Assembly (NCBI GenBank): GCA_027449125.1
Contig: DAIDME010000089.1
Coordinates: forward strand, 1 to 64,000
Reading direction: 5' to 3'
DNA: 64,000 bases
From: Solirubrobacterales bacterium
GTDB lineage: Bacteria; Actinomycetota; Thermoleophilia; Solirubrobacterales; Solirubrobacteraceae
This document shows, one piece after another, positions 1 through 64,000 of the stretch. The notes under the pieces were generated by a model. It saw only the letters and a list, made by a program, of their open reading frames with translations. It had not been told where the DNA came from and ran no database searches. Every line of letters begins with the position of its first letter. The first letter of the stretch is position 1. The translations under genes were made by a program, and so were the position numbers.

Positions 1-98
1 AGGAAGCGGCCAAGAGCGGCGACGCGGGCCAGCTCGCCGCCGCTGAGCAGAATCTGACCTTCCAGCGCCTCAAGGCCGCGCATCGAGCGGGTGTATGA
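1..98 (+). CDS. C-terminal end of an unidentified gene (partial)
   Basis: Reading frame 3 is open from the window edge to a TGA at 96-98 and encodes about 31 residues rich in Ala, Lys and Gln, ending HRAGV. The stop overlaps the next ATG as ATGA, the signature of a translationally coupled upstream gene. Together with the following genes it looks like the tail of a phage-type operon. The fragment is too short to assign a function. Confidence 0.5.
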   Translation, partial: EAAKSGDAGQLAAAEQNLTFQRLKAAHRAGV

Positions 99-586
99 CG
101 ATGCTAGGTCTAACGCGGAAGTTGACGCCGGACCAGGAGGCGGCCCGGCAGCTCGCCATCGCTTCGGCGGTCGAGCAGAAGCGCGCGGACAGCGTGGCGC
201 GTGAGCGGGAGCTGGCGCAGGCGAATCGCTGGCGTCGCCACCAGCTGTGGGCCGAGGCGGAGCGGGACCGTGACGAGCAGCGGATGCGGGAGGCGGCGCG
301 GGTGCAGGCCGCGCGGGTCGAGCGCGAGCAGTTGCAGCGCGAGCAGGCGGCGGCGCTGGACCGGCAGCGGATCGAGGCCCTCAGGAGCGCAGAGCGCGAG
401 GTCAAGGCCCTCGACGACGCGATCCGCCAGCTGTCGGGGCCGCATGACCTGGCCAGCGTCGCGGGAGCAGTCGAGGCGGCCAGCGCGCAGGCGCAGGTGA
501 TCGCGCTTCGCGAACTCCGCGAGCGTGCGTTTGGCCGCCTGCTGGTGGCCGAGCGGGCTTGCGGGCGGCACCGGGCGGGGGCATAG
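95..586 (+). CDS. coiled-coil protein of a prophage-like operon, function unknown
   Basis: 163 residues. Apart from a short N-terminus and a C-terminal tail it is one long charged helix rich in Arg, Glu, Ala and Gln (about residues 14-150), which predicts an extended coiled coil. I recognise no enzyme motif. The ATG overlaps the preceding stop (ATGA), and its own stop lies 2 bp before the next ATG, so it sits in a compact operon with a virion-like gene downstream. A scaffold, tape-measure-associated or assembly role is possible, but this is inference from shape and neighbours only. Confidence 0.55.
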   Translation: MTMLGLTRKLTPDQEAARQLAIASAVEQKRADSVARERELAQANRWRRHQLWAEAERDRDEQRMREAARVQAARVEREQLQREQAAALDRQRIEALRSAEREVKALDDAIRQLSGPHDLASVAGAVEAASAQAQVIALRELRERAFGRLLVAERACGRHRAGA

Positions 587-588
587 CG

Positions 589-1449
589 ATGCCGGCGATC
601 ATTCCGCCGCGCAGGGAGCGGCTCGCGCAGGCGATGGGCGGCTCGATGAGCGCAACGCGAGCGCTGACATCCCAGCAGGACTTCTGTATCTCGAACGCGG
701 CCGGGCAGGTCGCGTTCCGTACCGGGGTCCTGCACCAGTACCCGCCGGTGGCGTCGCGGCCGGTGAACTACACGTCCGGGTACGGTTGGGAGGTTCTTCA
801 GTCCGGGCTTTCGGGCGCGCCGGTCGCTCGCGGCGGGATCGTCACGTGGACGTTCGGCAGCCAGTCGCCATCAACTCTGGCTGCCGCCGCGGCCGCTGGC
901 GCGACCGAGATCTCAAGCAACGAGAACTACTATCCCGGCGGCGGGCTGAGCGACCCGATCGTGCTGGATAGCGGCACTGGCGTCGCGGAGGGTGCGGTAG
1001 TGACGGGCGGCAGCGGGGCAGGGCCTTACACCCTGACGCTCGCCAACCCGTTGCTGTACGCGCACGCGAGCGGCGCGACGATCGGCCAGCAGCGGCAGCT
1101 GGTCCTGACCGCGCTGGTGCTGTACGACCAGAACGGCATCCCTGCGCAGGTGCTGTCTCAGTCTGGGCAGCTGTCGATGGATGCGGACGGGAACCTCCAG
1201 GCGCAGGTCCCGTATGCGTCGGCAGGGACGGTCACGCTCGCGGCCGGGGCGGCGACGGTCACGGACACGAACATCACCTCGGAGAGCATCGTGCGAACGT
1301 TCAACATCGGTGGGGGCGGGACTCCGGGGGCGCTGTGGGTGGGCCTGACGGCGGGGAGCGGGTTTACGGTCCATTCGACCAGCGGGTCGGACACGTCCCA
1401 GGTCCGCTACGAGGTCGTTTCCTACTATCCGGCTCCGGGTGGTGTCTGA
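589..1449 (+). CDS. phage virion/tail-type structural protein
   Basis: 286 residues from the ATG at 589; an upstream in-frame start at 559 would overlap the previous gene. The protein is rich in Gly, Thr, Ser and Ala with few charges. The C-terminal third alternates short beta strands and ends in a segment containing GGGGTPGALWVG and later SDTSQVRYEVVSYYP. That style is common at the end of phage tail or decoration proteins, where a beta-sandwich follows a repetitive stem. Its place between a coiled-coil gene and a tiny membrane peptide, all with overlapping or abutting ends, supports a prophage remnant. The exact virion role is not determinable. Confidence 0.55.
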   Translation: MPAIIPPRRERLAQAMGGSMSATRALTSQQDFCISNAAGQVAFRTGVLHQYPPVASRPVNYTSGYGWEVLQSGLSGAPVARGGIVTWTFGSQSPSTLAAAAAAGATEISSNENYYPGGGLSDPIVLDSGTGVAEGAVVTGGSGAGPYTLTLANPLLYAHASGATIGQQRQLVLTALVLYDQNGIPAQVLSQSGQLSMDADGNLQAQVPYASAGTVTLAAGAATVTDTNITSESIVRTFNIGGGGTPGALWVGLTAGSGFTVHSTSGSDTSQVRYEVVSYYPAPGGV

Positions 1450-1541
1450 TGGCGACGATAGCTGCTTGCATCGAGCTGGCGGGCTCCGCCGGGCTCCTCG
1501 CCGGTACGTTCGCTTTGTGGCGTCGCCGTCGGCGAGCGTGA
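1449..1541 (+). CDS. 30-residue single-span membrane peptide
   Basis: The ATG overlaps the stop of the virion-like gene (ATGA at 1446-1451), giving a 30-aa peptide. One hydrophobic segment (about residues 3-23, ending LLAGTFALW) is followed by a strongly basic tail of five arginines. This is the layout of a small membrane peptide with the positive end inside. Small holin-like or toxic peptides have this form, but no family can be named. The stop-start overlap is the main support that it is translated. Confidence 0.45.
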   Translation: MATIAACIELAGSAGLLAGTFALWRRRRRA

Positions 1542-1689
1542 CGCTGCGGTCCCGCTCCTGGTCGCCGTTGCTCGGCCGGGAGCGGGACGAACGCCTGTTC
1601 GCTCCTACGGCGTTCTAAGCAGCGCGCCGGCCCGGGCGGGTGTTCCCCCGCAAACGGGCGCGGAGGGCCGTAGAGCGGTTCGCGTAACG

Positions 1690-2037
1690 TCACAGAGGCC
1701 GTTCCGCCGCTAGCTGCTGTGCCTCTGAGGACTGGCGCTTGGTCAGGCCGAGTTCCTTGAGAGTAGGAGGCGGTACGACCTCGAAACGGTCCCCCGGGCG
1801 TACCGTTTGCGGGGGCCGTCCGGTCTTGATCTGCTCCCGCACCACTTCTCCGAGGCATCGTTTGGCGTCTAGCGCGAGTTCGCCTGCATACCGCCTGGGC
1901 GCGGGTTCCCCCGTCCGAGGGCGCGGAGGCGCTTCGCGGGGCGCACAAGGGGCCACGGGAGTGTTTGCCTGCGTCGTCGGCGGGACAGTTTCGGTACACG
2001 TTGGGTACACGCCACTCAGCCGAGCAGTTGACGCCAA
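1690..2037 (-). pseudogene. truncated phage regulatory protein fragment (ParB/N6-adenine-methyltransferase-associated type)
   Basis: The frame is 115 codons, but only the C-terminal half looks like protein: YAGELALDAKRCLGEVV, then a Pro/Arg linker, then TLKELGLTKRQSSEAQQLA. That pattern (alpha-helical start, basic linker, then T-L-x-x-L-G-[IL]-x-x-x-Q-S-S-x-x-Q-x-L-A) is familiar from phage and plasmid regulatory proteins near ParB-like and N6-adenine methyltransferase genes. The family normally continues for tens of residues after this motif. Here it stops after ERPL, and I see no continuation in another frame. The N-terminal half, toward tRNA-Leu, looks like read-through of noncoding DNA. 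I infer a truncated remnant left by a decayed prophage. Confidence 0.5.
1993..2011. repeat. two copies of GGTACACG spaced 11 bp
   Basis: GGTACACG occurs at 1993-2000 and again at 2004-2011, one helical turn apart and about 60 bp from the 3' end of tRNA-Leu. Short direct repeats with this spacing beside a tRNA resemble arm-type binding sites of tyrosine integrases. No integrase gene is present here, so the role is inferred. Confidence 0.35.
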
Positions 2038-2040
2038 CGA

Positions 2041-2068
2041 GAAAAGCCCCGCATTAGCAGGGCTTTTC
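2041..2068 (-). terminator. hairpin terminator downstream of tRNA-Leu(CAA)
   Basis: GAAAAGCCC at 2041-2049 pairs with GGGCTTTTC at 2060-2068, with two further pairs inside the loop. It lies just 3' of the tRNA on the minus strand and is a strong intrinsic terminator-like stem. Confidence 0.75.
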
Positions 2069-2071
2069 TGA

Positions 2072-2154
2072 TACCGCGGGAGAGATTCGAACTCTCACGC
2101 CCTTGCGGGCAGCGGATTTTGAGTCCGCCGTGTCTACCGTTCCACCACCGCGGC
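2072..2154 (-). tRNA. tRNA-Leu (anticodon CAA)
   Basis: Read on the minus strand this folds as an 83-nt class II tRNA. The acceptor stem GCCGCGG pairs with CCGCGGT, the anticodon stem GCGGA/TCCGC closes the loop CTCAAAA (anticodon CAA), a long variable arm follows, and the T-arm carries GTTCGAATC. No CCA is encoded. Its 3' end borders the prophage remnant at 1-2011, so it is a plausible former integration site. Confidence 0.93.
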
Positions 2155-2187
2155 GTGGCAGGCCAAGTCTAAGGGCGACGGCGTGGA

Positions 2188-2973
2188 TCAGGCGACGAGC
2201 GCGGCGAGCTCGTCGATCAGGGCCGGCGCCGCGACGATCACACCGGCGGGGAGCTCGCTCGTGGCCGCGAGCCTGCGCACGCTCAGGCCGGCACGCTCGC
2301 AGATCAGCATCCCGGCGGCGATGTCCCAGTGGTTCACGTCCCGCTCCCAGTAGGCGTCCAGCCGGCCGGCCGCGCAGGCACACAGATCGAGCGCCGCGGC
2401 GCCGGCACGGCGAATGTCCCGCGCGGCTGGGGTGACCCGCTGCGCGACCGTTGCCTGAATGGCCCTGAGCGTCGCGTCGTAGGCAAAGCCGGTGCCGACC
2501 AGCGCCCGCGCGAGCGTCTCGCACATCGTCGGCGTGAGCGGCTGCCCGTTGCACAGCGCCTGCCCGTGGCGGATTGCGCTGAAGAGCTCACCCGCAACCG
2601 GGTCGAGCACCACCGCCGCGAGGCCGCCGGCGGCGTCCTCAACAGCGACGCTGACCGCGAAGGTGGCCGACCCGTACAGAAAGTTGACGGTGCCGTCGAG
2701 CGGGTCGATCACCCAGCGAAGCTCGCCTTCGCCGGTCGCGCCACCCTCCTCACCGAGGATCGCGTCTTCGGGCCGGCGGCGCCCGAGCACGTCACGGATC
2801 GCGCGCTCGGCGGCTAGGTCGGCGTCGGTGACCGGGTCGGTGGGCGTGCTCTTGGTCGCGACCTCGAGCGGGCGCCGCCAGCGGGCAAGCAGCTGCTCAC
2901 CGGCGGCGCGCGCCGCCTCGCTCGCCACATCGAGCAGCTCGCGCTCGAGCTCTGCCGCTCTCTCGGTGGCCAT
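2188..2973 (-). CDS. inositol monophosphatase family protein
   Basis: 261 residues, the usual length for this Mg2+-dependent, Li+-sensitive phosphatase family, which hydrolyses inositol-1-phosphate or related sugar phosphates. Metal-binding motif A reads DPLDGTVNF (about residue 84), a preceding GEEGG supplies another acidic ligand, and motif B reads HWDIAAG near residue 207. I chose the ATG at 2973 because it overlaps the stop of the upstream carboxylase gene (ATGA); an earlier in-frame start would run 36 bp into that gene. The coupling suggests one transcript from the HMG-CoA lyase gene downward. The true substrate (inositol phosphate, histidinol phosphate or PAP) cannot be fixed from sequence. 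Confidence 0.85.
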   Translation of the reverse strand: MATERAAELERELLDVASEAARAAGEQLLARWRRPLEVATKSTPTDPVTDADLAAERAIRDVLGRRRPEDAILGEEGGATGEGELRWVIDPLDGTVNFLYGSATFAVSVAVEDAAGGLAAVVLDPVAGELFSAIRHGQALCNGQPLTPTMCETLARALVGTGFAYDATLRAIQATVAQRVTPAARDIRRAGAAALDLCACAAGRLDAYWERDVNHWDIAAGMLICERAGLSVRRLAATSELPAGVIVAAPALIDELAALVA

Positions 2974-4514
2974 CAGACCGGCGTCACCGGGTTGCGCTTG
3001 GCGGGCCACTCTCGCACCCGTGTCGCGGCGAGCGCGAAGCGGCGGATGAGCTCGCCGCGCAGCTGCTCGGGCTCGATCACCGCGTCCACCACCTGCTCTG
3101 AGGCCAGGTGCAGGATGTCAATGTCGCGCGCGTACTCCTCGCGCAGCTCCTGGGTGCGGGCCTCGCGCTCCGACTCGTCCGCGATCGCCTGCAGCTGGTT
3201 GTAGTGCACGGCGTTGATCGCGGCGCTCGGCCCCATCACGGCGATGTGCGCCCCGGGCAGGGCAATGCAGCAGTCGGGCTCGAACGCCGGCCCGGCCATC
3301 GCGTAGAGGCCGGCGCCGTAGGCCTTGCGCAGGATCACCGAGATCTTCGGGACGGTCGCCTCGGAGACCGCGCTGACGAGCTTCGCGCCGTGGCGGATGA
3401 TGCCCTCGCGCTCGACCTGGGTGCCGATCATGAAGCCCGGCACGTCGGCGAGGAACAGCAGCGGCAGGTTGAAGGCGTTGCAGGTCTGGATGAAGCGCGC
3501 CGCCTTGTCTGATGAGTCGGTGAACAGGACACCACCCTTGACCTTCGGCTGGTTTGCGACAACGCCGGTCACACGGCCGCCGAGCCGCCCGTAGCCCACC
3601 ACGAGCTCCTTGGCCCAGCGGGCGTGGATCTCCAGGAACGAGCCCTCGTCGAGCAGCGCGTCCAGCACGTCGTGGATGTCGAACGGCTTGTTCTCATCGG
3701 CCGGGATCAGCTCTGAGAGCGCCTTCGCCGACGCCGGTGCGACAGCGGGAGCAACCGGCGTCGCAGCCTCGAAGTGGGTCGGCATGTACGAGAGATACCT
3801 GCGGGCGAACGCGATGCCCTCCTCATCGGTGGCCACCAGCGCGTGGCCGACGCCGCTCTTTGCGGTGTGCATGCGGGCGCCGCCCATCTCCTCGAGCGTG
3901 ACCCGCTCGCCGATCACCATCTCCGCCATGCGCGGCGAGCCGAGGTACATGGAGGCGTTGCCGTCGCGCATGATCACGATGTCGCAGAAGGCGGGGATGT
4001 AGGCGCCGCCGGCGGCGCTCGGCCCAAACAGCACGCAGACCTGGGGCACGACCCCGGAGAGGCGCACCTGGTTGTAGAAGATCCGACCGGCGCCGCGGCG
4101 GCCCGGGAACATCCGGACCTGCTCGTTGATGCGCGCGCCGGCGGAGTCGACCAGGTAGACGATCGGGCAGCGGATCTGCGCCGCTCGCTCCTGCAACCGC
4201 AGCATCTTCTCGACCGTGCCGGGTGCCCAGGAGCCAGCCTTGACAGTCGGGTCGTTGGCGATCACCGCGACCGGGCGGCCGTCCAGGGTGCCGACGCCGG
4301 TGACGACACCGTCAGCGCCCTCACCGTCGGTCTCGCACCTGGCGAGCAGGCCGTCCTCGGTGAAAGAGCCGCCGTCGAGCAGTGACGCGACGCGCTCGCG
4401 CACCGGCAGCTTGCCCTGCTCGGCCGCCTTGACGCGGTGACGCTCTGGGCCGCCCGCACGCGCGCGCTGCACGGCTTCGCGCAGCGTGGTGGCCTGGTCT
4501 TCGGTGGTGCTCAC
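2973..4514 (-). CDS. acyl-CoA carboxylase beta subunit (carboxyltransferase)
   Basis: 513 residues forming the biotin-dependent carboxyltransferase that moves CO2 from carboxy-biotin to an acyl-CoA. The N-terminal half carries the oxyanion-hole segment GPSAAGGAYIPA and the second half the matching region with MAGPAFEPD and VMGPSAAINAV, typical of PccB/AccD5/MccB. Its only operon neighbours are HMG-CoA lyase upstream (12 bp gap) and an inositol phosphatase. No alpha (biotin carboxylase/BCCP) subunit is in the window. With HMG-CoA lyase beside it, a 3-methylcrotonyl-CoA role in leucine degradation is attractive, but propionyl-CoA carboxylase cannot be excluded. Confidence 0.88.
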   Translation of the reverse strand: MSTTEDQATTLREAVQRARAGGPERHRVKAAEQGKLPVRERVASLLDGGSFTEDGLLARCETDGEGADGVVTGVGTLDGRPVAVIANDPTVKAGSWAPGTVEKMLRLQERAAQIRCPIVYLVDSAGARINEQVRMFPGRRGAGRIFYNQVRLSGVVPQVCVLFGPSAAGGAYIPAFCDIVIMRDGNASMYLGSPRMAEMVIGERVTLEEMGGARMHTAKSGVGHALVATDEEGIAFARRYLSYMPTHFEAATPVAPAVAPASAKALSELIPADENKPFDIHDVLDALLDEGSFLEIHARWAKELVVGYGRLGGRVTGVVANQPKVKGGVLFTDSSDKAARFIQTCNAFNLPLLFLADVPGFMIGTQVEREGIIRHGAKLVSAVSEATVPKISVILRKAYGAGLYAMAGPAFEPDCCIALPGAHIAVMGPSAAINAVHYNQLQAIADESEREARTQELREEYARDIDILHLASEQVVDAVIEPEQLRGELIRRFALAATRVREWPAKRNPVTPV

Positions 4515-4526
4515 GCGGGCTTCAGG

Positions 4527-5444
4527 CTAGCGCCAGTCGATCGGGCCGGCGCTCAGCAGGTGGCTCGTGAGCTTGCGGCCGAGCGCCTCCTGCGCCGCCC
4601 GCGCAGCCGCAACCAGCGCCGGCAGGTCGATCCCGGTGGCGATCCCCATCTCGTGGAGCATCGAGACGAGGTCCTCGCTGGCGATGTTGCCGGTCGCGCC
4701 TGCCGGCACCGGGCAGCCGCCGAGCTCGCCGAAGCTCGACTCAAAGGAGCAGACGCCCGCCTCGAGCGCCGCCAGCACGTTCGCGAGCCCCTGGCCGCGG
4801 GTGTTGTGGAAGTGCGCCGTCAGCTCGACCTCGGCCGGCAGCTCGGCGCGCGCCTGCGCGAAGAAGTCGCGCACCTGGCGAGGGTTTGCCATCCCGGTGG
4901 TGTCACCGAAGCCGACCTCCTGCGCGCCCGCAGCAACCAGGCGCCGCGCGATCTCGAGCACGCTGTCGGCTGGCACCCGCCCCTCGTAGGGGCAGCCGAA
5001 GCTCGTGGAGATCACCGCCTCGCAGCGCAGGCCCTCGCGCTCGGCGCGGGCGAAGGTGCGCTCGAGACCGGCGATCGACTCGCCGACCGAGCGCCCGACG
5101 TTGTGCTGGTTGTGCGTCTCGGAGGCTGAGAGGAACCCGTTGATCTCGCTGAAGCGCTCCCGGTGGGCGAGCGCCCGCTCGAGCCCGCGCTCGTTGGGGA
5201 TCAGGACGCTGGCGCTGACATCCGCGGGCAGCCTGACCCGCTCCAGCACCGCGTCGGCATCGGCCAGCTGCGGGATCACGTCGGGCCGCACGAAGCTGGT
5301 GAGCTCGATCCGTCTGACGCCGCTTGCGGCGAGCAGCTCGATCAGCCGCACCTTCACGTCGGTGGGCAGCACCTCGGGCTCGTTCTGGAAGCCGTCGCGC
5401 GGGCCGACCTCCCTGATCCGCACGCTCGCCGGAAGCTCGCTCAT
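4527..5444 (-). CDS. hydroxymethylglutaryl-CoA lyase
   Basis: 305 residues of a TIM-barrel acyl-CoA lyase that cleaves HMG-CoA to acetoacetate and acetyl-CoA, the last step of leucine degradation. The N-terminal REVGPRDGFQNE carries the metal and catalytic Arg-Asp pair, HFHNTRG near residue 208 supplies metal-binding histidines, and the signature GGCPVPAGATGNIASED contains the mobile catalytic Cys. It is the first gene of a minus-strand operon with acyl-CoA carboxylase beta. The divergent promoter region toward cofD contains a perfect inverted repeat, a possible operator. Confidence 0.88.
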   Translation of the reverse strand: MSELPASVRIREVGPRDGFQNEPEVLPTDVKVRLIELLAASGVRRIELTSFVRPDVIPQLADADAVLERVRLPADVSASVLIPNERGLERALAHRERFSEINGFLSASETHNQHNVGRSVGESIAGLERTFARAEREGLRCEAVISTSFGCPYEGRVPADSVLEIARRLVAAGAQEVGFGDTTGMANPRQVRDFFAQARAELPAEVELTAHFHNTRGQGLANVLAALEAGVCSFESSFGELGGCPVPAGATGNIASEDLVSMLHEMGIATGIDLPALVAAARAAQEALGRKLTSHLLSAGPIDWR

Positions 5445-5472
5445 ACGCCGCTAAACGTTAGAGCGCGGCGGA

Positions 5473-5516
5473 GCGGCGGGCCAAATACATGCTCTGGCAT
5501 GTATTTGGCCCGCCGC
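5473..5516. promoter_or_regulatory. perfect 20-bp inverted repeat in a divergent promoter region
   Basis: Positions 5473-5492 are exactly reverse-complementary to 5497-5516, with only TCTG between. The inner part is AT-rich for this genome (CCAAATACATGC...GCATGTATTTGG) and the outer part is GC-rich. It lies between the divergent starts of HMG-CoA lyase (5444) and cofD (5538), so a terminator is unlikely and there is no T-tract. A dimeric repressor operator or a structured leader are the reasonable options. Confidence 0.65.
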
Positions 5517-5537
5517 CTCCAGCTAAGCTCGCCGCCG

Positions 5538-6488
5538 ATGTCTGATACCAAGGGCAAAGTGGTGATCCTCGCGGGTGGCACGGGGGGCGCGAAGCTCGCC
5601 CGCGGCATGCTCGACGTGGTCGGGCCCGGGCGCCTCGCCGTGATCGCCAACACGGGCGACGACACGGAGATCTACGGCGCGCACGTCTCGCCCGACCCGG
5701 ACCTGGTCACCTTCTGGCTGGCCGACCGCATCGACGAGCGCGGCTGGGGCCTGGACGGCGACAGCTTCAACGCGATGGCGATGCTCAGAGAGCTCGGTGA
5801 GGACGTCTGGTTCAACCTCGGCGACCGGGATCTCGGGATCGCCATCAAGCGCGCCCGCGCGCTGGCCGGCGGGGAGCGGCCCACCGAGATCCAGGCCATG
5901 CTCGCCGCCCGGCTCGGCGCCCGCGGACTGGTCCTGCCGATGAGCGACCGCCCGGTCCGCACGCGGATCAGCGCCGCCGGCCGCTGGTGGACGCTGCAGG
6001 AGTTCATGATCCGCGCACTGACACAGGGCGAGCCCGCCGTGGAGGACGTTCGCTTCAGTGGCGCCCGCTCCGCCGGCACCACCCCCGAGGTGCTCGCCGC
6101 CATCGCCCACGCGGAGGCGATCGTGATCGGCCCCTCCAACCCCGTCATCTCGATCGGCCCGATCCTTGCCATCCCGGAGCTGCGTGCCGCCCTGCGCGAA
6201 GCCCCGGCTCCGGTCGTGGCGGTCAGCCCGATCGTCGGCGGCTCCATCCTCAAGGGCCCGACCGCAGCGTTCATGCGCCACCGCGGCGTCGAGCCGACCG
6301 CGTCCGGCCTCGCGAGCCTCTATGACGGTCTGATCGACGCGATCGTCGCAGACGAGCCGGCACTCTCCGGAATACCGACGCTGCGCACCGACCTGCTGAT
6401 GGACGGCCCCTCGGGTCGCACCCGCCTGGCCGCCGAGACGCTCGCGTTTGCGCTCTCGCTACCGCCGCGCCCGCCCCAGAGCCGCTAG
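5538..6488 (+). CDS. cofD: 2-phospho-L-lactate (or PEP) transferase of F420 biosynthesis
   Basis: 316 residues of the CofD/FbiA family, which joins the lactyl- or enolpyruvyl-diphosphoguanosine made by CofC to FO, giving F420-0 or its dehydro form. The N-terminus shows the nucleotide loop GGTGGAKLARG, followed by NTGDDTEIYG, both diagnostic. SPIVGGSILKGP near residue 233 is also conserved. I chose the ATG at 5538; the frame is open further upstream, but that part is antisense to HMG-CoA lyase and crosses the inverted repeat. It is the first gene of a cofD-cofC-cofE operon with 12-bp and overlapping junctions. Confidence 0.93.
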   Translation: MSDTKGKVVILAGGTGGAKLARGMLDVVGPGRLAVIANTGDDTEIYGAHVSPDPDLVTFWLADRIDERGWGLDGDSFNAMAMLRELGEDVWFNLGDRDLGIAIKRARALAGGERPTEIQAMLAARLGARGLVLPMSDRPVRTRISAAGRWWTLQEFMIRALTQGEPAVEDVRFSGARSAGTTPEVLAAIAHAEAIVIGPSNPVISIGPILAIPELRAALREAPAPVVAVSPIVGGSILKGPTAAFMRHRGVEPTASGLASLYDGLIDAIVADEPALSGIPTLRTDLLMDGPSGRTRLAAETLAFALSLPPRPPQSR

Positions 6489-6500
6489 CTTTCGCGCCCA

Positions 6501-7166
6501 GTGAGAACCGTCGCGATCATCCCGGTCAAACGCCTGGACCTGGCCAAGCAGAGGCTCGCGCCCGCAGTGGCCGGCGGCCACCGGCGGGCGCTCGCGGAGG
6601 CGATGCTCGCAGACTGCCTGCTCGCATTGCGTCGCGTTCAGGGGCTCGACGAGATCTGTGTGGTGACAGCGGATCCCACCGCGTCGCACCTGGCGGCCGA
6701 GCACGCGCTGACGGCGATCGAGGACACCGCCTCCAGCCACAGTGGGGCCGCCATCCTCGGTGTCAGCCATGCACTCGCCGGTGGCGCCGCGCGCGTGCTG
6801 CTGGCCGCCGCCGACTGCCCGCTGATCGACCCTCGCGAGCTAGACGAGCTGCTCTCCCGCCCCGCCCCGACGCGCTCGGTGCTGGTCGTCCCTGACCGTC
6901 ACGGCGAAGGCACCAACGCGCTGCTGCTCAAGCCGCCCGACGTGATCGCGCCCGCCTTCGGCGAGGGCAGCCGGCGGCGACACGTCACCACCGCCGCCAC
7001 CGCCGGCGCGATGCCCGAGACGGTGGCGCTGCCATCGATGGGGCTCGACATCGACACGCCCGCCGACCTGGAGCTCCTCGTCACGACGCTCGCCTCAACC
7101 CGCGGCCGCGCCGCACACACGCGCGGGCTGCTCAGCCAGCTCACCCGCGCCCACGGCTCATGCTGA
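6501..7166 (+). CDS. cofC: 2-phospho-L-lactate/PEP guanylyltransferase of F420 biosynthesis
   Basis: 221 residues with a GTG start. The protein is a small Rossmann-like nucleotidyltransferase that activates 2-phospho-L-lactate or phosphoenolpyruvate with GTP. Its N-terminus IIPVKRLDLAKQRLAP is the CofC/FbiD signature with the nucleotide-binding Lys/Arg. AADCPLI is the metal-binding segment and DRHGEGTNAL another family hallmark. It lies 12 bp after cofD and its stop overlaps the cofE start by 7 bp, so the three genes are almost certainly cotranscribed. Confidence 0.92.
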   Translation: MRTVAIIPVKRLDLAKQRLAPAVAGGHRRALAEAMLADCLLALRRVQGLDEICVVTADPTASHLAAEHALTAIEDTASSHSGAAILGVSHALAGGAARVLLAAADCPLIDPRELDELLSRPAPTRSVLVVPDRHGEGTNALLLKPPDVIAPAFGEGSRRRHVTTAATAGAMPETVALPSMGLDIDTPADLELLVTTLASTRGRAAHTRGLLSQLTRAHGSC

Positions 7167-7918
7167 GCGCCACGCCCCTGGAAGGGCTGCCCGAGGTCAC
7201 AGCCGGGCTCGACCTCGGCCAAGCGATCACCACGGCACTGGCCCGCTGGCCAGTGCCTGAGCGCCCGCGCCCCGGCGACGTACTCGTGGTCGCCCACAAG
7301 GTCGTCTCCAAGGCCGAGGGCGCCACCCGTCGCCTGAGCGCCGTGCGGCCGAGCGCGCGCGCCGTGGAGCTCGCGGCCGGCGTGCGGGATCCGCGCGTGG
7401 TGCAGGTGGCGCTCGACGAGAGCCGCACGGTGGTCCGCGCCGTGCCCGGCGTGATCGTCTGCGAGACCCATCAGGGCTTCGTCTGCGCCAACGCCGGAGT
7501 GGACCAGTCCAACGTGCCCGGCGAGGACCTCGTGCTGATGCTGCCGAGCGACCCCGACGCCTCCGCGCGGCGCATCCGCGCGCGCATCCGGGAGCTGGCC
7601 GGCGTGGCGCCCGGGGTCGTGATCTCCGACTCCTTCGGCCGCGCCTGGCGGACCGGACAGGTGGACGTGGCGATCGGCCTGGCGGGGGTGGCGGCGCTCG
7701 ATGACTGGCGCGGACGCACCGACAAGGACGGGCGCGAGCTGCACGCGACCGTGATCGCGGTGGCTGACCTCCTGGCCGCCACCGCCGACCTGGCGCGGCG
7801 CAAGGACGCAGCCCAGCCCGTCGTGCTGATCCGCGGCGCCGGCGAGTACGTGACTGAGGACGACGGCCCCGGCGTCAGACCACTGCTTCGAGAACGCGCT
7901 CAGGATCTCTTTCGTTGA
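7160..7918 (+). CDS. cofE: coenzyme F420-0:L-glutamate ligase
   Basis: 252 residues matching the single-domain CofE ligase, which adds gamma-linked glutamates to F420-0. HKVVSKAEG near residue 47, NAGVDQSNVPGED near 112, and SDSFGRAWRTGQ near 161 are the family GTP/metal and substrate segments. Mycobacterial FbiB carries an extra C-terminal flavin-reductase-like domain; that domain is absent here. The start overlaps the end of cofC. The last 44 bp overlap the convergent transporter gene. Confidence 0.92.
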   Translation: MLSATPLEGLPEVTAGLDLGQAITTALARWPVPERPRPGDVLVVAHKVVSKAEGATRRLSAVRPSARAVELAAGVRDPRVVQVALDESRTVVRAVPGVIVCETHQGFVCANAGVDQSNVPGEDLVLMLPSDPDASARRIRARIRELAGVAPGVVISDSFGRAWRTGQVDVAIGLAGVAALDDWRGRTDKDGRELHATVIAVADLLAATADLARRKDAAQPVVLIRGAGEYVTEDDGPGVRPLLRERAQDLFR

Positions 7919-8798
7919 TGCCCCCGCGGCTTGCGATCACCACGGCGGCAAGGACCACCGCGACCCCCAGCAGCTGCAGCGCGCTGGGCCGCTGGGCGAA
8001 GATCACCACCCCAAGGATCATCGAGCCGACCGGCTGGATCATCAAGAGCAGCGAGGTCATCGCGGCGGGCAGCCGCGGCAGGGAGATCGTGATCAGGAGC
8101 CAGCCGATCACCTGTGAGCCGAGCGCGAGCACGAGCAACCAGCCCGCGCCCGGCCAGCTGGGGACGAACCGCGCATCGCCCCAGATCAGGCCGATCACGC
8201 TCGCCGCGACACCCGCGCTGACGGTCAGATCGAGCAGCGGGCCGGCGGGTCTGCGCAGGTCCACACCTCCGCGCCGCAGCAACAGCAGCGCGCCGGCGTA
8301 GGCGACGCCGGCACCGACCCCGTAGGCCGCCCCAGCTCCAGGGTCGGAGCCGTAGGCGCCGCGCTCGAGCACGCCCGAGATCATGAGCACGCCGCCGAGC
8401 GTCGCCGGCATCGCCAGCAGCAGCCGCCGGGCGGGCCGCTCGGAGAGCACGAGCCAGGCCGCGAGCGGCACCAGCACCACCTGGATGTTGGCGAGCACGG
8501 TCGCCAGGCCAACTCCCACGTCGGTGATCGAGTGGTCCCACAGCACCAAGTCGATCCCCATGAGCGCCCCACCACCCAGCGCGGCGCGGCGGTCACGCCA
8601 GGCGCGCGTGCCGTAGCGCCGGTCCTCATGCAACGCCAGCACCAGCAGCACCGGCACTGCGTAGGCGCAGCGAAAGATCGCGGCGGTCGAGGCGGAGGCC
8701 GCACTCAGCTTCACCCAGGTGCTGGAGAATGCGATCACCGCCGCCCCCGATACGGCACAGAGCGTCGCCGCGCGGCGGGTCGACAGCCTTTCGTACAT
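7875..8798 (-). CDS. EamA/DMT-family membrane transporter
   Basis: 307 residues with about ten hydrophobic segments arranged as two EamA repeats. The first half includes GIDLVLWDHSITDVGVG and the second a TSLLLMIQPVGSMILG segment typical of drug/metabolite exporters. Such carriers export metabolites or amino acids; the substrate is unknown. The gene converges on cofE with a 44-bp tail-to-tail overlap, so both mRNAs carry complementary ends. The gap to the upstream decarboxylase gene on the same strand is 57 bp, so cotranscription with it is possible. Confidence 0.8.
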   Translation of the reverse strand: MYERLSTRRAATLCAVSGAAVIAFSSTWVKLSAASASTAAIFRCAYAVPVLLVLALHEDRRYGTRAWRDRRAALGGGALMGIDLVLWDHSITDVGVGLATVLANIQVVLVPLAAWLVLSERPARRLLLAMPATLGGVLMISGVLERGAYGSDPGAGAAYGVGAGVAYAGALLLLRRGGVDLRRPAGPLLDLTVSAGVAASVIGLIWGDARFVPSWPGAGWLLVLALGSQVIGWLLITISLPRLPAAMTSLLLMIQPVGSMILGVVIFAQRPSALQLLGVAVVLAAVVIASRGGINERDPERVLEAVV

Positions 8799-8855
8799 GG
8801 CACCGAGGCTATCCGGCTCGCGCGCCGGCGCGTTGCCGTGACCACCACGACGGCG

Positions 8856-10292
8856 CTACGCCGTGGCGGCCAGCTCCTCGACCACCGACAGCAGCTCGTC
8901 GACCTGCGCGGGCGCGGTGCGGAAGTTCGTGAAGCAGACGCGCAGGCACGTGCGCCCGTCGACCTCCGCGGGGGCGAGGTAGACGCGTCCATCGGCGGCG
9001 ATCGCCTGCGCCAGACGCAGGTTGTGCGCGTCGGCCTGCGCCGGCGACGCCGAGCGATCGGGCAGGTGCCGGAAGCAGACCACCGACAGGGACGGCTCGG
9101 TCATGACTTCGAAGTCGGCGTGAGCGGCCAGTGCTGCGCCGAGTCGCTGGGCGTGGGCGGCGGTCTCACGGATCCAGGCGCGCATCAGCTCCGCGCCGTA
9201 GGCCCGGAAGGCCAGCCAGAGCTTGAGCGATCGCACCGGCCGCGAGTACTCGAGCGTGCGGTCGACGGCGTTGGCCGCCACGCCCGCGTGCAGCATGTAG
9301 CGCTCGTCGTGAGCGAACGCGTGCTCGAGCTCACCGGCGCGGGCCATCAACACGAGGCTGCAGCTCTTCTGGACGCCCAGCCACTTGTGCGCGTCGATCG
9401 TCAGCGAGTCGGCGCGCTCGATACCCGCAAACTGTGGCGCAAGGCCAGGCTCGCCGGCCGCCGGCCCGCCGTAGGCGCCGTCCACATGCATCCACACGCC
9501 ATGCTCGGCGCAGACCTCCGCGACCTCATCCAGCGGGTCGATCGCGCCGGTCAGCGTGGTCCCGGCGGTGGCGACGACCGCGACCGGCACCACGCCGGCG
9601 GCGATATCGGCTGCCAGCGCCCGGCGCAGCAGCTCGACCCGCATACGCCGCTTGGCGTCGATCGGGATGCGACGCAGGGCCTCGCTGCCCAGGCCCAGCA
9701 CCTCGACCGCGCGCGCGACCGAGTGGTGGGACTCATCCGAGCAGTAGACCGCGGCGCGGCACCCCAGCACGCCCATCCTGCGACAGTCGGGCAATGCCCG
9801 GCTGCGCGCGGCGGTCAGGGCGGTCAGGTTCGAGGTCATGCCCCCGCTCGTGAACACGCCGTCGGCTTGCGGGTAGCCCACGAACTCAGCCACCCAGCGA
9901 AGGGTCTGGCTCTCGAGCATCTCCGCCGCGCCCGCGGTTACGGCGAGGTTGACGTCGTAGGCGCTGGCGAGCGCTCCCGCGAGCACGCCCGCCTCGAGCC
10001 CGGTCGAGCCGATGTAGGCGGCATACAGCGGCCTGGCCGGCGAGACGCTGGCGTCCAGTGCGCTGGCGATGTCCGCGAGCGCAGCCTCGGGGTCACCGGG
10101 CGACGCCGGCAGCGGCTCGGAGAGCCGCTGCACCAGATCCGGCGCGAGCTCGGGCTCCCGCGGTCGCGGCCGATCGAAGGACGCCCATGCGCTGCTCAGA
10201 TGGCTGGCAAGGAGCTCGAGCACGCGCGCGCGGTCGATCAGTGCCAGCGGGTGCGGCGGCGGCTCGTGTGCCGGCTCAGTGGTTTGGCTCAT
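8856..10292 (-). CDS. PLP-dependent group II amino acid decarboxylase (aromatic L-amino acid type)
   Basis: 478 residues of the DOPA/tryptophan/tyrosine decarboxylase family. The substrate/cofactor histidine lies in SDESHHSVARA, the PLP-ring Asp in HVDGAYGG, and the Schiff-base lysine in DAHKWLGV near residue 304. I chose the ATG at 10292 because GGAG lies 5 nt upstream; an earlier ATG at 10319 has no such site. The start overlaps the upstream lysR stop by 17 bp, so the two form a regulator-enzyme pair, divergent from the amine-type catabolic operon at 11308. The product is inferred to be an aromatic amine. Substrate choice (Tyr, Trp, Phe, DOPA) is not resolvable by eye. Confidence 0.85.
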   Translation of the reverse strand: MSQTTEPAHEPPPHPLALIDRARVLELLASHLSSAWASFDRPRPREPELAPDLVQRLSEPLPASPGDPEAALADIASALDASVSPARPLYAAYIGSTGLEAGVLAGALASAYDVNLAVTAGAAEMLESQTLRWVAEFVGYPQADGVFTSGGMTSNLTALTAARSRALPDCRRMGVLGCRAAVYCSDESHHSVARAVEVLGLGSEALRRIPIDAKRRMRVELLRRALAADIAAGVVPVAVVATAGTTLTGAIDPLDEVAEVCAEHGVWMHVDGAYGGPAAGEPGLAPQFAGIERADSLTIDAHKWLGVQKSCSLVLMARAGELEHAFAHDERYMLHAGVAANAVDRTLEYSRPVRSLKLWLAFRAYGAELMRAWIRETAAHAQRLGAALAAHADFEVMTEPSLSVVCFRHLPDRSASPAQADAHNLRLAQAIAADGRVYLAPAEVDGRTCLRVCFTNFRTAPAQVDELLSVVEELAATA

Positions 10293-11226
10293 AGGGCTCC
10301 AGTCTGACGGGAGGCGCATAGCCCGTTCCAGGGTTGCGCGTCGCCACCAAGGCTAGTTCGGAGGCCAGCGCCACGAACTCCTCGAGCAGCGGCGGCACCG
10401 CCTCGTTGCGGGTGGCGAGCACAAGCGTCGTAGGCGCCGCGTCGCGCAGCGGCACGAAGGCGACATCGGGCCTGACGAAGTAGCGCGCGATGATCGCCGG
10501 GGCGGTGTCCACGCCCTCGCCGCGTCCGATCAGGTAGAGCCACTCTTCGAGGTTGTCACCGACGTAGGGGCTGATCGGCGGCCGCCTGCCGAGCTCCGCC
10601 ACGAGCATCCAGTAGTCGCGCCACTCCTGCGGCGTGATGTCCGGCTGGGCGACGAACGTCTCCGTCGCGAGGTCGGCCGGTGTCACCCATTCGCGCGCAG
10701 CCAGCCTGTGCCGGCGCGGCAGCACCACCACGCGCGGCTCGCTGATCAGCGGGGTCACGATCAGGTCATCGTCGTCGAGCGGCGCATACAGGAAGGCAGC
10801 GTCGACGCGGCCCCGCCGCAGCGCCGCGGTCATCTCGTAGAACTCGATCGCACGCACGTCGATCCGCAGCCGCGGGTGCCGTGCGCTGAAGGTGGCAAGC
10901 AGCGGCGAGAGCAGCGCGCCCGGCACCGGGCCGAGCGAGCCGATCGAGAGCGACGCCGCCTCGCCGCGAGCCAGCTCGCTGACGCGCTCCAGCACGCTGT
11001 CGGCCGCCGCGAGCAGGGTGCGGCCCTCCGCCAGCAGCAACTCACCCGCCAGTGTCAGCTGCACCTGGCGTGTGCTGCGCACCAGCAGCGGCCCGCCGAT
11101 CTCCGCCTCCAGACGCCGGATCTGAGCCGACAGCGCGGACTGCGCCAGGTGCAGCCGCATCGCGGCGCGCGAGAAGTGAAGCTCCTCGGCGACCGTAACG
11201 AAGTAGCGCAGCTGCCGCAGCTCCAT
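10276..11226 (-). CDS. LysR-family transcriptional regulator
   Basis: 316 residues. The N-terminal winged helix (MELRQLRYFVTVAEELHFSRAA to about residue 60) is classic LysR, and the remainder is the periplasmic-binding-like effector domain. I took the ATG at 11226, three codons after the longest possible start, because LysR proteins usually begin MELRQL. It overlaps the decarboxylase it precedes and lies 81 bp from the divergent ten-gene operon starting at 11308. LysR proteins typically control the divergent target, so it is the leading candidate regulator of both transcripts. Confidence 0.9.
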   Translation of the reverse strand: MELRQLRYFVTVAEELHFSRAAMRLHLAQSALSAQIRRLEAEIGGPLLVRSTRQVQLTLAGELLLAEGRTLLAAADSVLERVSELARGEAASLSIGSLGPVPGALLSPLLATFSARHPRLRIDVRAIEFYEMTAALRRGRVDAAFLYAPLDDDDLIVTPLISEPRVVVLPRRHRLAAREWVTPADLATETFVAQPDITPQEWRDYWMLVAELGRRPPISPYVGDNLEEWLYLIGRGEGVDTAPAIIARYFVRPDVAFVPLRDAAPTTLVLATRNEAVPPLLEEFVALASELALVATRNPGTGYAPPVRLEPYEPNH

Positions 11227-11307
11227 CCCCGTCAATTATCGCGTGCCGCGCACAATCGATCGCAGCTTCATGTTGCCGGCGTTCGCCTGGCGGGTAATGA
11301 TGCTGGC

Positions 11308-12192
11308 GTGACGGAGGAACTCGATGGCAGGCGCGTGCGCCTCGCCGTGGACGGCTCGCCCCAATGGGGGCGGCTCGACGGCGAGACGATCGTGCTCGCT
11401 GATGGGCGCAAGCTGCCAGAGGCGCAGGCGCGCTATCTCGCGCCCGTGCAGCCGTCAAAGATCATCGCCGTGCACCTCACCTATCGCAGCCGCCTGACTG
11501 AGTACGCGGCAAAGACCCCCGCATACCCGTCCTACTTCATGAAACCGCCGACCACCCTGAACGGTCACCGTGGGGTCTTGCGCCGGCCACGCGGCACCCG
11601 CTTTCTCAACTACGAGGGCGAGCTTGCGGTCGTGATCGGCGAGCGCATGCACGGCGTGGGCGAGGCCGATGCGCTCGCCCACGTGGCCGGCTACCTGCCC
11701 GCCAACGACGTCGGCCTGCACGACTTTCGTCACGCCGACCGCGGCTCGATGCTGCGCGTCAAGGGCCAGGACGGCTTCCTGCCGCTCGGCCCCTACGTGA
11801 CCCCGGCGGCCGAGTTCGACCCCACCGACTTCGCGCTGCGCACCTACCTGAACGGCGATGTCGTCCAGGAGGCCACGGCGCAGGACATGGTCTGGGGCGT
11901 GGCCTATCAGCTGTCCGACCTGTGCCGGCTGATCACCCTCGAGCCCGGTGACGTGGTGCTCACCGGCACCCCGGCCAACTCCCGTCCGATGCAGCCCGGT
12001 GACGTTGTCAGCGTCGAGATCAGCGGCCTCGGCAGCGTGCAGAGCACGGTTGCCGACTGGGATGTGGACCTGACAGCCTCGGGCGAGCAGCCGGCGGTCT
12101 CCGCCAACACGCTGCACGTGGCGCTCGCGGTTCCCGAGGAGGAGGCCGAGCGCATGGTCACACAAAGCGAGCCCCAAGGAGAGCAGCAATGA
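11308..12192 (+). CDS. fumarylacetoacetate hydrolase (FAH) family protein
   Basis: 294 residues with a GTG start at 11308. The C-terminal two thirds are the FAH fold, with acidic metal ligands in NYEGELAVVIGE, then NDVGLHDFRH, the KGQDGFLPLGP segment, and LTGTPANS. Relatives include 2-hydroxyhepta-2,4-dienedioate isomerase/decarboxylase (HpaG type) and acylpyruvases, which act after ring cleavage. It opens the catabolic operon and overlaps the ferredoxin start as ATGA. The shared operon with an extradiol-type dioxygenase and an aldehyde dehydrogenase favours a ring-cleavage-product role, but true substrate assignment needs biochemistry. Confidence 0.85.
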   Translation: MTEELDGRRVRLAVDGSPQWGRLDGETIVLADGRKLPEAQARYLAPVQPSKIIAVHLTYRSRLTEYAAKTPAYPSYFMKPPTTLNGHRGVLRRPRGTRFLNYEGELAVVIGERMHGVGEADALAHVAGYLPANDVGLHDFRHADRGSMLRVKGQDGFLPLGPYVTPAAEFDPTDFALRTYLNGDVVQEATAQDMVWGVAYQLSDLCRLITLEPGDVVLTGTPANSRPMQPGDVVSVEISGLGSVQSTVADWDVDLTASGEQPAVSANTLHVALAVPEEEAERMVTQSEPQGEQQ

Positions 12193-12380
12193 TCAAGGTC
12201 AACATCGACCTCAACCTCTGCCAGAGCCACGGCGAGTGCGTCGCGATCGCGCCCGACCTGTTCCAGCTGGACGAGAACGACTTCATCGTCTGGCAGGAGG
12301 AGGTCGACGACGGCCGCCGCGCCGATCTGGAAGCCGCCGTCAACACCTGCCCGATGACGGCCATCAGCATCGAGGGCTAG
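12189..12380 (+). CDS. P450-type ferredoxin (3Fe-4S, His-variant)
   Basis: 63 residues, a typical small actinobacterial ferredoxin that hands electrons to a cytochrome P450. The cluster motif is C-Q-S-H-G-E-C near residues 11-17 with a third Cys in NTCP. The second position usually held by Cys is His, a known variant among P450 ferredoxins with 3Fe-4S or unusual 4Fe-4S clusters. Its neighbours are a ferredoxin reductase (12 bp on) and a P450 four genes on, completing an electron transfer chain. Confidence 0.92.
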   Translation: MIKVNIDLNLCQSHGECVAIAPDLFQLDENDFIVWQEEVDDGRRADLEAAVNTCPMTAISIEG

Positions 12381-12392
12381 GGAGCTCGCGGG

Positions 12393-13631
12393 ATGCGGCT
12401 CGTGATCGTCGGTGCCTCGCTGGCCGGGCTGCGGGCCGCCCAGGCGGCCCGCCGGGCAGGCCACGACGGCGAGCTCGTCGTGATCGGCGCCGAGCCGCAC
12501 CTCCCCTACACACGCCCGCCGCTCTCCAAGGAGCTCCTGCAGGGCAGGCAGGAGCTCGAGGACTCGGCGCTGCCGGTCGACGAGCTAGACGTGCGCTGGC
12601 GGCTCTCGACGGAGGCGACCGGTCTTGACCGCACGCGCCGGCGGGTGCGGCTGCGCGACGGCGCCGAGGAGTCCTACGACCGTCTGATCATCGCCACCGG
12701 ATGCCGTGCGCGCCGCTTCGACGGCCCCGGCGGCGGCCTGCCGGGCGTGCACACGCTGCGCACGCTCGAGGATGCCGTGGCGCTGCGCGCCGCCCTGGCC
12801 GCGACCCACAGGCTGCTGGTCGTAGGCGCCGGCTTCATCGGCTGCGAGGTCGCCGCAAGCGCCCGCAGCCTCGGCTTGGCGGTGACGATGGTCGATATTG
12901 CCAGCCACCCGCTCGCACCCTTCGGACCGGCGCTGGGCGAGCGCTGGGCTCAGATGCACCGCGACCACGGCGTCGAGCTGCGGCTCGGTGTGGGCCTGGA
13001 AGGGCTCTACGGCGACGCGAGCGGCGCGCGGGTCGCGGGGGCGCGACTCAGTGATGGCAGCAGCGTCGACGCCGACACCGTCCTGATCGCGCTCGGCTCG
13101 ACGCTCAACAACGAGTGGCTGACTGGCGCGGGGCTCGAGCTCGACCCTGCGGTCGCCTGCGACCGGACGCTGACGAGCACCCACGATCCTGACATCCTCG
13201 CCGCCGGCGACATCGCCTCGGTGCCGGCGGCACTGGCCGGCGGCGCGCGCGTGCGGGTCGAGCACTGGACCACGGCCGCCGAGCACGGCCAGCTCGCGGG
13301 GCGAAACGCGCTCGCAGACCACGCTGAGCGCGAGTCGCACACGGCGCCGCCCTACTTCTGGACCGACCAGTACGACGCCAAGATCCAGGCGCTCGGCTGC
13401 CCTGCGCTGGCCGAGGAGACGCCGCTACTCGAGCTGGCACCCGACGGCACGCGCCTTGTCGCAGCCTGCGTACGGGAGGGCCGGGCGATCGGCGTGGTGG
13501 CCGTGAACGCCGCACGGCGACTCGCGTGGTACCGGCGGGCGCTGCAGACGCCGCAGCCGCTGGGGGAGCTGGCGGCCGCGCTCGCACAGGACGGCTCGAG
13601 CCTCGGCAACCCGGGCGGAGCGCGACGATGA
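12393..13631 (+). CDS. FAD-dependent ferredoxin reductase
   Basis: 412 residues of the rubredoxin/ferredoxin reductase family. The FAD-binding loop is VGASLAGLRAAQAARRAG at the N-terminus, YTRPPLSKE follows at about residue 40, a second dinucleotide loop VVGAGFIGCEVAA near 147 binds NAD(P)H, and LAAGDIAS near 269 is the FAD-closing motif. It passes electrons from NAD(P)H to the ferredoxin encoded just upstream. The stop overlaps the next ATG (ATGA). Confidence 0.9.
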   Translation: MRLVIVGASLAGLRAAQAARRAGHDGELVVIGAEPHLPYTRPPLSKELLQGRQELEDSALPVDELDVRWRLSTEATGLDRTRRRVRLRDGAEESYDRLIIATGCRARRFDGPGGGLPGVHTLRTLEDAVALRAALAATHRLLVVGAGFIGCEVAASARSLGLAVTMVDIASHPLAPFGPALGERWAQMHRDHGVELRLGVGLEGLYGDASGARVAGARLSDGSSVDADTVLIALGSTLNNEWLTGAGLELDPAVACDRTLTSTHDPDILAAGDIASVPAALAGGARVRVEHWTTAAEHGQLAGRNALADHAERESHTAPPYFWTDQYDAKIQALGCPALAEETPLLELAPDGTRLVAACVREGRAIGVVAVNAARRLAWYRRALQTPQPLGELAAALAQDGSSLGNPGGARR

Positions 13632-14323
13632 GCTCGACCGGCAGGGCCCTGATCCTCGAGCACGAGGCCGACACGCCACCCGGCCTGCTGGCCGAGTGGG
13701 CCAATCAGCGCGGGCTCAGCTTCGAAATCCACCGCAGCTACGAGGATTCGCCGCCGCCCCCGGTCGCAGGCAGGAGCTTCGTCTGCTGCCTGGGTTCGAG
13801 CAACAGCCCGCTCGACCGCCACCTCCCCGCCGTCCAGCAGACGCTGGCGCTGGTCGGCGATGCTGTCGCAAGCGGGGTGCCGGTGCTCGGGCTCTGCTAC
13901 GGCGGTCAGGTGCTGGCGGACGTGCTCGGCGGACGGGTGGAGCACGCGCCGGAGCCCGAGATCGGCTGGTATGACGTCGAAACCGACGATCCCGAGCTGA
14001 TCCCCGCCGGGCCGTGGCTCGAATGGCACTACGAGCGTTTCACGCTGCCGCCGGGCGCGCGCGAGCTGGCGCGCTCACCGGCCGGCGTGCAGGCGTTCAG
14101 CCACGGCCCCCATCTCGGCACGCAGTTCCACCCCGAGAGCACGATCGCGATCGTCTCGCGGTGGGCGGCGATGGACACCGAGAACCTCGGCCGGCTGGGG
14201 ATCGACGCCGCCGCCCGGCTCGAGGCTGGTGGCGACCAGGAGCCCGTGGCACGCGCAAACGCCTTCAAGCTATTCGACGGTTTCTGGCAGCGCGCCGAGC
14301 GCGCGGAGAGGAGCAGTAAGTGA
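13628..14323 (+). CDS. class I glutamine amidotransferase-like hydrolase
   Basis: 231 residues with the full Cys-His-Glu triad of class I amidotransferases: nucleophile elbow LGLCYGGQ (Cys near residue 89) and GTQFHPEST (His and Glu near 164-166). Start and stop both overlap neighbouring genes. Sitting directly before a glutamine-synthetase-like gene, it resembles the pairs used in aniline oxidation (GS-like ligase plus GATase-like hydrolase) and in polyamine use (PuuA with PuuD, though PuuD is a different subclass). I infer a gamma-glutamyl-amide hydrolase or amidotransferase acting with the ligase. Confidence 0.85.
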   Translation: MSSTGRALILEHEADTPPGLLAEWANQRGLSFEIHRSYEDSPPPPVAGRSFVCCLGSSNSPLDRHLPAVQQTLALVGDAVASGVPVLGLCYGGQVLADVLGGRVEHAPEPEIGWYDVETDDPELIPAGPWLEWHYERFTLPPGARELARSPAGVQAFSHGPHLGTQFHPESTIAIVSRWAAMDTENLGRLGIDAAARLEAGGDQEPVARANAFKLFDGFWQRAERAERSSK

Positions 14324-15633
14324 CGAGCGAGCCTGACCAGACGATCACCACGGTGCGCGTGCTCTACCCCGACCTGCACGGCGTGGCACGCGGCAAGGAC
14401 ATCCCGCTCCAGCAGTTCGACCGCGTGGCGGAGCACGGGCTCGCCTTCTGCGCGGCCGTGTTCGGCACCGACCTTCGCCACACGCCGGTCGTCGGGGGCG
14501 AAGCGGGCTACCCGGACTTCATCGCCTTCCCGGACCGCGCCACGCTGCGGCCGCTGCCATGGGAGCCGGGCGTCTCGTGCTGCCTCGCGGATCTGCGTCC
14601 AGCCGCCGACGGCGCGGCCTTCCCCGACCCGCGTGGGGCGCTCGAGCGCGCCTGCGCGCAGGTGCGTGAGCTCGGCTTCGAACCGGTGGTCGGACCCGAG
14701 CTCGAGTTCTTCCTGGTCGTACGCGACCCGCAGTCCCCGAATGGCGTCCGGCGGCTGCTGGACAACCTGAGCATGGTCTATACGGTCGGCCCGCTGGCCG
14801 ACCGTGAGGGCCTGGTCCGCAGGATGACCGAGCAGCTCGAGCAGATCGGCCTGGACGTCTTTGCCGTCAACCACGAGTTCATGAACTCGCAGTACGAGAT
14901 CAACCTGCGCCACAGCGAGGCGCTCGGCGCCGCGGACCGCGCCTTCCTGCTGAAGAGCGCGGTCAAGGACATCGCCGCGCTGAACGGGCTGCACGCGACC
15001 TTCATGGGCAAGCCGTTCAACGACCAGGGCGGCTCCGGGACGCACCTGCACATCTCGTTCGCGCGCGACGGGCACAACGCGTTCGCGGCGCCCGCCGCCG
15101 CGCAGGGGGTCAGTGACGAGCTGCGCTTCTTCACGGCCGGCCTGATCGCCCACGCACCGGCGCTGATGGCGCTGCTCAACCCGACGGTCAACGCCTACTG
15201 CCGCCTGCTGCCCGACTCGCTGGCGCCGACCCACGCCAACTGGGGCTTCGACAACCGCTCCACGTTCGTGCGCATCCCACCCGAACGCGGCGGCTCCACA
15301 CGCGTGGAACTACGGGTCGGCGACGGCTCGGCCAACCCCTACCTGGCGATAGCCGCGGTGCTGCACGCCGGCGCCGATGGCCTCCGGCGGAGGCTCGAGC
15401 CGCCCGCGCCGATCACCGGCGACGCCTACCACGCCGCTGCCGAGCTGATCGGAGCGCAGCTCCCCTCGACGCTCGAGCAGGCACTGGAGGCGCTCTCAGG
15501 CGACGCGATCCTGCGCGACGGGCTCGGCGCCGAGATCGTCGAGACGTTCCTCGCGATGAAGGGCTTCGAGCTGCAGCGACACCGCGAGTGGGTGTCCGAC
15601 TGGCAGCTCAGCGAGTACCTGCACCACCTCTGA
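14320..15633 (+). CDS. glutamine-synthetase-like ligase (probable gamma-glutamyl-amine ligase)
   Basis: 437 residues of the GS superfamily. Metal and substrate residues are visible: GPELEFFLV (two Glu), GSGTHLHIS (His), NRSTFVRIPPE (Arg), and TRVELRVGDGSANPYLA (Glu and Arg). It is shorter and more divergent than housekeeping GlnA, and its company is a P450 system rather than ammonia genes, so gamma-glutamylation of an amine is more likely than glutamine synthesis. Known relatives include PuuA, IpuC and the aniline enzyme AtdA1/TdnQ. Mycobacterial morpholine/piperidine P450 operons also carry a GS-like gene. The GTG start overlaps the previous stop. Confidence 0.85.
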   Translation: MTSEPDQTITTVRVLYPDLHGVARGKDIPLQQFDRVAEHGLAFCAAVFGTDLRHTPVVGGEAGYPDFIAFPDRATLRPLPWEPGVSCCLADLRPAADGAAFPDPRGALERACAQVRELGFEPVVGPELEFFLVVRDPQSPNGVRRLLDNLSMVYTVGPLADREGLVRRMTEQLEQIGLDVFAVNHEFMNSQYEINLRHSEALGAADRAFLLKSAVKDIAALNGLHATFMGKPFNDQGGSGTHLHISFARDGHNAFAAPAAAQGVSDELRFFTAGLIAHAPALMALLNPTVNAYCRLLPDSLAPTHANWGFDNRSTFVRIPPERGGSTRVELRVGDGSANPYLAIAAVLHAGADGLRRRLEPPAPITGDAYHAAAELIGAQLPSTLEQALEALSGDAILRDGLGAEIVETFLAMKGFELQRHREWVSDWQLSEYLHHL

Positions 15634-15648
15634 TACCGGGAGCAAGCG

Positions 15649-16872
15649 ATGTCCACCAGCAGCGAGATGATCGATCTCTCAGACCACGACAGCTTCGTTG
15701 AAGCGGTGCCGTACGAGGCGTTCGCGCGGTTGCGCCGCGAGGACCCCGTGCACTGGAACCCTGAGGCCAACGGCGGGCGCGGCTTCTGGGCGGTGACGCG
15801 CTACGAGGACATCCGCACGGTGCACCGCAACCCGGATGTCTTCTCCTCCGAGATCGGCGGCACCTCGCTCGAGGACCTCGAGCCCGAGCACGTCGAGGCG
15901 CGCAAGTCGATGATCGACACCGACCCGCCGCGCCACGACGAGCTGCGCGCGCTGGTCAACCGCCGCTTCACCCCCAAGGCCGTGGCCATCTGGGAGGAGC
16001 AGGTGCGCAAGGTCGTCGGCGAGGTCCTGGACGCCGCGCTCGCCAAGGACGAGTTCGACTTCGTGGCCGATGTCGCCTCCGAGATCCCGATGCAGGTGTT
16101 TGCGGAGATCCTCGGCGTGCCGCAGTCGGAGCGGCGCGAGATCATCGAGATCGGCGACCGCCTGCTCGGCAACGCCGACCCGGAGTACGCGCACAGCGGC
16201 GACGAGGACGCGCACCGGCATCTGCCGTTCTCCAGCCCCGCGGCGCTCGAGATGTTCGCCTTCGGCCGGCGGATCGGGGACGAGCGGCGCCGTCAGCCGC
16301 GCAACGACGTGATGAGCGACCTGGTCGCGGCCGGGCTCACGCAGCGCGAGCTGGACGTGTACTTCGTGCTGCTTGCAACGGCCGGCAACGAGACGACCCG
16401 CCACACGATCAGCCACGGGCTGATCGCGCTGGACGAGCACCCCGACGAGCGTGAGCGCCTGCGGTCCAACTACGCGGCGCTGGGGCGTAGCGCAGCCGAG
16501 GAGATGCTGCGCTGGGCGACCCCCGTGCACCACTTTCGCCGCACCGCGCGCGTCGACGCCGAGCTGGCCGGGCAGACGATCCGCGCCGGAGACAAGGTCA
16601 CCACCTGGTTCGTCTCCGGCAACCGCGACGAAAGCGTGTTCGAGACACCCGACCGCTTCGACATAAGCCGCGCCCCCAACCCGCACCTGACCTTCGGGCC
16701 CGGGGGCGTGCACCACTGCCTGGGCGCCCATCTGGCGAAGCTGGAGGTGCGCATCACCTTCGAGGACCTGCTCTCACGCGACGCCCGACTCGAGCTCGCC
16801 GGCCCGCCCGAGCGCCTGCGCTCGAACTTCTTCAACGGCATCAAACGCCTGCCGGTGCGGGTGGCGCGATGA
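15649..16872 (+). CDS. cytochrome P450
   Basis: 407 residues, a soluble bacterial class I P450. The I-helix oxygen-activation motif is ATAGNETTRH near residue 244, the ExxR pair is EEMLRW, and the haem-thiolate loop is FGPGGVHHCLGAHLAK with Cys near residue 355. It should receive electrons from the ferredoxin and reductase encoded upstream in the same operon. A 15-bp gap with a GGGAGC-like ribosome site separates it from the ligase gene, the loosest junction in the operon, which may raise its independent translation. Substrate unknown; N-dealkylation or ring hydroxylation would both fit the context. Confidence 0.92.
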   Translation: MSTSSEMIDLSDHDSFVEAVPYEAFARLRREDPVHWNPEANGGRGFWAVTRYEDIRTVHRNPDVFSSEIGGTSLEDLEPEHVEARKSMIDTDPPRHDELRALVNRRFTPKAVAIWEEQVRKVVGEVLDAALAKDEFDFVADVASEIPMQVFAEILGVPQSERREIIEIGDRLLGNADPEYAHSGDEDAHRHLPFSSPAALEMFAFGRRIGDERRRQPRNDVMSDLVAAGLTQRELDVYFVLLATAGNETTRHTISHGLIALDEHPDERERLRSNYAALGRSAAEEMLRWATPVHHFRRTARVDAELAGQTIRAGDKVTTWFVSGNRDESVFETPDRFDISRAPNPHLTFGPGGVHHCLGAHLAKLEVRITFEDLLSRDARLELAGPPERLRSNFFNGIKRLPVRVAR

Positions 16873-17792
16873 TCGAGCTGCACCGGATCGACAGCGTCGG
16901 CCTGCGGGTGACGGATCTGGCACAGGCAACCGAGCGCTGGTCGGCCCAGTTCGGGCTGCGTGTCGCCGAGCGCGGTGACACGGCGGCGCGCCTGGCCTGC
17001 GACGACGAGCCCTACTCGCTGGAGCTCACCGCCGGCGCGCCTGCTGGCCTTGCTCACGTCGCCTATGAGCTTGCCGCCGGCTGCACGCTGAAGCAGGCCC
17101 GCGCGCACCTCGAGCAATTCGGCGCCCCGGTCTCAGACGACGGCGAGGGTGGCCTCGAGACGCGCGACGCGGACGGCAACGAGATCAGGCTGATCGCCCA
17201 CCGCGAGCCGGCATCGCTGCTGGTCCCGCACGCACGGCCAGCCGTCAACCCGGCGCCCGGGCATCCGCGCAAGCTCGGTCACGTCAATTTCCTGACCGGA
17301 AACCTGGACGCCCAGGTGCGCTTCTACACCGAGGCGCTCGGCATGCGCACGACCGACTGGCTGGGTGACGGCGGCGTCTGGTTTCACGTCAACTCAGACC
17401 ACCACGTGATGGCGCTGATCGCTAAGGGCGCCCCTCACTTTCACCACCTCGCCTTTGACGTGGTCGACATCGGCCAGATGCGCGCGGCGCTCGACCACCT
17501 CGGCCGCCACGGACGCTGGCTCGGCTGGGGTCCGGCGCGCCACGGCGTCGGCGGCAACATCGCCGCCTACGTGCGGATCGTCGAGGAGGAGTGCTTCGTC
17601 GAGCTCTACTGCGACATGGAGCAGCTGCAGGCCGGCCACCAGCCCCGCCGCTGGCCGGATGACCGCTTCTCATCGAACACCTGGGGGCCGCTGCCGCCGC
17701 GCTCCTACTTCCGCTTCGACCAGGCGGCGATCGACTCCGAGCGCGAGAGCCTCGAGATGCTCGGCGTACCACTGAACGAGGAGATCCGATGA
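16869..17792 (+). CDS. VOC-family extradiol-type ring-cleavage dioxygenase
   Basis: 307 residues in two glyoxalase/VOC modules, like catechol 2,3-dioxygenase. All three metal ligands of the 2-His-1-carboxylate site are visible in the second module: His in LGHVNF (about 138), His in HFHHLAFDV (about 195), and Glu in CFVELYCD (about 245). The enzyme is therefore predicted to bind Fe(II) or Mn(II) and open a catecholic or related ring. Start and stop overlap neighbours as ATGA. A non-cleaving VOC enzyme cannot be excluded. Confidence 0.85.
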   Translation: MIELHRIDSVGLRVTDLAQATERWSAQFGLRVAERGDTAARLACDDEPYSLELTAGAPAGLAHVAYELAAGCTLKQARAHLEQFGAPVSDDGEGGLETRDADGNEIRLIAHREPASLLVPHARPAVNPAPGHPRKLGHVNFLTGNLDAQVRFYTEALGMRTTDWLGDGGVWFHVNSDHHVMALIAKGAPHFHHLAFDVVDIGQMRAALDHLGRHGRWLGWGPARHGVGGNIAAYVRIVEEECFVELYCDMEQLQAGHQPRRWPDDRFSSNTWGPLPPRSYFRFDQAAIDSERESLEMLGVPLNEEIR

Positions 17793-18592
17793 CGCTCCAG
17801 GGCTACACCATCCCCCGCACCCCGGCCGGCCAGGCGAGCCTGGTGCCGCCGCCGCCGTGGCACTACGTCGGTGACTTCATCGTGATCGACTTTCACGCCG
17901 ACCCGCAGGCTGCCGCCTCGCTGCTGCCGGAAGGGCTCGAGCCCCACCCGGACGCCGGGCGCTGCGCGGCGGTGTTCGTGGACTGGCAGTCCTGCTCCGA
18001 GAGCGGCGACGAGCTCGTCGACCCCGTGCGCTCCCAGTACCGTGAGTTCTACCTGGTGGTGAACGCCATGCTTGCCGGCGAGCCGGTCACGACCTGCCCG
18101 TTCATCTGGGTCGATCAGGACTTCGCGCTCGCCCGCGGCTGGATCCAGGGCTTCCCCAAGAAGCTCGGCGAGGTCTGGATGACGCGCCAGTTCGCGCTCG
18201 CCTGCCGGGCCTCACCGGGGGGCGGCGCGGGCGCGCGCTTCGGCGCGAGCTGCTCGGCGCGCGGGCGCCAGATCGCGCGCGCGACCGTGACACTCGAGCA
18301 CGAGAGCGCCGCGGGCTCGGCGCACACCGACCCGCCGCTCGTCAACGTGCGCCACTTCCCCCGGCTCGCGGCCGGGCGCCACGGCGAGCCGCAGGTGCAC
18401 GAGCTGGTCCGCGCCCGCAGCCGCGACCGCAGCGTCTCTGCCATCTGGGAGGGCGCCGCCGCGCTGGAGCTATCCCCCGCACCCGGCGAGGAGCACACGC
18501 TGCTCACCCCGCTCGAGGTGGTGCGCGGGTACCGCTTCACCTTCGCCTACACGGTCGACGACCTCACGACCGTGACGGAGTACACGCAATGA
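17789..18592 (+). CDS. acetoacetate decarboxylase-family protein
   Basis: 267 residues with the acetoacetate-decarboxylase fold. The signature GFPKKLGEVW near residue 126 keeps the adjacent lysine pair, of which one forms the Schiff base in true decarboxylases. The family also includes lyases and hydrolase/aldolases acting on 2-oxo acids. In this operon it follows the ring-cleavage dioxygenase and precedes an aldehyde dehydrogenase, so a role on a 2-hydroxymuconate-like product is plausible. Both ends overlap neighbours by 4 bp. Confidence 0.82.
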   Translation: MTLQGYTIPRTPAGQASLVPPPPWHYVGDFIVIDFHADPQAAASLLPEGLEPHPDAGRCAAVFVDWQSCSESGDELVDPVRSQYREFYLVVNAMLAGEPVTTCPFIWVDQDFALARGWIQGFPKKLGEVWMTRQFALACRASPGGGAGARFGASCSARGRQIARATVTLEHESAAGSAHTDPPLVNVRHFPRLAAGRHGEPQVHELVRARSRDRSVSAIWEGAAALELSPAPGEEHTLLTPLEVVRGYRFTFAYTVDDLTTVTEYTQ

Positions 18593-20037
18593 GCCTCGCC
18601 ACCGTCGCGGGCCACGAGGTGGCCACCGACCACTGGATCGGCGGCGAGCGCGTGGCGAGCGCCGAGCGCTTCGAGGTGATCACGCCGACCGACGGCAGCG
18701 TGATCGCAGAGGTCGCCGCCGGCGGCCCGACCGAGGCCGACCTGGCCGTGAGCGCCGCGCACGCGGCCGCGGCCGGCTGGGCCGCGCTCGGCCCGGCCGG
18801 AAGGGCTGAGCTGCTTCACCGCCTCGCCGACCTGATCGACCAGAACGTCGAGACGCTCGCGGCCGTGGAGTGCACGGATATGGCGATGCTGCTTCAGTCG
18901 CTGCGGCTGCGTGTGATCCACCGTGCCGCCGCCAACTTCCGCAACTACGCGGACCTGGCGGTCGCCTACGAGGAGCGCGACTGGCACTCCAAGGGCACCT
19001 GGAACCGCGTGCAGCGGATGCCGGCCGGGCCGGCGGCGGTGATCACGCCCTGGAACGCCCCGTTCATGCTCTCCACCTGGAAGGTCGCGCCGGCGCTCGC
19101 GGCCGGCTGCCCGGTGGTGCTGAAGCCGGCCGAATGGTCGCCCCTGTCATGCTCGCTGCTGGCCGAGCTGAGCGCGCAGGCGGGCTTTCCGCCAGGGGTC
19201 TTCAACGTGCTGCAGGGGCGTGGCGAGCAGGCCGGGGCGGCGCTCGTCGCACACCCGCTGCTGCGGCGCATCTCCTTCACCGGATCGCCAGAGACCGCCC
19301 GTGAGATCGGCGTGGCGGCGGCGCGAAACCTGGTGCCGTTCACCGGCGAGCTTGGCGGCAAGGGGCCGCTGATCGTCTTTGACGACGCGGACCTGGACGC
19401 CGCCGCGGCCAGGGCCGCAGGCCAGTATGACGACGCCGGCCAGGTCTGCCTGGCGGGCACCAGGCTGCTCGTGCAGGAGAGCGTCCGCGACGCGTTCCTC
19501 GAGCGCTTCCACGCGGCCGTCAGCCGCCACGTGCTGGGGGACCCGCGCCTACCGGCGACGACCATCTCGCCGCTGATCCACCCTGAGCACCTGGCGCGCG
19601 TCGACGGCTTTGTGAAGCGCGCGGTCGCGGCCGGGGACCGGCTGGTGCGCGGCGGCGAGCCGGCCGGTGGCCTCTTGTATGAGCCAACGCTGTTTGAGCC
19701 GCGCTCCAACGACTCGGAGATCGTGCAGCGTGAGGTCTTCGGCCCCGTGCTCACGTTCCAGACCTTCTCAGGCGAGCAGGAGGCGGTCGCGCTTGCAAAC
19801 TCGACCCAGTACGGGCTCTCGGGCATCGTCTACACGGGATCGATGGGCCGCGCGGACCGCGTCGGGCGCGCGGTCCGCGCCGGTGTCGTGTGGGTCAACA
19901 CCTTCCTGGTCCGCGACCTGACGGCGCCATTCGGCGGCGTCGGCATCTCCGGGCTCGGCCGGGAGGGCGGGAACTACGCGCTGGACTTCTATTCGGACTT
20001 GAAAACACTGCAGATCCTGGAGGGGAGTGTCAGATGA
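18589..20037 (+). CDS. NAD(P)-dependent aldehyde dehydrogenase (HpaE/hydroxymuconic-semialdehyde type)
   Basis: 482 residues of the ALDH superfamily. ITPWNAPF near residue 145 and KPAEWSPLS bind the cofactor, ELGGKGP supplies the general-base Glu, and DDAGQVCLAGTR contains the catalytic Cys near residue 287. Sequences with GQVC-x-A-G-[ST]-R are common among 2-hydroxymuconic- and carboxymethyl-hydroxymuconic-semialdehyde dehydrogenases. Located after a ring-cleavage-type dioxygenase, it probably oxidises the semialdehyde product. ATGA overlaps on both sides. Confidence 0.87.
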   Translation: MSLATVAGHEVATDHWIGGERVASAERFEVITPTDGSVIAEVAAGGPTEADLAVSAAHAAAAGWAALGPAGRAELLHRLADLIDQNVETLAAVECTDMAMLLQSLRLRVIHRAAANFRNYADLAVAYEERDWHSKGTWNRVQRMPAGPAAVITPWNAPFMLSTWKVAPALAAGCPVVLKPAEWSPLSCSLLAELSAQAGFPPGVFNVLQGRGEQAGAALVAHPLLRRISFTGSPETAREIGVAAARNLVPFTGELGGKGPLIVFDDADLDAAAARAAGQYDDAGQVCLAGTRLLVQESVRDAFLERFHAAVSRHVLGDPRLPATTISPLIHPEHLARVDGFVKRAVAAGDRLVRGGEPAGGLLYEPTLFEPRSNDSEIVQREVFGPVLTFQTFSGEQEAVALANSTQYGLSGIVYTGSMGRADRVGRAVRAGVVWVNTFLVRDLTAPFGGVGISGLGREGGNYALDFYSDLKTLQILEGSVR

Positions 20038-21545
20038 GTGCAGTCGGTGACGTTTCGGGCCCGGCCACGCCTGGCCAGGCAGGACACCTGGGCGAGCGGC
20101 GGCTGACGACCATCCATGCGGTCGGCCAGTCGCTTGCGATCGGGCCGATGTTCTCAGCCGGCCTGTTGACCGGCCTGATCGCCAGCGTGGCGGGCTTCAG
20201 CACGCCGCTATCGGTGCTGCTCGGGACCGTCGGCGCGGTCTGCCTGGGCTACGTGATCTCGCTGTTCGCGCGTCGCTACGCGGGCGCCGGGGCGATGTAC
20301 GAGTACCTGGTGCACGGCGCGCACCCGATGGCCGGCGTCTATGGCGCAGGCATCTACGGGCTCGGCATCCTCTTCCTCGGTGGCGGCGGGGTGTTCATCG
20401 CCAACGGCTTCCTGGCGCAGACGTTTCTCGCCGACATCCACGTGAGCGTCACCTGGTGGATCCCCTCGATCGTCATCCTGGCGATCGCCGTCGGCCTCAA
20501 CCACGTCGGTGTGCGGGTCGCGATCCAGGGCGTCCTGGCGCTGGCCGGGCTCTCAATGATCCCGTTCCTGATCCTGGCGCTGACGATCATCGCCAAGGGC
20601 GGCGCGGGCGGCAACACGCTCGCGGTGTTCGGCACCGGCCACAGCTCCTGGGGCAGCGTCTTCCACGGCATCCTCTTCGCGGTGACGCTGTTCATCGGCT
20701 TCGAAGCCGCCGCGTCGATCGGCGAGGAGGCGCGCGAGCCGCACCGGGCGATCCCGGTCGCGCTGATCGGCTCGGTCGCGCTCGCCGGCGTGTTCTTTCT
20801 GCTGGTGACCTACGCGGGCGCCGTCGGCTTCGGCGTCAAGCAGTCCGCAACGGCCTGGGCGGCCGACCCCTCACCGATGGGCTCGCTCGCGCAACAGTAC
20901 GACGGCCACTGGCTGTCGGTGCTGATCGACCTGGTGGTGATGCTCGACTCGATCTCGGTCGCGCTGGCCTTCACCGTCGCAGGCTCCCGCGTGTTCTTCG
21001 CGCTCGGTCGCGACGGCCTCCTGCCGAAGTTCGCCACACGGCTCTCACAACACGAGACGCCGCTGGGCGGCAACCTCGTGATCCTCGCGGCCGGGGCGCT
21101 GGCGATCATTCTCGGTGGCGTCACCACGCTCGGTACGCTCGTCAAGCTGCCCAACAACATCGAGGCCTTCCAGATCAGCGCCGGCATCGGCTCGTTCCTG
21201 ATCGAGGCCGTTTACGCGATGCTGGCGCTCGCCGCCTTCCGCATCATCTGGAGTGAGTGGAGCGGCGGCGCGCGGCTGTGGCGCCTCGTGGTCGCGATCG
21301 TCGGCGTGGCCACGCCGGTGCTCGCATACTACGGCTCGCTGAACCCGTTCCCGCCCTACCCCGGCGACCTCAGCCTGATCATCGCGGGCGCCTGCGCGGT
21401 GATCGTCGGGGTTTGGCTTGCGTACATGCGCGCACGCCACCCGGAGCGGGTGGCGGCCGCAGCCCAGCACGCGCTCGAGCACCACGGCGTGCCGCCACTG
21501 GATGAAAGCGCCACCTTCAAGCCGCAGCCGGGCCTGCCGGCGTAG
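20034..21545 (+). CDS. APC-superfamily amino acid/amine permease
   Basis: 503 residues with about 12 hydrophobic segments. The N-terminal helix-1 region LTTIHAVGQSLAIGPMFSAG and the helix-6 region VTLFIGFEAAASIGEEAREPHRAIP are APC signatures. The start overlaps the aldehyde dehydrogenase stop, so it is the last gene of the catabolic operon and most likely imports the substrate, an amino acid or amine. No further gene is coupled; a 90-bp gap follows. Confidence 0.88.
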   Translation: MSAVGDVSGPATPGQAGHLGERRLTTIHAVGQSLAIGPMFSAGLLTGLIASVAGFSTPLSVLLGTVGAVCLGYVISLFARRYAGAGAMYEYLVHGAHPMAGVYGAGIYGLGILFLGGGGVFIANGFLAQTFLADIHVSVTWWIPSIVILAIAVGLNHVGVRVAIQGVLALAGLSMIPFLILALTIIAKGGAGGNTLAVFGTGHSSWGSVFHGILFAVTLFIGFEAAASIGEEAREPHRAIPVALIGSVALAGVFFLLVTYAGAVGFGVKQSATAWAADPSPMGSLAQQYDGHWLSVLIDLVVMLDSISVALAFTVAGSRVFFALGRDGLLPKFATRLSQHETPLGGNLVILAAGALAIILGGVTTLGTLVKLPNNIEAFQISAGIGSFLIEAVYAMLALAAFRIIWSEWSGGARLWRLVVAIVGVATPVLAYYGSLNPFPPYPGDLSLIIAGACAVIVGVWLAYMRARHPERVAAAAQHALEHHGVPPLDESATFKPQPGLPA

Positions 21546-21634
21546 GCCCGAGCTCCGCCACACGACCGCGCCACTTGACGCGACCCTTACGCAGTCATTC
21601 GGTTCTGCAGGCCGCCTCCTGATTTACTTGTCGC

Positions 21635-22477
21635 ATGGCTTCACGCAAGGAACAGAAGGAGGCGGCCCGCCAGCAGCGCCTGGCCGCACAGCAGGAGGCG
21701 GCCGCCAAGGCCCAGCGCATGCGCCGCGTCCAGATCCTCGGCGGCGCCGTGGCGGTCGCGGTCGTGGTGGTGGTTGTGGCGATCGTGCTCTCGGCCCACC
21801 CCGGCAAGGCGGTCAACGTCAACAGTCCCGAGGCCAGGACGGCGCAGACACACGTCAACGGCCTGCTCGCCGGGATACCACAGAGCGGCGAGACACTCGG
21901 CAAGCCGAGCGCCCCGGTGACCATCACCGAGTATGGCGACCTGGAGTGCTCGGTCTGCGATGTGCTCGCCACGCCGACGTCCTTCACCAACCCCGAGGGT
22001 GAGCAGGGGTCCGGCTGGGAGGACAAGCTGATCACGAACTACGTGCGCACCGGCAAGGCCAAGCTCGTCTACAAGTCGCTCGAGACCGCGTCGAGCCTCA
22101 ACCCCGACAAGAACGCCTTCATGCAGCAGCAGGTCGCCGCCTACGCCGCCGGCCTGCAGGGCAAGGGCTGGAACTACATCGAGCTGATGTACAACGAGCA
22201 GGGCCACGAGGGCGCCAACTACGTCACCCAGGGCTACCTGGACGGCCTCGCCAAGCAGATCCCCGGGCTGAACCTGACCAAGTGGACCGCGGATCGCAAG
22301 CTCGCGAGCCTGAGCAGTGAGATCAACGCCCAGAACCAGCAGGGGATCACAGTCAGCGGTGGTGGCTCCACGCCGACGGTCGTGATCAGCGGCCCCAAGG
22401 GCGTCGCGAACCCGATCATCGGCCTGCCGCCGTCGGGCTACACCGCCTATGTCAAGGCGATCAGCTCGGTGCAATAG
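21635..22477 (+). CDS. membrane-anchored DsbA-like thioredoxin-fold protein
   Basis: 280 residues. A basic N-terminus (residues 1-33), one transmembrane helix rich in valine (about 34-53), then an extracellular thioredoxin-fold domain. The redox motif reads YGDLECSVCDV, a CxxC near residue 108, and a cis-proline-like segment STPTVVIS comes near the end. This is the architecture of actinobacterial DsbA-family thiol-disulfide proteins that fold exported proteins. It has its own upstream gap of 90 bp and overlaps fabI by 17 bp tail to tail. Confidence 0.85.
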   Translation: MASRKEQKEAARQQRLAAQQEAAAKAQRMRRVQILGGAVAVAVVVVVVAIVLSAHPGKAVNVNSPEARTAQTHVNGLLAGIPQSGETLGKPSAPVTITEYGDLECSVCDVLATPTSFTNPEGEQGSGWEDKLITNYVRTGKAKLVYKSLETASSLNPDKNAFMQQQVAAYAAGLQGKGWNYIELMYNEQGHEGANYVTQGYLDGLAKQIPGLNLTKWTADRKLASLSSEINAQNQQGITVSGGGSTPTVVISGPKGVANPIIGLPPSGYTAYVKAISSVQ

Positions 22478-23246
22478 CCGCGCCGACGGCGTGAAAGCCG
22501 CCGTCGACGTGCAGGATCTCCCCGGAGATCCCGCGTGCGAGCTCTGAGAGCAGGAAGCAGACGGGCCCCGCGATGATCGCGGGGTCCGTGATGTCCCAGC
22601 CGAGCGGCGCCTGCCGCTGCCACAGGTCCGCGAGCTGCTCGAAGCCGGGGATGCCGCGGGCGGCGACGGTGCCGAGCGGGCCGGCGCTGACGAGGTTCAC
22701 ACGGATGCCCTGGGCGCCCAGGTCGCGGGCCAGGTAGCGCGAGACCGACTCGAGCGCCGCCTTGGCGACCCCCATCCAGTCATACACGGGCCAGGCCTTG
22801 GAGGCGTCAAAGTCCAGGCCGACGATCGAGGCGCCCGGCGGCATCAGCGGCGCGAGCGTCGCCGCGAGCGCCTTGAAGCTGAAGGCGCTGGTCTCGAACG
22901 CGGCCGCCGCGCTGGCCGCGGGCGTGGTCATGAAGCGCCCGCCGAGCGCGTCCTGCGGCGCGTAGGCGATCGCGTGCAGCATGCCGTCCACGCCGCCCCA
23001 GCGCGCCTCGAGGTCCGCTGCGAGCGCCTCCAGGTCCTCAGGCCGGTTGACGTCGAGCTCGAGCACGTCCACGGGCGTGGCGAGCCGCTGCGCGGCTCGC
23101 TCGGTCAGCCGCCGCACCCGCCCGAAGCTCGAGAGCACCACCTCCGCGCCCTCCTCCTGCGCCCGGGCGGCGACGTGGAAGGCCATGGACTCCTTGGTGA
23201 TGACCCCTGTGATCAGCAGCCGCCTGCCGGCCAGCAGACCGGCCAT
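22461..23246 (-). CDS. fabI: enoyl-[acyl-carrier-protein] reductase, InhA-like
   Basis: 261 residues, a short-chain-dehydrogenase-type enoyl reductase of FAS-II. The N-terminal loop LLITGVITKESMAFH binds NADH. The catalytic region reads DFDASKAWPVYDWMGVAK, placing Tyr and Lys in the Tyr-x6-Lys arrangement of InhA. The end ISGEILHVDGGFHAVG is typical of FabI. I used the ATG at 23246, 16 bp after the fabF stop; a longer frame would overlap fabF. It is the last gene of the fabD-fabG-acpP-fabF-fabI operon. Confidence 0.9.
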   Translation of the reverse strand: MAGLLAGRRLLITGVITKESMAFHVAARAQEEGAEVVLSSFGRVRRLTERAAQRLATPVDVLELDVNRPEDLEALAADLEARWGGVDGMLHAIAYAPQDALGGRFMTTPAASAAAAFETSAFSFKALAATLAPLMPPGASIVGLDFDASKAWPVYDWMGVAKAALESVSRYLARDLGAQGIRVNLVSAGPLGTVAARGIPGFEQLADLWQRQAPLGWDITDPAIIAGPVCFLLSELARGISGEILHVDGGFHAVGAAIAPS

Positions 23247-23262
23247 CAGCGCCGACCGCCGC

Positions 23263-24486
23263 TCATCCCCGGCCCCTGATGACCAGCGAGACGTTGTGCC
23301 CGCCAAAGGCGAACGAGTTGGAGATCGCGGCCGGGGCGCCGTCGCCGACCACCACCAGCTCACGGGCGTTGTTGGGCACGTAGTCCAGGTCGAGCCCCTC
23401 GTCGGGCACCTCGTAGTTGAGTGTCGGCGGGACCACGCGGGCGTTCAGCGCCTGGACCGTCGCGACCGCCTCGATCGCGCCCGCGGCGCCGAGCAGGTGC
23501 CCGGTGGCCGACTTGGTCGATGAGACCGGGATCCGGTAGGCGTGCTCGCCGAGCGCCAGCTTGAGCGCCACCGTCTCGGCCGCGTCGTTGAGCTCGGTGG
23601 AGGTGCCGTGCGCGTTGACGTAGCTGATCGCGCCCGGCTCGAGGCCGGCGTCACCCAGCGCCAGCCTGATCGCCTGCGCGGCCGGCCGGCCGGTCGGCTC
23701 CGGCGCGGTCAGGTGGTGGGCGTCGGAGGTGGAGCCGTAGCCGGCGACCTCGCCGATGATCGTGGCCCCGCGCGCCAGCGCCTGCTCGTACTCCTCGAGC
23801 ACGAGCACGCCGGCGCCCTCGCCCATGATGAAGCCGTCGCGGCGCGCGTCGAACGGGCAGGAGATGCCGATCTTGGACAGCGCCGACATCGTGTTGAACG
23901 AGCCGAAGCCGAAGTCCGTGAGCGTCGCCTCGGCCCCACCGGCCACCACGGCGTCAGCGTCGCCGTACTGGATCATCCGGGCGGCGAGGCCGATCGCATG
24001 CCCGCTGGAGGCGCAGGCGGAGGCGACGGCGAACGACTGGCCCTGGATCCCGTGCCGCATGGACACCGCCGCGGCGGCCGCGTTCGGCATGTACATCGGG
24101 ATGCCGAGCGGGGAGATCCGCATCGGGCCCTTCTCGCGCATCACGTCCAGGTTCGCCTGCACGGTCGTGAAGCCGCCGATGCCGCTTGCCATCACGAGCC
24201 CCACCCGCATCGGGTCATAGGGCCCGCCGTCCGACCAGCCGGCGTCGGCGATCGCCTCGTCCGCGGCAACGACCGCGAACTGCGCGAAGCGGTCGAGCCG
24301 CCTGGCCTCCTTGACCGACAGGTGCTCGGCCGGGTCGTACTCCTGGCAGTAGCCACCGGCCTGCCCGTCGCGCACGCTGACGCCGCTGAGCCCCCGGACC
24401 CAGCGCTCGTGCAGGTAGCGCGCGCCCACCCCGAGCGGGGTGACCGCGCCGATCCCGGTTATCACAGCTCGACGTTTGTCAGCCAT
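23263..24486 (-). CDS. fabF: 3-oxoacyl-[ACP] synthase II
   Basis: 407 residues of the KAS II condensing enzyme that elongates acyl-ACP with malonyl-ACP. The active-site triad is visible: Cys in SACASSGHA (about 161), His in NAHGTST (about 296) and His in SATGHLLGAAG (about 332), with NSFAFGGHN near the end. A GTG one codon upstream is an alternative start. It lies between acpP and fabI in a FAS-II operon. Confidence 0.93.
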   Translation of the reverse strand: MADKRRAVITGIGAVTPLGVGARYLHERWVRGLSGVSVRDGQAGGYCQEYDPAEHLSVKEARRLDRFAQFAVVAADEAIADAGWSDGGPYDPMRVGLVMASGIGGFTTVQANLDVMREKGPMRISPLGIPMYMPNAAAAAVSMRHGIQGQSFAVASACASSGHAIGLAARMIQYGDADAVVAGGAEATLTDFGFGSFNTMSALSKIGISCPFDARRDGFIMGEGAGVLVLEEYEQALARGATIIGEVAGYGSTSDAHHLTAPEPTGRPAAQAIRLALGDAGLEPGAISYVNAHGTSTELNDAAETVALKLALGEHAYRIPVSSTKSATGHLLGAAGAIEAVATVQALNARVVPPTLNYEVPDEGLDLDYVPNNARELVVVGDGAPAAISNSFAFGGHNVSLVIRGRG

Positions 24487-24517
24487 CACGGCGCTTTCAG
24501 TCCCTGAAGCGCGGCGT

Positions 24518-24763
24518 CTAGTTGGCGCGCTCGGTGATCAGCTCGACCGCCTCACCGACGGTCTTCAGCTCCTTCATGTCCTCGCCCTTGAGCACGACGC
24601 CGTACTCGTCCTCGACGATCTGGGCCAGCTCGACCAGATCCAGTGAGTCGATGTCCAGCTCCTCAAAAGTCGACTCCGGCGTGATGTCACCGGCGTCGGG
24701 ACCGAAGCTCGCGAGCGCCTCGACGACCCGCTCCTGCACCTGCTCCTTGGTTACTGCGCTCAT
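24518..24763 (-). CDS. acpP: acyl carrier protein
   Basis: 81 residues, acidic, with the phosphopantetheine attachment serine in IDSLDLVELA (about residue 39). It carries growing acyl chains for the FAS-II enzymes encoded on either side. Its length and acidity are normal for AcpP. Confidence 0.95.
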   Translation of the reverse strand: MSAVTKEQVQERVVEALASFGPDAGDITPESTFEELDIDSLDLVELAQIVEDEYGVVLKGEDMKELKTVGEAVELITERAN

Positions 24764-24807
24764 CTGCTCCTCTTTCGTTTAATCAGGTTCTCGGCGGGCC
24801 GGGGCGT

Positions 24808-25569
24808 TCAGGCGCCCAGCCCACCATCGACTGTAAGCACCGCGCCGGTCACGTAGCTCGCCTGCCGCGATACGAGGAAGCGTACGCAAGCCGCCACCTC
24901 TTCGGTGCTCCCCGCGCGCCTGGCCGGAATCGCGGCGAGCAGATCCGGCCCGATCAGCGCGCTGGTCATGTCGGTCGCGATGAATCCGGGGGCGACCGCG
25001 TTGACCGTCACGCCGCGCCGGGCGACCTCCACCGCAACGGTGCGCGTGAACTGGATGAGGCCCGCCTTGGCAGCGCCGTAGTTGCTCTGCCCGGCGTTGG
25101 CCCGCAGCGCGCTGACCGAGGCGATGTTGACGATCCGGCCGGTGCGGGCCCGCATCATCCCCTTCAGCGCCCGCCGCGTGAAGCGGAAGGCGCCGCTCAG
25201 GTTGGTGGCGATCACAGCGTCCCACTCCTCGTCGGCGAGCGATGGGGCGAGGTTGTCGCGCGTGATCCCGGCGTTGTTGACCAGCGCCAGCACCGGCGCG
25301 CCCAGCTGCTCCTCAGCCTGCGCGAAGACCCGCTCGGGCGCCTGCGGGTCGGCCACGTCGCCCTGGACCGCGACGGCGCGGCCGCCCGCCTGCTCGATCG
25401 CGGCCACGACCTCGCCCGCCGCCTGCGCGCCGGCGTTGTAGTTGACCGCGACCGGCCAGCCGTCAGCCGCGAGCGCCAGCGCGACCGCGGCGCCGATCCC
25501 GCGTGAGCCGCCGGTCACCAGGGCGCAGCCGGCCGGCGGCCAGGCCGCCGCAGACTCGGGCTCAGACAC
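24808..25569 (-). CDS. fabG: 3-oxoacyl-[ACP] reductase
   Basis: 253 residues with a GTG start at 25569 that overlaps the fabD stop by 8 bp; a longer frame reaches back through fabD and is not used. The SDR signatures are TGGSRGIGAA (NADPH loop), NNAGITRDN, and the catalytic Ser and Tyr-x3-Lys in SVSALRANAGQSNYGAAKAG. The C-terminal YVTGAVLTVDGG is typical. It reduces 3-oxoacyl-ACP in fatty acid elongation. Confidence 0.92.
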   Translation of the reverse strand: MSEPESAAAWPPAGCALVTGGSRGIGAAVALALAADGWPVAVNYNAGAQAAGEVVAAIEQAGGRAVAVQGDVADPQAPERVFAQAEEQLGAPVLALVNNAGITRDNLAPSLADEEWDAVIATNLSGAFRFTRRALKGMMRARTGRIVNIASVSALRANAGQSNYGAAKAGLIQFTRTVAVEVARRGVTVNAVAPGFIATDMTSALIGPDLLAAIPARRAGSTEEVAACVRFLVSRQASYVTGAVLTVDGGLGA

Positions 25570-26404
25570 TTGCGAGATCGACCTCTTTGAGGGTGCGCTT
25601 GGCCAGCCCGGTGAGCACCTTTCCTGGGCCCACCTCCACGAAGCGCCGCACGCCGCACCCGTGCAGATGGAGCAGCACCTCGCGCCAGCGCACCGGTCCG
25701 GTGAGCGCCTGCACCAGCCTCGCGCGCACGTCGTCAAATGGCTGGGCGGTGACCGCCGAGATCACGGTGACGGTCGCCTGCCCGATCTCCACCCGCTCGA
25801 GCGCCTCCCGAAACGGCGCCACGGCCGGGGCCATGAGCGGCGAGTGAAAGGCGCCCGTCACCGGCAGGATCATCGCTCGCAGGCCGATCGCCCGCGCGCT
25901 CGCCTCCGCCGCCGGCAGCGCGCTGCGCAGGCCGGAGAGCACCACCTGCTGAGGTGAGTTGTCGTTGGCGACCGCCAGGCCGTGCGCGTCAGCCACCTCG
26001 CCCGCGCGCTCAGCGGCCTGGGCCCCCAGCAGCGCGATCATGCCGCCATCGCCGGCCGTCTCGCCGGCCTCCTGCATCAGCCGGCCGCGCAGGGCCACGA
26101 GCTCCAGGCCGTCACGCTCGGAGAGTGCGCCGGCGGCGACCAGCGCGCCGATCTCGCCCAGCGAGTGGCCGGCCATGTAGGCGGCCGCCGCGCGGGTCTC
26201 ACGGTCCAGGGCGCCGTAACCCGCCAGGCTCGCGCAGAAGATCGCCGGCTGGGCGTAGGCGGTGCCGTGCTCCACCCGTGGAAAGGGATCCTCGCCCACC
26301 ACCTCGCTCGCGAGGGCGAGCAGGTCGGGGCGCAGGCGCGCGACCGTCTCGCGCATGTCTTCGGTCTGGCTCCCCTGCCCGGGGAACATGAGGGCGCTCG
26401 TCAT
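25562..26404 (-). CDS. fabD: malonyl-CoA:ACP transacylase
   Basis: 280 residues. FPGQGSQ at the N-terminus, the nucleophile elbow GHSLGE (Ser near 81), and the catalytic His in TGAFHSPLM (about 189) identify FabD, which loads malonate on ACP. Three Met/Val codons are possible at the start. The ribosome site AGGAAG touches the ATG at 26410 but lies about 6 nt before the ATG at 26404, so I prefer 26404. It is the first gene of the FAS-II operon, 33 bp after fbiC on the same strand. Confidence 0.9.
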   Translation of the reverse strand: MTSALMFPGQGSQTEDMRETVARLRPDLLALASEVVGEDPFPRVEHGTAYAQPAIFCASLAGYGALDRETRAAAAYMAGHSLGEIGALVAAGALSERDGLELVALRGRLMQEAGETAGDGGMIALLGAQAAERAGEVADAHGLAVANDNSPQQVVLSGLRSALPAAEASARAIGLRAMILPVTGAFHSPLMAPAVAPFREALERVEIGQATVTVISAVTAQPFDDVRARLVQALTGPVRWREVLLHLHGCGVRRFVEVGPGKVLTGLAKRTLKEVDLASV

Positions 26405-26437
26405 CACCATCTTCCTACGTGTCCGTGTCGCTGCAGG

Positions 26438-28696
26438 TTACGCGACGCTGAGCCTGCGCCCCCCGTTCGGGGGATTGGCGCGATCGGAAAGCGGGTATTC
26501 GCGGCGTATGCGGTAGAGCGTGGTGCGCTCGGCGGCCGGCCGGCCGGCCGAGTGGGCGGCGGCGATCAGATCCTCGGGGTCGAGCTTGACGCCGTGATAG
26601 GAGCCCGCCAGGCGGCTGATCGACTCCTCCATCAGCGTGCCGCCCAGGTCGTTTACACCCCAGCGCAGCGCCTCGGTCGCCGCCTCGAGCCCCATCTTCA
26701 CCCAGCTGGCCTGCACGTTGCGGACACTGTGGCCGAGCGCCAGGCGGAAGACGGCGGTGTGCTTGAGGTTCTCCTCCGGGCTGATCTCCTCGATCCCGTG
26801 CGTGCGTCCGAGCAGCGTCTGGAAGGGGATGAAGGAGAGCGGCACGAACTCGGTGATGCCGCCGGTGCGCTCCTGCAGCGCACGCACGACCAGCATGTGC
26901 TCGGCCAGCTCTGAAGGCTCCTCGATGTGGCCGAACATCACGGTCGCGGTGGAGCGCAGGCCGGCGCGGTGCGAGGCCTCGATGATCTCCACCCAGCGCG
27001 CCACCGGCAGCTTGTTGGGTGAGATGCGCTCGCGCACCCCGTCATGCAGCACCTCGGCGGCGGTCCCCGGGGTGGACCCCAGGCCGGCGTCGCGCAACGC
27101 CTTGAAGACCTCGTCGGGGGGAAGGCCTGAGATGTCGCACATGTGCGCGATCTCCATCGGCGAGTAGGCGTGCAGGTGCAGGTCGACCCCCAGCCTTGCC
27201 CCCTCCCGCTTGGCGAAGCGCAGCCAGTGCAGGTAGGTCTCGAGCGTCCAGTCCGGGTGGATCCCCGACTGGATGCACAGCTCGGTGGCGCCGAACGCCA
27301 CCGCCTCGGCGATCCGGGCGGCGAAGTCGGCCTCCGAGTGCTCGTAGGCGTCGGGTGAGCGCTTCCCCTGGCCGAAGCCGCAGAACGCGCAGCCGACGGT
27401 GCAGACATTGGAGACGTTGATGTTGCGGTTCACCACGAACGTGACGGTCTCCCCCGCCAGCTCCGCCCGCAGCGCGTCCGCGGCTGCCCGCAGCTCCTCG
27501 ATCACCTCCGGGCGCTCCTCGGCGAAGAGCGCCGTCAGCTCCTGCGCATCCAGGCGCTCACCGCGGACGCCCTTCGCGATCGCCCGCCCGGCCACGTCCG
27601 GCGCGATCACAAGCTCACCGCGCCGCCCGGAGCCGCGCCGCGGGATGAACGACCAGTAGCTCGTCCGGATCACGTCCAGCACGCCCTGGGCGACCCACTC
27701 CGGGTCGATGAACTCCGGGTACACGCACAGGCGCTCGGAGAGCGCGTAGCCGTCCCGGGCCAGGCGCTTGCGCACCTGGGCGGGTGAAGGGAACGGGTGC
27801 TCGGGGCTGATGTGGTCGCCGTTGGCCGACAGGCCGCCGAGGTCGGTGGCGCCGGCCGCCACCAGCTCCGGCCACCAGTCCGAGAGGTTCGGCGGCACCT
27901 GGATGCCGACCCCGGGAAGCCGCTCGCGCGCGTAGCCGACGAGCTCGCGCAGGTCGGCGACGGTGACCGGTGAGGCCCAGGCGGGCGCGGCCAGCGTCGG
28001 CCCGTCAGCAACCCCGGTGCGCCAGTACTCCGCCGCCGCGTCGGTCGCGATCTCAGCGGGCTCACGGCCGTAGTAGCTCTGGTGCGGCACGAAGTTCTGG
28101 ATGATGATCTCCTGAAGGTGGCCGTGCGCGGCGTGCAGCTCCGCGAGCGCGTCGATCGCGGCAAAACGCTCCGCAGGGCGCTCGCCGATGCCGACCAGGA
28201 CGCCGCTGGTGAACGGGATGCGCAGCTCCCCGGCGGCCGCGATCGTCTCCAGGCGCGCCCGCGGGTGCTTGGTCGGCGAGCCCTGGTGCGCGACCAGATC
28301 GGGGTTCACCGACTCCAGCATCAGCCCCTGCGAGGCGGTCACCTCACGCAGCCGCGCGAGGTCGCCGGCGCCCAGCACACCGAGGTTCGTGTGCGGCAGG
28401 AGGCCCCGCTCGAGCGCCCGCTCGCAGACCCAGACGACGTAGGCGACGAAGTCCTCGAAGCCGAGCGCCGCGAGCCGCTCGCGCACCCCGGCGTTGACCT
28501 CCGGACGCTCGCCGGTGAGCACCAGAAGCTCCTTGGCACGGTGGCGGCTGACTGCACGATCGAGCAGCGCCAGCACCTCGTCTGGCTCGTGCAGGTGCGG
28601 CCTGTGGGTCGCAAACGCGCAGTACTTGCAATAGCAACGGCAGGTGCGCGAGAGCGACAGCGTGACGTTTCTCGAGAATGTGACGCGGCGGCGCAC
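26438..28696 (-). CDS. fbiC: FO synthase, fused CofG-CofH radical SAM enzyme
   Basis: 752 residues with a GTG start. Two radical-SAM modules are fused, as in actinobacteria. The N-terminal CofG-like half has the cluster motif C-x3-C-x2-C in TCRCYCKYCAF (about residues 18-25), and the CofH-like half has the second in NVCTVGCAFCGF (about 434-441). Together they make 7,8-didemethyl-8-hydroxy-5-deazariboflavin (FO) from tyrosine and a riboflavin precursor. This gives the FO used by cofD-cofC-cofE about 19 kb away. It is immediately upstream of fabD (33 bp) on the same strand, so read-through into the FAS-II operon is likely. Confidence 0.95.
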   Translation of the reverse strand: MRRRVTFSRNVTLSLSRTCRCYCKYCAFATHRPHLHEPDEVLALLDRAVSRHRAKELLVLTGERPEVNAGVRERLAALGFEDFVAYVVWVCERALERGLLPHTNLGVLGAGDLARLREVTASQGLMLESVNPDLVAHQGSPTKHPRARLETIAAAGELRIPFTSGVLVGIGERPAERFAAIDALAELHAAHGHLQEIIIQNFVPHQSYYGREPAEIATDAAAEYWRTGVADGPTLAAPAWASPVTVADLRELVGYARERLPGVGIQVPPNLSDWWPELVAAGATDLGGLSANGDHISPEHPFPSPAQVRKRLARDGYALSERLCVYPEFIDPEWVAQGVLDVIRTSYWSFIPRRGSGRRGELVIAPDVAGRAIAKGVRGERLDAQELTALFAEERPEVIEELRAAADALRAELAGETVTFVVNRNINVSNVCTVGCAFCGFGQGKRSPDAYEHSEADFAARIAEAVAFGATELCIQSGIHPDWTLETYLHWLRFAKREGARLGVDLHLHAYSPMEIAHMCDISGLPPDEVFKALRDAGLGSTPGTAAEVLHDGVRERISPNKLPVARWVEIIEASHRAGLRSTATVMFGHIEEPSELAEHMLVVRALQERTGGITEFVPLSFIPFQTLLGRTHGIEEISPEENLKHTAVFRLALGHSVRNVQASWVKMGLEAATEALRWGVNDLGGTLMEESISRLAGSYHGVKLDPEDLIAAAHSAGRPAAERTTLYRIRREYPLSDRANPPNGGRRLSVA

Positions 28697-28736
28697 TGGA
28701 GCCCAGATTCTAGGAGGTGCCTATCCTCGGCCGACG

Positions 28737-29735
28737 ATGAGAACACACCGCCCACTGCTCGCAGGCCTGTTCGCGGCCGTCGCGCTCGCCGCCGGAGCGG
28801 CCGCCGGAGCGGCCGCAACCGCGACCGCGACCGCCCGGAAGCTGCCGAACGCCTCACTGATCCTCGACTTCACGCCCAACGCGATCCACACCGGCATCTA
28901 CACGGCCCTCGCGCGCCACTACGACACCGCCAACGGCATCCACCTGCAGGTCCGGATCCCGGGCCAGAGCACCGACGCGATCTCACTGCTCGATGCCGGC
29001 CGGGTGCAGTTCGCGATCCTGGACATCCACGACCTGGCGATCGCCGACGCGCAGGGCCGCCACCTGGTCGGGATCATGGCGCTGGAGCAGCAGCCGCTGG
29101 CATCGGTGATCGCCCAGCCGCGCTACACCAGCCCGCGCCAGCTCGACGGCAAGCTGGTCGGCGTCACCGGCGACCCCAGTGACCTGGCGGTGCTGCGCTC
29201 GGTCGTGGCCGGCGCGGGCGGCAAGCCGGCGACGCTCAAGACGATCACGATCGGCTACAACGCCGTCCCCGACCTGCTCTCCGGCAAGGTCGCGGCCGCG
29301 ACCGCCTTCTGGAACGACGAGGGCGTGCAGCTCTCACGCCAGCACCCGCCGTTCCACGTCTTCCGCGTGCAGGACTTCGGTGCGCCCTCCTACCCGGAGC
29401 TGGTCGTCTGCACCACCCAGGCGCTGCTGAGGCGTGATCCCGGCCTGGCGCGCGCCCTGGTGCACACCCTGGTCGACGGCTACCGGTACGTCCTCAAGCA
29501 CCCCGTGGCCGGCGAGCACTACCTCGAATCGGAGGTTTCGGGCCTGTCGAGCAGCGCTGTGAGCGAGCAGCTCAAGGTCGAGCTCCCCGCCTTCCTGCCC
29601 GCGGGCGGCGGGCCCTATGGCGCACTCGAGCCGAGCGTGCTGCGGCGCTGGGCGGCCTGGGAGCAGCGCTTCGGGATCGTCAAGCGCAGGCCGGATGTCG
29701 CGACGATGTTCGACTCGCGCTTCGTGCCCCGCTGA
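28737..29735 (+). CDS. ABC transporter substrate-binding protein, NMT1/THI5-like
   Basis: 332 residues beginning with a signal peptide (residues 1-30, basic start then Ala/Gly-rich core). The mature part begins with LILDFTPNAIHTGIYTALA, the pattern of THI5/NMT1-like binding proteins for pyrimidine (HMP), riboflavin or similar heterocycles. No permease or ATPase gene is adjacent. It is divergent from fbiC with only 40 bp between starts, which suggests shared control; a flavin or deazaflavin-related ligand is a speculative but testable idea. An AGGAGG lies 19 nt upstream of the chosen ATG, farther than usual. Confidence 0.78.
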   Translation: MRTHRPLLAGLFAAVALAAGAAAGAAATATATARKLPNASLILDFTPNAIHTGIYTALARHYDTANGIHLQVRIPGQSTDAISLLDAGRVQFAILDIHDLAIADAQGRHLVGIMALEQQPLASVIAQPRYTSPRQLDGKLVGVTGDPSDLAVLRSVVAGAGGKPATLKTITIGYNAVPDLLSGKVAAATAFWNDEGVQLSRQHPPFHVFRVQDFGAPSYPELVVCTTQALLRRDPGLARALVHTLVDGYRYVLKHPVAGEHYLESEVSGLSSSAVSEQLKVELPAFLPAGGGPYGALEPSVLRRWAAWEQRFGIVKRRPDVATMFDSRFVPR

Positions 29736-29742
29736 AGTGGCC

Positions 29743-30105
29743 CTACTGCGCTCGCAGCACGCGGAACTCTTCGCGCACGGATTCGGGGCGGCCCCACATC
29801 TGCACCACCTCGACACGGCCGCTGCGCGTCTCACGCAGCGCCAGCTCGCCGTCGATGCCGGCGTCGTCGAGCAGGGCGAGCGCTGTGTGCACCGCCGGCA
29901 CCGACGCCGCGTGGCCGAAGCGGTGGGCCACCAGCAGCCGCCAGTGCCAGTCATGCTTGGAGTACGGCCGGGCGTTGCAGGTCACGAGCAGCGTGGCCGC
30001 CTCGACGTAGCGGGACTCGTCGAAGATGCGCAGGTCGAGCTCCAGGTAGCTCCAGTCGTCCGGCAGCGAGCCCACCAGCTCGGTGAAGGTCTGTGCTAGC
30101 GCCAT
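29743..30105 (-). CDS. conserved hypothetical protein
   Basis: 120 residues, soluble, mixed alpha/beta with no signal peptide and no motif I can name. Its codon use matches the neighbours and it starts with ATG. It ends 8 bp from the substrate-binding protein (tail to tail) and is divergent from the ygfZ-like gene. No function can be proposed. Confidence 0.65.
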   Translation of the reverse strand: MALAQTFTELVGSLPDDWSYLELDLRIFDESRYVEAATLLVTCNARPYSKHDWHWRLLVAHRFGHAASVPAVHTALALLDDAGIDGELALRETRSGRVEVVQMWGRPESVREEFRVLRAQ

Positions 30106-30168
30106 CGCCTGCGAACACTAGCGAGCCGGCGGGCCGCACGCCTCACGGCTGTGCAACGCTTGCGGCAC

Positions 30169-31122
30169 ATGAGCACGACCGGCAGCTTCGAACAGCACTA
30201 CCAGGCGGCCACCGAGGCCGTCTGCGTCTTTGACCGCTCCGAGCGCGGCAAGCTCGCGCTCACGGGCCGGGGCGCCAAGGAGTTCCTGCACGGCCAGCTC
30301 ACCCAGGACATCCTCGCGCTCACCCCCGGCCACGGCGCATACGCCGCCTTCCTGACGCCCAAGGGCAAGATGCTGGGCGACGTGCGCGTGCTCGACACCG
30401 GCGAGGAGATCCTGCTCGACACCGAGCGCGCCTGCCTGCAGGCGCTGTTCAACATGATCCGCCAGTACCGCCTGGGCTATGACGTCGAGCTGCACAAGCG
30501 GACCCTGGAGTGCGGGCTGCTTTCGCTCGTCGGCCCGCTGGCCGACGAGCTCATCGCGGGCGCCGGCGCGAACCTCGGGACCGGCGAGCACGACCACGTG
30601 CAGATCGTCCTGGGCGGCGTCGGCGTACGCGCGATCCGCACCGATCTGGGCGTGGATCTGCTCTTCGACGAGGACCAGGGGGAGGCGGTGCGTGCGCACG
30701 TGCTCGCCGGCGGCGCGGCGCAGGTCGGCGAGCAGGTCTACGAGACGCTGCGCATCGAGCGTGGCCGCCCGCGCTACGGGGTCGATCTGGACGACAGCGT
30801 GATCCCCCAGGAGGCGGGGCTCAACGCCCGCGCGGTGTCGTTCACCAAGGGTTGCTACGTCGGCCAGGAGACGGTCGCGCGCCTGTTCTACCGGGGGCAC
30901 CCGAACCGAGAGCTGCGGGGCCTGAGCGCGGACGGCCCCCTCACCCCGGGGACCGAGCTGTCGCTGGACGGGCGAGCGGTGGGCACGGTCTCGAGCGCTG
31001 CCATCTCACCACGGCTGGGTCCGATCGGGCTGGCGCTGGTGCGCCGCGAAGCTCCGCCGGGCACGACGGTGGCGGCCGGCCCGGAACGGTCGGCCGCGGT
31101 CGCCGAGCTTCCGTTCGTTTAG
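30169..31122 (+). CDS. ygfZ: YgfZ/GcvT-domain folate-binding Fe-S repair protein
   Basis: 317 residues of the YgfZ/IBA57 family, a GcvT-like tetrahydrofolate-binding fold helping to assemble or repair Fe-S clusters. The diagnostic motif KGCYVGQE with its conserved Cys is near residue 231. I chose the ATG at 30169; a GTG at 30151 is an alternative. Many Fe-S enzymes in the window (FbiC, MoaA, ferredoxin) could be clients, but that is general reasoning. Confidence 0.87.
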   Translation: MSTTGSFEQHYQAATEAVCVFDRSERGKLALTGRGAKEFLHGQLTQDILALTPGHGAYAAFLTPKGKMLGDVRVLDTGEEILLDTERACLQALFNMIRQYRLGYDVELHKRTLECGLLSLVGPLADELIAGAGANLGTGEHDHVQIVLGGVGVRAIRTDLGVDLLFDEDQGEAVRAHVLAGGAAQVGEQVYETLRIERGRPRYGVDLDDSVIPQEAGLNARAVSFTKGCYVGQETVARLFYRGHPNRELRGLSADGPLTPGTELSLDGRAVGTVSSAAISPRLGPIGLALVRREAPPGTTVAAGPERSAAVAELPFV

Positions 31123-31206
31123 GTAGCGCTAACCTGGCCTTAGCCGTGCGGGCGTGCGCGACTGCCTACCATCGATGGTGTCAAGGGAGAGTGAAAGGAG
31201 CCGCTC

Positions 31207-31398
31207 GTGAACACGATCGCCCCCGATGATGACGCCCTGCGAAGGCTCGAGGACGAGACGCGTCAGGCCTGGACGCAGTACTACCAGGAGCTGCACGACC
31301 TCACCGGCGCCGAGTACGAGCGCGTCGAGCTCGAGTGCTGGGACACGCTGCAGGGCGAGCTCGAGCGGATCGACCTGCGCCGACGCCGCGCCGTGTAA
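31207..31398 (+). CDS. small conserved hypothetical protein
   Basis: 63 residues, GTG start preceded by AAGGAG about 7 nt upstream. The protein is acidic-basic amphipathic helix throughout with Trp, Tyr and many Glu/Arg, suggesting a small helical bundle. No motif is recognised. It sits 14 bp before the next small gene and probably shares its transcript. Confidence 0.6.
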   Translation: MNTIAPDDDALRRLEDETRQAWTQYYQELHDLTGAEYERVELECWDTLQGELERIDLRRRRAV

Positions 31399-31412
31399 GA
31401 TCAGGCCCCGAC

Positions 31413-31775
31413 ATGGCCCAGGGCGTGATGCACATCCAGTGGTACGCGACGGTGCTGCGCGGCGACATGTTCGCGGACGGCGTGGCGCGCATGGCCGCGC
31501 CGGCGGCGCTCGAGTACGGCGCCACCCGCTACGCGGTGCACCGCTCGCGCGACGACAGGTACCGGATCCTGCAGCAGGTCTGGTTCGAGGACAAGGACGA
31601 CTGGTACCGCTACTGGGAGGGGCCGGAGATGCGTGAGTTCCGGGCTCGCTTCTCCGGCAAGTACCAGGTGCCGATCACCTACGTCTGGCACGACGAGTAC
31701 GCGGCCGCGGAGCACACCGAGCCCGCCGCCGCTCAGCCCGAGGCGCCCGAGCCGGTGCCCGCCGCGGGCCGCTGA
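31413..31775 (+). CDS. conserved hypothetical protein, small alpha/beta barrel-like
   Basis: 120 residues. The core (about residues 5-95) is rich in aromatic residues (HIQWYATVLRGDMF, WFEDKDDWYRYWEG) and may be a dimeric ferredoxin-like or ABM-type fold. The C-terminus is a Pro/Ala/Glu-rich tail. It follows a 63-aa gene by 14 bp, and its last 43 bp overlap a convergent PucR-family regulator. Function unknown. Confidence 0.6.
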   Translation: MAQGVMHIQWYATVLRGDMFADGVARMAAPAALEYGATRYAVHRSRDDRYRILQQVWFEDKDDWYRYWEGPEMREFRARFSGKYQVPITYVWHDEYAAAEHTEPAAAQPEAPEPVPAAGR

Positions 31776-32884
31776 GCGAGCCGCAGCGCGAGCGCCAGCC
31801 AGAAGCGCCCGGCCGGGTCCTCGAGCCGCTCTCCGAACAGCTCGCGCAGCCGCTCGAGCCGGTAGCGCGCAGTCTGTGGGTGCACGCCGAGCCGGGCGGC
31901 CACCTGGGCCAAGCGCCCCTGCTCGTCCAGCCACACCGCCAGCGTCGTGCTGAGGCGCTCGCGCCCGCCCGCCGAAAGTTCCGCCAGCGGTGCCAGCTGG
32001 GCCGCCGTGAACTCGGCGGCCAGCACCGGGTCGGCCGCGAGCAGCAGCTCGCCTGTGTGCTCGGCGGCGCTGACCAGCGGCTGCTCGCAGGTCGGCGCGA
32101 GCGCGAGCGCGAGCGCCGCGCGCGCCCGCGCGAAGCTGAGGCTCGCCTGGCGCCAGGCGACGGTTGTGCCGAGGCCGGCTCGTACACCCGCCCTGCGCAG
32201 CGCCGACTCGATCTGCGCCTCGCGGCCCGGTGCCTGCGGATCCGGCACGACCGCGCACAGAACCTCGCCGATCCGCTCCGTGATCGCCCCGACGGGCAGC
32301 GGCAGAGCCATCCCCGGGGAGAGCTCGACGGCGATCACGGCGAGCCCGCGCGGAAGCTCCCAGCCGGCCTCCCGGGCCGCCAGCTCCACCATCGCCGGCT
32401 CGGCCGGCGGGTCGCGCACCAGCAGCCGGACCAGGCGCCTGCGGGCCATCTCGAGCTCGCCGGCGCTGCGCGTCTGCTCCAGCGCGTAGCCCTCCGCCGA
32501 CTCGGCCGAGAGCACGTCGATGTAGGCGAAGATCGACTCGGCCAGCAGGTAGAGGGTGGAAGGCTCGATGCCCCGCTGCTCACAGGCCTGCGCGACACGC
32601 CGCCACGTCACCCTGGCGCCCGCGCGGTAGGCGCTGAGCAGCGCGTCGAGGCTGCGCCCGGCGCGCATCTCGCCGCGACCCAGGCGCCGGTACACATCCG
32701 AGCGCGGCACCGGGCCACCTGCCTCTATCTCCAGCACGAGGTGCGTGAGCGCCGCCTCGACGCCGGCCCGCACGCCCACCCCGAAGTCTCCCTCGAGTGG
32801 GCGTTGGTAGGCAGGTATCGAGCGAACCGCCGCGATGATCTCGTCGGCCAGTGACGGCAACAGCGGCCTGACCGCCTCGGCCAC
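31733..32884 (-). CDS. PucR/CdaR-type transcriptional regulator
   Basis: 383 residues, GTG start. The C-terminal segment near residue 330 (LAQVAARLGVHPQTARYRLE) is the PucR-type helix-turn-helix, preceded by a GGDEF-like regulatory core region. These proteins often control purine, amino acid or glycolate use. No obvious target gene is adjacent. The gene overlaps a convergent small gene by 43 bp. Confidence 0.82.
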   Translation of the reverse strand: MAEAVRPLLPSLADEIIAAVRSIPAYQRPLEGDFGVGVRAGVEAALTHLVLEIEAGGPVPRSDVYRRLGRGEMRAGRSLDALLSAYRAGARVTWRRVAQACEQRGIEPSTLYLLAESIFAYIDVLSAESAEGYALEQTRSAGELEMARRRLVRLLVRDPPAEPAMVELAAREAGWELPRGLAVIAVELSPGMALPLPVGAITERIGEVLCAVVPDPQAPGREAQIESALRRAGVRAGLGTTVAWRQASLSFARARAALALALAPTCEQPLVSAAEHTGELLLAADPVLAAEFTAAQLAPLAELSAGGRERLSTTLAVWLDEQGRLAQVAARLGVHPQTARYRLERLRELFGERLEDPAGRFWLALALRLAQRPAAGTGSGASG

Positions 32885-32922
32885 CTCGCCGGGCAGCTCG
32901 TGCCAGGGCTGAGTGGCCGTGC

Positions 32923-33210
32923 CTAGCCCTCCTCGAGCGGCGCCATCGTCAGGCCGGCGCCGTCAAGGTTGACCCAGTGGGTCTCCGCGTCGTCGCGCGC
33001 GCCGCTCCACACGATCGCGGCGCCGTCGTTGTGAATCCGGTCCGCCAGCCGGTAGCCCTGCGCGAGGCTCACGCCCGGCAGCTGGCTCGCGAGCGTCTCG
33101 GCGACGTGGTCGAAGGTGTTGTGATGGTCGTTGAGCACGACCACCCGCCACGGCCCCCCCGTCCCGCTGCCCGGTAGCTGCGTGCGTGGCAATTCCACCG
33201 TCGGTGACAT
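32923..33210 (-). CDS. clpS: ClpS-like adaptor of Clp protease
   Basis: 95 residues. WRVVVLNDHHNTFDHV near the start is the ClpS core that binds N-degron substrates and the ClpA/ClpC N-domain, and the later A-x-Q-G-Y-R-L-A-D-R-I-H-N-D-G-A-A-I-V helix matches the family. The N-terminal tail is short. It lies 18 bp after an MBL-fold hydrolase gene on the same strand. Confidence 0.82.
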   Translation of the reverse strand: MSPTVELPRTQLPGSGTGGPWRVVVLNDHHNTFDHVAETLASQLPGVSLAQGYRLADRIHNDGAAIVWSGARDDAETHWVNLDGAGLTMAPLEEG

Positions 33211-33228
33211 CGGCGCACAAGAATAACG

Positions 33229-34080
33229 TCAATCGGGCTGCCGGTGAAGGGCCTGGCGGTCCCAGTACCGGCGCAGCCCGGCGTAGGACTGGTCGATCGG
33301 GATCGCGGCCATGAACGAGTCGAGCTGCTCCGCGCTCACAACTGCGCGTACGTCGCGCTCGACATCCGCGATCCAGGCGTCGCGGCTCTGTGTCCGCGCC
33401 GCTTCCGCCCAGCGGGTGAGCCGCTCCGAGAGCTCGCCCAGCTGGCGCTCGGTGTCGTCGTAGGCGCCGAAGTGGGTGAGCGCGAGGCGCCCCGGCCCAC
33501 GGGAGCGGATCAGCTCGATGGAGCGCTGCCAGGCATCGATGTCGATGTCCGGCGGCGGCGTCGGCGGCAGGGTCGGCGTGGCGGTGTCGATCCGCACGCC
33601 GGCCACGTCCCCCGCGAAGGCGGTGCCGTCGTGCAGATAGGTGACGTGGTGCTTGGCGTGACCGGGTGTGTAGAGCACGTCGAAGCGGTCGTCCCCGAAC
33701 GCCAGCGTCTCGCCACCGCGCAGAACCCGCAGGCGATCCTGCGGCACAGGCTCGAACTCGCCCCAGAGCGAGAGCATGTTCTGCTCGCCGTAGAGCTGCG
33801 CGGCGCTCGCCCACAGCCGCGCCGGGTCGACCAGGTGCGGCGCGCCGCGTTCATGCACGTAGACCTCTGCCCGCGGGAAGCGCTGCGCCAGCGTGCCGGC
33901 GCCGCCGGCGTGGTCGAAGTGGATGTGGGTCAGGAGGATCGCCCGCGGCTCGTAGCCGTCGAGCTGTTCGAGCACGTGGCCGAGCCCCAGCGTCGGCCCG
34001 GGGTCGACGAGAACCTCTCCTACCTGCCAGCAGCAGATCCAGCGGCTGCGCCCCAGGTGCAGGGTGTCAATTGCGCGCAT
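33229..34080 (-). CDS. MBL-fold metallo-hydrolase
   Basis: 283 residues with the metallo-beta-lactamase zinc motif HIHFDHAGG near residue 52 and further ligands in TPGHAKHH and LTHFGAYDD. Many such proteins hydrolyse thioesters or glutathione conjugates; substrate unknown. The start overlaps the end of the preceding DivIVA-like gene by 14 bp, so they are coupled. Confidence 0.83.
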   Translation of the reverse strand: MRAIDTLHLGRSRWICCWQVGEVLVDPGPTLGLGHVLEQLDGYEPRAILLTHIHFDHAGGAGTLAQRFPRAEVYVHERGAPHLVDPARLWASAAQLYGEQNMLSLWGEFEPVPQDRLRVLRGGETLAFGDDRFDVLYTPGHAKHHVTYLHDGTAFAGDVAGVRIDTATPTLPPTPPPDIDIDAWQRSIELIRSRGPGRLALTHFGAYDDTERQLGELSERLTRWAEAARTQSRDAWIADVERDVRAVVSAEQLDSFMAAIPIDQSYAGLRRYWDRQALHRQPD

Positions 34081-34546
34081 TCAGCTGCGCGGTCGGCTCG
34101 CCGTCGCTCGGGAAGCGAGCGGCGGCCAGATCGGCCAGCTGGGTGAGCTGACGGGCGAGGTCGCGCGCGTCGGCGACGATGCGCTCGCGCTCGCCCCAGA
34201 TGCGATCGGTGTCGAGGTCGAGCTCGTGTACGCGCTGCTCCGCCACGGCGGTCACGTGCGCGGCCTCACGCTTGGCCTGCGCCCGCTCCTGCGCCGCCTC
34301 GCGCTCCGCCTGCGCGACCACCTCGTCGGCGGTGTCGTGAGCCTGCTTGAGCACGTTCGCGACCTCGGCTCCGACGCGCTCGAGCGCCTCCCGCACCGCC
34401 GCGTCTGGTCCCTGTTGCAGCTGCGCCTGAAGCTCACGTATCTGGCGCTGCAGCGTCTCCACGTAGGAGTCAACGTCCTCGCGCTCGTAGCCGCGGCGAG
34501 CGAGCTTGAAAAGCGACTCCCCGCCCCTGGTCAGCTCTTCACTCAT
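34067..34546 (-). CDS. DivIVA-domain-like coiled-coil protein
   Basis: 159 residues from the ATG at 34546; the frame extends upstream, but that part looks noncoding. The N-terminus FKLARRGYEREDVDSYVETL matches the DivIVA/Wag31 lead motif (Gly-Tyr followed by acidic residues and D-x-Y-V/F). The rest is one long coiled coil with many Ala, Glu and Gln. DivIVA-type proteins bind negatively curved membrane at poles or septa. It lacks a long C-terminus, so a small family member or septum-associated relative is likely. Confidence 0.72.
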   Translation of the reverse strand: MSEELTRGGESLFKLARRGYEREDVDSYVETLQRQIRELQAQLQQGPDAAVREALERVGAEVANVLKQAHDTADEVVAQAEREAAQERAQAKREAAHVTAVAEQRVHELDLDTDRIWGERERIVADARDLARQLTQLADLAAARFPSDGEPTAQLNARN

Positions 34547-34616
34547 GGTCGCAAAGGCTAACCGTTTACGCAGCGGAATGGGAACAGCGCGGATCATCCA
34601 TACAATCGGTGCTCTG

Positions 34617-35636
34617 ATGATGTCGCTGAGCGAGCCCCTGATCGACGGTCACGGCCGGCTGATCTCCGACCTGCGGGTGTCGGTCACCGACCGCTGTAAC
34701 TTTCGCTGCCAGTACTGCATGCCGGCCGAGGGCCTGCCCTGGCTGGAGCGCGCGGAGGTCCTGAGCTTCGAGGAGATCGCTCGCCTGGTCGCCCTGTTCG
34801 CGCGGCTGGGCGTGCGTGACCTGCGCCTCACCGGTGGCGAGCCGCTGGTGCGCCGTGACTTCCCCCGCCTGCTGCAGATGCTCGCCGCCACCGCCGGCCT
34901 GCACGAGGTGGCGATCACGACCAACGGCTACCTGCTCGAGCGGGACGCGGCGGCGCTGGTAGCCGCCGGCCAGCGGGCCGGCGGCGCAAGGCTGCGCTTC
35001 AACGTCTCCGTCGACTCGCTGCAGCGTGACCGCTTCTACGCGCTCACGCGCCGCGATGCGCTGGCTCAGGTGCTGCGCGGGCTCGAGCTGCTCGCGACGT
35101 TCCCGGACGCGCACCCGATAAAGGTCAACGCCGTGGCGCTGCGCGGCTTCACGGAGGACGAGGTGCCGGCCTTCGTGGAGCTGGCGCGCACCCACCCATA
35201 CGAGGTCCGCTTCATCGAGTTCATGCCGCTCGATGCGGACCGAGCCTGGAGCTCCGAGCGCGTGCTGAGCGGCGCCGAGCTGCACACGCTGATCGACTCG
35301 CTGGCGCCGCTCGAGCCGCTCGAGCGCGAGCCGAGCGCGACCGCGCGCGTCTACAGGTTCGCGGACGGCAGCGGCCGCATCGGCCTGATCAGTCCGGTCA
35401 CGGAGCCGTTCTGCACCGACTGCAACCGACTGCGGCTGACCGCCGACGGACGCCTGCGCACCTGCCTGTTCTCACTGCGGGAGACCGACCTGCGTGGCCC
35501 ACTGCGGGCCGGCGCCGACGACGCCGAGCTCGAGCGGATCATCCGTGAGACGGTCTGGCGCAAGGAGCTCAAGCATCACATCGGCGAGCGGGGCTTCGTT
35601 CAGCCCGCGCGGACGATGTCCGCGATCGGCGGCTGA
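34617..35636 (+). CDS. moaA: GTP 3',8-cyclase of molybdenum cofactor biosynthesis
   Basis: 339 residues. The N-terminal radical-SAM cluster is TDRCNFRCQYCMP (three Cys), TGGEPLVR binds SAM, the C-terminal cluster is CTDCNRLRLTADGRLRTC, and the protein ends SAIGG with the conserved terminal Gly-Gly. It converts GTP to 3',8-cyclo-GTP, the first step of molybdopterin synthesis. Starts at 34617 or 34620 are both possible; no strong ribosome site is visible. No other moa gene is in the window. Confidence 0.93.
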   Translation: MMSLSEPLIDGHGRLISDLRVSVTDRCNFRCQYCMPAEGLPWLERAEVLSFEEIARLVALFARLGVRDLRLTGGEPLVRRDFPRLLQMLAATAGLHEVAITTNGYLLERDAAALVAAGQRAGGARLRFNVSVDSLQRDRFYALTRRDALAQVLRGLELLATFPDAHPIKVNAVALRGFTEDEVPAFVELARTHPYEVRFIEFMPLDADRAWSSERVLSGAELHTLIDSLAPLEPLEREPSATARVYRFADGSGRIGLISPVTEPFCTDCNRLRLTADGRLRTCLFSLRETDLRGPLRAGADDAELERIIRETVWRKELKHHIGERGFVQPARTMSAIGG

Positions 35637-35675
35637 GCTTCCGGGCCGCCGCCGCGCCTGTCTAGAATCGGGCCG

Positions 35676-36239
35676 ATGGAGCGCTCAACCGAGGTTCGCA
35701 GCTGGCTTCGCTGCTACCGCTGCTGGTCTCAGAACCTCGAGGTCCAGCTGCACTACGAGGGCATCCACCGCATCGACCCCGAGACGGGCGAGCGCACCGA
35801 GATCGTCGACGAGATGCAGGAGGCGGTGGTGCAGTGCCTGGAGTGCATGCACGACCAGCCGCACCTCGGCTTTCACAACGGCCGCGTGGAGCCGATCGAG
35901 GACCGCTGGGAGCGGATGATCACGGGCACCCCATGGATCGCCTCCTGCACGGTCACGGTCGGCGCCGACGAGGTCGAGACCTGCTCCGGGCCGGATGCAG
36001 GCGACGCGCTCTCATATGCGGCCTTTGGGGACCACGGCACGCGCGAGTTCTTCACCCACGTGCGCTTCCACAAGCACGATGACGAGCGCATCGTGGTGCA
36101 CCTGCTGGTCGAGCTCTACGCGCGCAGCGCCGAGGAGGCGACGGAGGTGCTGGAGCAGGCGGCCCGCGGCACGCTGGCCATCACGTCACTGGCGGAGGAG
36201 TCGCGGCCGCCGGCGTCGAACGGCCGCAGCACACACTGA
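35676..36239 (+). CDS. hypothetical protein with paired Cys motifs
   Basis: 187 residues. The N-terminal C-Y-R-C (about 13-16) and C-L-E-C (about 54-57) pairs could bind one zinc ion in a ribbon. The rest is a soluble alpha/beta region with no other known motif. It follows moaA by 39 bp, which is weak support for a shared transcript. The last 59 bp overlap a convergent membrane gene. Confidence 0.65.
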   Translation: MERSTEVRSWLRCYRCWSQNLEVQLHYEGIHRIDPETGERTEIVDEMQEAVVQCLECMHDQPHLGFHNGRVEPIEDRWERMITGTPWIASCTVTVGADEVETCSGPDAGDALSYAAFGDHGTREFFTHVRFHKHDDERIVVHLLVELYARSAEEATEVLEQAARGTLAITSLAEESRPPASNGRSTH

Positions 36240-36930
36240 CGATCACCAGCGCCAGCGCGACCGGAACGGTCGCCGGCAGCTCGTAGAACACCAGGAAGAG
36301 GAGGTCGAAGAGACTCGCGACCGCGAACGTGATGATCGCCGCCAGCCGCTGCACGCGCGCGCGGGCGGCGAGCGCCCCGCCGAGCAGGGAGGCGACGAAG
36401 AGGTCTCCGTAACCGAGCGTGATGCTGCCAAACTGCTCGCTCTGCAGCTGCGGCAGGCCACCGCCGGGTCGCGCTGCCACGAGCACCGAGTTTGGCGCCT
36501 GCAGCTCGGCTGAGGCAACCAGCCAGACGTCGGCTGCGGCCATCGCGAGGATCCCGAGCTTCAGCCAGCGCGACGGGGTCACCGCCGCCAGCAGCACGCC
36601 CAGTGTCACGCAGCTGAGGGCCGAGAGCAGTGACGCCGCCGCCTCACCGGCCAGGCTCGCCGGCGTCAGCCAGGCCAGTGCGAAGAGCCCCGGCGCGAGC
36701 GCCGCCAGCCAGGGCCTCGCGCCGCGGCCGAGCCAGCCGAGAGCGAGCGCAGCGAGGATCGGCACCGCCACCAGCGCCAGGTAGGTGAGCCAGGTGGCGG
36801 TCGCCGAGGCGTAGCGGATGGCGAAGATGACACCGACGATCGAGGCCACGGGCAGCAGCGCCCAGCCCCTGCCGCGCAGCCGTCGCAGGCGACGCTGCCA
36901 CGCTTCGGCAAGCGGCCGTGGACCCGCCAC
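36181..36930 (-). CDS. multi-spanning membrane protein with GxGD motif (intramembrane aspartyl protease-like)
   Basis: 249 residues and about eight hydrophobic segments. One segment contains a buried Asp (AMAAADVWLVAS, about residue 133), the next contains SITLGYGDLFVASLLGG (Asp near 174), and a later helix has ELPATVPVAL. The order buried Asp, then GxGD, then a Pro-Ala motif is the layout of presenilin and signal-peptide-peptidase type proteases. The usual Tyr before the first Asp is Ala here, and the third motif is PAT rather than PAL, so the assignment is tentative. A general membrane protein is the fallback. Confidence 0.55.
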   Translation of the reverse strand: MAGPRPLAEAWQRRLRRLRGRGWALLPVASIVGVIFAIRYASATATWLTYLALVAVPILAALALGWLGRGARPWLAALAPGLFALAWLTPASLAGEAAASLLSALSCVTLGVLLAAVTPSRWLKLGILAMAAADVWLVASAELQAPNSVLVAARPGGGLPQLQSEQFGSITLGYGDLFVASLLGGALAARARVQRLAAIITFAVASLFDLLFLVFYELPATVPVALALVIVSVCCGRSTPAAATPPPVT

Positions 36931-36992
36931 GACGCCGGCCTGCAGCGCCAGCAGACCGGCGTCGGATGGGATCAGCCCGAGCGTCTGGGCCC

Positions 36993-38810
<1,818 letters not shown>

Positions 38811-38861
38811 GTCCGGATCCTGCTCCTTCCCGCTGCTGCTCTCCGTCGAGATCGTTTAACC

Positions 38862-38900
38862 CCGATGCGCACGGACGCCCGGAGCGTTCGTGCGCATCGG
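38862..38900. promoter_or_regulatory. 17-bp near-perfect inverted repeat upstream of pckG
   Basis: Positions 38862-38878 pair with 38884-38900 around a 5-nt loop (CCGGA), with a single G-T wobble and all other pairs canonical. It lies between the divergent starts of pckG (38810) and the enoyl-CoA hydratase gene (39073), so it is not a normal terminator. An operator for carbon-source control or a leader stem are the reasonable readings. Confidence 0.55.
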
Positions 38901-39072
38901 CACATTCAGAGGTGCTGCGGCCCTCAGGCGGCAGCGTGTGGCTTACGGCATGCTACCCGAGCTCCGCGCATAAACAAAACGTGAACGGCCACCAGCCATA
39001 TGTTCTCGCGATGAGAGTTATGCGGGCGACCCACAGTGCCGTACGCCCGGACTCGCGCGATACTGGGTCGCA

Positions 39073-39879
39073 ATGAGCGTCTCCTCGACCTTCGAGTGCA
39101 TCGACGTGCAGCTGCAGGAGCGCGTCGCCTGGGTGACGCTCAACCGGCCCGAGTCGCTGAACGCGTTCACGCCGCAGATGGGTCATGAGCTGCTGGCCGC
39201 GCTCGACGCGGCGCAGCGCGACGTGCAGGCGCGAGCGGTCGTCCTGCGGGGGGCCGGCCGTGGCTTCTCGTCGGGAGCGGACCTACGGCAGGTGGCGTCG
39301 TGGGGCGCGGACGGCGGCGCCGACCTGCTGACGCCGCTGCGTGAGGTCTTTCACCCGCTGATCCTGCGCACGCGCACGCTCGCCAAGCCCGTGATCGCGT
39401 CTGTGCACGGCGGGGCCGTGGGCTTCGGCTGCTCGCTGGCGCTCGCCGCGGACATCGTGCTGGCGGACGCCAGCGCCTACTTCCTGCTCGCCTTCGCGAG
39501 CGTGGGGCTGGCGCTCGACGGTGGCTCGTCGGTGCTCGTCGCGGCCCGTGCCGGCCTCGGGGCCGCGACCGAGATGGGCCTGCTGGCCGAACCGCTGGCG
39601 GCCGGGCGAGCCGCCGCCAGCGGGCTGATAAACCACGTCTACGGCGATCGCGACGCGCTCGCCGGCGCGACCGCAGAGCTGGCCGGGCGCCTTGCGCACG
39701 GAGCGCCGGGCTCACATGCGGCCATCAAACAGGCGCTCAACCGCGGCCTGCTGCCGCAGCTCGAACGTCAGCTCGAGCTCGAAGCGGAGCTCCAGCAACA
39801 GCGGGCACAGTCCGCGGACTTCATCGAGGGAGTGCGGGCGTTCCTGGAGAAGCGCCCTGCGAATTTCACAGGAGAGTGA
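39073..39879 (+). CDS. enoyl-CoA hydratase/isomerase family protein
   Basis: 268 residues of the crotonase fold. NRPESLNAF near the N-terminus, GRGFSSGADLRQ near residue 60 and the oxyanion loop HGGAVGFGCSLALAAD near 110 are visible. The second usual catalytic Glu position appears to be Asp (ALDGGSS), so isomerase or other crotonase chemistry is possible. It precedes a fatty-acyl-CoA ligase by 10 bp and an acetyltransferase overlapping that ligase, forming a small operon of fatty acid or aromatic acid activation. Confidence 0.85.
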   Translation: MSVSSTFECIDVQLQERVAWVTLNRPESLNAFTPQMGHELLAALDAAQRDVQARAVVLRGAGRGFSSGADLRQVASWGADGGADLLTPLREVFHPLILRTRTLAKPVIASVHGGAVGFGCSLALAADIVLADASAYFLLAFASVGLALDGGSSVLVAARAGLGAATEMGLLAEPLAAGRAAASGLINHVYGDRDALAGATAELAGRLAHGAPGSHAAIKQALNRGLLPQLERQLELEAELQQQRAQSADFIEGVRAFLEKRPANFTGE

Positions 39880-39889
39880 GGAGCAAGCG

Positions 39890-41380
39890 ATGAACCTGGC
39901 AGCGATCCTCAGCGACGCCGCGGCCCGTGGCCCCGAGCGTCGCGCGGTCAAGCTCGACGACTACGAGCTGAGCTACGGCCTGCTCGAGCAGGCGGCGCTG
40001 CGCGTCGGCGGCCTGCTGCGCGCAAACGGCGTTCAGGCCGGCGACCGGGTGGCGCTGATGCTGCCCAACGTGCCGCACTTCCCGGTCATTTACTACGGGG
40101 CTCTGTCGGTCGGCGCGATCGCCGTACCGCTCAACGTCCTCAACAAGCGCCGCGAGGTCGAGTACTACCTGGGCGACGCCGGCGCCAAGCTCCTGTTCGT
40201 CTGGCACGACTTTGCCGCCGAGGCCCGTCCGGCCGGCGCGGCCACCGGCTGCAGGACGATCTCAGTCGTACCGGGCGAGTTCGAGCAGACGCTGCTCGCC
40301 ACCGAGCCCGGTCCCGGGCCGCTGGACCGTGCCGCCGAGGATACGGCCGTGCTGCTCTACACCTCGGGCACGACCGGCACGCCCAAGGGTGCCGAGCTGA
40401 CGCACGCGAACCTGCTCAGCAACTGCCAGGCCGCGCGCGACCTGTTCACGCTCTCAGGCGACCCGGTCGTCATGGGCGCGCTGCCACTGTTTCACTCCTT
40501 CGGCCAGACGTGCGCGATGAACGCCTGCGTGCTGGCCGGCGGGCTGCTCACGCTGCTGCCGCGCTTTGATCCCGGCAAGGCGCTCGAGATCATCCAGCGC
40601 GACCGCGTGGAGAGCTTCGCAGGGGTACCCAGCATGTACGGCGCGATGCTCAACCTGCCCGGCCGGGAGCGCTACGACGCCTCCACGCTGCGCAACTGCG
40701 GCTCGGGCGGCGCGGCGATGCCGGTCGAGCTGATGCGCGGCTTCGAGCAGGCGTTCGGCTGCGAGATCCTCGAGGGCTACGGCCTCTCTGAGACCTCTCC
40801 GGTCGCCTCCTTCAACCACCCCGGCGGCGAGCGCAAGCCGGGCTCGATCGGCACGCCGATCGCCGGCGTGCGGATGCGAGTGGTAGACGACTCCGACCGC
40901 GACGTCCCGGCCGGCGAGATCGGCGAGATCCTGGTGCGCGGCGAGAACGTGATGAAGGGCTACTGGAGCCGCCCGGAGGCGACCGCCGAGGCCATGCGCG
41001 GCGGCTGGTTCCACACCGGCGATCTGGGCAGGGTCGACACCGACGGCTACTTCTTCATCGTCGACCGCAAGAAGGACATGATCATCCGCAACGGCTTCAA
41101 CGTCTATCCGCGTGAGGTCGAGGAGGTGCTCTACGAACACCCGGCGGTGCGCGAGGCGGCCGTGATCGGAGTGCCGCACGACCAGTACGGCGAGGAGATC
41201 GGCGCTGCGATCTCCCTCAAACCGGGGTCAGCGGCCACCGTTGCGGAGCTGCGCGACTTCGTGCGCGAGCGTGTCGCGGCATTCAAGTATCCGCGGCAAG
41301 TGTGGATCGTCGACGAGCTGCCCAAGGGCCCCACCGGCAAGATCCTCAAACGCGAGATCAAGCCGCCGGAGGCGCCGTGA
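39890..41380 (+). CDS. acyl-CoA ligase (long-chain fatty acid type)
   Basis: 496 residues of the ANL adenylating superfamily. The P-loop-like motif is LLYTSGTTGTPKGAELTH near residue 153, then EGYGLSETSP near 299 and the C-terminal hinge/lysine region DRKKDMIIRNGFNVYP with PKGPTGKILKREI supplying the catalytic Lys. It activates a carboxylic acid to its CoA ester via acyl-AMP. The ATG at 39890 lies 10 bp after the hydratase stop with GAGGAG upstream. The stop overlaps the next start (GTGA). Confidence 0.88.
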   Translation: MNLAAILSDAAARGPERRAVKLDDYELSYGLLEQAALRVGGLLRANGVQAGDRVALMLPNVPHFPVIYYGALSVGAIAVPLNVLNKRREVEYYLGDAGAKLLFVWHDFAAEARPAGAATGCRTISVVPGEFEQTLLATEPGPGPLDRAAEDTAVLLYTSGTTGTPKGAELTHANLLSNCQAARDLFTLSGDPVVMGALPLFHSFGQTCAMNACVLAGGLLTLLPRFDPGKALEIIQRDRVESFAGVPSMYGAMLNLPGRERYDASTLRNCGSGGAAMPVELMRGFEQAFGCEILEGYGLSETSPVASFNHPGGERKPGSIGTPIAGVRMRVVDDSDRDVPAGEIGEILVRGENVMKGYWSRPEATAEAMRGGWFHTGDLGRVDTDGYFFIVDRKKDMIIRNGFNVYPREVEEVLYEHPAVREAAVIGVPHDQYGEEIGAAISLKPGSAATVAELRDFVRERVAAFKYPRQVWIVDELPKGPTGKILKREIKPPEAP

Positions 41381-41892
41381 GCGCCGCCGCGTCCAGCGCG
41401 CCTGATGCCGTGCGGGTGCGGCCAGCGATCGCGACGGACGTGCCGCTGATCTACGAGCTGATCAGGGCCCTGGCCGAGTATGAGCGCGCGCCCGACCAGG
41501 TCAGCGGCACGCCCGAGCTGCTGCACCGGTGGCTGTTCGGCGCGAAGCCCGCAGCGGAGGCGCTGATCGCCGAGGTTGACGGCGCCCCAGCCGGCTTCGC
41601 GCTGTTTCACGGCACCTTCTCGACCTGGGAGTGTCAGCCCGGCATCTGGCTCGAAGACCTGTTCGTCGTGCCCGACCACAGGCGTTCCGGCGTGGGCCGA
41701 GCGCTGCTCGAGCGTGTTGCGCAGATCACCGTGGAGCGCGGGTACACCCGGCTGGCCTGGACCGTGCTGGACTGGAACGAGCCGGCACTCACCTTCTACC
41801 GCCGCATTGGCGCGGCCCCGCTCGACGAGTGGACCAACCACCGTCTCAGCGGCGCCGCGCTGAGACGGGTGGCTAGAGGGCTCCCGGGTTGA
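41377..41892 (+). CDS. GNAT N-acetyltransferase (SSAT-like)
   Basis: 171 residues with a GTG start overlapping the acyl-CoA ligase stop. The acetyl-CoA loop is VVPDHRRSGVGRALL near residue 100 and the C-terminal VLDWNEPALTFYRRIGAAPLDEW matches spermidine/spermine- and thialysine-acetyltransferase-like proteins. Substrate unknown; polyamine or lysine derivatives are plausible. The stop codon lies within the loop of the downstream hairpin. Confidence 0.85.
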   Translation: MSAAASSAPDAVRVRPAIATDVPLIYELIRALAEYERAPDQVSGTPELLHRWLFGAKPAAEALIAEVDGAPAGFALFHGTFSTWECQPGIWLEDLFVVPDHRRSGVGRALLERVAQITVERGYTRLAWTVLDWNEPALTFYRRIGAAPLDEWTNHRLSGAALRRVARGLPG

Positions 41893-41905
41893 CCCGGGAG
41901 CCCTC
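41876..41905. terminator. bidirectional 13-bp hairpin between acetyltransferase and rnpB
   Basis: 41876-41888 pairs perfectly with 41893-41905 around the 4-nt loop TTGA. The acetyltransferase stop codon TGA is 41890-41892, inside that loop. On the other strand the stem lies just after rnpB, so it can end both transcripts. A short T-run follows on the plus strand (CCTCCTT). Confidence 0.75.
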
Positions 41906-41907
41906 CT

Positions 41908-42256
41908 TAGCAGGCCTGTAAGCCGGATCCTGTCTGGAGCAGCCATCCATCTAACGCGGCCTACCCGAACCTTGGCGGGCAACCTACAAGCGGTTCTGCT
42001 CGGCCTTGCATCGGGTGGGGTTTACCTGGCCGCCGCGTCACCGCGACGCCGGTGCGCTCTTACCGCACCATTTCACCCTTGCCGGCCCCGGTGGCCACGG
42101 CGCCGCACGCCGCAAGCGAAACCGAGACTTAGGCGGTGTCTTTTCTGTGGCACTTTCCCGCGGGTTTCCCCGGGTCGGCGTTACCGACCACCCTGCCCTG
42201 TGATGTCCGGACTTTCCTCGAAGGCGCGCACGCCTCCGCGGCTGCTCAGCCTGCGG
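41908..42256 (-). ncRNA. rnpB: RNase P RNA (type A)
   Basis: On the minus strand the conserved 5' block GAGGAAAGTCCGGAC is followed by a P4-type region with CAGGGTGGTCGGTAAC and CGCGGGAAAGTGCCACAGAAAA. The 3' end contains GGATCCGGCTTACAGG, all hallmarks of bacterial RNase P RNA. GCAGGC near the 5' end pairs with GCCTGC near the 3' end as helix P1, which sets the ends to about 42256 and 41908 (uncertain by several nt). It lies between lexA and a shared terminator hairpin. Confidence 0.95.
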
Positions 42257-42300
42257 CCCGCAGGATAGCGCCCTCAGCGACCGCCTCGAGCCCATCACGG

Positions 42301-42954
42301 TCAGATGCTGCGCATCAGCCCCACCACCCTGCCGAGCACGCTCACCTCGCGCGCGACGATCGGCTGCATCGAGGCATTCTCCGGCTGCAGGCGCACGTGG
42401 TCGCCCTCGCGGAAGAAACGCTTCACCGTCGCCTCATCGTCGATCAACGCGACGACAATCTCGCCGTCCCGGGCGGTCTCCTGCGGTCTTACCACAACCA
42501 GATCTCCATCGAGGATGCCGGCATCCCTCATCGACTCGCCGCGGATGCGCAGCAGGTATTCGCCGCGGTCGCCTCCGCATGCGGGCGGTGTCTCGATGTA
42601 CTCCTCGACGTGCTCCTCGGCCACGATCGGCGTCCCGGCCGCGACCTGTCCCAGCAGCGGCAGACCTGCGCCGAGCGCTCCCCGGCCACGCGCGCCCTGA
42701 GCACCCGCGGCCTGGCCAAGCGCCCCCCGCGCAAGCGCTCCACCGCGATCGAGCAACTCCATCGCCCGCGGCTTGCTCGGGTCCCGCCGCAGCAGACCGA
42801 GGCGTTCGAGATTGGCAAGGTGCGCGTGCACGGTCGATGACGAAGCCAGACCCACGGCGCGCCCGATGTCGCGCACGGTGGGCGGATACCCGCGATCGTC
42901 GGTGTGGCGCCTGATGTAGTCGATGATCTCCTGCTGACGCTTGGTCAGGTCCAT
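42301..42954 (-). CDS. lexA: LexA repressor
   Basis: 217 residues from the ATG at 42954; a longer frame would run through the SOS box. The N-terminal winged helix (KRQQEIIDYIRRHTDDRGYPP) binds DNA, the cleavage site is the Ala-Gly in GQVAAGTP, and the Ser-Lys dyad is in GESMRD and ATVKRFF. It represses the SOS regulon and self-cleaves when RecA is activated. The upstream CGAAC-N4-GTTCG box predicts autoregulation. Confidence 0.96.
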   Translation of the reverse strand: MDLTKRQQEIIDYIRRHTDDRGYPPTVRDIGRAVGLASSSTVHAHLANLERLGLLRRDPSKPRAMELLDRGGALARGALGQAAGAQGARGRGALGAGLPLLGQVAAGTPIVAEEHVEEYIETPPACGGDRGEYLLRIRGESMRDAGILDGDLVVVRPQETARDGEIVVALIDDEATVKRFFREGDHVRLQPENASMQPIVAREVSVLGRVVGLMRSI

Positions 42955-42991
42955 CCGTTGGCTCCTTCCTCGGACCGTCCCGAGACTGTTC

Positions 42992-43005
42992 CGAACACTT
43001 GTTCG
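42992..43005. promoter_or_regulatory. SOS (LexA) box upstream of lexA
   Basis: CGAACACTTGTTCG at 42992-43005 matches the actinobacterial/Gram-positive consensus CGAAC-N4-GTTCG exactly. It lies 38 bp before the lexA start, so LexA should repress its own gene. Confidence 0.92.
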
Positions 43006-43062
43006 AACCATATACCGACGCAAGGACGGAACCACCCTCCGTGGCTATACTCGGCGACCCAG

Positions 43063-43147
<85 letters not shown>

Positions 43148-43155
43148 CTGGACCG

Positions 43156-43177
43156 GAACCCCGCATGGCGGGGCTTC
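43156..43177 (+). terminator. hairpin after tRNA-Leu(GAG)
   Basis: GAACCCCGC (43156-43164) and GCGGGGCTTC (43168-43177) form a stem with a 3-nt loop and one bulge, directly after the tRNA on the same strand. Confidence 0.6.
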
Positions 43178-43377
43178 TGGCGCTGTCTCACGTGACCGTG
43201 GCGCCCCCACGCCGACGAAGGACACCCCCGGGCGGGTGTCGCCGAGCAATCGGTTGGACCGGATCGGAGGTCACCTCGACCGGGCTGATGGCTCCGTTCG
43301 GGAGCGGCCGCCTCGCTGCGCAGCACGAGCTCCTCTGAGGCTTCCGCGTCGTCATCGGGGCAGTCGTCTCGGCGCAG

Positions 43378-43796
43378 TCACTTGACGGGGCTGATGGGAC
43401 GCGCTCCCGGCATGTGAGTCGCGACGCGGCGAGGATCACGCGTCAGCGGCGGTCACCCGGTCGTGGCGGCGTGGGCGCCGATGAGGAAGTCTGGAGGATC
43501 GCCTCGCGCAGACCTCCGGACCGTCGGTACTCGGCGTGGGCGTGTCCGGCGAGAAGACCGGCCTCCAGCGGAATCGATTCGACGACCATCATCGAGGGCA
43601 ACGACACTTGCAGCGTCTCGACGCGCTGAAAGCACGGAGCGACCTCTGCGAGCACAACCGCGTTGATGACGAGCACACCAGCCTGGGCGGCGGCGATGAG
43701 CTGGGACTCTGACCACTCAACCCGTGCCGGGTCCTCGGTACGGAGGCCCAGCAGCACGCCGCTGTCGACGAACGTCCCCGGTGAGGCGTCGCTCAA
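43378..43796 (-). pseudogene. decayed VapC-type PIN-domain toxin
   Basis: The frame from 43796 starts with TFVDSGVLL (PIN acidic site), continues through VLVINAVVLAEV, and reaches GGLREAIL near 43495. There the reading frame is lost; one base added restores PDFLIGAHAATTG. That frame then meets a TGA, after which PPLTRDPRRVATHMPGARPISPVK follows to a stop at 43378, which is the usual VapC C-terminus. The gene therefore carries one 1-bp deletion and one in-frame stop. Its start overlaps the equally decayed vapB-like gene. The toxin is almost certainly inactive. Confidence 0.82.
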
Positions 43797-44011
43797 CGTC
43801 TGCTCAACGCCAGGATCTCATCAGTGCCGAGCGCCAGCTCGCCGGCGCCCCGCGGCCGCATGATCTCATTCGCGACCCGCTCGCTGTCGACGACGAGCCG
43901 TGCCCCGTCGGTGTCGAGTTGGAACTGAACATCGCTTCCGGCCTGGATCCCGAGCGCCGTGAGACCCTCCAAGGGATTGTGCCTGCCCCTTCCGTGTAAC
44001 TCGCGTGCTGT
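43793..44011 (-). pseudogene. decayed AbrB-type antitoxin (vapB partner)
   Basis: One frame gives STRVTRKGQ, the AbrB/SpoVT N-terminal motif, but the following IP-x-x-[LV] part lies in another frame, and LEGLTALGIQAGSDVQFQLD continues to the stop at 43793. A net loss of 2 bp (or two 1-bp losses) separates the halves. No start codon is obvious upstream. The stop overlaps the vapC start as in intact vapBC pairs. Together the pair is a decayed toxin-antitoxin module just before an IS605-type element. Confidence 0.7.
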
Positions 44012-44124
44012 AAGAGTGGCTCTCCTGCCGATCTGGGGGTGAAGTGAGCCGGGCGTCTGACCGCACACGGCAAGTTCCCGCTTGACCAGATGTAGGGCGC
44101 AGGCCCCCTTCCGTGGGGAAGGGG

Positions 44125-44571
44125 TCAGGCCCGTCCTGGTCGTCCGGGGGGGCGGTTGGGGGTCCGTTGGTTGGCGATGTAGTCGCGGATGGTCTGGCTG
44201 GGCGCGCCGCCCGTGGAAAGTACGCAGTAGGAGGGGGACCAAAAGTGCTGGCCCCAGAGCGCACTGGTCACCTCGGGCCAGTGCTTCTCCCGTAGCACCC
44301 GGCTGGTATTCGTCTTGATCGCACCGACAAGGGTGGAGAGGCTGATCCTGGGCGGGTAGTCGAGCAGCAGATGAAGGTGGTCGGTTTCGCCATCGGCTTC
44401 CACCAGGGTCACGTTGTGGCGCGCGCAGACTTCACGGGTGGTGGCGATCAGTTGTTCTCGCACCCGGTCGGTGATCACGCCCCGCCGGTATTTCGTGATG
44501 AGCACAACATGGGCGTGCAAACGGTAGACCACATGCCTGCCGTTCCTGAAATCGTCAGTGTCCGCCGACAC
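44125..44571 (-). CDS. tnpA: IS200/IS605 HUH-type transposase TnpA
   Basis: 148 residues from a GTG at 44571. RNGRHVVYRLHAHVVLITKYRRG is the typical start, the HUH metal motif is TDHLHLLLDYPP (about 64-75), and the nucleophilic tyrosine is probably in TIRDYIANQ near residue 130. It moves the element as single-stranded DNA. The frame is uninterrupted, so the transposase could be active although its partner TnpB is damaged. Confidence 0.88.
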   Translation of the reverse strand: MSADTDDFRNGRHVVYRLHAHVVLITKYRRGVITDRVREQLIATTREVCARHNVTLVEADGETDHLHLLLDYPPRISLSTLVGAIKTNTSRVLREKHWPEVTSALWGQHFWSPSYCVLSTGGAPSQTIRDYIANQRTPNRPPGRPGRA

Positions 44572-44589
44572 GCCCCGTATTATAGGTTT

Positions 44590-45429
44590 ATGGCACACCG
44601 GTATCGCGCGACCCCGACTCAGCCGCAACACGAGGGCATGCTCAGGCACTGCCGGGACACACGGTCTGTGAAGAACGCTCGCTTGGAACAGTTACGGCCC
44701 TACGACCCGCGCCTTGGTGCGACCCCCGGCCCGGCGGAACGGATGCAGCAGCTTGCCGATGCGCGGCAGGCGCTGCCGTGGCTGGCGGAGGGATCGTCGG
44801 CGGCGCAGCAGCAGGCAGTCCGCGACTTCGACCGCGCGGCCAGCAACTTCTTTGCTGGGACGCACGGCTATCCGACATGGTGGAAAGCGGGTGTGCATGA
44901 GCGCTTTACCGTGCGTGACGTGAAGGTCCGTCGCTTCGACCGTCACAACGCCGCGGTCCTGGTCCCGAAGTGCGGGTGGGTTCGGTTCCGGCTCGCCCGG
45001 CCGCTCCCCGCGGAGCATGGGATGGCTAGGTCCACGCTGGACAGGGTGGGACGCTGGCATGTGAGCTTCACCGCCCCGCGGCCAGGCGTGAACGTCCGGC
45101 AGAAAGCCGGGCTCAACCGGGTCATCAGCGAGCAGGGGTGGGGGATGCGCAGGCGGCGGATCGAGAAGAAGGCCGCTACGTGCGGTGTGCAAGTGACCGC
45201 GGTGGCGGCCGCGTACACGAGTCAGAAGTGCTCGGGGTGTGGGCATACGGCACCGGGGAACCACGAGCGCCAAGCGGTATTCCGGTGCATCGCCTGCGGC
45301 CATGAGCAAAACGCAGATCACAACGCCGCACTCAACATTCTCGCCGCCGGAACTGCGGTCACAGCGCGCGGAGGGACAGCCGGAAGTAACGGCCCCCGCG
45401 AAGCGTCAATCTCGGCGGTGGCGGCATGA
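44590..45429 (+). CDS. tnpB: internally deleted TnpB (RuvC I and II segments missing)
   Basis: 279 residues, versus about 370-420 for the family. The N-terminal helical part and the WED-like region are present up to WHVSFTAPRPG (about residue 176), then the sequence jumps directly to VNVRQKAGLNR. The stretch of about 100-120 residues that should hold the RuvC catalytic Asp (GVD-like) and Glu (LED-like) is absent, without breaking the frame. The zinc-ribbon CSGCGHTA...CIACG and the final NADHNAALNI Asp remain. A cutting nuclease is excluded; RNA-guided binding is not proved. Deletion may have occurred between two PG-encoding stretches. Confidence 0.85.
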   Translation: MAHRYRATPTQPQHEGMLRHCRDTRSVKNARLEQLRPYDPRLGATPGPAERMQQLADARQALPWLAEGSSAAQQQAVRDFDRAASNFFAGTHGYPTWWKAGVHERFTVRDVKVRRFDRHNAAVLVPKCGWVRFRLARPLPAEHGMARSTLDRVGRWHVSFTAPRPGVNVRQKAGLNRVISEQGWGMRRRRIEKKAATCGVQVTAVAAAYTSQKCSGCGHTAPGNHERQAVFRCIACGHEQNADHNAALNILAAGTAVTARGGTAGSNGPREASISAVAA

Positions 45430-45464
45430 GCCGCCACGGAGAATCCCCGTCCGTAAGGACGGGG
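45418..45464 (+). ncRNA. tandem hairpins at tnpB 3' end (putative reRNA/omega-RNA scaffold)
   Basis: GTGGCGGC/GCCGCCAC (45418-45437, loop ATGA, containing the tnpB stop) is followed by CCCCGTCC/GGACGGGG (45445-45464, loop GTAA). Paired stems overlapping the end of tnpB and continuing to the element's right end are what TnpB omega-RNAs look like. The guide would be the 15-20 nt after about 45474 (AAGACCCAGC...). Confidence 0.5.
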
Positions 45465-45501
45465 AGAGTTCAAAAGACCCAGCAACCGGACATAGGCTCG
45501 G

Positions 45502-46026
45502 CTGACGCTGACTGATATACGTCCCGTCCGGCCCGACGACGCGGATGCGCTGAGCGCTCTGCTGCAGGCCAACCGCGACTTCCTCGCGCGATGGCAGCCG
45601 GACAGTCCCGATGATTTCTACACCGCCGCGGGCCAACGGCATTGGATCGATGACGCTCTGCGGGGGCGAGCCAACGATCTCATCTTCCCATACGTGGTTC
45701 TGGTCGGCTCGGAAGTGGTCGGATTCATCGCTCTCTCCAACGTGATCCGCTGGAACTTCCGGTCTTGCAGCGTCGGTTACTGGATCGCCGAGGCACACAA
45801 CGGGCGCGGCCATGCCACCGCAGCGGTTCGCAGGATCTGCGAGCTTGCTTTCACGGAGCTCGGCCTCCACCGGGTTGAGGCGGGAACCCTGCTGACCAAT
45901 GAGGCGTCCCAGCACGTCCTGAGCAACAGCGGCTTCAGCAGGATCGGCGTAGCGCCAAAGTACCTGGAGATCGCCGGCAGCTGGCAGGACCACGTCCTCT
46001 TTCAGCGGGTGGCCGACGGAGACTGA
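45502..46026 (+). pseudogene. GNAT acetyltransferase (RimJ/RimL-like) lacking a usable start codon
   Basis: The frame from 45496 to 46026 encodes a complete-looking RimJ/RimL-type acetyltransferase: LTDIRPVRPDDADALSALL at the start, VGYWIAEAHNGRGHATAAV as the acetyl-CoA loop, and NEASQHVLSNSGFSRIG near the end. A TAG at 45493 closes the frame upstream and no ATG, GTG or TTG lies before the conserved region; the first GTG (45694) would drop about 64 residues. The frame begins about 20 bp after the IS605 right end, so the insertion probably removed the original start. A CTG start cannot be excluded. Confidence 0.6.
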
Positions 46027-46223
46027 TTGGTGGGGGCGCGCGCCGGCCGGTTGTCATTGATCGACGATGCGGGACAGTGCTTCGCCTCTGCACGGGAAGT
46101 TCAGCTTGGCTGGCTGGCGGCTGGGCGCCACAATCTGGCGTGATGATTGAGCCGCTGCGTGCTGTCGCGCGCTGCTCGGGCTCGCTGGTGCCGCGGTCGG
46201 CGTGGGCCTGCTCGCAGAGGGAC
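46027..46223. other. no gene seen between acetyltransferase and repeat cluster
   Basis: I see no coding frame with recognisable protein features here. Frames on both strands are short, rich in Arg/Ser/Ala and look noncoding. Confidence 0.4.
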
Positions 46224-46326
46224 CAGATGCAGCAACTGCGTGCCTCAAGGCCACCTGTTGCAGAAACCGACTGTTTTGGGGATCAGATGCAGCAACTTGC
46301 TTCCGGGGATTCAGTTGCTGCATCTG
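46224..46326. repeat. three copies of a 14-bp motif, two direct 60 bp apart and one inverted
   Basis: CAGATGCAGCAACT occurs at 46224-46237 and 46284-46297, exactly 60 bp apart, and its reverse complement AGTTGCTGCATCTG at 46313-46326, 15 bp after the second copy. The copies are perfect. The cluster lies just 3' of the DUF6431 gene remnant and may be transposase binding sites at the end of a lost insertion sequence. Confidence 0.6.
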
Positions 46327-46433
46327 CTTCCGCTTGCGGGTGTTGACGGACAGCCTGGATGGTGATGGCGGCGTCATCCAGGATGGTGATCTGGGGCACG
46401 AACGACCGAACGACCAAAGGGTGCCGACGGGTG

Positions 46434-47037
46434 TCAGACGCCAGCTTCAGGGTGACGGACGGCGCCGTGGAGCAGCCCGCCGGTCAGCAGGACCGCGAGC
46501 TCCCATGCCGTCGCGTGCATCCTGAGGCGCAGCCGGACCAGTCGGGTCGCCTCGCCGATCGCGTTGACGGCCTCAGCGACCGCCGAGCAGCGCGCGCGAC
46601 CCGGCAGCCAGGTGTTGTCCAGCGTCCGCGCCCACGCGTAGGCGCATCGGGTGATCTCGGGTGCGCGTCGCTTGAACGCGCGCAGCCACCCGCGGACGGT
46701 GCCGGCAGGACGGTCGATGCGCGCTGCTGGTCGTGCGGTGCCCGTCTCCGTGCGCGTTCGCCAGCAGCGCGGCGCCGATCACCTCGGCGCTGTCGCGCCG
46801 GCGTGGGACGAGCGAGGCCGGGAGCAGCACATGCGTGGCATCGCAGGCGCCACAGCACGCGCGTCGTGGGCGCAGCGACCGTGTGCCGTGCCGGGTACGG
46901 ATCTGCCGTTCGCGCGCGTGTCCCCACGCACGCAGCGGCCCGTCGCAGCCAGGACACCGCAGCCGGCCAGCGGCGAGATCGGCCTCGATTTCTGCGCGGG
47001 TGGCGGTGATCGACAACACGAGATCTGGGGAGCTCAC
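46434..47037 (-). pseudogene. frameshifted DUF6431-type transposon-associated protein
   Basis: The N-terminal frame (from GTG at 47037) has paired CPGCDG...CCGACDATHVLLPASLVPRR, a zinc-finger-like domain typical of DUF6431, then EVIGAALLANAHGDGH. After GHRT the frame is lost; one base shifted, AARIDRPAGTVRGWLRAFKRR (a helix-turn-helix) continues through NTWLPGRARCSAVAEAV to a stop at 46434. Joined, it is about 200 residues, the normal length. The family often sits next to IS transposases. A single-base frameshift near 46735 inactivates it. Confidence 0.72.
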
Positions 47038-47333
47038 GCATCACTGTCCGAGAAGGCTCACAGACTCGGGCAACGAGCGGAAGGGGCTGTTGGTGTGGGA
47101 AGGAGTAGCACACCAGGCCCGCAATCGAGCAACGACAGCGCGATGACGCGCAGGATCACGTGGATGGCGCTACCAGCTTGCTGCCGGGCGGTCCGAAGCG
47201 GCGGTTGCTGGCCTCTCGACGGGCGCGCGGGTCGCCATCACCACGATGATGGCGCTGCCAGGCCGGCGATCCTGAAACTCGTCATCACCGTCGACGGCGC
47301 TGCCGGCCCGAGCCATCACCATCCAGCGTGTCG
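47038..47333. other. noncoding stretch before integrase remnant
   Basis: No convincing gene is visible. Short phrases such as GGCGCTGCC recur, and the composition is less structured than neighbouring genes. Probably decayed mobile-element DNA. Confidence 0.35.
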
Positions 47334-47579
47334 CTCAACAGCGGGCGCCACGGCGTCGACGCACCTGGCTACGGCCCGCACCACAGCTTCGCGTCCCTGC
47401 TCCTGCATGAGGGCCGCACCGTGATCTGAGTCCCGCGTCGGATCGGGCACAACGCGACTCTCACGCTGGGCACCTACCGGCGCGGGATCGAAGAACACGA
47501 TGTAGCCCCGCACCAGGCCGCCGTGGAACGCGATCTAGGCCGCCCGGACGACCACCGAGCGGACGTCATGTGGACATGA
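47334..47579 (+). pseudogene. C-terminal remnant of a tyrosine integrase
   Basis: The frame contains PHHSFASLLLHEGRTVI, an in-frame TGA, then VPRRIGHNATLTLGTYRRGIEEH and a tail to TGA at 47579. This matches the end of phage-type tyrosine recombinases: the [RH]-H-S-F-A-S-L-L-L-H-E-G region, G-H, and the nucleophile-type T-Y. The catalytic Arg of R-H-S is His here and a stop interrupts the frame, so it is a dead fragment. It belongs to an element left of the tRNA-Arg fragment at 47661. Confidence 0.78.
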
Positions 47580-47660
47580 GGTGGACACAGCAGCCCGTCG
47601 AGGCGCCGTGAGCGACTGACGCACTCCTACCAAGCTCCTGATTTGCAGGTATGAGGGCGA

Positions 47661-47702
47661 GCGCCCCGGCAGGATTCGAACCTGCGACATGCGGATTAGA
47701 AG
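47661..47702 (-). repeat. 3' half of a tRNA-Arg gene (putative att site copy)
   Basis: The sequence GCGCCCCGGCAGGATTCGAA... to ATTAGAAG matches the 3' half of the intact tRNA-Arg(UCU) gene at 51937-52010, from the anticodon loop to the acceptor end, with about five differences that keep the T-stem paired. The 5' half is absent. Such partial copies are left when an element integrates into the 3' end of a tRNA gene. It marks the left end of the island that ends at tRNA-Arg. Confidence 0.75.
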
Positions 47703-47785
47703 TTGCTCCTTTGCAGGCCAATTGCTGTGCCTGCTGGTGATTCGCCGCAGCTCCCTGCACTTCCGTGAGGTCAGAATTACCTAGT

Positions 47786-47805
47786 TCGGGACATTTCTCG
47801 GGACA
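47786..47805. repeat. two copies of TCGGGACA spaced 12 bp
   Basis: TCGGGACA occurs at 47786-47793 and 47798-47805, on the island side of the tRNA-Arg fragment. Short direct repeats at this spacing suggest integrase arm-binding sites. The minus-strand frame here (CPEKCPELGN) resembles the tails of actinobacterial integrases that end in such repeats, but the rest of that gene is missing. Confidence 0.4.
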
Positions 47806-47923
47806 CTCGCTCCGCACGCCCCTCAAGCACGCTGCCAACATTCACACGTTCCGCGCAATGCGCGTGCTTCGTCGGGCCGAGCGAGATGCGCGCGGGGGGA
47901 GCTATGCAGGTCGTTGGGGCTGT

Positions 47924-48295
47924 TCAGGCTTGCGAGGAGGACGCAAGGCCGAGGAACACCATTAGCGACCGGTTGAGTTGCACGAGTTCGTCGTCGCCGA
48001 GGCGACCCAGCCGCTCACCGAGGCCCGATCTCGGCATCGTCGTGATCTTGTCGACCATGAGGCTGCTCGACCGGTCGAGCCCGTTGGCGTCCGATGGCTC
48101 GACCGGGATTCTGATCAGCGGAGCGTCAACCGCACTGGTAGTGAACGGGCAGACCGTGACCGATGCGATCGCGTCGAAGCGATCATCCTGGACGATCAGC
48201 ACCGGACGTGGTTTTCCGTGGACGATCAGCACCGGACGTGGTTTTCCGGTGGAGGCTCCGCGAGCCGCCGCGGTGTAGATCTCGCCGCGCGTCAC
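47924..48295 (-). CDS. mazF: MazF/PemK-type endoribonuclease toxin with internal 10-residue duplication
   Basis: 123 residues. MTRGEIYTAA, KPRPVLIVQDDRFDA, TVCPFTT, LMVDKITTMPRSGLG and LNRSLMVFLGLA are all MazF signatures. The strand GKPRPVLIV, normally present once, is present twice because of a perfect 30-bp tandem duplication at 48189-48248. MazF toxins cut mRNA at short sequences; the duplication adds ten residues next to the active-site loop and may weaken or abolish activity. It overlaps the antitoxin gene by 4 bp (ATGA). Confidence 0.88.
   Translation of the reverse strand: MTRGEIYTAAARGASTGKPRPVLIVHGKPRPVLIVQDDRFDAIASVTVCPFTTSAVDAPLIRIPVEPSDANGLDRSSSLMVDKITTMPRSGLGERLGRLGDDELVQLNRSLMVFLGLASSSQA
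48189..48248. repeat. perfect 30-bp tandem duplication within mazF
   Basis: TGGACGATCAGCACCGGACG (first 20 of 30 bp) starts at 48189 and again at 48219, and all 30 positions are identical. The duplication keeps the mazF frame. It is probably a slipped-strand event. Confidence 0.95.
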
Positions 48296-48519
48296 GCAGA
48301 CGCTGCTTCGTCGTCTTCGTCCATTCCGATCGAGGTCGCGTCAACGAACGCCTGATCGTCGGCCTCACCCTCGCTCGTCGCGATCGCGACGGACTGACGG
48401 TGGGCTTCAGCGATGAACCCAGGCGCGCGCACGTCCGGCACCCAGATCTGTACAGGCCGCAGGCCCTGGCGCCGAAGCCGCTCTCGGTGCCGACGCACTC
48501 TGTCGCGAGTTGAGGACAC
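48292..48519 (-). CDS. mazE: MazE-type antitoxin (DUF3018-like)
   Basis: 75 residues. VRRHRERLRRQGLRPVQIWVPDVRAPGF is the ribbon/helix DNA-binding N-terminus of the DUF3018 antitoxins that pair with MazF, followed by the acidic C-terminus (GMDEDDE) that would block the toxin. Start context and the ATGA overlap with mazF support a functional operon. Confidence 0.85.
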   Translation of the reverse strand: MSSTRDRVRRHRERLRRQGLRPVQIWVPDVRAPGFIAEAHRQSVAIATSEGEADDQAFVDATSIGMDEDDEAASA

Positions 48520-48641
48520 ACCACCAGGTTACATGTAACACCACGGGTGTCAACACCCACCCCCGCTGGCCGCGCAAAGGGCGCGTGTCGTTGAACGGCC
48601 TGAGGCACCCGTGTAGTGGTGGTTGCAGGATCGGCGGCTGA

Positions 48642-49046
48642 TCAGCTTGGCGCCACGACGGTCCAGCCGAGCGTGCGGGCGGCATCGGCCATACGGTCGT
48701 CGTAGGTGACGATCTGTCGTACGGACGCGCCGAGTTGGCGTGCGCTGGCGAGGTGGATCGCGTCGAGCGAGCGCAACTCGGGCGGTTCCAGGCGACCGGC
48801 TTCGTTCAGGACGCGATCGTTGACTCGCAGAAGCTGGATGCGTCGCAGGACCTGCTCGCCACGTGCCAACGCCGCGGGCCCGCTAGGCAGCAGCGCTCGC
48901 GCGACCTCTGTGCGAGCCAGCGCGCTGCTCACCAGCGGTTGGCGGCGTGAGAGATGACGTCGAAGTGCGGATGACTCTGGTTCTCGGATCGCGAGTTTGA
49001 CGATCGCCGAGGAGTCAAGATAAGTCAGTCGTTGATCAGCGCTCAT
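48642..49046 (-). CDS. vapC: VapC PIN-domain toxin
   Basis: 134 residues, intact. TYLDSSAIVKLAI contains the first Asp, RTEVARAL an acidic residue, LRSLDAIHLASA the middle Asp and IVTYDDRMADAA the last Asp pair, completing the four-acid PIN nuclease site. It overlaps its antitoxin by 11 bp. VapC toxins cut tRNA or rRNA. Its integrity contrasts with the decayed vapC at 43378. Confidence 0.92.
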   Translation of the reverse strand: MSADQRLTYLDSSAIVKLAIREPESSALRRHLSRRQPLVSSALARTEVARALLPSGPAALARGEQVLRRIQLLRVNDRVLNEAGRLEPPELRSLDAIHLASARQLGASVRQIVTYDDRMADAARTLGWTVVAPS

Positions 49047-49308
49047 CGCGCCGTAGCCGTGCTAGCACCGATGATGGTGGCTCCGAGCCTGCGGGGGCTG
49101 GCAGCGGATCAGGCAGATCCGAGAGATCACCCTGCGCCTCTTGGAGATCGCCTGAGGCCCTCAGTCGATCGAGCGGGTCTTCTGGCAGCGGCCCCAGCAT
49201 CGCAACGGGGCGGCCGCGATCGGTGATCTCGATGCTCTCGCCACTCTCAACCAGCCGCAGAAGCTCGCTGGCTCGTTGTCGTAGCTCCCGAACACCAACA
49301 CTAGTCAT
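49036..49308 (-). CDS. Phd/YefM-type antitoxin partner of VapC
   Basis: 90 residues. TSVGVRELRQRASELLRLVESGESIEITDRGRPVA is the Phd/YefM DNA-binding and dimerisation part; the C-terminal half is acidic and flexible with SDLPDPLPAP, suiting a toxin-neutralising tail. It starts with ATG, lies directly before vapC and should repress the operon. Confidence 0.88.
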   Translation of the reverse strand: MTSVGVRELRQRASELLRLVESGESIEITDRGRPVAMLGPLPEDPLDRLRASGDLQEAQGDLSDLPDPLPAPAGSEPPSSVLARLRRDER

Positions 49309-49582
49309 GTGCTATTTGTAGCACCACACTCGACATGCGGCAACCGGTCGCGCACGACCTCGCTTCCGCGCAAGGCGCGCATCTCGACGCGCGGCGCGAG
49401 ATGCCTCAGCGGTGATGAATGCGGGTCCGGCGGCGCGATCGCGCTGGTCGGCCGGTCGTCGGTCTGTGCCGTCGAGGGCTGTCGCTGCTTGGACTTCATC
49501 CGCAGATTCTGTGACGATTGATGGCTGTCGACGTAGAGGTGTATAACCATCGGCTGCTATCGGCACGGGAGAGTTCGGTCGT

Positions 49583-50692
49583 TTGAAGAGAAATCGTCTG
49601 ATCGCTGCCGGCGTTTGCTTCTGTGTGATTGCCGCGACGGTCGCGGCCGGGCTTGGCTCGGTTGCTTCGGCGCGAGCGGGCAGGGATCGCGTGATGGGGC
49701 GCACGTTTCTGTCGCTGGTGCCTGCGTGCGCGTGCGGCAAGAGCACGGCGCTTGATGTCTTCTCAATGTCTAACGGACGCCGGGTTCGCCGGATCACACA
49801 GCTCTCCCTTGACGGATTCATGCTGGCGACGCCGGCAGCGACCAGTGCTGGTCGGGTGTATCTGACGCTGAACCAATTTGGGAGATGCTCCAAGACCGGC
49901 TACATGGAGTGCCCTCACTGGATAGCGGGCTCCTGCCGCAACCAGGTTCAGACGATCGCTCCCGGCGGGTCTGAGCCGCAGGTCGCGTTCAACGTTGCCG
50001 GGTCGGAGAAGATCGGTGAGGTTGTCCCAAGCCCGCATGGTCGCCAGGTCGCCTACCAGGTGCGCCCGTGCGTCAGCTCGACCGGGATCTCCGGGATGTA
50101 CATCAGAAATCTTCGCTCTGGCCACACCCGCGCCGTCATGAGCAGCACGAACGTCTGCGACCAATATGGGCCTGCCGCATGGAACGCCAACAGCACCGAG
50201 ATTGCGTTCCCCTACGAACCCGCCGCAGGACGCCCGATAGAGATGGCCGGCGGGTTCGGGTGCCCGGAGGGCCGCAACTATCTCGTCATCGCCACCACGG
50301 TCCAAGGATCAGGCCGTCGCATTCAGGTTCCCGCCGGAAGAGGATGCCTGTTTGAGGCGGCAGCCTTTGACCGGTCAGGCGTCGTCGCCGCGGAAGGGTG
50401 CGCCAAGGGCAGCCCTGCGCGCCAGGTCGCTCCGAACGTTGGCGACGCCTTCCTGCTCCAGTACTCGGTGAACGGTCACCTCAAGAAGCGCACCGCTCTC
50501 AAGCGCGGACTCGAACAAGCCGAGCTCAGCACCGAGCCACACACCGGCAACGTTCTCGTCACCCAAGACCGCCCCGCGAACGAACCCTACCCCGAGGCGG
50601 ACTACGTCTGGGTGTTCAACGGCCAGCGGCTTCGCCCGATCGCACGATACCCCGCACACGACGCAGCCCAAGTCCTCGCAGTCGCCTGGTAA
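49583..50692 (+). CDS. secreted beta-propeller-like protein of the island
   Basis: 369 residues with a TTG start preceded by GGGAGAG. A signal peptide (about residues 1-31) is followed by repeated short strands with motifs such as SPHGRQVAYQVR and AAWNANSTEIAFPYE, resembling TolB/WD-type propeller blades. Many Cys residues (about 10) suggest disulfides in an exported protein. Composition is lower in GC than its neighbours (for example AAGAGAAATCGTCTGATCG at the start), consistent with acquisition. No partner is visible. Function unknown. Confidence 0.65.
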   Translation: MKRNRLIAAGVCFCVIAATVAAGLGSVASARAGRDRVMGRTFLSLVPACACGKSTALDVFSMSNGRRVRRITQLSLDGFMLATPAATSAGRVYLTLNQFGRCSKTGYMECPHWIAGSCRNQVQTIAPGGSEPQVAFNVAGSEKIGEVVPSPHGRQVAYQVRPCVSSTGISGMYIRNLRSGHTRAVMSSTNVCDQYGPAAWNANSTEIAFPYEPAAGRPIEMAGGFGCPEGRNYLVIATTVQGSGRRIQVPAGRGCLFEAAAFDRSGVVAAEGCAKGSPARQVAPNVGDAFLLQYSVNGHLKKRTALKRGLEQAELSTEPHTGNVLVTQDRPANEPYPEADYVWVFNGQRLRPIARYPAHDAAQVLAVAW

Positions 50693-51000
50693 TCGCAAGC
50701 AGTCAGCGGAACACGGCGGGAGTCTCTCCGTTCCGCATGCCGCGCGGGGCAGGTGCGGCGCGGCGGGCGGCGAGATGCCCGTCGAAGCGGAAGAGCGGGT
50801 GCGGCGAGAGTTCCCTTTGCGCGGCCGAGCGATAGCGGGAAGCTATGGACGTTTACCGTCATTTCTGCCGCGTTTCGGCCATAGCTTCGGCTTCTACGGC
50901 AGCACTTGTCGCGATCCGCGTGACCTTCGCTAGGCCACGAACCAACAACTCTTGCGAACCTGGCCGATCGCTTGCGCCTTCGCGCTCGCGGGGGCTGCCC
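50693..51000. other. intergenic stretch with a 10-bp inverted repeat, no gene seen
   Basis: GAAGCTATGG (50839-50848) is mirrored by CCATAGCTTC (50879-50888). No protein-like frame is seen. The long plus-strand frame that begins here is a shadow of the minus-strand toxin and antitoxin genes. Confidence 0.4.
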
Positions 51001-51296
51001 CTACGGCCGGCCGAATATGGAATGGGTCCCAACCCGCCGCCAGATCACGTGTGGCTCACCGGACCGGACTTCGTCACCGTACTGGAACGTCGCACGACCA
51101 TCCGGTGCCGAGCTCATCTCCCACACACCCGGATGTCCCTGGACGCGCTTGACCCGGAGCGCGGGCTGAAGCGCTGGCCGCCAGCGCCCAGATCGGCGAT
51201 GAACCGGACAAGGGCAGCACGGAACGAGCGCTGCTGCTCCGGCGTGAGCCGGTCCCAATCGCGCCAGAACGACGCGAGCACTTCACGCGTCGGCAT
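51001..51296 (-). pseudogene. frameshifted RelE/HigB-like toxin
   Basis: The first part reads MPTREVLASFWRDWDRLTPEQ...FIADLGAGGQRFS from an ATG at 51296 that overlaps the antitoxin. After FS the frame is lost; with one base inserted it continues PALRVKRVQGHPGVWEMSSAPDGRATFQYGDEVRSGEPHVIWRRVGTHSIFGRP to a stop at 51001. That is a complete RelE-superfamily toxin (about 98 residues), so one base is missing near 51157. The present gene is predicted nonfunctional. Confidence 0.8.
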
Positions 51297-51540
51297 CGAG
51301 CGGCTTGGTTCGCGCGTCCAGCGCCGCCAGGAACTCCTCATCGCTGTCGTGACTGCTCGCCCGGCCCGCGAGCCGATCGGCCTCGGCCTCACGCTCCATC
51401 GACTGCCACTCACGCGTCCAAAACCAAGCCTGATCAGGATCGATCCGCCCTGCGGTGATCTCCTCGAGCAGCACCGCCGCTCCATCCACCGCGTCATCAG
51501 GCAAACGGTCAACCAGCTCATGCAGCTCAGCTCTGGTCAT
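51283..51540 (-). CDS. antitoxin of the RelE-like pair
   Basis: 85 residues, ATG at 51540. The protein is helical and acidic (MTRAELHELVDRLPDDAVDG...), with a Trp-rich middle (AWFWTREWQ) and an acidic end, fitting a small antitoxin that overlaps its toxin by 14 bp. It is intact although its toxin is frameshifted, so it is probably an orphan. Confidence 0.65.
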   Translation of the reverse strand: MTRAELHELVDRLPDDAVDGAAVLLEEITAGRIDPDQAWFWTREWQSMEREAEADRLAGRASSHDSDEEFLAALDARTKPLDADA

Positions 51541-51936
51541 TACCGAATTGTGGCACGCACCCGCGGCCCCACCGATACACCGAACCTCGCCGCTCTGCTC
51601 GAAGCTGCGGGCACGACGCGGTCGCGACCTCAGCAGATGCCCGCGGGCACACAAAAGCACCACCAGTTCCCGACCGCCGTCTCGCCCCTCCCCCTCGCCA
51701 CGAGGAGGGAGGTCAACGTGGGCGCCAGGCAAGCCGTTGCGCTTCTCGCCAAACTCGCGCACCTCGTCACGGCCTGGCCGGACACTCCTCAGACGACGTG
51801 AGCGATCGCTCCAAGCCCACCGGAACGTGGCCACAGCCGCATGCACAGCTGCCGGGGGCCGCTGCCCGCCGGCAACCAACCGGCAAAGCGACTCCATAGC
51901 AGCCAGAACTACCGCGCTTTGCAGGTACTTCGGTAG
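51541..51936. other. 396-bp stretch without a gene between antitoxin and tRNA-Arg
   Basis: No frame with protein-like features. It contains TTTGCAGGTA at about 51918-51927, which also occurs at about 47642-47651 beside the left tRNA-Arg fragment, so the two island ends may share sequence flanking the att core. Confidence 0.4.
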
Positions 51937-52010
51937 CGCCCCCGACAGGATTCGAACCTGTGACCTACGGATTAGAAGTCCGCCGCTCTATCCAACTGAG
52001 CTACGGGGGC
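51937..52010 (-). tRNA. tRNA-Arg (anticodon UCU)
   Basis: 74 nt on the minus strand. Acceptor GCCCCCG pairs with CGGGGGC, D-arm GCTCAGTTGGATAGAGC, anticodon stem GCGGA/TCCGT with loop CTTCTAA (anticodon TCT), T-arm CAGGTTCGAATCCTG. Its 3' half is copied at 47661-47702, so it is the likely integration target of the island to its left. Confidence 0.94.
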
Positions 52011-52057
52011 GAGCATGCTGACGAGCGGCGACCGTGACCACGCCGGGGTGTCCGGTC

Positions 52058-52450
52058 TCAGATGGCGCTTGTTCCCTCGCGACCATAGTTGTCGCTGATG
52101 CGCACCACGTCCTCCAGGTGCGGCGTCGAAGCCTCCAGCACGTCGGAGTCCTCCAGCGCCTCGATGGTGTGGATCATGCCTGGCAGGTTGCGCCAGACGT
52201 CGCCCACGCTCACCACGCGCTCACTGAGCGCGTCGGTCGCTTCGCCCTGCACCAGAATCAGCCGCCCGGAGAGGACATAGCTGGTCTCGTCCTTGACCTC
52301 GTGGTACTGCAGAGACAGACGGTGTCCCTTGTTGACATGCAGGATCTTGCCCACGTACTGATCGGTCGCGGCCCACCAGATCTCATATCCCCAGGGCTTC
52401 TCGACGCGTCGCGGGACGGCTTGATCGGCGGCGCTCCGTGTGTCTGACAT
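52058..52450 (-). CDS. cupin-domain protein (type II phosphomannose isomerase-like)
   Basis: 130 residues. KPWGYEIWW, HRLSLQYHEVKDETSYVLSG and PGMIHTIEAL match the C-terminal cupin domain of mannose-6-phosphate isomerase type II/GDP-mannose pyrophosphorylase, here as a stand-alone protein. The His and Glu residues in HRLSLQYHEVKDE would bind a metal. Sugar-nucleotide or sugar isomerase activity is plausible. It is divergent from a LysR gene. Confidence 0.8.
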   Translation of the reverse strand: MSDTRSAADQAVPRRVEKPWGYEIWWAATDQYVGKILHVNKGHRLSLQYHEVKDETSYVLSGRLILVQGEATDALSERVVSVGDVWRNLPGMIHTIEALEDSDVLEASTPHLEDVVRISDNYGREGTSAI

Positions 52451-52509
52451 CAGCAGCATGCTGACAGGTTGTTAGCGATGCTGCCGGGCTTTAGGGCTCA
52501 CTTAAAACG

Positions 52510-52556
52510 AGAGCGCTCCGTTCGGCGGGGTATGAGGCCGGGACGGAGCGCGCTCT
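52510..52556. promoter_or_regulatory. imperfect inverted repeat in the cupin-lysR divergent region
   Basis: AGAGCGCTCCGT (52510-52521) and ACGGAGCGCGCTCT (52543-52556) pair with a 2-nt bulge. It lies between the divergent starts at 52450 and 52648 and may be an operator. Confidence 0.4.
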
Positions 52557-52647
52557 GAGGGAGGAGAGGGTGCTGCGCTGATAATGGTGCACCTCCTGGT
52601 TCCAGAAGTCCAAGACCAGAACTGTCAAAGACATATAAGCTTGCACT

Positions 52648-53556
52648 ATGGAGATTCGCCAGCTGCGCTACCTCGTGGCACTCGCCGAGGAGCAGAGCTT
52701 CACTAGGGCCGCCGAGCGCGAGCACATAGCGCAACCGGCGCTCTCCCAGCAGATCCAGAAACTGGAGATGGAGGTTGGCGTGCCGCTGGTCGAGCGCACC
52801 ACCCGGCGAGTGTCGGTCACCGACGCCGGCAACCTGCTCGTCGCCCGCGCAAGGCGCGTGCTGACAGAGCTCGAGTCGGCGCGACAGGAGCTCGACCGCG
52901 TGCGCGGAGTCCAGACCGGCCAGGTGAAGGTCGGAGCGATGAACACGATGGGGCCCGTCGACATCACAACGCTGCTGGCACGCTTTCACGAGCTGCACCC
53001 GGCGGTAGACCTGACGGTCCGTGAAGATGACAGCGACGCTCTGGCGGAGATGCTGCGGATCGACGCTGTCGACCTCGCGTTCCTCTCCGTCACCGAGCGG
53101 GTCGAGAGCCACGGGCTCGCGCTCCAGCAGATCCTGAGCGAGGAGCTCGTCGTGGTCCTGCCCGAGCACCACCGGCTGGCGGGCCAGCCGGAGATCCGAA
53201 TGATCGACCTCGAGCACGAGGAGTTCATCAGCCACCGCGAGGGCGCGCGCCTGAGGGAGCTGCTGGTCGGCGCGGCCGACACGGCCGGCTTCAGCCCTCG
53301 CATCTTCCTCGAGTCCAACCAGACGAGACGCATCCGGCGGCTCGTCGGGCGCGGTCTGGGCGTCGCGATCCTGCCGCGATCCCACGCCATCGGGGTGGGT
53401 ACCAATGACCCGATCGCCGTCGCACGCCTGATCGAGCCGTCGCTGACACGCGACATCACCCTGGCGTGGCGATCCGGACGACGCCTACCGCCGGCGGCGG
53501 CGGAGTTCCTCAGCCTCGCGCGTGAGGCGTTCCCGCCCGAAGGGCTCCTGCGCTGA
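52648..53556 (+). CDS. LysR-family transcriptional regulator
   Basis: 302 residues. The N-terminal helix-turn-helix (MEIRQLRYLVALAEEQSFTRAA) and substrate-binding-like effector domain are typical. It lies 8 bp before a gluconokinase gene and is divergent from a cupin/sugar isomerase-like gene, so a sugar-acid signal is plausible. No operator can be named with certainty. Confidence 0.9.
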   Translation: MEIRQLRYLVALAEEQSFTRAAEREHIAQPALSQQIQKLEMEVGVPLVERTTRRVSVTDAGNLLVARARRVLTELESARQELDRVRGVQTGQVKVGAMNTMGPVDITTLLARFHELHPAVDLTVREDDSDALAEMLRIDAVDLAFLSVTERVESHGLALQQILSEELVVVLPEHHRLAGQPEIRMIDLEHEEFISHREGARLRELLVGAADTAGFSPRIFLESNQTRRIRRLVGRGLGVAILPRSHAIGVGTNDPIAVARLIEPSLTRDITLAWRSGRRLPPAAAEFLSLAREAFPPEGLLR

Positions 53557-53563
53557 GGCGGAT

Positions 53564-54085
53564 ATGACACACGACGCCTCCGCGGCCGCCCGCGGACCCG
53601 CATCCGTGGTGGTCGTGATGGGCGTTTCGGGGGCAGGCAAGTCGACGGTCGCCGCGGCGCTCGCGTCGCAACTCGGTTGGGATTTGGCCGACGGCGACGA
53701 CTTCCATCCGCCGAGCAACCTCGCCAAGATGACAGGCGGCGTCCCGCTGACCGACTCGGACCGGTGGCCGTGGCTCGCCAACATCGCGGAGTGGATCGAC
53801 GCCGAGATCAAAGCCGGACGGCGCGGAGTCGTCGCCTGTTCCGCACTGAAGAGGTCTTACCGCGACCGGCTGTGCCGACCAGAGGTCCTGTTCGTGTACC
53901 TCGACGTGCCCCGGCTCGAGCTCGAGCGACGGCTCACCCAGCGAACCGGCCACTTCATGCCCCCGTCCCTGCTGGACTCCCAACTGACAGCGCTGGAGCC
54001 GCCCGCAAACGACGAGCCTGCGCTCACAGTCGCGGCCAGCGATGCGCCCGCCCTGGTCGCGCGCCGCATCGCTCAGGCGCTGTGA
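53564..54085 (+). CDS. gntK: gluconokinase
   Basis: 173 residues. The P-loop GVSGAGKSTVAAALA is near residue 22, DGDDFHPPSNLAKM near 46 is the GntK substrate segment and HFMPPSLLDSQ is near 131. It phosphorylates gluconate to 6-phosphogluconate. The ATG at 53564 lies 7 bp after lysR; a longer frame would overlap that gene. It converges on the dacA-like gene with a 6-bp gap. Confidence 0.9.
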   Translation: MTHDASAAARGPASVVVVMGVSGAGKSTVAAALASQLGWDLADGDDFHPPSNLAKMTGGVPLTDSDRWPWLANIAEWIDAEIKAGRRGVVACSALKRSYRDRLCRPEVLFVYLDVPRLELERRLTQRTGHFMPPSLLDSQLTALEPPANDEPALTVAASDAPALVARRIAQAL

Positions 54086-54091
54086 GACCGA

Positions 54092-55390
54092 CTAGAGCCG
54101 CGTGAGCCGGTAGAGCAAGGAGGGCGCGGCCAGCCGGCTCGCCGCAACGGCGGCCACCGAAGCCTGCTGCTGCCCGTCACTGAGCATCACCCTGGCCAAC
54201 CGCACACCGGAGCCGAACCCGTGGGTCTCGCTCGCTCGCGCTGACGGCGTGAGCACGACGCGCAGTGAGACCCGCCTGCCCGCCACCCCGTCGAGCCGCA
54301 GGGGGCGCAAGGTGCGCACAGCCACCGGCGACGCCCACCCGGATCGGATCCGGCCGACCGTGCTACCGGCAGGCAGCAGCACCATTGGATGGACGGCCGC
54401 GACAGCGGCGGCTGTGAGCGTCACCCCATCGTCGAGCGCCGTCTGCAGCGGATCGGCGCCGCGAGCTCCCAGGACCGCGCCGATGATCGTGATCCTGCGC
54501 CGGCCGAGACGGCGGATGGCGGCGAAGACGAAGTTGCCGCCGGCCGCGCTGGTGGAGCCGGTCTTGACTCCGACGATCCCCTGCTGGCCGAGCACGGAGT
54601 TGTAGTTGGTCACGGTCCCTGCCACGGGAAGCGTCACGGAAGGCATGGAAACGATCCTGCGCAACACGGGGTTTGCCATCACGACAGCCCCGAGCCGCAC
54701 CATCGCCGCAGCCGTACCCACACTCCCCGGGTTGAGCCCCGAAGGACCGACGAAGTGGACGCCGCGGAGGTCGAGCCTGACGGCCTCCCGGTTCATCTCC
54801 GCCACGAACCTGGTCTCGCTCCCCGCGGTCCAGCGAGCAAGCACCCGAGCGACGTTGTCCGCGGAGGGAATCAGCATGGCCTCCAGGGCCTGCAGCTCTG
54901 TGAGCTTCTCACCCGCCGCCACCGCCAGGACAGACTGGTCCTGACCGAGGTCCGTTCGGTAGGCGCTGGCATCGGCCGCCGAGAAACTGATCGCGGGCCC
55001 GCTCTGGCCGGGCGCGAGCGGATGCTGCGCCAGCACCACCAGCGCGGTGACCAGCTTGGTCACGCTCGCCAGCGGCACGACGGCGTCGGCCCGCACGCCG
55101 CCGAGGCCGCCGACCCCCTCGATCGCGAGCGCGGCTGAGCCAACGCTCGGCCACGGCAACCTTACGGGAGTCCCAGGCACGACGGCTCGGGCCGGCAAGG
55201 CGACCATGAGCTTGGCCGCGGCCACGCCGCGACCGAGCTGAGCGGCCAGGCCGAGCGCAACGATGCCGGCAACGCCGACCACCGCCGCCCGCCTGGCCGC
55301 GTAGGGCTTGATGCCGTCGCGCTCACGTTCGCGACCGCCACCGGCCTGCCCGCGCCTACCGGTCTTGGCGGTCTGATGGCGGGCGGGCAC
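54092..55390 (-). CDS. dacA: D-alanyl-D-alanine carboxypeptidase (peptidase S11)
   Basis: 432 residues, GTG start at 55390. A membrane-anchoring helix lies near residues 34-54. The penicillin-binding motifs are S-x-x-K in LASVTKLVTAL (about 109), S-x-N in IPSADNVARV (about 174) and K-T-G in VGVKTGSTS (about 274). It trims the last D-Ala from peptidoglycan stems. The start codon lies within a hairpin that follows tRNA-Pro on the same strand. Confidence 0.9.
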   Translation of the reverse strand: MPARHQTAKTGRRGQAGGGRERERDGIKPYAARRAAVVGVAGIVALGLAAQLGRGVAAAKLMVALPARAVVPGTPVRLPWPSVGSAALAIEGVGGLGGVRADAVVPLASVTKLVTALVVLAQHPLAPGQSGPAISFSAADASAYRTDLGQDQSVLAVAAGEKLTELQALEAMLIPSADNVARVLARWTAGSETRFVAEMNREAVRLDLRGVHFVGPSGLNPGSVGTAAAMVRLGAVVMANPVLRRIVSMPSVTLPVAGTVTNYNSVLGQQGIVGVKTGSTSAAGGNFVFAAIRRLGRRRITIIGAVLGARGADPLQTALDDGVTLTAAAVAAVHPMVLLPAGSTVGRIRSGWASPVAVRTLRPLRLDGVAGRRVSLRVVLTPSARASETHGFGSGVRLARVMLSDGQQQASVAAVAASRLAAPSLLYRLTRL

Positions 55391-55410
55391 CGGCTGATTA
55401 TGCCCGCCCG
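55380..55410 (-). terminator. hairpin between tRNA-Pro and dacA covering the dacA start
   Basis: CGGGCGGGCA (55380-55389) pairs with TGCCCGCCCG (55401-55410). On the minus strand it comes 6 bp after tRNA-Pro and includes the dacA GTG. It may end tRNA transcription and also sequester the dacA start in read-through transcripts. Confidence 0.6.
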
Positions 55411-55416
55411 GACCAA

Positions 55417-55490
55417 TCGGGGCGCCGGGATTTGAACCCGGGACCTCTCGCTCCCAAAGCGAGCGCGCTACCAGGCTGCGCCACGCCCCG
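55417..55490 (-). tRNA. tRNA-Pro (anticodon UGG)
   Basis: 74 nt. Acceptor CGGGGCG pairs with CGCCCCG, anticodon stem CTCGC/GCGAG closes the loop TTTGGGA (anticodon TGG) and the T-arm is CCCGGGTTCAAATCCCGG. No CCA is encoded. It lies 27 bp upstream of dacA on the same strand. Confidence 0.94.
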
Positions 55491-55550
55491 ATGCCCCGCC
55501 ACAGTCTAGTCGTCGGCGCAGCGACGCCGATCCCGCTAGCCTGCGAGCCG

Positions 55551-56816
55551 ATGGCAGATGTACAGCCCCTGCGAGCGCTGCACTACGACCCGGACAAGAC
55601 CGGCGGCCTCCAGCACGTTGTCGCCCCCCCCTACGACGTGATCTACACCGAGGGCCGCGCCGACCTGCTCGCGCAGTCGCCCTACAACGTCGTGGAGATC
55701 GACCTTCCCCTCCCCGCTGACGGCGCCGACCCGTACGGGCACGCTGCGGCAGTGCTCGACCGCTGGCGCGCGGAGGGGATCGTCGCCAGAGACGAGGGGC
55801 ACGCGCTCTGGCCGATCGAGCAGGACTACGTGGGCCCGGACGGACGGCCACGGACGCGCCGCGGCTTTCTGGCACGGGTGCGCGTGCAGGACTACGGGCC
55901 GGGGAAGGTCAGGCCGCACGAGCGCACGCATCCCGGACCTAAAGACGACCGTCTGCGGCTGACACGCGCCACCAGGACAAACCTCTCGCCGATCTTCGCG
56001 CTCTACTCGGACCCGCAGCAGCGTGCGTGGGCAGCGCTCGAAGGTGGCACGCGCGGGACACCGTGGGCGCAGACCGTTGACCCGGACGGGACGGTCAACC
56101 GCGTCTGGCGCGTGGAGGACGCGCTTGCCATCGAGGCTGTCCAGCGCGTGACCGCGAACTCGGAGCTGCTGATCGCCGACGGCCACCACCGCTACGAGAC
56201 CGCCCGCGTGTACGCGGATGAGGTCGGCGGCGAGGGACCACATCGCTACGTGCTGATGTGCCTGGTGGCGATCGAAGACGCCGGGTTGACCGTCTTCCCC
56301 ACACACCGGCTCCTGGGAGGCCTGACCGAGCAGAAGTGGCGTGACCTGCGCGCCGCGATCGAGGCGGACTTTGAGGTATCGCCGCTGGCAGGGCTGGATG
56401 AGCTTCCCCCCGACACCAACGAAACCGTTGACATCGGTTACCTGGACAGCCGCGACCGGCGCCCGTACCGCCTGCGCCTCAGGCACCAGATGACTGCGGA
56501 CGCGAAGCTTTCGGGTCACGCCGAGCCGTACCGGCGTCTGGACACAGCCGTCGCTGAAGCGCTGCTGTTGAAGGGTGCGCTCGCGATGACCGACGAGCAG
56601 ATAGATCACCTGGAGGGACTCGGCTATGCGCGCGACGCACAGCACGCGATCGAGCTGGTGCTCGCCGGAACCTACGACGTCGGACTGTTCATGGCACCAA
56701 CGCCCGTGGAGCGCGTCCGCGACGTGGCCGTGGCGGGAGAGAGCATGCCACCGAAGTCGACCTACTTCTTTCCCAAGGTCCCGACCGGACTGATCTTCAA
56801 TCCGCTGTTCGATTGA
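55551..56816 (+). CDS. DUF1015 family protein
   Basis: 421 residues from the ATG at 55551; the frame opens earlier, but that part overlaps a tRNA region. VVAPPYDVIYTEGR near the N-terminus, RPHERTHPGPKDDRL near residue 122, and IADGHHRYETARVY near 206 are DUF1015 hallmarks. The molecular role is not established; links to serine metabolism have been proposed for relatives. It is followed by a Nudix gene after 1 bp, so the two are coupled. Confidence 0.83.
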   Translation: MADVQPLRALHYDPDKTGGLQHVVAPPYDVIYTEGRADLLAQSPYNVVEIDLPLPADGADPYGHAAAVLDRWRAEGIVARDEGHALWPIEQDYVGPDGRPRTRRGFLARVRVQDYGPGKVRPHERTHPGPKDDRLRLTRATRTNLSPIFALYSDPQQRAWAALEGGTRGTPWAQTVDPDGTVNRVWRVEDALAIEAVQRVTANSELLIADGHHRYETARVYADEVGGEGPHRYVLMCLVAIEDAGLTVFPTHRLLGGLTEQKWRDLRAAIEADFEVSPLAGLDELPPDTNETVDIGYLDSRDRRPYRLRLRHQMTADAKLSGHAEPYRRLDTAVAEALLLKGALAMTDEQIDHLEGLGYARDAQHAIELVLAGTYDVGLFMAPTPVERVRDVAVAGESMPPKSTYFFPKVPTGLIFNPLFD

Positions 56817-56817
56817 C

Positions 56818-57429
56818 TTGCAGCAGAGCGCACCAGCCGCATCGGCGCAGGCGACGCTGAGCGATCGTCTGCTCGACAGCGATCGGGCTGCCGCGATCGA
56901 GCTGCACGCCAGCTTCCAAGCGGCGGTGCTGGTGGCGCTGCGCGACAGAGACGGGAGCCTGAGCACCGTCTTCACGCGACGTCACCGGAACCTCCCGCGG
57001 CACGCCGGGGAGATCTCGTTTCCCGGCGGGCGACGCGAACCCCGCGACGCCACGCTGATCGGGACCGCACTCAGGGAGACGCACGAGGAGATCGGGCTCC
57101 CGGCCTCCATGGTGCAGATCCTGGGGGCGCTCGAGCCGGTCCCCACCGTGGTGTCTGACCACGCGGTCTACCCCTTCGTCGGTCTCGTGCCCTCCGACTT
57201 CTCGTGGCACACCAGCCCGGAGGAGGTCGAGGCGGTGATCGAGTTCACGCTCCCGGACCTAGTGCGTGCGCGGACGCGCACCTACATCAGACGCGGGGGC
57301 CTGCCGATCAGGGCGGACAGCTACGTGATCGGCGAGCACGTGATCTGGGGCGCCACGGCCCGGATCCTCTCAGACCTGTTGGCCCGCGTTTATCGCCCAG
57401 GACCGACGCCGAGGGCGCCGAGGGCGTGA
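56818..57429 (+). CDS. Nudix hydrolase, CoA-pyrophosphatase-like
   Basis: 203 residues with a TTG start 1 bp after the DUF1015 stop. The Nudix box is GGRREPRDATLIGTALRETHEEIGL (given here as its key ends GG and RETHEEIG), and the upstream LPRHAGEISFPG is typical of CoA pyrophosphatases (NudL type). Such enzymes hydrolyse CoA or related diphosphates. Coupling to DUF1015 is notable, but no joint pathway is known to me. Confidence 0.83.
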   Translation: MQQSAPAASAQATLSDRLLDSDRAAAIELHASFQAAVLVALRDRDGSLSTVFTRRHRNLPRHAGEISFPGGRREPRDATLIGTALRETHEEIGLPASMVQILGALEPVPTVVSDHAVYPFVGLVPSDFSWHTSPEEVEAVIEFTLPDLVRARTRTYIRRGGLPIRADSYVIGEHVIWGATARILSDLLARVYRPGPTPRAPRA

Positions 57430-57460
57430 CGCTCCGGCGCCGCCTCGGCGGCCGCGCCTC

Positions 57461-58021
57461 CTAGAGCCTCCCGCCGCCCGTGGTTGATGTCGCTAGCGGC
57501 GGCGCGCTGGTCGTGGTGACGGCACCGTTGCCACCAGATGGCGTGCCCGTCCCAGAACCGCTCGTGGCACCCGTTCCGCCCCCAAGGGTGCCGGCACCGC
57601 CTCCGCTCCCCGCGCCGGCGCTGCCGCCCCCGGTGCCGCTGGACGAGCCCGTGACAAGCCCTGCCTGGCCGGCACCGGCTGTGCCCGGCCCGGTGGAGCC
57701 GCTCGAGCCTGCGCCGGGGCTGGCGCCGGCGTTGCCGGTGGCCGAAGCTCCCGTGGTGGCAGTTGTGGACGCGCTCGTCGTGGCCGTGGTGGACGACGCT
57801 GTCGCCAGATTGGTCGCGCCGCTCACCGTGAGCTTGCGGTGTGTCGGTGGCTTGACGGCGCTCGTCGTCGGCACCGTCAGGGGCGGAGCACCCGCGGAAT
57901 CGCTGCCTCCGCTCGCGGTGCCGCCACAGGCCGAGACCGCCACCGAGGTCAGGAGCGCCAGGACTCCCGCCGCCGCGCGGCGGCGACCACGACGTCTCTG
58001 GCGTTGGGTCTGCCAGCCCAT
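57461..58021 (-). CDS. putative lipoprotein with low-complexity Ser/Thr/Gly-rich domain
   Basis: 186 residues from the ATG at 58021. A basic N-terminus is followed by a hydrophobic stretch and the lipobox VAVSACGG near residue 33, predicting a lipid-anchored surface protein. The remainder is almost only Ser, Thr, Gly, Ala and Pro, probably an extended linker with no enzyme domain. It is the last minus-strand gene of the cluster beginning at ctaC. Function unknown; a scaffold at the cell surface is a guess. Confidence 0.6.
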   Translation of the reverse strand: MGWQTQRQRRRGRRRAAAGVLALLTSVAVSACGGTASGGSDSAGAPPLTVPTTSAVKPPTHRKLTVSGATNLATASSTTATTSASTTATTGASATGNAGASPGAGSSGSTGPGTAGAGQAGLVTGSSSGTGGGSAGAGSGGGAGTLGGGTGATSGSGTGTPSGGNGAVTTTSAPPLATSTTGGGRL

Positions 58022-58031
58022 GGAGCCGCTC

Positions 58032-58301
58032 TCAGTCGGCCAGCGCTTCCATCCGGTGACCGCACCACGGGCACTGCACCAGGTCCCGTTGCGCGAGCTG
58101 GTCGCAGCCGTCGCAGAACCGGAGGTTCTCGATCGCCCAGGGGAGCTCCGACGCCGTGGGCGCGAGTGGCAGCAGCTGAGCGACCGGCTCGAGCCTCTCC
58201 CCCGTCTCGCGGTCCACATAGACCTTCTCCGGGTCAACCGCGATCACAACCTCGCGCCCCGTGGACGGCGTGCGCATCCGGTATTTCTGCAACAGTCTCA
58301 T
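58032..58301 (-). CDS. small zinc-ribbon protein
   Basis: 89 residues. The C-terminus FCDGCDQLAQRDLVQCPWCGHRM has two C-x2-C pairs, a single zinc ribbon. No other motif is seen. It lies between ctaF and the lipoprotein gene on the same strand with 10- and 15-bp gaps, so it may be part of the oxidase operon. Confidence 0.65.
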   Translation of the reverse strand: MRLLQKYRMRTPSTGREVVIAVDPEKVYVDRETGERLEPVAQLLPLAPTASELPWAIENLRFCDGCDQLAQRDLVQCPWCGHRMEALAD

Positions 58302-58316
58302 CGCTCTCGGGCCGGC

Positions 58317-58601
58317 TCAGTGGTGGTGATCGTCGGGCAGGGCATCGACATCGTGACGGACGTCGCGGATCCAGCGACCAACCGCTGCCACCAGGATGAT
58401 CAGGCCGAGGATCGACCAGCCGGCCCAGATCGTCGTTCCGATCAGCGTCAGCGTCACCCCGATGGCTGTCAGAAGCGGCAGCACCGAGCCCGCAGGAAGG
58501 TGGATCTCCTCGCCGGCCGGCGGCACGCTGTAGCTCATCTCCACACCGGCCTCCCGCTCCGCGTCGGATGACCGCCGCCGATCGCCCTCAGTCGCGCTCA
58601 T
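58317..58601 (-). CDS. ctaF: cytochrome c oxidase subunit IV-like (CtaF)
   Basis: 94 residues from the ATG at 58601, which overlaps the stop of the preceding 37-aa gene (ATGA). After a charged N-terminus there are two transmembrane helices (LLTAIGVTLTLIGTTIWAG and SILGLIILVAAVGRWIRDV) and a His-rich end, typical of the actinobacterial oxidase subunit IV. Its place in the ctaC-ctaD-ctaB cluster supports this. Confidence 0.75.
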   Translation of the reverse strand: MSATEGDRRRSSDAEREAGVEMSYSVPPAGEEIHLPAGSVLPLLTAIGVTLTLIGTTIWAGWSILGLIILVAAVGRWIRDVRHDVDALPDDHHH

Positions 58602-58711
58602 GGGTGCAGGTAGAGTGCTGCGACCGCAAAAGTCAGGCCGAACATGAACGCGCACACGGCTCCGGCTATCAGGCCGGCGCGAAGGTTCTTGCGAGCTAGC
58701 TTCTTGTCCAT
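58598..58711 (-). CDS. 37-residue single-span membrane peptide in the oxidase operon
   Basis: The ATG at 58711 opens a 37-codon frame: basic start (MDKKLARKNLRAG), then a helix AGAVCAFMFGLTFAVAAL and a short end. It is too short for most gene finders but is joined to ctaF by an ATGA overlap, which argues for translation. A small oxidase accessory or assembly subunit is the natural guess. Confidence 0.6.
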   Translation of the reverse strand: MDKKLARKNLRAGLIAGAVCAFMFGLTFAVAALYLHP

Positions 58712-58759
58712 CGGGGAGGATCCTACCTGGTCTGAGAGCGACGCGTGCCGCCCGCGGCC

Positions 58760-59665
58760 TCAGAGCTTGACATCAACCACCATGAAGCCGAAGAGCAGCG
58801 CCAGGTAGGCGAGCGAGTAGAGGTAGAGCCGAAGTGCGCTGCGGCGGTCCTGCCGGCGCAGGAGCAGCGCCGCAAGCGCGACGAAGCCCAGGCCGAGGGG
58901 CACCGAGGCCGCCAGGTAGACGACACCGAACGCGCCGGCACAGAACGGCAGCTGTGTGATCGCGTAGAGCAGCAGCGCGTAGAGGAGGATCTGCTGGCGT
59001 GTCGTGCGCTCACCGCGCACGACCGGGAGCATGGGAACGCCGACGCGGGCGTAATCGTCCTTCATCAGCAGGCTGAGCGCCCAGAAGTGCGGTGGCGTCC
59101 AGTAGAAGACGATCGCGAAGAGGTACACAGCCGTCCAGGACAGCGAACCGCGAGTGGCCGCCCAGCCGACCAGCGGCGGGATCGCACCGGCCGCGCCGCC
59201 AATCACGATGTTGTGCCACGTGCGTCGCTTCAGCCAGACCGTGTAGACGCCGACGTAGCCGACGAACCCGGCCAGCGCGAGCGTCGCCGCCAGCAGGTTC
59301 AGAGTCAGCCACATCAGCAGGAACGACGCAGTCGCGAGGCCGAGCCCGTAGGTCAGGGCCGCTCGCGGGCTCACGCGGCCGGCCGGAACCGGACGCGACG
59401 CCGTCCGCGCCATGCGTGCGTCGATGTCGCGGTCATACCAGTGGTTCACCGCTCCGGCGCCGCCCGCGGACAGGTACCCACCCGCGCACGCCAGCAGGAT
59501 CCGTGAGACGTCCGGGTTGCCGGCGATCTCCATCGTCGCCACGGTCGTGAACAGCAGCAGCGTCTGGACCTTGGGCTTGGTCAGCTCCACGTAGTCAGAG
59601 ACGACCTGGCGCGCGCGCGAGTAGCGACCCACGGCCTGGGTCGCGCTGAAGGACGAGGTGCTCAC
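58760..59665 (-). CDS. ctaB: protohaem IX farnesyltransferase
   Basis: 301 residues, multi-spanning. ELTKPKV near residue 27, NHWYDRDIDARMARTASRP near 74 (the first Asp-rich prenyl-diphosphate site) and the second site KDDYARVGVPMLP near 203 are diagnostic. It makes haem O for haem A-type oxidases, fitting the adjacent ctaC and ctaD genes. Confidence 0.93.
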   Translation of the reverse strand: MSTSSFSATQAVGRYSRARQVVSDYVELTKPKVQTLLLFTTVATMEIAGNPDVSRILLACAGGYLSAGGAGAVNHWYDRDIDARMARTASRPVPAGRVSPRAALTYGLGLATASFLLMWLTLNLLAATLALAGFVGYVGVYTVWLKRRTWHNIVIGGAAGAIPPLVGWAATRGSLSWTAVYLFAIVFYWTPPHFWALSLLMKDDYARVGVPMLPVVRGERTTRQQILLYALLLYAITQLPFCAGAFGVVYLAASVPLGLGFVALAALLLRRQDRRSALRLYLYSLAYLALLFGFMVVDVKL

Positions 59666-59751
59666 GACCCGTAACAGCTTAGGTCAACGTGGGCCACTTG
59701 CACTCCACATGGCATGCGTGGGCGGCTTGCGCTGGCCGCGTCCGCGCGCCC

Positions 59752-61455
59752 TCAAGCGCGGGCGAACTGCTCCGAGCCGCCGGTCTTCTGCAGCGTCCCG
59801 GTCTGCGCCTCCACCTCGAGCCTGATGTCACGCATGGGCTCGACCGAGCGGATCCGAGGCACCGAGTCGAAGTTGTTGACGGGCGGCGGTGAAGTGGTGA
59901 ACCACTCGAGCGTGTTGGCCTTCCACGGGTCGGGCCCCGCGACCTTCCCCGTCTTGTAGCTGCGGGCGAAGTTGTAGAACGACATCACGAAGCCGGTGGC
60001 CATGATGAACGCTCCGACCGACGAGATGAAGTTGTAGGTCGACCAGCCCATGTGCTCCTGGTAGGTGTAGATCCGGCGCGGCATGCCCGACAGGCCGAGC
60101 GCGTGCTGCACGAAGAAGGTCAGGTTGAACCCGATGAAGGTGACCCAGAAGGACCACTTCCCAAGCGTCTCGTTGCAGAGCCGCCCGGTCATCTTCGGAT
60201 ACCAGTAGTAGGTGCCCGCGATGATCGTGAACACCGCGCCGCCGACGAGCACATAGTGGAAGTGCGCGACCACGAAGTAGGTGTCGTTGAGCTGCCAGTC
60301 CACCGGGAAGGTGGCGAGGAAGATGCCGGTGATGCCGCCGATCAGGAACAGCACGATGAAGCCGATGGCCCACATCATCGACGCCGTCATGACCAGCGAG
60401 CCACGCCACAGGGTCGCGGTCCAGTTGAAGATCTTGACGCCGGTCGGGATCCCGATCAGGAACGAGCTGAGCATGAAGAAGCCGAGCACCACGAGCGGCA
60501 TCGGGGCGGTGAAGAGGTGGTGGGCCCAGACGAGCGTCGAGAGGAACGCGATCACGATCGTCGAGGCCGCGATTGCCTTGTAGCCGAAGATCGGCTTGCG
60601 CGCGAACACCGGCAGGACCTCCGAGATCATTCCGAACCCCGGGAGGATCATGATGTAGACCTCCGGGTGGCCGAAGAACCAGAACAGGTTCTCCCACAGC
60701 ACCGGGGAGCCGTGATTGGTCGGGTCAAACCAGTGTGTCCCGAAGTTGCGGTCGGTCAGCAGCATCGTCACCGCGGCGGCGATCACCGGCAGCGCGATGA
60801 TCAGCAGCACGGCGTAGATCAGGATCGACCAGACGAACAGCGGCACACGCCCCCAGGTCATGCCGGGCGCGCGCATGTTCACGATCGTGACGTAGAAGTT
60901 GATCGCCCCGACCAGCGAGGAGAGGCCCGTGAGGTGGATCAGGAAGATCCAGGCGTCCTGGCCGCCGCCGGGCGAGTAGAGCTTGCTGGACAGCGGCGGG
61001 TAGCTCCACCAGCCCGCCTGCGGCGGGTGCCAGAAGATCGACGCGTAGAAGACGATGCCACCCAGCAACAGCAGCCAGAACGACAGCGCGTTGAGCCGCG
61101 GGAACGCCATGTCCCGGGCTCCGATCATCAGCGGCACGAAGTAGTTGCCGAAGCCGGCCATGACGGGCACGACGAACAGGAAGATCATGGTGGTGCCGTG
61201 CATCGTCAGCAGCTCGTTGTAAACCAGGCCGCTGACGAGCGTGTTGTTGGGCACCGAGAGCTGCGAGCGCATCAGCAGCGCCTCGACCCCGCCGAGCGTG
61301 AAGAACACGAAGGTGAGGACCAGGTACATGATGCCGATCCGCTTGTGATCGGTGGTGGTCACCCAGTCGAGCCACTGCCTGGTCTGGCGGGGCTTGTGCA
61401 CCTCGTGGACGAGGATCTGGGGAACCGGCCGGGAGGCGTGTTGAATCGTGCTCAT
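59752..61455 (-). CDS. ctaD: cytochrome c oxidase subunit I
   Basis: 567 residues from the ATG at 61455; a longer frame overlaps ctaC. About twelve transmembrane helices. LTMHGTTMIFLF (haem a His), GFGNYFVPLMIG, FFGHPEVYIMILPGFGMISE (CuB His, Tyr cross-link and D-channel Glu), WAHHLFT and HFHYVLVG are all present. This is an A-family haem-copper oxidase that reduces O2 and pumps protons. Confidence 0.96.
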   Translation of the reverse strand: MSTIQHASRPVPQILVHEVHKPRQTRQWLDWVTTTDHKRIGIMYLVLTFVFFTLGGVEALLMRSQLSVPNNTLVSGLVYNELLTMHGTTMIFLFVVPVMAGFGNYFVPLMIGARDMAFPRLNALSFWLLLLGGIVFYASIFWHPPQAGWWSYPPLSSKLYSPGGGQDAWIFLIHLTGLSSLVGAINFYVTIVNMRAPGMTWGRVPLFVWSILIYAVLLIIALPVIAAAVTMLLTDRNFGTHWFDPTNHGSPVLWENLFWFFGHPEVYIMILPGFGMISEVLPVFARKPIFGYKAIAASTIVIAFLSTLVWAHHLFTAPMPLVVLGFFMLSSFLIGIPTGVKIFNWTATLWRGSLVMTASMMWAIGFIVLFLIGGITGIFLATFPVDWQLNDTYFVVAHFHYVLVGGAVFTIIAGTYYWYPKMTGRLCNETLGKWSFWVTFIGFNLTFFVQHALGLSGMPRRIYTYQEHMGWSTYNFISSVGAFIMATGFVMSFYNFARSYKTGKVAGPDPWKANTLEWFTTSPPPVNNFDSVPRIRSVEPMRDIRLEVEAQTGTLQKTGGSEQFARA

Positions 61456-61477
61456 CGGTGTGAGGATCGCTCGCTGA

Positions 61478-62398
61478 CTAGAAGTTGCCGCTGGAAGTGA
61501 GGATGCCCTGCTTGACGAGGTAGCGGCGAACCTGCGCGACCTGGTCGTTCTGGCCCTGGATCGCGTTGCTCTGCTGGCGCAGCCAGGCGGCATATTGCGC
61601 GGGCGGCACGACGTTGACCTCGGCAGTCATGAAGGCGTGCTCGCGACCGCAGAGCTGCGCGCACTGGCCGTGGTAGAGAACGTTCGCGTGGAGCGCCTCA
61701 AACCACGTGTACGTCGTGTAGCCGGGAACCGCGTCGACCTTGCCGCCGAGCGCCGGGATCCACCAGGAGTGGATCACGTCGCTTGACTGGATGACGAGCT
61801 TGACGACCTCACCCGCGGGCGCCTCCATCTCCTGGTAGGAGTACGGCAGGCGGTCCTGCCAGGCGGTCTTGTTGCAGTTGGCCCCGTAGGTGTAGCGCCA
61901 GATGTACTGACGGCCCATCACGCAGATCGTCACCTCCTTGCCGTTCGGCGGCACCGGCGCGGTGAGCGACGCGGACAGCACCGAGCCGATGTTGGCGTTG
62001 GAGTTGGGCGGATCGATGATCGTGGGCAGCGCGATGAAGGTCGCCGCCGCGATCACGACCAGGAGCATCGTCGCCGCCGCGGTCAGGCTCAGCTCAAGGC
62101 GCGTGTTGCCATGAAACTGAGCCGCCACCGGATGCTTCGACGCCCGGAACTTCCAGACCGAGTACGCGATGAACCCGAAGACGATCAGGAACACGGCGAT
62201 TCCGAGCCCGAGGATGATGTCGTAGAGCGTCGCGATCGCGGTCGCGTTGGGCGAGCCGCCGGACGGCAGCGTGCAGCAGCGCGCGGCGGCGGTCTGCGCG
62301 GCGGCGAAGAAGGTGCCCGCCGCGACCGGCAGGAACACCGCCGCGGCGACCGCGTGGCGGCGGCGCAGAGTGGCTAGCAGATCGCGGGCTCGACTCAT
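61478..62398 (-). CDS. ctaC: cytochrome c oxidase subunit II
   Basis: 306 residues. A signal/anchor region, a second transmembrane pair (near 55-80 and 106-130), then the periplasmic cupredoxin domain with the CuA motif GQCAQLCGREHAFM near residue 254. No c-type haem motif (CxxCH) follows the CuA domain, so it is aa3-type rather than caa3. It is the first gene of the oxidase operon. Confidence 0.94.
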   Translation of the reverse strand: MSRARDLLATLRRRHAVAAAVFLPVAAGTFFAAAQTAAARCCTLPSGGSPNATAIATLYDIILGLGIAVFLIVFGFIAYSVWKFRASKHPVAAQFHGNTRLELSLTAAATMLLVVIAAATFIALPTIIDPPNSNANIGSVLSASLTAPVPPNGKEVTICVMGRQYIWRYTYGANCNKTAWQDRLPYSYQEMEAPAGEVVKLVIQSSDVIHSWWIPALGGKVDAVPGYTTYTWFEALHANVLYHGQCAQLCGREHAFMTAEVNVVPPAQYAAWLRQQSNAIQGQNDQVAQVRRYLVKQGILTSSGNF

Positions 62399-62520
62399 AA
62401 GCCCGCCGGATCTTACACGAGTGCTAAGCGGCCAGTCGCGGCAGCGGTCAGAGTTCGGACCGGTGCGCGGACGGCGCCGCGCGGGGGTCAGGCGGGGACC
62501 GATTTCTATACTCGCGAGGC

Positions 62521-63531
62521 TTGCGACTGTCGAGGGCCATCCGATCTACGGCGTGGGCGCTCGTCGTGGCGGGCGCCGCCGCGCCCTTGCTCCGCCGCCG
62601 GGCGGACCTGCGCAACGGACCGGTGCTGGCCGCCGCCGTGACGGCGCCGGCGGCGCTGTGTGTGGCAGCTCCCCGGGGCCGCCTGCGCGACGGCGCCGTG
62701 TGCGCCCTGCAGATGTGGGCCTACCTCGCCGCTTACGAGATGCCCAACGACGACCCTCAGGCGCTCCGAGAGCGTGTGCACATCGACTACCCGATCAAGA
62801 TCGACCGGGCGCTCGGCCTCGGTCGCATCCCGACCGAACGCCTGCAGCGGGCGCTCGCCCGTGACGGCGAGATAAACCGGTTCGAACGCACGCTGATCTG
62901 GTCACACTGGGCCTGGTTCGTGGTTCCGCACCTGGCCGTGGCCTACGTGGGGCTGCGCCGCCCCCGGACGCTGGGCACCGCCGCCGCCCGCATGTACGCG
63001 GTCTACGACCTCGGCGCGATGGTCTATTGGCTGCTGCCGACCGCACCGCCCTGGTGGGCCGCGGCCCACGGGCGGATCGAGGAGCTGGAGTACCGCATGG
63101 TGCGCAACGGCGACCGCGCCACCGGACAAGCCGGCAGTCACCGGGTCTCGGACGCCACCGAGCGCCACCTCCCGGTGCGCCGCATGATGCTCGAGTACGG
63201 GGAACGCTTCTGGGGCCGGCGCTGGAATGACATCTACGACGTGCTCGGGGGCAACCCCCTGGCGGCCATGCCGTCGCTGCACTTCGCCACGTCGCTGATG
63301 GCCGCCCGCCTGCTGTGGGAGGTCGACCCGCTCGCCGGTGCCGTCGGCTACACATACACGGGCACGCTGGCGGTGGCGCTCGTCTACCTGGGCGAGCACT
63401 ATGCGATCGACGTGCTCGCCGGCGGCCTGCTGGCCGAGGCAGTGCACCGCAGCGCCGAGCCGCTGACCCCGGCTGTGCACACGCTCACGCGCACCCTGCG
63501 CCGGCTGCGCACCCTGACCGAGGGGGACTGA
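62521..63531 (+). CDS. PAP2-superfamily membrane phosphatase/transferase
   Basis: 336 residues with a TTG start. Multi-spanning, with the C-terminal PAP2-type motifs AMPSLHFATSLMAA (His near residue 258) and YLGEHYAIDVLAGGLL (His near 298). Relatives act on lipid phosphates or as inositol-phospholipid synthases. It precedes a flippase-like gene by 9 bp, so the two probably work on the same lipid or polyprenyl carrier. Confidence 0.8.
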   Translation: MRLSRAIRSTAWALVVAGAAAPLLRRRADLRNGPVLAAAVTAPAALCVAAPRGRLRDGAVCALQMWAYLAAYEMPNDDPQALRERVHIDYPIKIDRALGLGRIPTERLQRALARDGEINRFERTLIWSHWAWFVVPHLAVAYVGLRRPRTLGTAAARMYAVYDLGAMVYWLLPTAPPWWAAAHGRIEELEYRMVRNGDRATGQAGSHRVSDATERHLPVRRMMLEYGERFWGRRWNDIYDVLGGNPLAAMPSLHFATSLMAARLLWEVDPLAGAVGYTYTGTLAVALVYLGEHYAIDVLAGGLLAEAVHRSAEPLTPAVHTLTRTLRRLRTLTEGD

Positions 63532-63540
63532 CGAGGCTCG

Positions 63541-64000
63541 ATGAGCGAACGGCCGCCGAACGAGCCGTCCCCCTCCGCTGCCGGTCCGCTGACCGGCAGC
63601 GGCAGCGCGGCGCCGCGCGGGCCCGCCCCGGGCGACGAAGCGCTGCCACAGGCCGTCGTCACGCGCGGCCGCATCGTGGCCTCGGTCGTGTTCGTGATCG
63701 CGATCGCCGCCTTTCTCTACCTCGGCCTGCCGAAGCTGGTCGGATACGGCTCCAGCCTGCGACGCCTCGATCAGGGCAACGGCTGGTGGCTGGGCGGCGC
63801 GGCGCTGCTCGAGCTCCTCTCGTTCTGCGGCTACGTGGTGCTGTTCCGTACGGTGTTCGTCCACCGCAGCCGCCGGATCGGTTGGGGGGTCAGCTACGAG
63901 ATCACCATGGCGGGCCTCGCCGCGACCAGGCTGTTCGCGGCCGCGGGCGCCGGCGGGATCGCGCTGACCGCCTGGGCGCTGCGCCGCTCGGGCATGGAGC
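63541..64000 (+). CDS. flippase-like/LPG-synthase transmembrane-domain protein (partial)
   Basis: The first 153 codons are visible; the gene runs off the window. A Pro/Gly/Ser-rich cytoplasmic N-terminus (about 1-40) precedes transmembrane helices, and the segment AAAGAGGIALTAWALRRSGM is typical of the UPF0104/lysylphosphatidylglycerol-synthase transmembrane family. It is 9 bp after the PAP2 gene. Full architecture and any C-terminal domain cannot be judged. Confidence 0.7.
   Translation, partial: MSERPPNEPSPSAAGPLTGSGSAAPRGPAPGDEALPQAVVTRGRIVASVVFVIAIAAFLYLGLPKLVGYGSSLRRLDQGNGWWLGGAALLELLSFCGYVVLFRTVFVHRSRRIGWGVSYEITMAGLAATRLFAAAGAGGIALTAWALRRSGME

What the first reader, a model, noticed from the sequence alone, without database searches (positions are those of the whole stretch)
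36181..36930. GxGD membrane protein resembling presenilin/SPP in an actinobacterium
Buried Asp in one helix, GYGD in the next and PAT in a later helix are in the order of intramembrane aspartyl proteases, and the protein has about eight helices. The first motif lacks the usual Tyr, so it may be a diverged or new subfamily.
Basis: inference. Interest (0 to 1): 0.55.

Follow-up and report, generated by a model that had tools for sequence, protein, structure and literature searches.

The report
Presenilin-fold protease family in soil bacteria
An unannotated membrane protein from a soil actinobacterium is predicted to have the fold and the two catalytic aspartates of presenilin and signal peptide peptidase, enzymes that cut proteins inside membranes, and it belongs to a family seen so far only in one class of bacteria.

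Summary
No Pfam or NCBIfam family claims it. Relatives occur in 117 of 232 genomes of the order; in phylum samples the clear matches, 8 of 396 genomes, are all in the same class. In 90 aligned relatives both aspartates are invariant and no other charged residue is. The AlphaFold model is confident (pLDDT 94.3). The 24 best structural rows are all SPPL2a, presenilin or archaeal PSH (Z 18.6 to 9.3); the next, unrelated, has Z 4.2. Sequence profiles give only weak, in-register similarity to PSH. Tyr of YD is absent (0 of 90) and PAL reads PAT. Loop charges predict SPP-like inverted topology, 90 of 90, hence type II substrates. Verdict: a new, divergent bacterial family of presenilin/SPP-fold diaspartyl intramembrane proteases. 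Activity, substrates and the distance between the aspartates are unproven.

The parts
36181..36975 (-). Whole gene of the presenilin-fold protein (about 264 aa); start codon uncertain (no ATG/GTG/TTG upstream of helix 1; CTG at 36975 or ACG at 36984 are candidates)
36925..36975 (-).
36514..36573 (-). Helix 6, carrying the first aspartate
36529..36531 (-). Asp134 (P0001 numbering; 150 in the model), invariant 90 of 90; preceded by Ala here, never by Tyr in the family
36442..36456 (-). LPQLQ loop motif before helix 7; Pro160 invariant 90 of 90
36412..36441 (-). Two short predicted strands just before helix 7 (model residues 180-183 and 186-189)
36403..36414 (-). GYGD motif at the start of helix 7; Asp176 (192 in the model) invariant 90 of 90
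36268..36276 (-). PAT (219-221), in the place of PAL, before helix 9; Thr221 invariant 90 of 90
36217..36270 (-). Helix 9

Best explanation
It is a membrane-embedded diaspartyl protease with the nine-helix presenilin/SPP fold, from a family that I found undescribed and confined to one class of Actinomycetota (by the names of relatives mostly Solirubrobacterales, class Thermoleophilia by recall). Mechanism, inferred: Asp134 in helix 6 and Asp176 of GYGD in helix 7 face each other in a water-filled pocket within the membrane and activate water; the strands and LPQLQ loop before helix 7 and the PAT segment before helix 9 clamp an unwound stretch of a substrate transmembrane helix as a beta strand, as the PAL motif does in gamma-secretase; the peptide bond is cut and the two halves leave on opposite sides. 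Loop charges place the N terminus outside, as in SPP, so substrates should be type II (N-in) helices or leftover signal peptides. Shown here: conservation, predicted fold, motif order, charge pattern. Inferred: catalysis, pocket geometry, substrates.
For: Fold: pLDDT 94.3, pTM 0.90, nine membrane helices; VIA Z 18.6 with SPPL2a (240 of 265 residues, 3.5 A), 17.2-9.3 with presenilins, 13.0-12.0 with PSH, next unrelated 4.2; Foldseek ranks 1-9 are all presenilin-1, best E 0.017, probability 1.00. Conservation: both aspartates 90 of 90, the only invariant charged residues. Register: HHalign pairs D150/D192 with D162/D220 of PSH; the score is reached by 1 of 150 local shuffles with A5 and 3 of 150 with A3. 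Mutating either PSH aspartate abolishes activity (PMC2947513, passages). Topology: K+R in alternate loops 7.7 against 2.3 on average, 90 of 90 in the same sense.
Against: No hit to PF06550, PF04258 or PF01080, none to PDB sequences of the family; HHalign probability 1.2-1.4%. No Foldseek E-value is below 0.001. YD is not met and PAL is PAT. 17 of 90 relatives deviate from GxGD in a glycine position (GWLD, GWMD, DYGD, DFGD, GYAD, DYPD, EYAD). No biochemical data; no substrate; aspartate distance not measured.
Confidence: 0.87

Rival explanations
1. The protein has the presenilin fold but is not a protease: the conserved aspartates serve another role (ion or proton handling, lipid or partner binding).
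For: No activity data. Glycines of GxGD vary in 17 of 90 relatives, and Tyr of YD is missing in all.
Against: Both aspartates and the Thr of PAT are invariant in 90 of 90 while most other positions drift, down to about 25-30% identity, the pattern of a catalytic pair; the solved relatives in the fold match are proteases or their catalytic subunits.
Confidence: 0.09
2. It belongs to the other branch of GxGD enzymes, the type IV prepilin / preflagellin peptidases (A24).
For: These are the usual bacterial GxGD membrane aspartyl proteases (recalled).
Against: No A24 Pfam hit among 28 relatives at E up to 10; nine helices with the aspartates in helices 6 and 7 and a PAT before helix 9; the top 24 structural rows are presenilin-type. 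That no A24 chain is listed does not by itself exclude it.
Confidence: 0.02
3. An unrelated hydrophobic protein with a coincidental D...GYGD...PAT order.
For: Sequence-profile searches find no known family.
Against: Invariance of these residues in 90 of 90 relatives (Pro of PAT in 86) and the Z gap of 9.3 to 4.2 between presenilin-type and other rows.
Confidence: 0.02

Closest known systems
Human SPPL2a (9k92, 9k93) and the SPP/SPPL family (A22B, PF04258)
   Same: Best structural match, Z 18.6 over 240 residues; nine helices; two aspartates in helices 6 and 7; loop charges predict the same inverted orientation (N terminus outside; orientation of SPP from PMC7768045, passages).
   Different: 12% identity; no Pfam hit; no Tyr before the first Asp; PAT instead of PAL; no N-terminal extra domain; very short loops (about 264 aa in all).
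Archaeal presenilin homologue PSH/MCMJR1 (4hyc, 4hyg, 4y6k)
   Same: Z 13.0-12.0 over 217-218 residues; a single chain, active without partners (PMC9282858, passages); HHalign puts both Asp pairs in register; PSH too lacks an obvious PAL and has PPL (PMC2947513).
   Different: PSH has YD; profile similarity is weak (probability 1.2-1.4%); 0 of 296 Actinomycetota genomes have a match to the archaeal-type family PF06550.
Presenilin-1, catalytic subunit of gamma-secretase
   Same: Z up to 17.2 over 249 residues; order D, GxGD, P-A-x.
   Different: Presenilin works in a complex with partner subunits and has the opposite orientation to the one predicted here; 11% identity.

Membership tests
Presenilin/SPP (GxGD diaspartyl intramembrane proteases, A22) | Nine transmembrane helices in the presenilin fold | tested here: met
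   AF2 model, pLDDT 94.3; VIA Z 18.6-9.3 for 24 presenilin-type rows, next 4.2. Predicted, not solved.
Presenilin/SPP (GxGD diaspartyl intramembrane proteases, A22) | YD motif in helix 6 | tested here: not met
   The Asp is there in 90 of 90, but it is preceded by A, V, I, L, S, C, G or T and never by Tyr.
Presenilin/SPP (GxGD diaspartyl intramembrane proteases, A22) | GxGD motif in helix 7 | tested here: met
   GYGD in the window; GxGD in 73 of 90 relatives and the Asp in 90 of 90.
Presenilin/SPP (GxGD diaspartyl intramembrane proteases, A22) | PAL motif before helix 9 | tested here: not met
   PAT in 82 of 90, AAT 4, PGT 3, PNT 1. PSH also lacks an obvious PAL (PMC2947513).
Presenilin/SPP (GxGD diaspartyl intramembrane proteases, A22) | Match to a family profile (PF01080, PF04258 or PF06550) | tested here: not met
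   None among Pfam hits up to E 10 for the protein or 28 relatives; PF06550 and PF04258 also find nothing in the window's own genome.
Presenilin/SPP (GxGD diaspartyl intramembrane proteases, A22) | The two aspartates face each other within about 7-12 A | not testable with these tools
   Model coordinates are not exposed; a fragment model starting at the first Asp did not give a usable register.
Presenilin/SPP (GxGD diaspartyl intramembrane proteases, A22) | Cleavage of a transmembrane substrate, lost in Asp mutants | not testable with these tools
   Needs a bench assay.
SPP branch (type II substrates) | N terminus outside, C terminus inside | tested here: met
   Positive-inside count: loops 1-2, 3-4, 5-6, 7-8 together carry more K+R than the other loops in 90 of 90. 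A prediction.
Type IV prepilin peptidase (A24) | Match to the A24 profile (PF01478) | tested here: not met
   No such hit up to E 10.

The most novel reading that the evidence does not exclude
One class of bacteria carries its own branch of the presenilin/SPP fold with SPP-like orientation, and it runs regulated intramembrane proteolysis: it releases membrane-tethered sigma factors. In the Conexibacter-type loci the gene directly downstream, same strand, encodes an ECF sigma factor fused to a zinc-finger-like segment, a hydrophobic segment and a Pro/Thr-rich tail, a type II layout that such an enzyme should cut.
Probability: 0.13. Interest if true: 0.85.

Novelty: new variant of a known kind. 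Interest (0 to 1): 0.62.

Why it matters
Presenilin/SPP-type aspartyl intramembrane proteases are known from eukaryotes and archaea; the best-known bacterial GxGD enzymes are prepilin peptidases (recalled). A bacterial family with this fold, too far away for sequence profiles, would bear on the origin of presenilin-type proteolysis, give a small enzyme (about 264 aa, short loops) for structural and inhibitor work, and add a further route of intramembrane proteolysis in these bacteria. It also suggests that Tyr of YD and Leu of PAL are dispensable in the fold while the two aspartates are not.

Tried and rejected
Sequence routes that found nothing: Pfam, NCBIfam and PDB sequence searches. The weak DUF7144 hit (E 0.0064, below cut-off, 1 of 28 members) was set aside. 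HHalign of the broad family against a two-sequence PSH alignment was weaker and covered only GxGD. A viral-contig scan with PSH found no relative.

Structural register check: a model of residues D150-265 (pLDDT 81) gave only Z up to 5.2, mixed with unrelated folds; it neither supports nor contradicts.

Distribution: weak matches outside the class (3 of 396 genomes, 7 of 396) were treated as chance; the best, G682, is a largely non-hydrophobic reading frame by eye. Five of the 124 matching genomes have only E above 0.001 and may be chance.

Neighbourhood: no partner gene is conserved across the family. PEPCK in 5 of 68 scanned upstream neighbours, sigma-70 region 2 in 7 of 72 downstream ones (I passed on 68 of the 115 and 72 of the 114 neighbours listed, leaving out most near-duplicates by eye). 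The gene calls there are my own codon-composition heuristic.

Selection notes: the 90 relatives are the 30 best matches and 40 further chosen matches plus 20 chosen, picked for spread and length, not for motifs. The 63 relatives of A3 came through a DNA pattern for LPATVP, so their PAT count is biased and is not used as evidence.

Full report
What was checked. The stretch 36181-36930 is a single open frame on the minus strand. The protein, P0001, has no Pfam or NCBIfam assignment and no similar PDB sequence. Its own genome (3.17 Mb, 113 contigs) has one copy. A search of the order found matches in 117 of 232 genomes at E up to 0.001; a class sample gave 124 of 399 at E up to 0.01, five of them only with E above 0.001. 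In phylum samples of 396 genomes the convincing matches were the 8 of the same class; 3 or 7 further ones were weak. In a scan of genome contigs 77 loci encode a relative; most are named Solirubrobacterales, Solirubrobacteraceae, Conexibacter, Solirubrobacter, Patulibacter or just Actinomycetota/Actinomycetes; two bear odd labels (Marmoricola MAG, Chlamydiae).

Extent of the gene. Of 167 loci, 136 have ATG, GTG or TTG within 25 codons upstream of that block. The window and its nearest relatives do not, so initiation there is probably at a rare start codon, close to the PEPCK stop.

Conservation. In 70 aligned relatives, then 90 with 20 divergent class members, Asp134, Asp176, Pro160, Pro57 and Thr221 are invariant. 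No other position is both charged and invariant; the next best are Arg192 (66 of 90) and Arg72 (65 of 90). The residue before the first Asp is never Tyr; the second motif is GYGD 58, GWLD 9, GFGD 8, GWGD 7 and 8 others; the third is PAT 82, AAT 4, PGT 3, PNT 1. A 41-row alignment spanning the family keeps only six invariant positions: P73, D150, P176, D192, T237, P239 in model numbering, which is P0001 plus 16.

Fold. AlphaFold2 on the window protein with 63 relatives gave pLDDT 94.3 and pTM 0.90: helices 2-18, 37-56, 59-83, 89-104, 109-133, 136-155 (first Asp), 190-202 (GYGD), 207-227 and 237-254 (after PAT), short helices at 25-34 and 160-168, and two short strands at 180-183 and 186-189. 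Foldseek ranks presenilin-1 in places 1-9, E 0.017 to 0.66, TM-score 0.37-0.57 by query length. VIA-align puts SPPL2a first (Z 18.6, 240 residues, 3.5 A); all of the first 24 rows, down to Z 9.3, are SPPL2a, presenilin or PSH; row 25, mGlu2, has Z 4.2. The top Z exceeds the level (about 13) that the tool's note gives for common helical arrangements, the match covers nearly the whole chain, and the drop to unrelated rows is sharp.

Sequence link. HHalign of the 64-row family against the single PSH sequence is not significant (probability 1.2%, P 0.045), but its one alignment pairs both aspartates with D162 and D220 of PSH. Against 150 local shuffles each, the PSH score was reached 3 times with A3 and once with A5, the Natrinema score 3 times and never; reversed sequences scored 10-13 against 19-21. 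PSH and Natrinema are not independent, and PAT was not brought into register by HHalign.

Mechanism. PSH, presenilin and SPP lose activity when either Asp is replaced (PMC2947513, passages; PMC7768045, passages). [quoted passage not shown] The same anatomy here supports the same chemistry. K+R counts in alternate loops are 7.7 against 2.3 on average, the same sense in 90 of 90, predicting N-out, the SPP sense; SPP/SPPLs cut type II and presenilins type I proteins (PMC7768045). Leftover bacterial signal peptides are also N-in helices (established knowledge), so a housekeeping signal-peptide peptidase role is the conservative guess.

Context. The window gene sits between PEPCK (36993-38810, -) and a Cys-rich gene without a Pfam hit (35676-36239, +). 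Across the family the neighbours vary. The only suggestive link is in Conexibacter-type loci (seven distinct: L032, L033, L035, L036, L039, L086, L120), where the downstream same-strand gene encodes an ECF sigma factor with a zinc-finger-like part, a hydrophobic segment in most and a Pro/Thr-rich tail. The zinc-finger and membrane readings are by eye and by a hydropathy scan, not by a family search; the sigma-70 regions are Pfam hits.

Literature. Searches for a bacterial presenilin-like family found no description; the one paper with the words 'bacterial presenilin' mentions a homologue in passing in a lipid-binding context (PMC8396450, passage). The library lacks most subscription papers; Raut et al. 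2021 on the archaeal roots of SPP and presenilin was seen only as a reference.

Verdict. By the membership rows the family fails YD, PAL and the profile tests, so I file it as a new variant that has the presenilin/SPP fold and most likely works like those enzymes, not as a member of PF06550 or PF04258.

Noticed in passing
window 36925-36999 (-); L002-L007, L010, L011, L092, L097, L105, L111, L118, L123, L124: In the window's clade no ATG, GTG or TTG lies within 25 codons upstream of the conserved first helix (in several an in-frame stop is only 5-7 codons upstream), so initiation at CTG or ACG, perhaps coupled to the PEPCK stop codon, is likely.
   Followed up: partly
window 35676-36239 (+): Cys-rich 187-aa protein (CYRC ... 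CLEC) without a Pfam hit, conserved beside the protease gene in 23 of 126 distinct loci; its 3' end overlaps the end of the protease gene by 59 bp on the opposite strand.
   Followed up: no
L032, L033, L035, L036, L039, L086, L120, directly downstream of the family gene: ECF sigma factor with a Cys-containing segment, a hydrophobic segment in most and a long Pro/Thr-rich tail: apparently a membrane-tethered sigma factor.
   Followed up: partly
L059-L061, L064, L066, L067, L069, L070: Second, more divergent copies of the family in genomes that also hold a main copy (e.g. G081, G087, G060, G066); both aspartates are kept.
   Followed up: no
L174, L175, L177, L178, L180-L185: In part of the class the second motif reads GWLD or GWMD (10 of 90 relatives), losing the second Gly of GxGD while keeping the Asp.
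   Followed up: no
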